Of a stretch of DNA of 25,605 nucleotides, positions 1-25,605 are shown in pieces. The notes below the pieces were generated by a model, which worked only from the letters and a program-made list of their open reading frames with translations, had not been told where the DNA came from and ran no database searches. Each line of letters opens with the position of its first letter. The first letter of the stretch is position 1. This DNA is from a virus, in IMG/VR virus record IMGVR_UViG_3300030109_001814, positions 1-25,605 of that record; one strand, given 5' to 3'. A program made the position numbers and the translations under genes.

Positions 1-47
1 CTCAAAACTTTACGAAAACAGAAAAACCCTTTTTAGGAGATTAAAAA
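1..47 (+). other. Left edge: probable 3' end of an upstream gene plus RBS
   Basis: This short edge probably holds the last codons of a gene that lies outside the window. Frame 1 is open from the first base and stops with TAG at 34-36; frame 3 is also open and stops with TAA at 42-44. Which one is real cannot be decided from so few codons. A ribosome binding site, AGGAGA at 35-40, precedes the ATG at 48 and would overlap the frame 1 stop, which fits the tight packing seen in the rest of the operon. Confidence 0.35.
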
Positions 48-218
48 ATGGTAATGAAAAAAACTAAAAAAATGATGGGTGGGGGTGCAGCAAAAAAACG
101 AATGAAAAAAGCTCCCACAATGATGCGCGGAGGTGGAATGGCAGGAATGAAGAAAAACCCAATGATGATGCGCGGTGGCGGTGCTGCTAAGAAGCGCATG
201 GCTAAAAAGAAGAAATAA
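48..218 (+). CDS. Met/Lys/Gly-rich basic mini-protein (56 aa)
   Basis: I do not recognise a named family. The 56-residue product consists almost only of Met, Lys, Arg, Gly and Ala. It contains three imperfect repeats: MMGGGAAKKRM at residues 9-19, MMRGGGMAGMKK at 25-36 and MMRGGGAAKKRM at 40-51. It ends in KKKK, so it is extremely basic and could bind DNA, but that is inference from composition. The start at 48 is supported by AGGAGA at 35-40 with 7-bp spacing. Its TAA (216-218) directly abuts the next ATG (219). Position at the head of a virion gene cluster suggests a minor virion or DNA-packaging role. No membrane segment or cysteine is present. Existence of the gene is well supported by RBS and junction; function is unknown. 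Confidence 0.8.
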   Translation: MVMKKTKKMMGGGAAKKRMKKAPTMMRGGGMAGMKKNPMMMRGGGAAKKRMAKKKK

Positions 219-887
219 ATGACTACCTCTGGTTCCACTGATTTTGAACTTGCTGTAGATGATTACATCGAAGAAGCCTTTGAGCGTTGTGGTTTAGAGG
301 TAAGAACAGGATATGATTTAAAAACAGCTAAAAGATCCCTTAATCTTTTATTTGCTGATTGGGCAAACAGGGGTTTGAATCAGTGGACTATCGCACAAAG
401 AACATTATCTTTAACACAAGGAACAAATGCTTATAACCTAGGTACTGATGTTATTGATGTTCTCTCAGTCGTTGTAAGAAGAAGTAACACTGATTTTAGT
501 CTAGATAGAATTAGCAGAGATGAATTAATTGGGATACCTACTAAATCAACACAAGGAAGGCCAAGTCAATTTTTTCTTGACAGACAAATAACCCCATCTC
601 TTCAAATGTACCCTACACCAGAAAACAGTACCGATACAATTGTATACAATGCTCTTACTCGTATTGAAGATGCCGATACGATGAAAAATACAGTAGAAGT
701 TCCTTTCAGGTTTTATCCTTGTCTTGCTGCTGGTTTAGCCTATTATTTATCTATGAAGAAAGCTCCTGATAGAGTTCAACTTTTGAAAGCAGTTTATGAA
801 GAAGAGTTTGAACGAGCACGAACAGAAGATAGAGATAGGTCTTCTTTCAATATTACTCCACAATATCAATATCTTAGAGTAAACTAA
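219..887 (+). CDS. Head-tail adaptor, P22 gp4-like tail accessory protein
   Basis: The 222-aa protein looks like the P22 gp4/tail accessory factor type of adaptor, which docks under the portal and starts tail assembly. Visible signs are the N-terminal helical part (about 8-60) with the pattern TAKRSLNLLFADWANRGLNQW at 36-56, common in this group. It is followed by a beta-rich centre with the repeated L-x-L and Y-x-L pattern and the late stretch around LQMYPTPENSTDT that in such adaptors closes a small beta domain, then a C-terminal helix (about 160-200) rich in Arg and Glu. Length suits the family. It follows the mini-protein without a gap, and its stop overlaps the next start as TAATG at 885-889, so translation is probably coupled. 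Family assignment is by pattern, not by search. Confidence 0.7.
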   Translation: MTTSGSTDFELAVDDYIEEAFERCGLEVRTGYDLKTAKRSLNLLFADWANRGLNQWTIAQRTLSLTQGTNAYNLGTDVIDVLSVVVRRSNTDFSLDRISRDELIGIPTKSTQGRPSQFFLDRQITPSLQMYPTPENSTDTIVYNALTRIEDADTMKNTVEVPFRFYPCLAAGLAYYLSMKKAPDRVQLLKAVYEEEFERARTEDRDRSSFNITPQYQYLRVN

Positions 888-1285
888 TGTCTAGGTATGC
901 CACTGGAAAACGTGCATACTTCATATCTGATAGATCAGGCTTTAGATATAATTACAGAGATATGAAAAAAGAATGGAACGGAGCTATAGTTGGACCCGAT
1001 GAGTTTGAGTCTAAGCATCCGCAGCTTGGTCCTTTTAGAAAAGTAAACGACCCCCAAGCTTTAAGAGACGCAAGGCCAGATAATGATGTAGAACTTACTG
1101 CTTTTATAATATACACTAATGTAGGCGAAGGTATTATTGGTAGTCTAATTGATAAAACCACAGCCCTATCAACGAGTGTTGGGACAGTGACAATAACCTC
1201 AACAGCCCCGTCAACGTCAGCATCGACTTTCGATTCTACAAGTGTTACACTTGATTCAGCTACAAAAACTTTTGACGAGGGTTAA
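887..1285 (+). CDS. Conserved small virion protein (KRAYFISDRSGFRY type)
   Basis: The 132-aa protein has two halves. Residues 1-55 carry KRAYFISDRSGFRYNYRDMKK and KHPQLGPFRKV, a signature I have seen repeatedly in adaptor regions of marine podovirus and siphovirus genomes but for which I know no experimental function. Residues 90-132 are a Ser/Thr-rich tail of low complexity that ends in Asp-Glu-Gly. The start overlaps the previous stop (TAATG), and its TAA directly abuts the next ATG at 1286. A structural role near the head-tail connector is inferred from position. No cysteines, membrane segments or catalytic motif are visible. Confidence 0.6.
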   Translation: MSRYATGKRAYFISDRSGFRYNYRDMKKEWNGAIVGPDEFESKHPQLGPFRKVNDPQALRDARPDNDVELTAFIIYTNVGEGIIGSLIDKTTALSTSVGTVTITSTAPSTSASTFDSTSVTLDSATKTFDEG

Positions 1286-1939
1286 ATGGCAAAGCAAACT
1301 GTAGGAATTGGCTCAAGTGCAAATGATGGTAGTGGCGATACACTTCGTGCTGGTGCAGATAAAATAAATGATAATTTTACAGAAATATATAATGCATTAG
1401 GAAACAGTTCTAGCGTTTTGACTGATATTATAGACGCTAATGGTCTTTTAGATGTAAGTTCTGGTGCTAATAAAATTGTTTTTTATTACGCTGCTTTAAC
1501 TGATTTACCAAGTGCTTCGACATATCATGGAGCAGTAGCTCACGTTCATGCAACAGGTGGGTTGTACTTTGCTCATGGTGGTGCTTGGTTGCGTTTAAAT
1601 GATGAAACTAGTGGGCCTGTTACTAAATATACAACGACAGCCGCAACTGGTTCTGCTTATCAATTTTCAGGCCCTGGAGCAACGTCAGGAGACAATCCTA
1701 ATTTTACTTTTTATAAAGGTCACACTTATCTTATAGATAATACTTCTTATGTAAGTAGCCATCCTTTGCAAATAAGAACATCAAACGGAGGTTCTGCTTT
1801 TACCACAGGTGTAACAGACAATTTTAATTCTACAACTGGACTAACACAATTTATTGTGCCACATGAGCCTTCTGATACTTCTTTAGTATATCAATGCACG
1901 GTTCATAGTAGCATGGTTGGAAACATAACGATAGTATAG
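1286..1939 (+). CDS. Tail fibre-like protein with C-terminal cupredoxin-like domain
   Basis: The 217-aa protein has three parts. Residues 1-38 hold GDTLRAGADKINDNFTEIYNAL, a frequent N-terminal attachment motif of phage fibres and baseplate proteins. Residues 65-105 hold a His-rich beta stretch, HGAVAHVHATGGLYFAHGG at 81-99, seen in other marine phage structural proteins. Residues about 112-217 look like a cupredoxin beta sandwich: SSHPLQI with His159, and YQCTVHSSM with Cys204, His207 and Met210. The C-x2-H-x2-M spacing plus an upstream His is the type-1 copper ligand set, with the loop spacing of amicyanin. Copper binding is inferred, not shown. RBS GAGGG lies at 1277-1281. The protein sits among adaptor genes, so it may be a side fibre or decoration of the tail. 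Confidence 0.65.
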   Translation: MAKQTVGIGSSANDGSGDTLRAGADKINDNFTEIYNALGNSSSVLTDIIDANGLLDVSSGANKIVFYYAALTDLPSASTYHGAVAHVHATGGLYFAHGGAWLRLNDETSGPVTKYTTTAATGSAYQFSGPGATSGDNPNFTFYKGHTYLIDNTSYVSSHPLQIRTSNGGSAFTTGVTDNFNSTTGLTQFIVPHEPSDTSLVYQCTVHSSMVGNITIV

Positions 1940-1943
1940 CAAA

Positions 1944-2588
1944 ATGAGTTTTACGTACACCACACTTAAACAAGCCATACAGGATTGGACAGAGAATGAT
2001 GAAACAACTTTTGTTAATAATCTTGATGTCTTTATAAAAAACACTGAAGAAAGAATACTAAAACTCGTTGAGTTAGAATATTTTCGTAAAAATGTCACGG
2101 GGACATTAACAAATGGAAATAAATTTCTAGCTGTACCCACCGATTATTTAGGTTCTATAGCTTTATCTGTTATAAATTCTAGCAACAATGAATTTTTATT
2201 GTTTAAAGATGTTAACTATGTTCAACAATACAATCCAAATCCAGCCACTACGGGTGTTCCTAAATACTATGCTTACTTCGATGTCGATAATTTTATTGTT
2301 AGTCCTACTCCTAATAGTAATTATTCTGTTGAGTTACATTATTACTATAGGCCCCAATCAATAACAGCCACAGCAGATGGCACATCTTGGCTAGGTACAA
2401 ACGCTCCTGATGCTTTATTATTTGGTAGTTTGTTTGAATCTTATATTTTTATGAAAGGTGAGGCAGAGTTTTTAAATATTTATAATGATAGGTTTATAGA
2501 AGCTTTATCTCGTTTGAAGAATTATGGGGAAGCTACAGAGAATACGGATGCCTATAGAACAGGTTTGAGGATAATGCGAAAAACGTGA
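1944..2588 (+). CDS. Second adaptor/tail-completion candidate (214 aa)
   Basis: The 214-aa protein resembles phage adaptor or tail-tube-A-like proteins. An N-terminal helix (TLKQAIQDWTENDE, about 7-20) is followed by a helix ending LELEYFRKN-like at about 40-50. A beta region follows with FLAVPTDYLGS near 64-74, GVPKYYAY near 111-118 and the SPTPNSNYSVELHYYYRP run near 125-142. A C-terminal helical part closes with Arg-rich residues. The order 'P-x-D-Y, G-x-P-x-Y, x-P-x-P-x-x, L-x-Y-Y-x-x-P' recurs in gp4/gp11-type adaptors, but this copy is divergent from the 219-887 product. There is no clear Shine-Dalgarno before ATG 1944, which suggests coupling to the upstream gene ending 4 bp before. 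Its TGA overlaps the next GTG start (GTGA, 2585-2588). Confidence 0.55.
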   Translation: MSFTYTTLKQAIQDWTENDETTFVNNLDVFIKNTEERILKLVELEYFRKNVTGTLTNGNKFLAVPTDYLGSIALSVINSSNNEFLLFKDVNYVQQYNPNPATTGVPKYYAYFDVDNFIVSPTPNSNYSVELHYYYRPQSITATADGTSWLGTNAPDALLFGSLFESYIFMKGEAEFLNIYNDRFIEALSRLKNYGEATENTDAYRTGLRIMRKT

Positions 2589-3328
2589 AAGCTTTAAAAA
2601 ATAAAGAAATAGCTATTGTAGCATTAGGTGGATCTTTTGCCGAGTTTGTTTTAACTAGAATAAATTCTGTTAAATATGATGAAGTATGGGGGATTAATTG
2701 CATAGGTGCAATTTTTCATGTTGATAGAAGTTTTATGATGGATCCTGCTAGTAGATTTTTAGATGATACAAAAGCAGGAAAACAAACAAATATTGCTAGA
2801 GAATTTTTACTAGAAGTACAAGATAAAGGTACCATTTACTCATGCTGTACAGATGAAAGAGTACCTGAGATTATAGAATACCCATTAGAGGATGTAATAA
2901 ACTCAGTTAAAGTTGCTTACTTTAACAATACGGTTGCTTATGCGATTGCTTTTGCTATTCATGCAAAAGTAAAAAAGATAAACCTTTTTGGTGTAGATTT
3001 TTCTTATAAACAAAACTTACATTTTGCAGAAGCAGGACGAGCCTGTGTAGAGTTTTGGTGCGCTATGGCAATACAAAAAGGTGTACTTATTGAAGTAGCT
3101 TCTACTTCTCCTTTACTAGACTGTAATGTTCCTGATAATGAAAAGTTATATGGATATCACAGATTAGATAATCCTTTAATACAGTCTGTTGTTGATGGTA
3201 AAATACATATATCTAAAAATAAACCTATGTCACCACCCGAACCAACAGACATAGACCCTGTTTTAATAGGTAGGCATGACATACCAAATGTAACTTATAT
3301 AGAAGAGGCTAAAGGTGATAAGCGTTAA
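2585..3328 (+). CDS. Rossmann-like DUF115/sialyltransferase-like protein
   Basis: The 247-aa product does not look like a structural protein. Residues 7-17 form a strand plus glycine loop (KEIAIVALGGS). DEVWGINCIGAIFHVDRSFMMD at 32-53 resembles the 'nucleotide-fold, then known position' pattern of DUF115/MAF-type and related sialyltransferase-like proteins. Residues 115-125 (NTVAYAIAFAI) are followed by KINLFGVDFSY at 131-141 and HFAEAGRACVEFW at 146-158; the strand ending in G-x-D-x-[ST] is the strongest family hint. Such proteins include glycosyltransferase-like enzymes and MptE-like pyrophosphokinases, so the reaction is not determined. The start is GTG at 2585, overlapping the previous TGA; a distant AGGA lies near 2568. 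The gene sits inside the tail cluster, so it may modify a virion protein or a host surface. Family placement is tentative. Confidence 0.5.
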   Translation: MKALKNKEIAIVALGGSFAEFVLTRINSVKYDEVWGINCIGAIFHVDRSFMMDPASRFLDDTKAGKQTNIAREFLLEVQDKGTIYSCCTDERVPEIIEYPLEDVINSVKVAYFNNTVAYAIAFAIHAKVKKINLFGVDFSYKQNLHFAEAGRACVEFWCAMAIQKGVLIEVASTSPLLDCNVPDNEKLYGYHRLDNPLIQSVVDGKIHISKNKPMSPPEPTDIDPVLIGRHDIPNVTYIEEAKGDKR

Positions 3329-3605
3329 TTCTGATACTCTCATAGGGTCCGTGAATGTAATGACCTCTAATGAAGGTGGGTTGAGTAGTGAACAACTAAC
3401 CGAATTAGCTATGGATAAGTTAATACGAGTATCTGATACAGCACCCCCTGTAATTAAAGAGCAAGCTCAAGTATTCAGAGATACTTTGCAGAAAGTTATC
3501 TATCATCACATAGAATTGGCAAGACGAGAAGAACGTGCTACAATTGCACATAGGATGTCGAAAGTCGGACAAAAAGAAATGGCTGATCTTGTAAGGAGAA
3601 TATAA
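3315..3605 (+). CDS. Small conserved helical protein (96 aa)
   Basis: I recognise the general type, a short mostly helical protein found in marine phage virion clusters, but know no function. Residues 24-50 read as a helix with LTELAMDKLIRVSDTAPPVIKEQ. Residues 50-96 continue as a charged helix rich in Arg, Glu and His (HHIELARREERATIAHRM). The chosen start is GTG 3315, overlapping the previous gene by 14 bp, because AGAAGAGG at 3301-3308 is a good ribosome binding site at 6-bp spacing. ATG 3360 (Met16) is the alternative and also has a weaker AGGG upstream. The stop TAA abuts the next ATG at 3606. No membrane segment is visible. Confidence 0.7.
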   Translation: MISVNSDTLIGSVNVMTSNEGGLSSEQLTELAMDKLIRVSDTAPPVIKEQAQVFRDTLQKVIYHHIELARREERATIAHRMSKVGQKEMADLVRRI

Positions 3606-4073
3606 ATGGCTATAGCGGCGGCAATGTGTAACTCTTTTAAAAAAGAGTTATTAGAAGGAGTACACAATTTTAAAAATTCAGGTGGGAATGCTTTTAAGCT
3701 AGCCTTATATGCAGAAAGTAGTGGTGGTAAATCAAGCACCACAGCTACGTTAGGTTTTAACACAACTGCTTTTACCACGACAGGTGAGGTTGCTTCAAGC
3801 GGTACTTATGCCACTGGTGGTGGAGCGTTGACTAGGGTAGACCCTTCTGTTGCTAGTTCTAGTAGCACTGCAACAGCGTTTACTGATTTTGTTGATCTTA
3901 GTTTTACCACAGCTACAATTACTGCAATGGGTGCTTTAATATATAATAGCACAAATAGTAACAAAGCTGTTGCAGTGCTTGATTTTACAAGTAATAAAAC
4001 ATCTACTGCTGGTACTTTTACCATTCAGTTTCCAACAGCAGATGCAAGTAACGCAATTATTCGTATTGCATAG
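3606..4073 (+). CDS. Conserved beta-rich virion protein (155 aa)
   Basis: The 155-aa product matches a widespread marine phage protein type with a strongly conserved outline. It has an N-terminal helix SFKKELLEGVHNF at 10-22, then NAFKLALYAES at 28-38, then TTAFTTTGEV at 53-62, and MGALIYNSTNSNKAVAVLDF at 108-127 followed by TFTIQFP at 137-143 and IIRIA at the end. It is probably beta-sandwich and probably in the virion, but no assay-based function is known to me. AGGAG at 3593-3597 is a good ribosome binding site for ATG 3606. The following 35 bp to the next gene is one of the longest gaps in the operon, but I see no promoter or hairpin in it. Confidence 0.6.
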   Translation: MAIAAAMCNSFKKELLEGVHNFKNSGGNAFKLALYAESSGGKSSTTATLGFNTTAFTTTGEVASSGTYATGGGALTRVDPSVASSSSTATAFTDFVDLSFTTATITAMGALIYNSTNSNKAVAVLDFTSNKTSTAGTFTIQFPTADASNAIIRIA

Positions 4074-4108
4074 GTAACGATGTGGTTCTCGTACTCACAG
4101 GATAAATT

Positions 4109-4294
4109 ATGGATTTTGAAAACTTTTTTTTCGATCATGTTGATTATCCCAGAGTAGTTATTTTATGCAATCCCAAAAATAATGACGAAAACCACACCGA
4201 AATTGTTGTTTATGAGGATTGTTCTAATATCCCAATTTGGCAGATTTTAGAAACTGCTCATCAAAAATATCTTGAATGGGATGAGGGTTCCTAA
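4109..4294 (+). CDS. Small acidic protein upstream of a tail gene (61 aa)
   Basis: No family is recognised. The 61-aa product is acidic (many Asp/Glu, ending WDEGS) and has an aromatic N-terminus (MDFENFFFDHVDY) and two Cys at residues 20 and 38. Residues 16-37 look like beta strands (RVVILCNPK, EIVVYED); residues 43-57 look like a helix (IWQILETAHQKYLEW). AGGA at 4099-4102 supports ATG 4109, and its TAA overlaps the next ATG as TAATG at 4292-4296. The coupling to the 709-aa tail protein suggests a folding or assembly partner, but that is only a context argument. Confidence 0.65.
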   Translation: MDFENFFFDHVDYPRVVILCNPKNNDENHTEIVVYEDCSNIPIWQILETAHQKYLEWDEGS

Positions 4295-6423
4295 TGACAG
4301 TTTATTGGTGTGACCCCTTCTTACACGCAAGTTCGCAAGGTGCTGGTACTACAGACACTTCTACTCAAAACGGTACTTATGCCGCTCCTTTTTCATTGTT
4401 AAATTTTCATTCTTTGTCTAGCTCAACGTATTCAACGGTAAATGGAGTTTCGTTGAGCAATGGAGATGAGATTAGACTGAAGGGTTTGAGTTTTAGCACA
4501 TTATTCAATGATTTGGGTGATTCTTATTTTTACGGCGAAGCTAATTATAGTTACGCAAAACCAATTTCTGGCAATACAACTTGGGCATCTAACTATGATT
4601 CAAATGTAGACATTTTTGCTATGTCTGGTGCAGATTGTGCTGACTTTAAACCTGACCCAGACTCAACAAGTCAGCCTTTAGTTTTTAGAACTTTTCACGC
4701 TAATGACTCGCATAGCTCATCTCAGTTCAGGGCATATTATAACAATGGTATGTACCCTATTTTTGCGGGACTTGAGGCAAAATATGGCTCAAGCCAATCA
4801 GGCACACCAAAACATATTTATCAATTAAAATCAGCGTATTACTGGTCAGGGGATAGCACAACGAATGCGACTGACTATCACTATTACTTTTTCTTGAGTA
4901 CCTCTTTGGAAATTTTGCTCACATCAGGGTGGGATTCTGAGACAACACAAAATGGAATTTCTTTGTGGGTGTGGGATGGAAGTAAGTCAAGTAGCAGTGC
5001 AAACCAGACCTATTGGTTTAGTGGTAGCAGTGCGCCTGCTGGCAAAATAATTCAAGATTGGCGAAAATGTCATATCGCCACAGGATTAAGTTATTTAGGA
5101 CGTATTGGTTTTATGGGTGATAACTCAACAAATGGAACCCCTCATTCTTCAAACGACAATGGAATCGGTACTTGGTTTGCAAGCGGACTTTATTTTTCTT
5201 ATATCAGCATAGGCAGTAATACTTATTACAGTAGTTCAGATAATGATAGAACTTATAAAATAGGTGCATTAGTCGAGGGTCCACTTTACAATTATAAATA
5301 TTTCCGCAACAGAGGAAATCTATATATAAACCTTCATTCCGTTCAGGCCGCTATTACTGCTTTTCAAGGAGCATTTACATACTCGACAACTCGTGATTAC
5401 TTCAATTTTTTCATTGGTTCTATTTTCTGCGGTAGATACCAAAAAGCATCGTCATATGGCTATCATATAGCTAATTTTAGTAGTGCAACAATAGCAACTC
5501 CAACATTAATAGATAATGCAGTACTTTTTATAAGAAGTAATAATGATAATTTTCCTGGATTAACTTTTGGTGACCACGGTATTGAAAGTACATCAAAAGT
5601 AACTATAGCAAGTGGAGCCACTGTTTCAATCCCCGGACTAGGTGTTTTAACTGGTGATAACTCTTTTTATAATCATAGCACTTATTCACATTTTGAGCCG
5701 AATGTAACTGGGGTAAATGGTTTATTAGCAAATCTATCTCCAGCAAGTCTTTCCACAACCCTTCTTTCAGCTTTAGTTTTAGCACCAACTAATTTTGGAG
5801 AATCTGTATCTTCACCAGAACTAAACTGTGGTGGTTCTAATTATAAATCCACGGCAAGTAATTTATTGGTGCAAGCATCACAAACCTATACAAATGCAAA
5901 TCCACTTGTAGCAACCGTAAATTTTGAACACAATGACTACGATGGAAAGCCTATTATGTTGCTTGCGTCCGACACGGGTTTGAAAGGAGGGGTTTTATGC
6001 TACAACGACACTATCTCTTCTGTTGACTGTTTGGTGGTACAACACAGTGGCACAGTTGGTTCACATCAATTTGGTTTGCTACCACTGGAACTGCAAACAC
6101 CGACCTATACAGCTGGTTCTAATAATTTACGAGTAACAATGTCAGCCGCGAAAAGTGCTAATTATGGAACAGCATCTGGAACTATTTACTATATACACAG
6201 AGATAGCAGTGAATCGGATGGAACAGATCATGGAAATGGTGCATTCACAATTACATCTACAGATACAGGATCACCAACGACAGTTACAACAAACATAACA
6301 ACTGTTCCAGCTAGTGGAGATGAACTTAATTCTATATTTGTTATTCTTAAAGTTGACTTTGCAAATGATACAGACATCGAGCAGTTATATATAACAAATA
6401 TTGCTGTTGAAACTTATACGTAG
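4294..6423 (+). CDS. Putative receptor-contact tail protein (709 aa)
   Basis: The 709-aa product is rich in Ser, Thr, Asn, Tyr and Gly and almost free of long helices, as in tail spikes and fibres. The N-terminus (YWCDPFLHASSQGAGTTD at 4-21, then NGTYAAPF near 26-33, then NGDEIRLKG near 57-65) looks like the opening of a parallel beta-helix spike. From about residue 440 (VTIASGATVSIPG) to the end there are beta-sandwich-like stretches. The section around 613-640 (LRVTMSAAKSANYGTASGTI) suggests a terminal carbohydrate-contact domain, but I see no catalytic residue set. GAGGG at 4283-4287 serves ATG 4294. Upstream coupling is to the 61-aa gene, and a second large fibre gene follows. Host recognition is inferred from context and composition. 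Confidence 0.55.
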   Translation: MTVYWCDPFLHASSQGAGTTDTSTQNGTYAAPFSLLNFHSLSSSTYSTVNGVSLSNGDEIRLKGLSFSTLFNDLGDSYFYGEANYSYAKPISGNTTWASNYDSNVDIFAMSGADCADFKPDPDSTSQPLVFRTFHANDSHSSSQFRAYYNNGMYPIFAGLEAKYGSSQSGTPKHIYQLKSAYYWSGDSTTNATDYHYYFFLSTSLEILLTSGWDSETTQNGISLWVWDGSKSSSSANQTYWFSGSSAPAGKIIQDWRKCHIATGLSYLGRIGFMGDNSTNGTPHSSNDNGIGTWFASGLYFSYISIGSNTYYSSSDNDRTYKIGALVEGPLYNYKYFRNRGNLYINLHSVQAAITAFQGAFTYSTTRDYFNFFIGSIFCGRYQKASSYGYHIANFSSATIATPTLIDNAVLFIRSNNDNFPGLTFGDHGIESTSKVTIASGATVSIPGLGVLTGDNSFYNHSTYSHFEPNVTGVNGLLANLSPASLSTTLLSALVLAPTNFGESVSSPELNCGGSNYKSTASNLLVQASQTYTNANPLVATVNFEHNDYDGKPIMLLASDTGLKGGVLCYNDTISSVDCLVVQHSGTVGSHQFGLLPLELQTPTYTAGSNNLRVTMSAAKSANYGTASGTIYYIHRDSSESDGTDHGNGAFTITSTDTGSPTTVTTNITTVPASGDELNSIFVILKVDFANDTDIEQLYITNIAVETYT

Positions 6424-6436
6424 TAAGGAATTTTAA

Positions 6437-8998
6437 TTGAGCAGTTTATTTAACATAGTGGCTGGTAGTTCTACAGAGTTTTATAATTTTGATGTGACTA
6501 ACTCTTTGCGTTTTGATGATGGTTCTAACACCTATTTAAATAGAACACCTTCAAGCGCAGGAAACAGGCAAATATGGACATGGAGCGCATGGGTTAAGAG
6601 AACTACTTTAGGAACACAACAAGTTTTGTTTATGGCAGGAACAGCCTCTACTAGCAGAACTATGATTTATTTTGAAACAGATGACACTCTTAGAGTCTAT
6701 ATTAGAGAAAGTGGTGTTAATCTTGGTAGGGGTAGTGGTACTTCCATAGGCCAAGTATCAAGTTCGGTTTTTAGAGATCCATCGGCTTGGTATCATATAG
6801 TGGTTGCGTTTGATACAACACAAGCAGACGCATCCTCACCATTAAGGGCAGATGCAAACAGATTAAAATTTTATGTTAATAGTGTTCAACAAACAAATGA
6901 CACAAGCCATACATTTGCAAATTCTGCTATAAGTCAAAACGCTAATACTCTTGTTAATCATACAGTTGAACACGCTATAGGTCATATAGGATATGATGAC
7001 TCTTCAGATTTTGATGGTTATCTTGCAGAGGTTAATCTGATTGATGGTACACAATTAGCACCCACCAGTTTTGGACAAACTAAATCAGGTGTGTGGATAG
7101 CTAAAAATACAAGTGGGTTAACATTTGGAACAAATGGATTTAGGCTTCAGTTTAAGCAAACTGGCACAGGTACAGCTTCTTCATCTACTATTGGTGCGGA
7201 TACAAGTGGTAATACACATCATTATACTTCAAATAATTTATCAGCGCATGATGTAGTTCCCGATAGCCCGACTAATAATTTTGCAACCTTTAATCCTCTA
7301 ATTTTAGATGATTTTACTTTAAGTGAGGGTAGCCTTTATGCAACATCAGCAGTTGCACAATTAGGCGTTTTAGCTGGTACAATGTCTACAAAGGGGCAAA
7401 AGTTCTATTGTGAAGTACGAGTAGTAGTAGTAAGTAATGGCACTGCTATAGGGATAGCAAAAAGCTCTTATGCTGGAAGTAGGGCATATGGGACTGCTCA
7501 AGATTTTGCTTTGTATTATAGCTTTGGTGGAACAGTATTTAAGTTTGAAGTAAACCAAGGGGTTTCATGGGCTACATATACTTCTGGTGATGTTATAGGA
7601 ATGGCTATTGATGGGGTTGCAGGAACAATACAATTTTTTAAAAATGGGGTAAGTCAAGGCACAATATCTGAAGCAACTTTAGCTACGGAGGATTATTTAA
7701 TTTATTGTATTAATGGAACTACGTCAGGTGGTAATTATGCTGTTTACACATTAAATTCTGGTCAAGACAGCACTTTTGCAGGAACCGAAACAGTTGCTAC
7801 GAATACAGATGAAAATGGAATAGGGGCTTTTCATCATTCTGTACCCTCTGGGTTTTTAGCGATGTGTACAGCCAACCTTTCAGAACCATCCATCACACCG
7901 CTACATGATGATATTCCAGAAGATTACTTTAATACGGTGCTTTATGAAGGTAATGGAACTGCAATTGGCTCTGGGGGTCAAGCAGTTACTGGTGTAGGGT
8001 TTCAATCAGATTGGATTTGGATTAAAAATCGTGATGCAGCAGACAACCACGCTATATATGACGTTGTTAGGGGTGTTACAAAACAAATTGAAATTGACGA
8101 TACTTCCGCTGAAACAACTGAATCTGAAGGACTAACTGCGTTTGGAGCAAACGGGTTTACTGTAGGCTCGTTAGAACAAGTTAATACTAGCAGTGAGTCT
8201 TTTGTTTCTTGGAACTGGTTTGCAGGAGGCACACCAAGCGCAACAAATAGTGCAGGAGCAGGAAACCCACCTACATCTGGTTCTGTTATGATTAATGGTA
8301 GTGCCTCTACAGCTAGTTTAGCAGGAACAATACCAGCTACAAAAATATCGGCTAATACAGAGGCTGGATTTAGTATTATAAGCTATACTGGGACAGGCTC
8401 TGCCTCTACAATAGCGCACGGTTTAACTAGCGCACCAGACATTGTAATAGTAAAAAATTTAGATGATGGTAGCAAGGAATGGCCCACTCAAGTTGCGTTA
8501 CTTGGAAATCCATTTCTTGAGATAAGCACAACCATAGGAGGAACTACAAACAGTGCGTATTTTAATAATACAATACCCACTTCGACTGTTTTTAGTGTTG
8601 GCACTGTAGGTGCAACAAATGCTTCATCAGATAATTTTATTGCTTATGTATTTCATTCAGTTGAGGGTTACAGTAAAATTGGGTCATACATTGGCAATGG
8701 TTCTGCTGATGGATCGTTTGTTTACACCGGATTTAGACCAGCTTTTTTAATTGCAAAAAAAACACATTCATCAGGTGGGAATTGGTTTATACATGATTCT
8801 ACGAGAAGTGTAGTAAACCCTTCAAATAATCAACTTCAATCCGATAATAATTTAACAGAATATACTTCTGGTGTTGAGATAGATTTACTATCTAATGGTT
8901 TTAAATTACGTAATGCTTCAGGTATGAATACAACAACTTATAACTACATCTACTTGGCATTCGCTGAAATGCCGTTTAAATATGCCAATGCAAGATAG
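6437..8998 (+). CDS. Fibre protein with LamG-like, SPRY-like and three repeated C-terminal modules
   Basis: The 853-aa product is a mosaic of carbohydrate-binding-type folds. Residues about 20-240 look like a LamG/concanavalin-type domain (WTWSAWVKR at 47-55, SAWYHIVVAFD at 116-126, FDGYLAEVNLIDG at 192-204). Residues about 300-440 look SPRY-like (YCEVRV at 324-329, GDVIGMAIDGVAGTIQFFKNG at 384-404). Residues 500-848 hold three copies of a roughly 100-aa module resembling the DUF7483 type seen in cyanophage structural proteins. The start is TTG at 6437, chosen because AAGGAA at 6425-6430 gives 6-bp spacing and no better ATG starts the LamG part. Likely role: side or tip fibre that binds host glycans; no enzyme motif was seen. 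Confidence 0.7.
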   Translation: MSSLFNIVAGSSTEFYNFDVTNSLRFDDGSNTYLNRTPSSAGNRQIWTWSAWVKRTTLGTQQVLFMAGTASTSRTMIYFETDDTLRVYIRESGVNLGRGSGTSIGQVSSSVFRDPSAWYHIVVAFDTTQADASSPLRADANRLKFYVNSVQQTNDTSHTFANSAISQNANTLVNHTVEHAIGHIGYDDSSDFDGYLAEVNLIDGTQLAPTSFGQTKSGVWIAKNTSGLTFGTNGFRLQFKQTGTGTASSSTIGADTSGNTHHYTSNNLSAHDVVPDSPTNNFATFNPLILDDFTLSEGSLYATSAVAQLGVLAGTMSTKGQKFYCEVRVVVVSNGTAIGIAKSSYAGSRAYGTAQDFALYYSFGGTVFKFEVNQGVSWATYTSGDVIGMAIDGVAGTIQFFKNGVSQGTISEATLATEDYLIYCINGTTSGGNYAVYTLNSGQDSTFAGTETVATNTDENGIGAFHHSVPSGFLAMCTANLSEPSITPLHDDIPEDYFNTVLYEGNGTAIGSGGQAVTGVGFQSDWIWIKNRDAADNHAIYDVVRGVTKQIEIDDTSAETTESEGLTAFGANGFTVGSLEQVNTSSESFVSWNWFAGGTPSATNSAGAGNPPTSGSVMINGSASTASLAGTIPATKISANTEAGFSIISYTGTGSASTIAHGLTSAPDIVIVKNLDDGSKEWPTQVALLGNPFLEISTTIGGTTNSAYFNNTIPTSTVFSVGTVGATNASSDNFIAYVFHSVEGYSKIGSYIGNGSADGSFVYTGFRPAFLIAKKTHSSGGNWFIHDSTRSVVNPSNNQLQSDNNLTEYTSGVEIDLLSNGFKLRNASGMNTTTYNYIYLAFAEMPFKYANAR

Positions 8999-9008
8999 GA
9001 GATAAACA

Positions 9009-9488
9009 ATGCCGTGGAAGCTAGGTACAAAAACAATTAATCCGGGAAGAAGCTGGACGGATGCTAATGGTAATCAATATCCTACAAATTGGTTGGCACT
9101 CACTACAGATGCAGAGAAAAAAGCTGTAGGTCTTACATGGGAAGCTGATCCTACACCTTATGATGAAAGGTTTTATTCTTCTGCTAGTAACCCAAAAAAC
9201 GTAGTAGATCTAAAAACAACTTGGATAGCTAATACAAAAAATATGGCGAAATCATTGCTATTACCTACAGATTGGTATGTAGTGCGTAAAGCAGAAACAG
9301 ATACAGCAGTACCATCTAATGTAACAACCTACCGTACTGCTGTAAGAACATCTTGTGCTAACATTGAAACTTCTATTACGAATGCGGCAGATCATACTGC
9401 ATTTGTAGCACTATGGAATGTTCCTGTAGACAGCAATGGTAATCCTACAGGTAATGCCCCTATAAGTAACTGGCCTGATCCTTTATAA
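9009..9488 (+). CDS. Tail fibre assembly chaperone-like protein (159 aa)
   Basis: The 159-aa product resembles small proteins that follow fibre genes. Its core, KSLLLPTDWYVVRKAETD at 81-98 followed by VPSNVTTYRTAVR at 101-113, matches the LL-x-x-(S/T)-D-W ... P-x-x-x-x-x-Y-R-x-x-(V/L)-R pattern of the phage tail assembly chaperone group (PF16778-type). The N-terminus (WKLGTKTINPGRSWTDANGNQ) is similar to short tail proteins that wrap an Asn/Gly turn. Such chaperones help fibre trimer folding and may stay out of the virion. The RBS AGGAGA at 8997-9002 overlaps the upstream stop TAG (8996-8998), with 6-bp spacing to ATG 9009. Assignment rests on one motif. Confidence 0.55.
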   Translation: MPWKLGTKTINPGRSWTDANGNQYPTNWLALTTDAEKKAVGLTWEADPTPYDERFYSSASNPKNVVDLKTTWIANTKNMAKSLLLPTDWYVVRKAETDTAVPSNVTTYRTAVRTSCANIETSITNAADHTAFVALWNVPVDSNGNPTGNAPISNWPDPL

Positions 9489-9509
9489 AAATTAATAAAG
9501 AAATAAACA

Positions 9510-11102
9510 ATGCCATCACCTTTAGTTTCAGCTAACGGATTTTACAAAACTACTACAGTATCAAGTAATAGTTTTTATCCAATTATACCAGCCTCAGGAG
9601 GCTCTGTCAGTGTAAATGTCTCGGTAACAGGGGTACTTGGAACATCTACTCTTGGTGACGAAACGGTTGTAGCAACAGAAAATGTGACTGTAGCAGTCAC
9701 AGGAGTTAGTGGAACCACTGCTCTTGGTGACGAGACAGTATCAACTACCGAAAATATAACAGTCGCAGTCACGGGGTTAAGTGGAACATCTACTCTTGGC
9801 AACGAGACGGTTGTAGCAACACAAAATATAACAGTCGCAGTCACGGGGTTAAGTGGAACTACTACTCTTGGGGACGAAACAGTTGTAGCAACGGAAAATG
9901 TATCAGTCGCAGTCACAGGTGTTAGTGCTACATCTACCCTTGGCGATGAAACAGTATCTACCACAGAAAACGTATCTTTTAGCGTTACAGGAGTAAGCGG
10001 CACAACTGCTCTTGGCGATGAGACGGTTGTAGCAACAGAAAACGTATCTTTCAGTGTTACAGGAGTTAGTGCTACAACTGCTCTTGGCGATGAAACAGTT
10101 GTAACAACACAAAACCCGATTGTAGCAGTTACAGGGGTTTTTGGTACTGCTACTCTTGGTGTCATATCAATAGCCACTCAAGGAAACATCTCAGTTGGTG
10201 TTTCAGGTTTCCAATCTACAACAGCTATTGGAAGTGTAACTCCAACGGGAGCAAGTCTTGTTTCTTTAAATGGAGTTTTTGGCACTGGTGAATTGGGTAA
10301 TGTCTCAATTGGGTTAGTAACACCTGTTGATGTAACATCATCTCAATTAAGTGGTAGTATTGGTGATGTAGTTGTTGCGGCAATACAAAATGTAACTGTA
10401 GCTGTAACAGGGGTGAGTGCTACAACTTCAGTAGGTACTTTAACTTTATCTGGCGCATCTAATGTAACAGCATCTGGGGTAACTGGGACTACAGCATTAG
10501 GTACTCCAACGGTTGTAGCCGAAAAAAATGCCATAGTATCTGTTTCAGGAGTAAGTGCTACCTCTAGCCTTGGTGATGAGACAGTTATAACATCTGTCGA
10601 GTTTGCAGTTACTGGTGTTAGTGCTACCTCTAGCCTTGGTTCAGTTAGTATATTAAACTCTATCGTTGTTCCAGTTACAGGCAATACAGTTACTACTGGT
10701 TTAGGTAACACAGAAGAAACTGGCACAAGTTTAGTTGCTGTGACAGGTGTGGCAGGAACAACGGCTCTTGGTAATGCTTCCGTAGAATTAATTACTCCTG
10801 TTGCTGTTACAGGTCAGCAAATCACAGGTCAAATAGGTACTGTAGCCTCTACAGGATCTTGTGTTGTAAGTCTTACAGGATTGTCAATAGAAGCTAAAGT
10901 TGGTATTGTACTTATATATCAAGATATAGATGTAAGTCAGACACCAAATTATTCAGGAGTTACTGTAAGTCAGACACCAAATTATTCAAACGTAGCAACA
11001 GGAGTTACTGCCGGTTACAGTGACGTTTCACCGAGTCAAACACCAAACTACTCAGGATCTACACCAAACCAAACACCTGATTGGAAAAAGGAAGCAGCAT
11101 AA
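9510..11102 (+). CDS. Tandem-repeat virion protein with about 19 short beta repeats
   Basis: The 530-aa product is dominated by a repeat with the core V-x-V-T-G-V-S-G-T-T-x-L-G. The closing [LIV]-G pair recurs at residues 48, 72, 96, 120, 144, 168, 192 and 216 (exactly 24 apart) and then at 239, 262, 284, 308, 330, 354, 376, 398, 420, 442 and 464 (22-24 apart, mostly 22). Residues 475-526 contain a second repeat, S/N-Q-T-P-N/D-Y/W, four times. Only Cys451 is present. A stiff beta filament in a tail fibre is the natural reading; the exact fold is unknown. The start lies 21 bp after the previous stop with only a weak purine tract before it. Its TAA overlaps the next ATG (TAATG, 11100-11104). 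Confidence 0.65.
   Translation: MPSPLVSANGFYKTTTVSSNSFYPIIPASGGSVSVNVSVTGVLGTSTLGDETVVATENVTVAVTGVSGTTALGDETVSTTENITVAVTGLSGTSTLGNETVVATQNITVAVTGLSGTTTLGDETVVATENVSVAVTGVSATSTLGDETVSTTENVSFSVTGVSGTTALGDETVVATENVSFSVTGVSATTALGDETVVTTQNPIVAVTGVFGTATLGVISIATQGNISVGVSGFQSTTAIGSVTPTGASLVSLNGVFGTGELGNVSIGLVTPVDVTSSQLSGSIGDVVVAAIQNVTVAVTGVSATTSVGTLTLSGASNVTASGVTGTTALGTPTVVAEKNAIVSVSGVSATSSLGDETVITSVEFAVTGVSATSSLGSVSILNSIVVPVTGNTVTTGLGNTEETGTSLVAVTGVAGTTALGNASVELITPVAVTGQQITGQIGTVASTGSCVVSLTGLSIEAKVGIVLIYQDIDVSQTPNYSGVTVSQTPNYSNVATGVTAGYSDVSPSQTPNYSGSTPNQTPDWKKEAA
9654..10157 (+). repeat. 72-bp tandem coding repeat, seven units
   Basis: Seven in-frame units of exactly 72 bp encode the 24-aa repeats between residues 49 and 216 of the 530-aa protein. 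Neighbouring units are close enough that long identical stretches recur at the 72-bp offset. For example, the same 37 bases appear starting at 9751 and at 9823. The array lies inside a gene and does not change the reading frame, so unit gain or loss would shorten or lengthen the protein by 24 residues without truncating it. Confidence 0.85.
10931..11087 (+). repeat. Coding repeat encoding S-Q-T-P-N-Y units
   Basis: A second, shorter repeat closes the 530-aa gene. A 25-bp identical stretch occurs at 10931-10955 and again at 10964-10988, a 33-bp period; two more diverged copies follow (about 11032-11055 and 11065-11087). The encoded unit is SQTPNYSG or a variant, ending in NQTPDWK just before the stop. 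The region may be a short linker or an attachment site for a partner. Confidence 0.8.
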
Positions 11103-12127
11103 TGGCAAGTTCATATACATCAAATACGGGAATAGAAAAACCCGCAACAGGTGAACAAGCTGGTACATGGGGTACAACAACAAACACCAATTTTGATATA
11201 ATTGACCGTGCTTTAAATGGTGTTGGTGCAATAACTTTATCAGGTACAACACATACTTTAACTACTAGTGATGGTTCTTTGTCCGATGGTATGTTTAAGG
11301 TTTTAGTATTAGGTGGTTCTCCAAGTGGCACAAATACCATAACAATATCTCCAAATACATCAGATAAATTATATTTTGTTTATAACAGTTCTGGTCAAAC
11401 AGCCACATTTAGCCAAGGATCAGGGGCCAATGTAAGTGTTACTACAGGTTCTGCGAAAATTATCTATGCAGATGGAGCGGGGTCAGGTGCGGCAGTAAGT
11501 GATTTTACAAACCTGTTAAGCATTGGTTTAGGCGGTACAGCAATAACATCTACTGCGGCGGAGTTAAACATATTAGATGGTGTAACTTCTACAAATACAG
11601 AGCTTAATTTATTAGACGGTGTAACTGCTACAACAGCCGAGCTTAATTATGTTGATACTACCGCAGGAACGGTAGCCGCCTCTAAAGCGATTATTGTAGA
11701 CGCAAACAAAGATACTAGCGGTATACGTAATTTAACAATTACAGGAACTCTTAACAGTCAAACTCCTGCTTTGTTAGCAACAGCCCAAGAGTTTACTAAA
11801 ACGCAGAATTTCAATGAAACCACTTTAACAGACGCAAGCACGATTGCTTGGGATGCAAGCTCTAATCAAGTTGCGAAGGTAACAATAGCGGATAACAGAA
11901 CCCTAGGTGCGGCTACCAATCAAGTTGCAGGGGGTGTTTATGTTTTGACAATAATACAAGATGGCACTGGTAGTCGTACTGTTAGTTTTAACAGCATATA
12001 TAAATTTGCATCCGCTGTTCCAACTTTAACAACTACAGCGAGTGCTAGAGATATCTTAGTATTTTTAAGTGATGGGACTAATATGTATGAAATAGGTCGT
12101 TCACTAAACCCTAGTGCTACGAGTTAA
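11102..12127 (+). CDS. Tail fibre-type protein (341 aa)
   Basis: The 341-aa product opens with SNTGIEKPATGEQAGTWG at 7-24 and NTNFDIIDRALNG at 28-40, a common N-terminal attachment module of marine phage fibres. A beta-rich section follows, then three 13-residue units (ELNILDGVTSTNT, ELNLLDGVTATTA, ELNYVDTT) starting at residues 154, 167 and 180, a known fibre shaft motif. The C-terminal part (about 225-330) is beta-rich with NQVAGGVYVLTIIQDG. I chose ATG 11102, which overlaps the previous stop as TAATG and has AAGGAAG at 11088-11094 upstream. An in-frame TTG further upstream (11081) would add seven residues but lacks a ribosome binding site and lies within the SQTPNY gene. Likely a fibre or connector of the host-contact apparatus. 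Confidence 0.7.
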   Translation: MASSYTSNTGIEKPATGEQAGTWGTTTNTNFDIIDRALNGVGAITLSGTTHTLTTSDGSLSDGMFKVLVLGGSPSGTNTITISPNTSDKLYFVYNSSGQTATFSQGSGANVSVTTGSAKIIYADGAGSGAAVSDFTNLLSIGLGGTAITSTAAELNILDGVTSTNTELNLLDGVTATTAELNYVDTTAGTVAASKAIIVDANKDTSGIRNLTITGTLNSQTPALLATAQEFTKTQNFNETTLTDASTIAWDASSNQVAKVTIADNRTLGAATNQVAGGVYVLTIIQDGTGSRTVSFNSIYKFASAVPTLTTTASARDILVFLSDGTNMYEIGRSLNPSATS

Positions 12128-12129
12128 AT

Positions 12130-14019
12130 ATGCCTTTAACTAAACTACAGTTTAGACCCGGAATAAATAGAGAAACCACTTCATATTCTAATGAGGGTGG
12201 GTGGTTTGATTGTGATAAAATACGCTTTAATTTTGGGTTACCTCAAAAGTTAGGTGGTTGGATAAAGTATAGTTCTAGTACTTATCTTGGAACTGCAAGA
12301 CGTTTACACAACTGGGTAGCTTTAGACGGCTCAAATTATTTAGGTGTTGGAACGCATTTAAAATATTATATAGAAGAAGGTGGGCAATATAATGACATTA
12401 CCCCAATTCGTTCAACAACATCTGCTGGAGATGTAACTTTTGCTGCAACTAACGGATCAACAACTATAACAGTTACAGATGCATCTCATGGCGCACAAGA
12501 AAAGGACTTTGTAACTTTTTCGGGGGCTGCTTCTCTTGGGGGTGTTATCACAGCAGCAGTACTAAACATAGAGTATCAAGTAGTTTCTGTTCCTTCTGCG
12601 AATACCTATACGATAACATCTGCTGTTGCTGCAAATAGTTCTGACTCAGGCAACGGTGGAGGTTCTGTCGTAGGAACCTATCAGATAAATGTTGGATTAG
12701 ACACTCAAGTAGGTGGCACTGGTTGGGGCGCAGGAGGTTGGGGCGCAGATGGTTGGGGTTCAGCTTCGAGTGTGACTACTTCTTCAGAGCTTAGAATATG
12801 GTCACATGATAATTTTGGAGAGGACTTAATTATAAATCCCGTAGATGGTCCAATATATTATTGGGATAGAACAAATAACGTAAATACACGGGCTGTTTTA
12901 TTAAATACTTTATCAGGCACAAAAACAAGTATTCCAACAATTGCTAAACAAGTGATGGTATCAGACATTGATCGTCATGTAATTGCCTTTGGATGTGATG
13001 GCATAAATACCAGTAGTTCTGCCGATGATGGTGACGGTACACAAGACCCACTTTTAATACGTTTTTCTGATCAAGAGAATCCTCTCGTATGGTATCCAAC
13101 AGCAACAAATACTGCTGGGGATCTAAGAATGGGTTCTGGTTCTAAATTTGTTCAAGCGGTAGAAACAAAAAGAGAAATACTTGTCTATACAGACACATCT
13201 TTACACTCGTTGAGATTTATAGGTCCTCCGTTTACTTTTGGTATTCAGCAATTAGCGTCTAATACTACAATCGCTTCTTCACAGTCAGCGGTTGCAGTGG
13301 AAGACGTTGTATTCTGGATGGGCAACGATAACTTTTATTTATATGCAGGTCAAACCCAAGCAATTCCTTGCACTGTTAGAGACAAGGTTTTTTTAGATTT
13401 TGATTATGAGCAACAACAAAAAGTAATAGCTGGAGTAAATTCTCAGTGGGGGGAGGTTTTCTGGTTCTATCCTTCTTTATCCAACTCTATTGGTAACGGA
13501 GGTACAGGGGAAAATGATAAGTACGTTGTATATAATTATCTTGAAAAAGTGTGGTACTTTGGTTCGCTTAGTAGAACAGCGTGGATTGACCGTGGACTAC
13601 GAACTTATCCTTTAGCGGCAAGTTCAAATTACTTGTTTAACCATGAGTTTGGCGAAGACGATGATGGTTCTGGAATGACTTCTTTTATTGAATCAAGTCA
13701 AATCGATATTGCAGATGGGGAACAATTTAGTTTAATAAGACGAGTTATTCCTGACTTTACTTTTGAGGGATCAAGTTCAAACGCTCCTACTGTGAGCCTA
13801 ACTCTAAAAGCAAGAAATGCCCCTGGTGGTAATTATTTACAAACTCAGTCAAAAGATACTACAAGAACAGCAACTACTCCTGTAGAACAATTTACAAATA
13901 TATTAAATATGCGCTTGAGAGGAAGGTCTTTTGCAGTTCGGGTTGATTCTACGGCTGTTGGTGTTCGTTGGAAGATTGGTTCACCCAGAATTGATTTAAG
14001 ACAAGATGGGAAAAGATAA
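12130..14019 (+). CDS. P22 gp10-like tail hub / DNA stabilisation protein
   Basis: The 629-aa product resembles P22 gp10, the nozzle-like tail hub that plugs the channel below the gp4 adaptor. Visible signs are the N-terminal FRPGINRETTSYSNEGGWFDCDKIRF at 8-33, the sequence GLPQKLGGW at 36-44, and later blade-like stretches: IRFSDQENPLVW near 310-321, REILVYTDTSLHSLRFIG near 346-363, VVFWMGNDNFYLY near 392-404, and VVYNYLEKVWYFG near 466-478. An insertion at about 98-195 with Ser/Thr-rich strands is followed by a Trp-Gly-rich loop at about 197-210 (GWGAGGWGADGWG). The C-terminal GRSFAVRVDSTAVGVRWKIGSPRIDLR fits the family. The pairing with a gp4-like adaptor in the window supports the call. 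Confidence 0.75.
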   Translation: MPLTKLQFRPGINRETTSYSNEGGWFDCDKIRFNFGLPQKLGGWIKYSSSTYLGTARRLHNWVALDGSNYLGVGTHLKYYIEEGGQYNDITPIRSTTSAGDVTFAATNGSTTITVTDASHGAQEKDFVTFSGAASLGGVITAAVLNIEYQVVSVPSANTYTITSAVAANSSDSGNGGGSVVGTYQINVGLDTQVGGTGWGAGGWGADGWGSASSVTTSSELRIWSHDNFGEDLIINPVDGPIYYWDRTNNVNTRAVLLNTLSGTKTSIPTIAKQVMVSDIDRHVIAFGCDGINTSSSADDGDGTQDPLLIRFSDQENPLVWYPTATNTAGDLRMGSGSKFVQAVETKREILVYTDTSLHSLRFIGPPFTFGIQQLASNTTIASSQSAVAVEDVVFWMGNDNFYLYAGQTQAIPCTVRDKVFLDFDYEQQQKVIAGVNSQWGEVFWFYPSLSNSIGNGGTGENDKYVVYNYLEKVWYFGSLSRTAWIDRGLRTYPLAASSNYLFNHEFGEDDDGSGMTSFIESSQIDIADGEQFSLIRRVIPDFTFEGSSSNAPTVSLTLKARNAPGGNYLQTQSKDTTRTATTPVEQFTNILNMRLRGRSFAVRVDSTAVGVRWKIGSPRIDLRQDGKR

Positions 14020-14249
14020 TGGCAAACGTAGGTGATGTTCCACCAAGACTACCAACTGCACCTGATGAATACAATGAACCTTTCATGACAGACCTAATCA
14101 GGGCGTTAGAGGTTTTTATATCACAAGAAAGAAATCCAGGTGAGATGCGTGGAACAAAAATTACGTTGACCGATTTACCAACATCTACTTCTGGTTTAGA
14201 AACAGGAGCATTGTATAATGATAGCGGAACTGTTAAGATAGTAACATAA
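14019..14249 (+). CDS. Small conserved protein after the tail hub gene (76 aa)
   Basis: The 76-aa product is of unknown function. It has an N-terminal Pro-rich segment (PPRLPTAPDEYNEPFMTDLIRALEVFI at 8-34), a short middle part (NPGEMRGTKITLTDLP near 39-54) and a C-terminal beta hairpin-like end (GLETGALYNDSGTVKIVT at 59-76), which resembles the end of fibre or needle-type proteins. Both junctions are TAATG overlaps (14017-14021 and 14247-14251), so expression is probably locked to the hub gene before it and the ejection gene after it. By position it could be a tail needle or plug, but there is no sequence proof. Confidence 0.65.
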   Translation: MANVGDVPPRLPTAPDEYNEPFMTDLIRALEVFISQERNPGEMRGTKITLTDLPTSTSGLETGALYNDSGTVKIVT

Positions 14250-15424
14250 TGGCAAGTATTTTCGACAGAATTGGTGATACCCTTGAAGATGTGAAGGACG
14301 CTTTCGTAGAACAGGCTCCTACCATACTTCCAATTGCATTAAATATATTAGCCCCCGGTATGGGAACAATTGCAGCAACCGCACTGGGTGCAGGCATTGG
14401 ATCATTGCTCAGAGGAGATGATTTAGACGATGCCGTTAGAAATGCTGCGATTGGTGGCGCAACAGGAGCCGCGTTCCGTGGACTTGGTGGGGGCATGGAA
14501 GGTATAAGACAAGACTTATCCCAAGGAGGTCAATTTTTTGGAGATCCATTTAGTGCGAAACAATATGCTCCTGTAGTCGGGGGAGATTTTGATTCTAGTT
14601 TTCAAGACTTATCCAAAAAACAAACGCAGTCACAAAACACGGACGCTGTTGCAGAATTGACAGAACCTTCTATTTTTAGACCACTTCAAGGATCTCCAGA
14701 TGCTTCAGCAATTATAAATAGTCAAGAGTACGCGGATTTAAGCGCAGAACTGGGATCAAAAAAAGCTTTTGAGGTTCTATCAGAACAATATACACCCTCT
14801 ATTTTACAAAGATCTGCTCTTCCATTAGCAGGTATCACTTCACTTTTAATGAACCCTGAAGAGGAAGAATTTGAAGAATACGATGATTTTCTGACAGGGG
14901 AGGAACTACTTGCTGAAAACCCTGAAAGATTTATGATTAATGTTTCAAGCCCTGAAAGGGAGGATCCAGATTTTGTACTGCCTTTCGAAGATTACTACGA
15001 TAAACCACAAGATTTGCTAAGAAGACCAATGTTTGCAGCCAAAGGTGGTGTTGCAGAAACTAAAAATACTCCCATGTTTGCATCTGGATTAGATATTTTA
15101 ATGAATAATATGCTACCAATGGAAGACGGTGGGGCTGTTCCTAATAAATATAAGGGATTTTCCAAACTTCCTGAAGCTGTTCAACAGAAAATAAGTCCAA
15201 AATTAGCTGAAAGATTTGCTAAAGGAGGGGTTTCTTTCCCTAGAAGAACAGGCGGTATTGGACCAGGGGAAGGTTCAGGCACAAAAGATGATGTTCCTGC
15301 AATGCTCATGGACGGAGAGTTTGTGATGACAAGGGATGCTGTTAAAGGCGTAGGAAATGGTAATCTTAACAAAGGTATCAGTACAATGTATAGTATGATG
15401 GATAAGTTTGAGAGGATGGCATAA
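14249..15424 (+). CDS. Ejection/internal virion protein with DDVPAML C-terminus
   Basis: The 391-aa product has a hydrophobic, glycine-rich N-terminal half (about 25-85: LPIALNILAPGMGTIAATAL, AALGAGIGSLL, AAIGGATGAAFRGLGGG) that could insert in a membrane as glycine-zipper helices. A longer acidic middle follows with EEEEFEEYDD-like runs near 208-216. Near the C-terminus the repeated FAxKGGV pattern (about 266-273 and 321-330) precedes KDDVPAMLMDGEFVMTRDAV at 346-365. That end occurs, in my experience, on many marine phage virion proteins and its function is unknown. Role in DNA ejection is inferred from the membrane-like N-terminus and position before four other large proteins. Start and stop both form TAATG overlaps. 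Confidence 0.6.
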   Translation: MASIFDRIGDTLEDVKDAFVEQAPTILPIALNILAPGMGTIAATALGAGIGSLLRGDDLDDAVRNAAIGGATGAAFRGLGGGMEGIRQDLSQGGQFFGDPFSAKQYAPVVGGDFDSSFQDLSKKQTQSQNTDAVAELTEPSIFRPLQGSPDASAIINSQEYADLSAELGSKKAFEVLSEQYTPSILQRSALPLAGITSLLMNPEEEEFEEYDDFLTGEELLAENPERFMINVSSPEREDPDFVLPFEDYYDKPQDLLRRPMFAAKGGVAETKNTPMFASGLDILMNNMLPMEDGGAVPNKYKGFSKLPEAVQQKISPKLAERFAKGGVSFPRRTGGIGPGEGSGTKDDVPAMLMDGEFVMTRDAVKGVGNGNLNKGISTMYSMMDKFERMA

Positions 15425-16272
15425 TGGCTGTTACAACCCAAATAGTTTCAGAATCTCCTGAAGTAGAGGCTCGTAAACTTGGGTTAATGGATTCTGCAAA
15501 GGAATTAGTGCAAGATCCTTTAACCCCTCCAGATTATCAATATGCAGGTTTGACTCAATTACAAAAGGGTGCCTTTGACGATTTGCTAGAAGGTGGACTG
15601 GGAGATTTTTTACCGTTTTTACAAGAAGCAGCCAGAGAATATAGAGCCTCTGGAGATGCAATCACTGCGTCAGATATTTCACAATATATGAATCCGTACA
15701 CAGATGAAGTCATCGGTCGTGTTAGCGATGATTTAACCCGTCAAAGACAAATGTTAGACCCTACTTTAGCAGCGGACGCAATATCAGCAGGTGCGTTTTC
15801 TGGAAACAGAAGAGATATACGAGCTGGATTAGCTGACGAAGCAACTCTAAAACAATTAGGAGAGATAAGCTCAACGTTAAGATCTCAAGGATTTCAAAGT
15901 GCGTTAGGTGCTGCAGAAAACGAAAAAGCAAGACAAGCTGTATTAGCCTCTGGTTTAGGTTCTATAGCTCAAACATTACCTTCTCTTACTCAACAAGAAC
16001 TTGGATTTATGGTTGATGTCGGAACTGCGGAGCAAGCACAAAAGCAAGCAGAGCTTGATACGCAGAGACAGAACATTTTACAAGCAGATTTTGAACCCTA
16101 TCAAAGATTAAGTTTTCTTTCTGATATATATCAAGGCGCACCATCAAGCAGTATGACAAACGTTTTTGGGGCAAGCCCAACACAACCATCTCCCTTTCAG
16201 CAGTTATTTGGATATGGTCTTGCAGGATTATCCGCTGCGGGTGGGGCTAAACAACTAGGACTATTCGGATAA
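15424..16272 (+). CDS. Internal virion/ejection protein (282 aa)
   Basis: The 282-aa product is mostly helical and rich in Gln, Glu and Ala. Conserved-looking points are YMNPYTDEVIGRVSDDL at 87-103, GAFSGNRRDIRAGLAD near 122-137 and PYQRLSFLSDIYQGAPS near 221-237. The C-terminal end (about 255-282: QQLFGYGLAGLSAAGGAKQLGLFG) is hydrophobic and glycine-rich, so it could touch a membrane. This layout is typical of small internal core or ejection proteins that enter the host with the DNA. No enzyme motif is visible. It is linked to the neighbours by TAATG overlaps at both ends (15422-15426 and 16270-16274). Confidence 0.6.
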   Translation: MAVTTQIVSESPEVEARKLGLMDSAKELVQDPLTPPDYQYAGLTQLQKGAFDDLLEGGLGDFLPFLQEAAREYRASGDAITASDISQYMNPYTDEVIGRVSDDLTRQRQMLDPTLAADAISAGAFSGNRRDIRAGLADEATLKQLGEISSTLRSQGFQSALGAAENEKARQAVLASGLGSIAQTLPSLTQQELGFMVDVGTAEQAQKQAELDTQRQNILQADFEPYQRLSFLSDIYQGAPSSSMTNVFGASPTQPSPFQQLFGYGLAGLSAAGGAKQLGLFG

Positions 16273-18731
16273 TGGCAATAGATTTTGGAAGCATGACAGG
16301 TTCAGAGTTTTCTCGATTGATGAGAGCGAATCGTAATGCTGTTCCTAAACAATCGTCTGGGAATCGTAGTACTCTTCCTCAACAATCGTCTAGGAATCCT
16401 TCATTACTTGAATTGTATAACGACCCAAAATATGGGGACTTACTGGAACAAATTTATCCTGACACCTCTGAGCAGTCTAGAAAGCAAGCTCTTGGTTCGT
16501 TATTATTGGGCGGTATAGCCCCTGCAGCTTTACGCTTTGCACAAGGTGTACCGCTTGCAGAGGCCCTCGAACCACTGCCCACGGCCTTTGCCGAAGCAGG
16601 ATTACTAGCACAACAGGGTAAGCAAGATACAGAACAAGCAAGACGAGAGGCACGATTTAAATTAGCCTCTGATGAATTGACAAGAAGAAGAGATTCCGAA
16701 GCTGAAGCTAATAAAATTATGAAAGGTTCTCCTGGGGACACATTTTTTAGACAAGGTAGTGGGGAAGAAGTTTTTTCAATTCCCACAAAACCTGAAAAAT
16801 TTATAGGGAAAACTTTGTTTAATGCAGAGGGCGAAGCTACTTTTGTCAATAATCAAGATGAATTAAACAGTGCTATTGAAAAAGGATTTAACCAAACAAC
16901 TAGACCACCTGAAGAAAAAACCTCTATTGATCCTGGGACGATAGGACAATATGTATATAGAGGAAAAGAACCTTTACAGACACCTTTTGGTACTTTTGAA
17001 CCCAATGCACAAGTTTCTTTAGGTTCAAAACAATTGGCCTCTCTTGGAGCAAGTCAAGCTTTATTTGAAAAATACGAAAAACCTCAAATTGATCGTTTTA
17101 ATACACCTCAAGACTTATATAATTTAAAAACAGGTCAGCAAACTTCGGTGTTAACACCGACTGCGTATAAGGAAGCAGTGAATCTTGGGTTTACTTCTAC
17201 AGTTCCTCCTAAAGATAAAGTTTATGCAGAGGCGAAGTTTTATAGAAATACTGATACAAATGAAGTTAGACCTTACACTCTTGAAGAATTTGCTAAACTG
17301 CCAAGGGAAGAAAGAAATCGATTTGTTCCTTATAAAGATGAAGGAAGAGGTACTTTACAACAAGTTGCTTTCAGAACTCCTCAAATTATAGCTGGGAAAC
17401 CTCGACCTGCAGGCACTGTTTTCCGAATGTATGATGATGAAATTAGAAGTTTATCCTCAGAAGCCAAAGCTGAATTAATCACACCTACTGAAATGTCTGA
17501 TGTTAAAATATTGTATAAAAGAAATGAGGAAACAGGTGGAGTGGATCTTAAATCAGTCTTTACTCCTCAAGATCTTCAAGATGCAGTAAATGACGGTTTT
17601 ACAATAAATTCTCCAGAAAACTTTACTTTTGTGCCTATGTATAAGATGGTTGAAAAAGATGGTGAGAGTACCCCCGTTTATGCAACAGCTCAATCTGAGG
17701 CTCAACAAAATAAATTAATAAAACAAGGGTATGGTCTTGCTACGCCAGACGATTATAAAGTTATTGGTAATAAGTTGTTTGCAATTTCCCCTGAAGGAAC
17801 TCGTTTAATAATTGATGAAAAAGAACCAATAAATCTCTTCAACGCAGATAATAAAGTAATGCGAGTGAAAACGGAAGAAGAGATACAGAACGCTTTATTG
17901 AACGGTTATATTAGAACTACCCCCACAGAAACCAAAGGGCTAACAGAAGCAAGAGCAAGAGTGCTAATGGTTCCTGTAGCTCAAAAAATCGCATCAGGTA
18001 ATTTCTCACCTCAAGATAAAATCGATTTTGAAAGCAACTTATCCGCCATCATTTCCGCAAGAAGATTAGTTCCAGATCCTGATGGTGGATTTATGATGAG
18101 TGACGCTAATGTCCCTCCTTTTGTGATTGATGCTATTAGAAAAGCTAGATTAAAAGATGAAAGCTTTCCAACTTATGGTTTATTGCCAGAGGATGAAACA
18201 ACAGAACAAACTGAAAACGCGATATTAAATTATGACGGTATCATTCAAAACGACATTGACTATCTTTCTAATTTAGGACCTCAAGCAAAATTTGTTAGGG
18301 GTATTGAGCAAGGTGCTAACTTCTTCTCTCTTTTAGTGTCTGGAGACGAATTTTCGGCTCAACGTGGTAGGGCAGCTGTTGATGACATTAATGCATTGAA
18401 CGTAATTACTGTAACTCGAACACTTGGTGCGTTGGGCGGAAAAGATACAGATGCTCTACGTAGAAAGATAGAGGAACTTCAGTTTGATCCTTATGGGGCA
18501 GGAACTACTCCTTCTTTGGCACGAAGCAAAACAAGCAATATGTTATCTTTTTTAAGTGATAGCATTAAAACGTTACAAGACGATTTAGAGTCGGTAAGCA
18601 CAATTCCTGCAAAAAATAAAATACGAAAAGATATATCTGATTTAAGTTATTTAAAAGGTGAATATCAAAAGCTACTTGATGGATTAAATTCTGGTAAAAA
18701 AGACCCTAAAGAATATGAAAGAAAAAATTAA
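16272..18731 (+). CDS. Large ejection-type protein with five-copy degenerate repeat (819 aa)
   Basis: The 819-aa product has an N-terminal helical part (about 40-150; a short Ala/Leu-rich stretch GSLLLGGIAPAALRFAQG at 75-92). A middle section (183-552) contains five degenerate copies of a beta-hairpin-plus-helix unit, and a C-terminal coiled-coil-like part with SDSIKTLQDDLESV at 762-775 and ISDLSYLKGEYQKLLDGLNSG at 788-808 ends the protein. Repeats begin at about residues 183, 283, 415, 457 and 523 and share the ending G-[FY]-x-x-[TSA]-x-P. A further related stretch lies at 323-354. Function is inferred from position and size: T7-like phages place such proteins in the internal core. A peptidoglycan or DNA-handling role of the repeat is only a guess. 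The stop is followed by the next ATG after 3 bp. Confidence 0.6.
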   Translation: MAIDFGSMTGSEFSRLMRANRNAVPKQSSGNRSTLPQQSSRNPSLLELYNDPKYGDLLEQIYPDTSEQSRKQALGSLLLGGIAPAALRFAQGVPLAEALEPLPTAFAEAGLLAQQGKQDTEQARREARFKLASDELTRRRDSEAEANKIMKGSPGDTFFRQGSGEEVFSIPTKPEKFIGKTLFNAEGEATFVNNQDELNSAIEKGFNQTTRPPEEKTSIDPGTIGQYVYRGKEPLQTPFGTFEPNAQVSLGSKQLASLGASQALFEKYEKPQIDRFNTPQDLYNLKTGQQTSVLTPTAYKEAVNLGFTSTVPPKDKVYAEAKFYRNTDTNEVRPYTLEEFAKLPREERNRFVPYKDEGRGTLQQVAFRTPQIIAGKPRPAGTVFRMYDDEIRSLSSEAKAELITPTEMSDVKILYKRNEETGGVDLKSVFTPQDLQDAVNDGFTINSPENFTFVPMYKMVEKDGESTPVYATAQSEAQQNKLIKQGYGLATPDDYKVIGNKLFAISPEGTRLIIDEKEPINLFNADNKVMRVKTEEEIQNALLNGYIRTTPTETKGLTEARARVLMVPVAQKIASGNFSPQDKIDFESNLSAIISARRLVPDPDGGFMMSDANVPPFVIDAIRKARLKDESFPTYGLLPEDETTEQTENAILNYDGIIQNDIDYLSNLGPQAKFVRGIEQGANFFSLLVSGDEFSAQRGRAAVDDINALNVITVTRTLGALGGKDTDALRRKIEELQFDPYGAGTTPSLARSKTSNMLSFLSDSIKTLQDDLESVSTIPAKNKIRKDISDLSYLKGEYQKLLDGLNSGKKDPKEYERKN

Positions 18732-18734
18732 TTC

Positions 18735-21700
18735 ATGAGCACCGTACAAGAATTCAGAAAAGACATTACCGATGCTCAAAGCAAAATCAATAGTGATGTT
18801 CCGTCATCTCCATTTGCAAAAAGTCCACGGGCAATAGACCTAAATTTTGATGCTCTATTTGATGCAGGAATTGATTTAAATACAATTAATCGTTCTGTCG
18901 CAGACCAATTAAATGTGGATTATGATAGATATTTGAATGATGGTGGTAACATCAACGATTTTACATATGTGTATACCAATATTGCCAAAAAAGGTGGTTT
19001 ATCTGCTTTCACCAACGAATTATTAAAGTCATTTACTGAAAGTGCTCCTATGGTGGGTGGAATTGTTGGTGGAGTTAAAACAGGATCAAAAGCTCCTGGT
19101 CCATTAAAAATACCTTCAATGATTGCTCTTGGTGGGGCAGGAGCTTTTACTGGTGACAAAATAGGACAAAAGGCGGTTGATGCTTTAGGCTTTGAAGACA
19201 AAGCATATTTCCCACAAGACAGGTTTGAAGCTAAAGTAGGGGACATCCTTGGTGGGGATGTGGCTTTTGTAATGGGAGCACCTTATTTACTGCCAGCCAA
19301 AAAAGGTCAAACCCTTCAGAATATATTGGTTTCAGACTCATTAAACAATATTCCTAACTATTTTGGTTTAAAAAAAGTAATTAAGGCTCCTTTAAAAATA
19401 TTAGATGTTTTAGAAACAGGACTTGTTCAGGCAGGAAAGGCTGCAAAAGGTCAACTTGGTAAAGGTGCTCAAACGGCATTTTTTGGGTCAGAAGTTGTGG
19501 GATCTGGTGGAGCTGCTGTAGGTGGAGCTACGGCTGATAAATTCGTTCCAGATAGTGGTTTAACACAGTTTGGTGGTGAAGTAGGTGGTGGACTTTTAGC
19601 CTCTAATAGTCCAACAGCCATACTTTCTCGTTTTATTCCATCTTTAACTGGCTCATTAAAAGGTCAATTAGGGAGAGATGCAAGAGAAACTAAATTAGGT
19701 CAGAAACTGAGAAAATATTTTTTAGCTGCAGGAGAAGACCCTGATCAAATTGCAGATACCCTTGAAGCTAATATAATAAGTGACTCTGACACAGATCAAA
19801 GTTTGTTCTCCCCTGAGAGATTACGAGACATTATAGAAGATTTAAAAATAGACCTTCCAGAACTTACGCCTGCTCAAATAACTGGTTCTCCTTTGTTGTC
19901 TAGGCTTCAACTAACTTTGAGTAAAGCTCAAGGTGGTGCGGATGAACTCTTGGATTTAGAAGCAACAAGGCGATTAAATCAAGGTTATGAATTTATAGAA
20001 CAACTCGCACAAGGTCTAGAGAGCATCGGCACAGTAGAATCCGTCCGTGCCGCTATGGAGATAAGAGAAAAAGCTTTTTCAGAAGTTTTAGAAACAGAAT
20101 TAGCAATAGCTAACGAAAGAGCTATAGGCGCGGCTCAAAGACTTTCTGATGTGCCTGATTTTGATGATATAGGAAAAAGTTTATCCAACAATATTAACCA
20201 AATACTTAAAAACGCAAATGCACAAGAAAAAAAATTATTTGATGAAGTTCCTGAAGGTGAAGTTGATATATCCGATTCCTTTTTTGATAGTATAAATGAA
20301 ATAAAGGATGAATTTTTTCTACCGAAGGAACCTGTTGATGCAATAGTTGGATCTGAATTAACAAGAATAGCTAAAGTAAAAAAACTTGTAGAATCAAAGA
20401 ACTTTGACCCTTCTAAGCCAAGACAAAGAGTAACAGTTAAAAACATGATGTTGCTTCGTAGTAAATTTCTGGAGGCTGCAAGAAAAGCTTATGCAGACGA
20501 TCAATTTATGGCTGCAAAAGCTTATAAACAAATGTCTGAAACAGTTTTGGATGAATTAGATATATTTTTACAAGATGACACTAGCTATGCTCTTGCTCGT
20601 GCTTTTTCCAAAGGTAAAAACGATGCTATACGAAGAACTTTTGTAAAAGATTTATTGGCAAAAGATAAAAATGCAGTGGATTATATTCCAGATGAATTGA
20701 TTGGAGATAAACTCTTTGAGGGAAGAAATACAGCCGTTATTTTAAAAACAGAACAAATGAGAGATGCTGCAACTTTTGTTCAAAGAAAATTAGACGAACT
20801 CAACATTGACCCAGAATTGCGTATTTTAGCTGGAGATGATTCAGGACCTGTTGACAGTGCAGATTTAGATTTAAATCTTACACAAGCCACAAGATTTGCG
20901 GCGAAAGAAATTATTGACCCAGTTACGGGTATGGTAAATGAGAGGAAAGCAGCTGATTTTTTAAATAAATATGATCGTATACTGACTATATTCCCACAAG
21001 TTAAGACCATGATTGAGGATGGAAAACAGTTAGAAAAGTTTGCAAAATTAACTGAATCTAAAGCTTTTAAAGAAAACTTTGAAAAAAGAATAAAACAAAA
21101 TGATGTTTTAGCTAGAGTAATAGCTTATGCAGAACCAGATTTAGCCATTGCAGAGGCTATAGGTGCAAAAAGACCACAAGTTAGAATTGAAAAACTTATT
21201 CAAAGTGTAAAACAAGCATCTGTAAATAAAGATATAGCTGATCAATTAAGACAAGAGGGTTTTGAACCCGAAGAATTAATGGATGGTTTAAAATCTTCCA
21301 TTATAAACTATATGTTTAACACCGCTACTGGAAAAGATGGTTTAAATTATCAGGCAGCCTTAAACACTGTTTTCGGTCCTTTAGACGTTGACGGTGCTGT
21401 TGGGGCAGCTACTATTAGAAAAGGTGGAGGTAAAGGAAGCAGAACTCCTCTTGTTGATATTTTAAAAAGCGAAGGTCTTTTTTCACAAGCAGAGTTAGAT
21501 AGACTACAATTCATCTTGGAAACAGGAGCAAAATTACAATCGTCTACTCAAGGAGGTCCTGTACCAACAAACTTAGTAGATGATACTAATTTACTTGTCA
21601 GAGCGGTGACAAAAATCGCAGGTTCAACAACTGCTACAAATATGGCAAGAACTTTAGGATTACGACCACAAGGACTTGTTGAGGCTAATGTTGGAGCGCA

Positions 21701-22154
21701 AGCTGCAGATAAAATGATTAATTCTATTCCAGAAGCTTTACAAGTTGATATGCTCCGTAAAGCAGTTTTTGATCCTAAATTTTTAGTAACGCTTTTGCGA
21801 AAAACAAATACGGATAAACAACTTCAAGAATCTGTAAAAATGATGAATGCTTACTTAATCGGTGCAGGTCTAAGACTGTCGGAGGAAGATGAATTAAAAG
21901 ACACAGGCGTTGATGAAACTACTGAACAATTATTAGAGGATGCAGGAAGACCAGATATTATAAATCGTGCTCGTAGTAATGAAAATGTAGGACAAAGAGC
22001 TTTAGAACTAATGAATAGATCTTCTGACGCATCTCAATTAAGCCCCTCTTTAAATCCAATTGCACCGCGAACCGCAGCCCCACAACCACAAACTAGAAAC
22101 AGGCTAGCAAGTGCCTTTCCAAGTGACGGTATTCTTGGTTTGATGAGGACATGA
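18735..22154 (+). CDS. Very large internal virion protein (1139 aa)
   Basis: The largest product of the window, 1139 aa, occupies the place and size of T7 gp16-like or P22 gp16/gp20-like ejection proteins, but shows no lytic transglycosylase motif I can recognise. Two glycine-rich hydrophobic blocks stand out: APMVGGIVGGVKTG at 104-117 with SMIALGGAGAFTGDKIG at 128-144, and VVGSGGAAVGGATADKF at 254-270 with GGEVGGGLLAS at 280-290. Both could cross or line a membrane. The remainder (from about 310) is long, charged and mostly helical. The Pro/Gln-rich C-terminus (SLNPIAPRTAAPQPQTRNR near 1102-1120) is flexible. Its TGA overlaps the muramidase ATG (ATGA, 22151-22154). Role by context only. Confidence 0.6.
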   Translation: MSTVQEFRKDITDAQSKINSDVPSSPFAKSPRAIDLNFDALFDAGIDLNTINRSVADQLNVDYDRYLNDGGNINDFTYVYTNIAKKGGLSAFTNELLKSFTESAPMVGGIVGGVKTGSKAPGPLKIPSMIALGGAGAFTGDKIGQKAVDALGFEDKAYFPQDRFEAKVGDILGGDVAFVMGAPYLLPAKKGQTLQNILVSDSLNNIPNYFGLKKVIKAPLKILDVLETGLVQAGKAAKGQLGKGAQTAFFGSEVVGSGGAAVGGATADKFVPDSGLTQFGGEVGGGLLASNSPTAILSRFIPSLTGSLKGQLGRDARETKLGQKLRKYFLAAGEDPDQIADTLEANIISDSDTDQSLFSPERLRDIIEDLKIDLPELTPAQITGSPLLSRLQLTLSKAQGGADELLDLEATRRLNQGYEFIEQLAQGLESIGTVESVRAAMEIREKAFSEVLETELAIANERAIGAAQRLSDVPDFDDIGKSLSNNINQILKNANAQEKKLFDEVPEGEVDISDSFFDSINEIKDEFFLPKEPVDAIVGSELTRIAKVKKLVESKNFDPSKPRQRVTVKNMMLLRSKFLEAARKAYADDQFMAAKAYKQMSETVLDELDIFLQDDTSYALARAFSKGKNDAIRRTFVKDLLAKDKNAVDYIPDELIGDKLFEGRNTAVILKTEQMRDAATFVQRKLDELNIDPELRILAGDDSGPVDSADLDLNLTQATRFAAKEIIDPVTGMVNERKAADFLNKYDRILTIFPQVKTMIEDGKQLEKFAKLTESKAFKENFEKRIKQNDVLARVIAYAEPDLAIAEAIGAKRPQVRIEKLIQSVKQASVNKDIADQLRQEGFEPEELMDGLKSSIINYMFNTATGKDGLNYQAALNTVFGPLDVDGAVGAATIRKGGGKGSRTPLVDILKSEGLFSQAELDRLQFILETGAKLQSSTQGGPVPTNLVDDTNLLVRAVTKIAGSTTATNMARTLGLRPQGLVEANVGAQAADKMINSIPEALQVDMLRKAVFDPKFLVTLLRKTNTDKQLQESVKMMNAYLIGAGLRLSEEDELKDTGVDETTEQLLEDAGRPDIINRARSNENVGQRALELMNRSSDASQLSPSLNPIAPRTAAPQPQTRNRLASAFPSDGILGLMRT

Positions 22155-22669
22155 TGGAAGCGAACTTTTTCAAAAGTTTAGATATGGTTCTTAAACACGA
22201 AGGCGGATTTGTGGATCATCCAAAAGATCCAGGCGGGGCTACTAATCGCGGCATCACTTACAAAACATATGAGAAATTTCTGGGTAGACCTTTGAACGAC
22301 ATAAACGAATTAAAGATGATACCTCACACTGACGTTGAAAAAATTTACAAAAATTCTTTTTGGGATAGAGTAAAAGCAGACGAGCTTCCAAGTGGAGTTG
22401 ATTTTTTTTGTTTCGATTGGGCGGTTAATAGCGGCCCTTCACGATCTGCACGATATTTACAGAAGGTTGTTGGTGCAGAACAGGACGGGGCTATTGGACC
22501 AATGACCTTGGCTAAAATACAGGAACAAGATTCTTTACACGTTATTGATGAACTGCATAAAGAACGACAAACTTATTATGAAAATTTAAAAACCTTTGAA
22601 TATTTTGGTAAAGGTTGGACTCGTAGAAACGAAGAAACTAAAGAGGCTTCTTTGAAGATGGTGGTGTAA
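22151..22669 (+). CDS. GH108 muramidase (phage endolysin)
   Basis: The 172-aa product is a GH108-type N-acetylmuramidase, which cuts the glycan backbone of peptidoglycan. The N-terminal motif KHEGGFVDHPKDPGGATNRGI at 15-35 contains the predicted catalytic Glu17. FDWAVNSGPSRSARYLQ at 88-104, QDGAIGPMTLAKI at 111-123 and FGKGWTRRN at 152-160 match the C-terminal PG_binding_3-type part. Length is typical. There is no signal peptide or membrane segment, so it would need a holin or act from the virion, and no holin is visible in the window. It lies between large ejection proteins rather than in a lysis cassette, so a virion-associated role is possible. ATG 22151 and ATG 22154 are alternative starts; GAGG at 22144-22147 favours either. 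Confidence 0.9.
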   Translation: MMEANFFKSLDMVLKHEGGFVDHPKDPGGATNRGITYKTYEKFLGRPLNDINELKMIPHTDVEKIYKNSFWDRVKADELPSGVDFFCFDWAVNSGPSRSARYLQKVVGAEQDGAIGPMTLAKIQEQDSLHVIDELHKERQTYYENLKTFEYFGKGWTRRNEETKEASLKMVV

Positions 22670-23685
22670 TGGTGAACCGAAGTGGATTAACAAATCGTCC
22701 TTTAGATGAGGAAACAGCTAGAAATTTAGCACCTAAAAACCCTAAACCCAAATCTTCAGGTATTTTATCTGCCTTGGCATCTGCTATACAAAAAGGTGCA
22801 GAAACTCGCGAAAAAAATGAAACAAGAAGAAATAGTCCAGCGGGTGGAAAAAGTACTTTTCGTACTACTAATACGGTCAATAAAGAACGTGCTCAAAACA
22901 TTCAACCGCTTACTTTTAACGCTTCACAAATGCGTGGTATGTTAAACAAAGGATTTGATCCTGCCGTTCGTGACGCACAAGGAAATATAATAAATCCATA
23001 TGGTTCTAGCGGTTTGAGAGGATTACAGAGATTTCCAAATTTGAGTCAAGCTACAATAAATGAAATTTATAATAAAAGAGTTCAGAGATTTAACAATCCA
23101 ATGGCACAAGATCCTACTGCCTTGAAAACTAAATTTGGTTCCTTGTTTCGTTCAAGTGAGGGTGAGCCAACAATTCAAGGTCCTTTAAAGAAACAGCAAA
23201 TGGAACCCACCTCAACGGTTGATACCATTGCACGTTTAGGAGCTTCGACCTTATTCAGTCCTTTTAGTCCTTTACTAGCAATGACCGATGATAGGAGCAC
23301 ACGAATGGTTCCATCTGGAAGTACAGAATATGACGCGAAACTCGACCCACAGAACAGAAGCAGAGGAATATTCGGGGGTATTCTAGATGCTCTAACAGGC
23401 GGCGCAGGTCAAGACACAATAGATATGATTAAAAATATCGGGGGTAAAGATGAAGGAGTAGGCAGTTTAGAGCCACAACCTTTTTTAAACACGGTGAATA
23501 ATATGGATATCGCAGAATTAAATTTGAATGATTATAGCAATCGATACTTAACAGGTATTTTACAAAAGGGTGAAAGGGACATTAGAAACCTTACGAATCA
23601 AGAATTTGAACTATTTAGACAAATAAAAGATGGTTTTCGCGATGGAATTAATCCTTTTAGAATTGATGGACCAAAAATTGGTTAA
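22669..23685 (+). CDS. Last gene of the rightward operon, unknown virion protein (338 aa)
   Basis: I do not recognise the 338-aa product. The N-terminus (1-75) is basic and Lys/Arg/Asn-rich with NPKPKSSG near 24-31. The centre has DPAVRDAQGNIINPYGSSGLRG near 103-124, a possible repeat-like turn region. Residues 188-208 (DTIARLGASTLFSPFSPLLAM) are hydrophobic but too broken for a clear membrane segment. The C-terminal half has acidic helices (EDGV-type stretches) ending NQEFELFRQIKDGFRDGINPF at 311-331. It starts by TAATG overlap with the muramidase (22667-22671). By position it is probably a virion or ejection protein. The TAA ends 8 bp before the oppositely directed helicase gene. Confidence 0.6.
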   Translation: MVNRSGLTNRPLDEETARNLAPKNPKPKSSGILSALASAIQKGAETREKNETRRNSPAGGKSTFRTTNTVNKERAQNIQPLTFNASQMRGMLNKGFDPAVRDAQGNIINPYGSSGLRGLQRFPNLSQATINEIYNKRVQRFNNPMAQDPTALKTKFGSLFRSSEGEPTIQGPLKKQQMEPTSTVDTIARLGASTLFSPFSPLLAMTDDRSTRMVPSGSTEYDAKLDPQNRSRGIFGGILDALTGGAGQDTIDMIKNIGGKDEGVGSLEPQPFLNTVNNMDIAELNLNDYSNRYLTGILQKGERDIRNLTNQEFELFRQIKDGFRDGINPFRIDGPKIG

Positions 23686-23693
23686 GCAATAAG

Positions 23694-25172
23694 TTAAATC
23701 AACTTTATTTGTTTCTCATCAGTAAGCCAATCTTTTAATTCTTCTCCAAGCACTTGACTTGCTAAATTTTTCTTACTTTTTAAGGCTTTAAGTACTTTTT
23801 CATCTACAGTTTTCGGGCTTACCAAATCAACATAAGTTACACTTTTAGTCTGTCCAATTCTATGTGCTCTATCTTCAGACTGAAGTCTTATTTCTAAATC
23901 ATAATTATTTGAATAATAAATAACGGTATTAGCTTGAGTAAGCGTAATTCCAAAACCCCCAGTACGACTATTACCAACAAAAAAACGTACATTCGAATCA
24001 GGGTCTTGAAAAGAATCTACTGCTATTTGTCTTTCTTCTTGTGAGGTAGCACCATAGAAAGTAACAAAACTGTCCTTACCAAATTTTTCTGACAATTCTC
24101 GACCAATATTCACAATATCGTGAACGAATGTAGCCCAGATTATGATTTTACCATTTGCTTCTTCACAGACATTGATAAGTTCATTTAACCTGTCATTTTT
24201 TATTTCTGTAGTATTGCCCTCGTCATCATTTATAAACCCACAACATATTTGTTGAAGTCGTATGATTTGTGTAAGAACATTGGTTGTTGTTGATAACTGA
24301 CCATCCTCTAACATAGCCAAAGCTAACTTGGACATTTGCATATATACTTTGTTTTGTTCAGGAGAAAGAGGCACTTCTCTTCTAATAAAAATCTTATCTG
24401 GCAAATCCAGACAATCTTTCTTTAAGGTTCTACTTGAGAAACCATCAAGTTTTTCGTTTAACTCTTCTAACTTTCTAAATCCTACAATCTGTTGAATTGA
24501 ACGTGGTCCAAAATTCCTTTTCTGAAGAACTGCGTATCGAGCTTGAAATGAATAATAACTTTTAAAATTGAGTAATGTCGGGTTCAGAAATTCACACTGA
24601 GAGTACAGATCCATTGGGGATTGAGTTATGGGAGAGCCTGTTAAAATACGTTTGTATTTACAATTTTGCCCTACATATATTACATTCTTGGTTCTTGAAG
24701 CTTTTCTATTTTTAATAGTAGTGCTCTCATCCACTATAATCATACTATTAGGAAAACGTTTTGTGAACCAATGGGCAGTATTTGTGCCTTTAGAGGTGCT
24801 TAAAGCCTCCACATTCATTACAAATATTTTTAATTTTTTGGTTTTGCACAAGTCTTCAAAACTAGACCTAAACTTTTGTGTTATGTTTGGTTGCCAAGCA
24901 AGCACGACATAGTCGGTTTTATCTGACATATGAGCTGGAATTTCTTTATAAACCCAATTATGATACACTCCCTTTGGGGCAATAATTAAAGCAGCGTCAA
25001 TTTCATTTTCTTGATACAATAAACCTAAAGTATCCACCGCTATTTTTGACTTCCCAGTTCCCATTTCCATGAACAAAGCATAATATTTTTCTTGCCAAGA
25101 TTTTTCTAAAACTTGCATTTGATGTTCATAAGGCTTTGTTTTAAAATCGAATAATTCAATAATTTCAGACAT
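23694..25172 (-). CDS. SNF2-type DNA helicase/translocase (492 aa)
   Basis: The 492-aa product is a superfamily 2 ATPase of the SNF2 type, which moves on duplex DNA using ATP. All core motifs are present in order: Q-like YEHQ at 15-18; Walker A EMGTGKSKIA at 36-45; Ia IIAPKGVYHNW at 63-73; II DEST at 148-151; III LTGSP at 177-181; IV IIIWATF at 343-349; V GGFGITLTQANTVIYY at 405-420; VI QSEDRAHRIGQ at 431-441 with arginine fingers. There is no added nuclease domain and the N-terminal part is short. AAGGAGAA (on the minus strand, 25177-25184) is its ribosome binding site. It is read from its own divergent control region, opposite to the virion operon. A role in phage replication, recombination or DNA-protein remodelling is likely. 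Confidence 0.9.
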   Translation of the reverse strand: MSEIIELFDFKTKPYEHQMQVLEKSWQEKYYALFMEMGTGKSKIAVDTLGLLYQENEIDAALIIAPKGVYHNWVYKEIPAHMSDKTDYVVLAWQPNITQKFRSSFEDLCKTKKLKIFVMNVEALSTSKGTNTAHWFTKRFPNSMIIVDESTTIKNRKASRTKNVIYVGQNCKYKRILTGSPITQSPMDLYSQCEFLNPTLLNFKSYYSFQARYAVLQKRNFGPRSIQQIVGFRKLEELNEKLDGFSSRTLKKDCLDLPDKIFIRREVPLSPEQNKVYMQMSKLALAMLEDGQLSTTTNVLTQIIRLQQICCGFINDDEGNTTEIKNDRLNELINVCEEANGKIIIWATFVHDIVNIGRELSEKFGKDSFVTFYGATSQEERQIAVDSFQDPDSNVRFFVGNSRTGGFGITLTQANTVIYYSNNYDLEIRLQSEDRAHRIGQTKSVTYVDLVSPKTVDEKVLKALKSKKNLASQVLGEELKDWLTDEKQIKLI

Positions 25173-25182
25173 GATTTTCTCC

Positions 25183-25210
25183 TTGACTATCAGATATTAT
25201 GCGTTATTAT
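25183..25210 (+). promoter_or_regulatory. Sigma70-like promoter for the right-edge gene
   Basis: TTGACT at 25183-25188 and TATTAT at 25205-25210 form a -35/-10 pair with 16-bp spacing; each matches five of six consensus bases. The pair faces right, toward the gene at 25267. In the other direction TTGATT (minus strand, 25214-25219) with TAATAT about 17 bp further could drive the helicase, so the two promoters would overlap. Confidence 0.5.
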
Positions 25211-25216
25211 CAGATA
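25188..25216. promoter_or_regulatory. Direct repeat TATCAGATA, operator-like
   Basis: TATCAGATA occurs at 25188-25196 and again at 25208-25216, an exact 9-bp direct repeat at a period of 20 bp (about two helical turns), so both copies would face the same side of DNA. The first copy abuts the -35 box and the second overlaps the -10 box of the rightward promoter candidate and lies inside the leftward one. A regulator bound here could control both genes. No regulator gene is seen in the window. Confidence 0.45.
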
Positions 25217-25266
25217 AATCAAGAGTAAAATCTCTTTAAACATGAAACACGAACAAAGGAGCAATC

Positions 25267-25605
25267 ATGAGTGATGATTTAACATCTTTATTCCAAGCAG
25301 ATGCGGAAGAAAAACAAAAATCTGCTTTTGAAGGACTTAATGACACAGGTCTTTTCGTTATAGCTAGATTAGCCAAAAATATTCAAAACGTTGAAGAGAA
25401 TTTGGCTGTATCTGAAAATTTAGTAAAACAATATAAAAAAGAACTTCAGAAATTGACTGACGAAGAACTTCCACAATATTTGGCAGAGATGGGGCTTTCA
25501 AGCATCAAACTTGAAGACGGCTCAAAAATTGATGTTAAAAAGACATATGGTGGCAGTATTAAGAAAGACAATGAACAGGAGGCTTTTGCATGGTTACGTC
25601 AAAAC
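25267..25605 (+). CDS. Conserved acidic/helical phage protein, cut by window edge
   Basis: The visible 113 residues run off the right edge. The N-terminus is acidic (MSDDLTSLFQADAEEKQK). Residues 30-68 are a coiled-coil-like helix (ARLAKNIQNVEENLAVSENL, KQYKKELQKL), followed by EELPQYLAEMGLSSIKLEDGS at 67-87 and KIDVKKTYGGSI at 88-99. I associate this outline with a conserved protein of T7-like and pelagiphage-type genomes found near replication or portal genes, but I know no function. The start is firm: AAAGGAG at 25255-25261 gives 5-bp spacing to ATG 25267. It begins a new rightward unit from the divergent control region; its 3' end and downstream partners are outside the window. Confidence 0.75.
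   Translation, partial: MSDDLTSLFQADAEEKQKSAFEGLNDTGLFVIARLAKNIQNVEENLAVSENLVKQYKKELQKLTDEELPQYLAEMGLSSIKLEDGSKIDVKKTYGGSIKKDNEQEAFAWLRQN

Follow-up and report, generated by a model that had tools for sequence, protein, structure and literature searches.

On the plus strand of the window, by which we mean the whole 25,605-nucleotide stretch of DNA analysed here, the open reading frame at 1286–1939 encodes a 217-amino acid appendage protein of a 25.6 kb viral contig. Its family matches suggest that the protein is a virion appendage subunit and part of the tail: it matches PF07880, the T4 gp9/gp10 family, above the cut-off, as well as the tail families phrog_677, phrog_6942, and phrog_958. Residues 3–62 (1292–1471) are of the type of the N-terminal attachment segment of T4 gp9 and gp10, with a helix at residues 19–37. 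It is here that PF07880 matches, with E 3.3e-7 and 31 bits against a curated cut-off of 25, the match spanning only 61 of the 175 profile positions. A short histidine-rich beta hairpin follows at residues 66–107 (1481–1606), based on the tail fibre family phrog_9729, the homologue alignment, and the structure model. The remainder, residues 112–217 (1619–1936), is the predicted cupredoxin domain, based on AlphaFold2, Foldseek against the PDB, hhalign against PF00127, and a PDB profile search.

When the single sequence was searched against the PDB, T4-type gp10 and gp9 chains were found with E values of 2.7e-5 to 0.02, the match being limited to residues 3–44. The same search returned one weak unrelated match and no cupredoxin; detection of the cupredoxin relationship in the PDB required a profile rather than a single sequence. 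The protein is thus like T4 gp9 and gp10 in its N-terminal 60 residues, whereas their C-terminal domains are absent and are replaced by the cupredoxin. Residues 108–217 are matched by phrog_677, annotated as 'baseplate wedge tail fiber protein connector' in cyanophages (whole-protein E 6e-47). Pfam, NCBIfam, and PHROGs give the C-terminal domain no name, and none of them makes a cupredoxin call for the window protein.

The adjoining open reading frame at 887–1285, also on the plus strand, encodes 132 amino acids and matches phrog_28581 (E 1.5e-18). In three relatives (L113, L115, and L116) a phrog_28581 segment and the cupredoxin domain are the N-terminal and C-terminal parts of one fused protein, which suggests that the two adjacent genes of the window are functional partners. 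Both lie between two genes of the SU10 adaptor family (PF24175), at 219–887 and 1944–2588. A stabilization-protein homologue is common to the window, the Pelagibacter phages HTVC023P and HTVC027P, and the Roseobacter phages CRP-901 and CRP-902, and the window also encodes a DNA-ejection-protein match and a GH108 endolysin. The source is probably a phage with a short tail that infects marine bacteria; in a megablast search, no named phage proved to be closely related. Among the other genes, a 247-amino acid open reading frame at 2585–3328 lies between structural genes and has no PHROG or Pfam match. The 530-amino acid protein encoded at 9510–11102 is composed of many similar repeats (VTGVSGTTALGDETVVATENVxV) and is likely to be a repetitive fibre.

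Fold of the C-terminal domain

The cupredoxin superfamily and the ligand loop of amicyanin are textbook knowledge, and the first-pass annotation of this DNA had proposed that both could be recognised in the C-terminal third of the protein. Structure prediction bears this out. The AlphaFold2 model of the domain, built from 52 sequences, has eight strands, a pLDDT of 83.5, and a pTM of 0.78; the models have the Greek-key beta-sandwich of about eight strands that characterises the superfamily. In a separate model of the full-length protein, confidence is high for the C-terminal domain (block means of 77–93) and low for the N-terminal part. The top Foldseek matches of the domain model in the PDB are the three-domain nitrite reductase 2dv6, rusticyanin, AcoP, plastocyanin, purple cupredoxin, and amicyanin, with a few Ig domains interspersed. 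For the full-length model, every one of the top 11 matches is either rusticyanin or a three-domain nitrite reductase, with E values from 2e-4 to 1e-3. Among the predicted viral structures in BFVD, fibre and baseplate proteins from cyanophages have the same fold, with a best TM-score of 0.86.

Profile comparisons agree. Against a PF00127 blue-copper set of 44 domains from alphaproteobacterial and cyanobacterial genomes, hhalign gave a probability of 96.65% (E 4.8e-10) and placed His159, Cys204, His207, and Met210 on the four ligands. The controls stayed low: 1.9% for the reversed alignment, and no more than 0.35% for any of ten column-shuffled decoys. In the PDB profile search, antibody matches ranked behind plastocyanins (best E 1.6e-4) and amicyanins (best E 3e-3); a further profile search of the PDB gave a similar picture. 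Together, model and profile–profile comparison confirm residues ~112–217 as an independent predicted cupredoxin beta-sandwich.

Some results count against the cupredoxin reading. The TM-scores to known cupredoxins are moderate, at 0.45–0.55 (0.52/0.55 for plastocyanin), and the window protein matches neither PF00127 nor PF13473 at the curated cut-off. A few relatives match these two families weakly, with best E values of 0.0015 and 0.0021, and relatives also give weak matches, below the curated cut-off, to the At5g54830-like domain (PF25489). Rusticyanin and the nitrite reductase 2dv6 are the best Foldseek matches, yet rusticyanin is larger, the reductase is a multi-domain enzyme, and sequence identity is 12–18%.

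The resemblance to amicyanin and plastocyanin (PF00127) follows the order of the parts: a beta-sandwich, a histidine before a strand, a Y-x-C ending a strand, a loop, and a final strand. In contrast to these proteins, the domain ends a virion protein, which has no secreted electron-carrier architecture, and there is an extra N-terminal hairpin. Amicyanin also belongs to a methylamine dehydrogenase neighbourhood, whereas the window gene stands in a phage structural one.

The predicted copper ligand set

The first predicted ligand, His159 (1760–1762), lies just ahead of a strand in the model and is followed by the invariant Pro160 (1763–1765). Tyr202 (1889–1891) is invariant and stands two residues before the cysteine, as in the Y-x-C of plastocyanin and amicyanin. 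Cys204 (1895–1897), the predicted second ligand and the sole cysteine of the protein, ends a strand, and His207 (1904–1906) and Met210 (1913–1915), the predicted third and axial ligands, lie in the loop preceding the last strand. All of these are on the plus strand, and their codons place the four ligands within the open reading frame exactly where the first-pass annotation had put them. The C-x2-H-x2-M spacing is, as it had also stated, that of the amicyanin loop. The superfamily pattern His...Cys-x2-His-x(2-4)-Met is thus found in order and at the expected strand positions.

Are these residues conserved because they form a site? Neither of the refuting conditions named in the first-pass annotation, a predicted fold other than a cupredoxin and free replacement of two or more of the four residues, was borne out: all four are invariant in full-length copies, and ligand conservation of this kind is a feature of the superfamily. 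In the first alignment, of 73 distinct copies, each full-length copy had H159, C204, H207, and M210. Among 38 copies with 28–99% identity to the window, the sole invariant columns were G145, H159, P160, Y202, C204, H207, and M210, and the same seven were still invariant in 52 rows that included cell-derived and other viral copies. By our own arithmetic, four positions named beforehand would all fall among seven invariant columns of ~98 with a chance of ~1e-5, and a chance origin of the four-ligand pattern is unlikely.

The codons vary synonymously, with CAC in 62 and CAT in 119 copies for H159, TGC in 110 and TGT in 70 for C204, and CAT in 99 and CAC in 81 for H207. Since these residues are fixed while their codons are mixed, the invariance is not the result of recent copying. 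In sets for which CxxHxxM was not a requirement, the ligands were complete in 44/44 copies gathered by six patterns (one of them covering the loop), in 43/43 found in a single-sequence scan with the N-terminal half as query, and in all 22 full-length copies from tblastn matches in phage records. The alignment-guided scans used a pattern with CxxHxxM, so that they are unbiased for H159 alone and were not counted for the other three. Of 176 domain copies, 170 have exactly one cysteine, so that its conservation cannot be explained by a disulfide within the domain. One divergent duplicate reads H-C-H-K, with lysine in place of the methionine, and degenerate copies lose the set.

This loss was followed in a profile scan of whole cyanophage genomes, five relatives of ~57 kb, and two assemblies, with copies grouped at 70% identity. 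The histidine and a C-x2-H-x(2-4)-M loop were both present in 25 copies and both missing from six; one had the histidine only and none the loop only (Fisher p = 7.7e-6). A search artefact does not account for this, because a half-kept site would outscore an empty one with the profile, yet the mixed copies are missing. Residues 45 positions apart are retained or lost jointly, as expected for a metal site.

The surroundings of the first histidine differ from those in azurin, plastocyanin, and amicyanin, where Asn follows it; in the window domain that Asn is absent and the invariant Pro160 stands there instead. This counts against the cupredoxin reading, although the Asn is not superfamily-defining. 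The H-P pair is the type-1 site context of multicopper oxidases, and HP-containing oxidase segments align at the first-His column in the blue-copper alignment. A site with H-P instead of H-N could have a shifted colour and potential.

Distribution in phages and bacteria

The domain is present in 318 phage records, nearly all from Synechococcus or Prochlorococcus phages, and in more than 500 viral contigs. The first-pass annotation had mentioned similar endings on other marine phage structural proteins, and this proved right. The domain proteins in the phage records listed are annotated solely as baseplate, fibre, tail, or hypothetical protein. In T4-like cyanophages the domain ends gp9, and additional copies are encoded by the gene that follows or form part of very large proteins. 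This cyanophage gp9 (phrog_677) has a homologous C-terminal domain and retains all four ligands. It differs from the window protein in length (~400–500 amino acids in T4-like myoviruses against 217) and in genome, T4-like in one case and with P22-like stabilization and SU10-type adaptor genes in the other. None of the cyanophage gp9 records examined has a cupredoxin annotation. In the T7-like podovirus P-GSP1, the domain is near the N-terminus of a 668-amino acid protein.

Contigs filed under bacteria or archaea add other arrangements. In these the domain is joined to a T7 tail-fibre N-terminus (L110), is on a collagen-like fibre (L106) or on gp9-like proteins (L101 and L102), stands beside a lamin-tail domain (L107 and L109), or is part of a CBM6-esterase (L118). 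Additionally, three alphaproteobacterial genomes of ~1.4 Mb have two tandem copies within a ~430-amino acid protein. Its gene adjoins a short-chain dehydrogenase-like gene at both loci examined, and these loci look chromosomal. In L363 (646–1938) and L364 (628–1917), both tandem cupredoxin domains have the histidine and C-x2-H-x2-M, and there is no Pfam match. The tandem protein is a possible cellular source or target of the phage module. These occurrences lead us to regard the domain as a mobile module that is carried by unrelated appendages in marine phages and by some proteins of marine bacteria.

A 148-amino acid open reading frame in a Prochlorococcus assembly (L308) matches PF00127 and has the phage-like pattern RHPFYIKT ... 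YYYVCSPH; it may link the phage domain with the blue-copper proteins of cells. A further match, in a Nonlabens xiamenensis assembly (L099/L305; NZ_RMVE01000006.1, 188235 bp), was rejected as an indication of cellular origin. The 8.3 kb region there aligns end to end with cyanophage P-TIM40 at 99.1% identity, and contig and phage have about the same length. The assembly is very likely contaminated by cyanophage.

Possible roles of a putative copper site on a phage tail

The cupredoxin fold and four ligands that are unchanged across hundreds of related marine phages suggest that the particles probably carry bound copper. We put the probability that this virion protein has a cupredoxin domain which binds copper at roughly 0.7, a figure that does not extend to any docking role. 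Free copper is scarce in the cytoplasm, where virions assemble, and this counts against copper. Known blue-copper domains carry electrons or form part of enzymes. The literature searched, which left most subscription journals and preprints uncovered, held no description of a cupredoxin on a virion or phage tail; the domain is a cupredoxin by fold, profile, and ligands, and its virion setting is without a precedent that we found.

What would copper do there? We tentatively favour a metal-stabilised docking module, at somewhat less than even odds, and rank a purely structural lock nearly as likely and a redox trigger less likely. For docking, the N-terminal T4 gp9/gp10-like segment would attach the subunit to the particle and leave the cupredoxin domain exposed. 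Each chain would bind one copper ion at a type-1-like His2-Cys-Met site, the metal being taken up once the host has lysed, either from the surrounding seawater or from the envelope of the host. The metal would tie the strand of the first histidine to the C-terminal loop and so fix the face around His207, which may then contact the cell surface or a partner fibre. In type-1 proteins the C-terminal ligand histidine emerges at a hydrophobic contact face. Docking is favoured because the module is reused on appendages that contact cells and is mostly at the end of the protein.

Alternatively, copper or another soft metal may simply pin the beta-sandwich, with no redox or receptor role, much as iron does in the tip of T4 gp37. 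This is a reasonable possibility, which we place only behind docking. The site is kept on many unrelated appendages and in varied positions including internal copies, which suits a role in stability, and with a single cysteine, disulfides do not do the stabilising. However, the six degenerate copies retain the domain pattern without ligands, so the metal is not strictly required for the fold, and a His2-Cys-Met set is costly for stability alone.

A redox or copper-sensing switch is rather improbable. The tail would carry Cu(II) while in seawater; once at the surface or in the periplasm of the host, the metal would be reduced to Cu(I), and the resulting change in the loop would trigger or strengthen attachment. 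The type-1 ligand set, the amicyanin-length loop, and relatives that are electron carriers would suit such a switch, as would the presence of the module on the baseplate and tail-fibre connectors of T4-like cyanophages, the place for a trigger to act. On the other hand, no partner oxidoreductase was found, and the hosts are widely different. Somewhat less improbable, though still unlikely, is the broader claim that, in several unrelated lineages of marine phages, the tail bears a type-1 copper centre that is redox-active and serves in host attachment. If that were so, a copper-dependent and possibly redox-gated infection step would exist across ocean viruses.

Metal piracy, in which a copper-loaded tail would mimic a metal ligand and so reach an outer-membrane metal-uptake receptor, has an iron analogue in the Ferrojan horse idea discussed in the literature. 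The module is mainly in ocean phages and similar ones are in marine bacterial proteins, but type-1 sites bury their copper and bind it tightly, and no link to copper-uptake genes was seen; we regard this explanation as very unlikely. Least probable of all is a decorative Ig-like sandwich whose four residues are coincidence or relic: phage tails often have Ig-like domains and some occur among the weaker fold and profile matches, but the best matches are cupredoxins in four comparisons and the ligands are invariant and lost jointly, and we rejected it because the second cysteine of a sandwich disulfide is missing.

With these results, a domain found in hundreds of phage records can be named and assigned to a class of function. 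If copper is bound, every such particle would carry copper, the abundant cyanophages and other phages of the ocean would rely on a scarce metal for tail assembly or adsorption, and infectivity could respond to chelators or to the redox state.

The middle hairpin (YHGAVAHVHATG..YFAHGGAW) has conserved histidines of its own, with H81, H86, H88, and H97 invariant in 100 close homologues. An HxH motif lies in this histidine-rich stretch (residues 81–103, 1526–1594) and could be a candidate second metal site.
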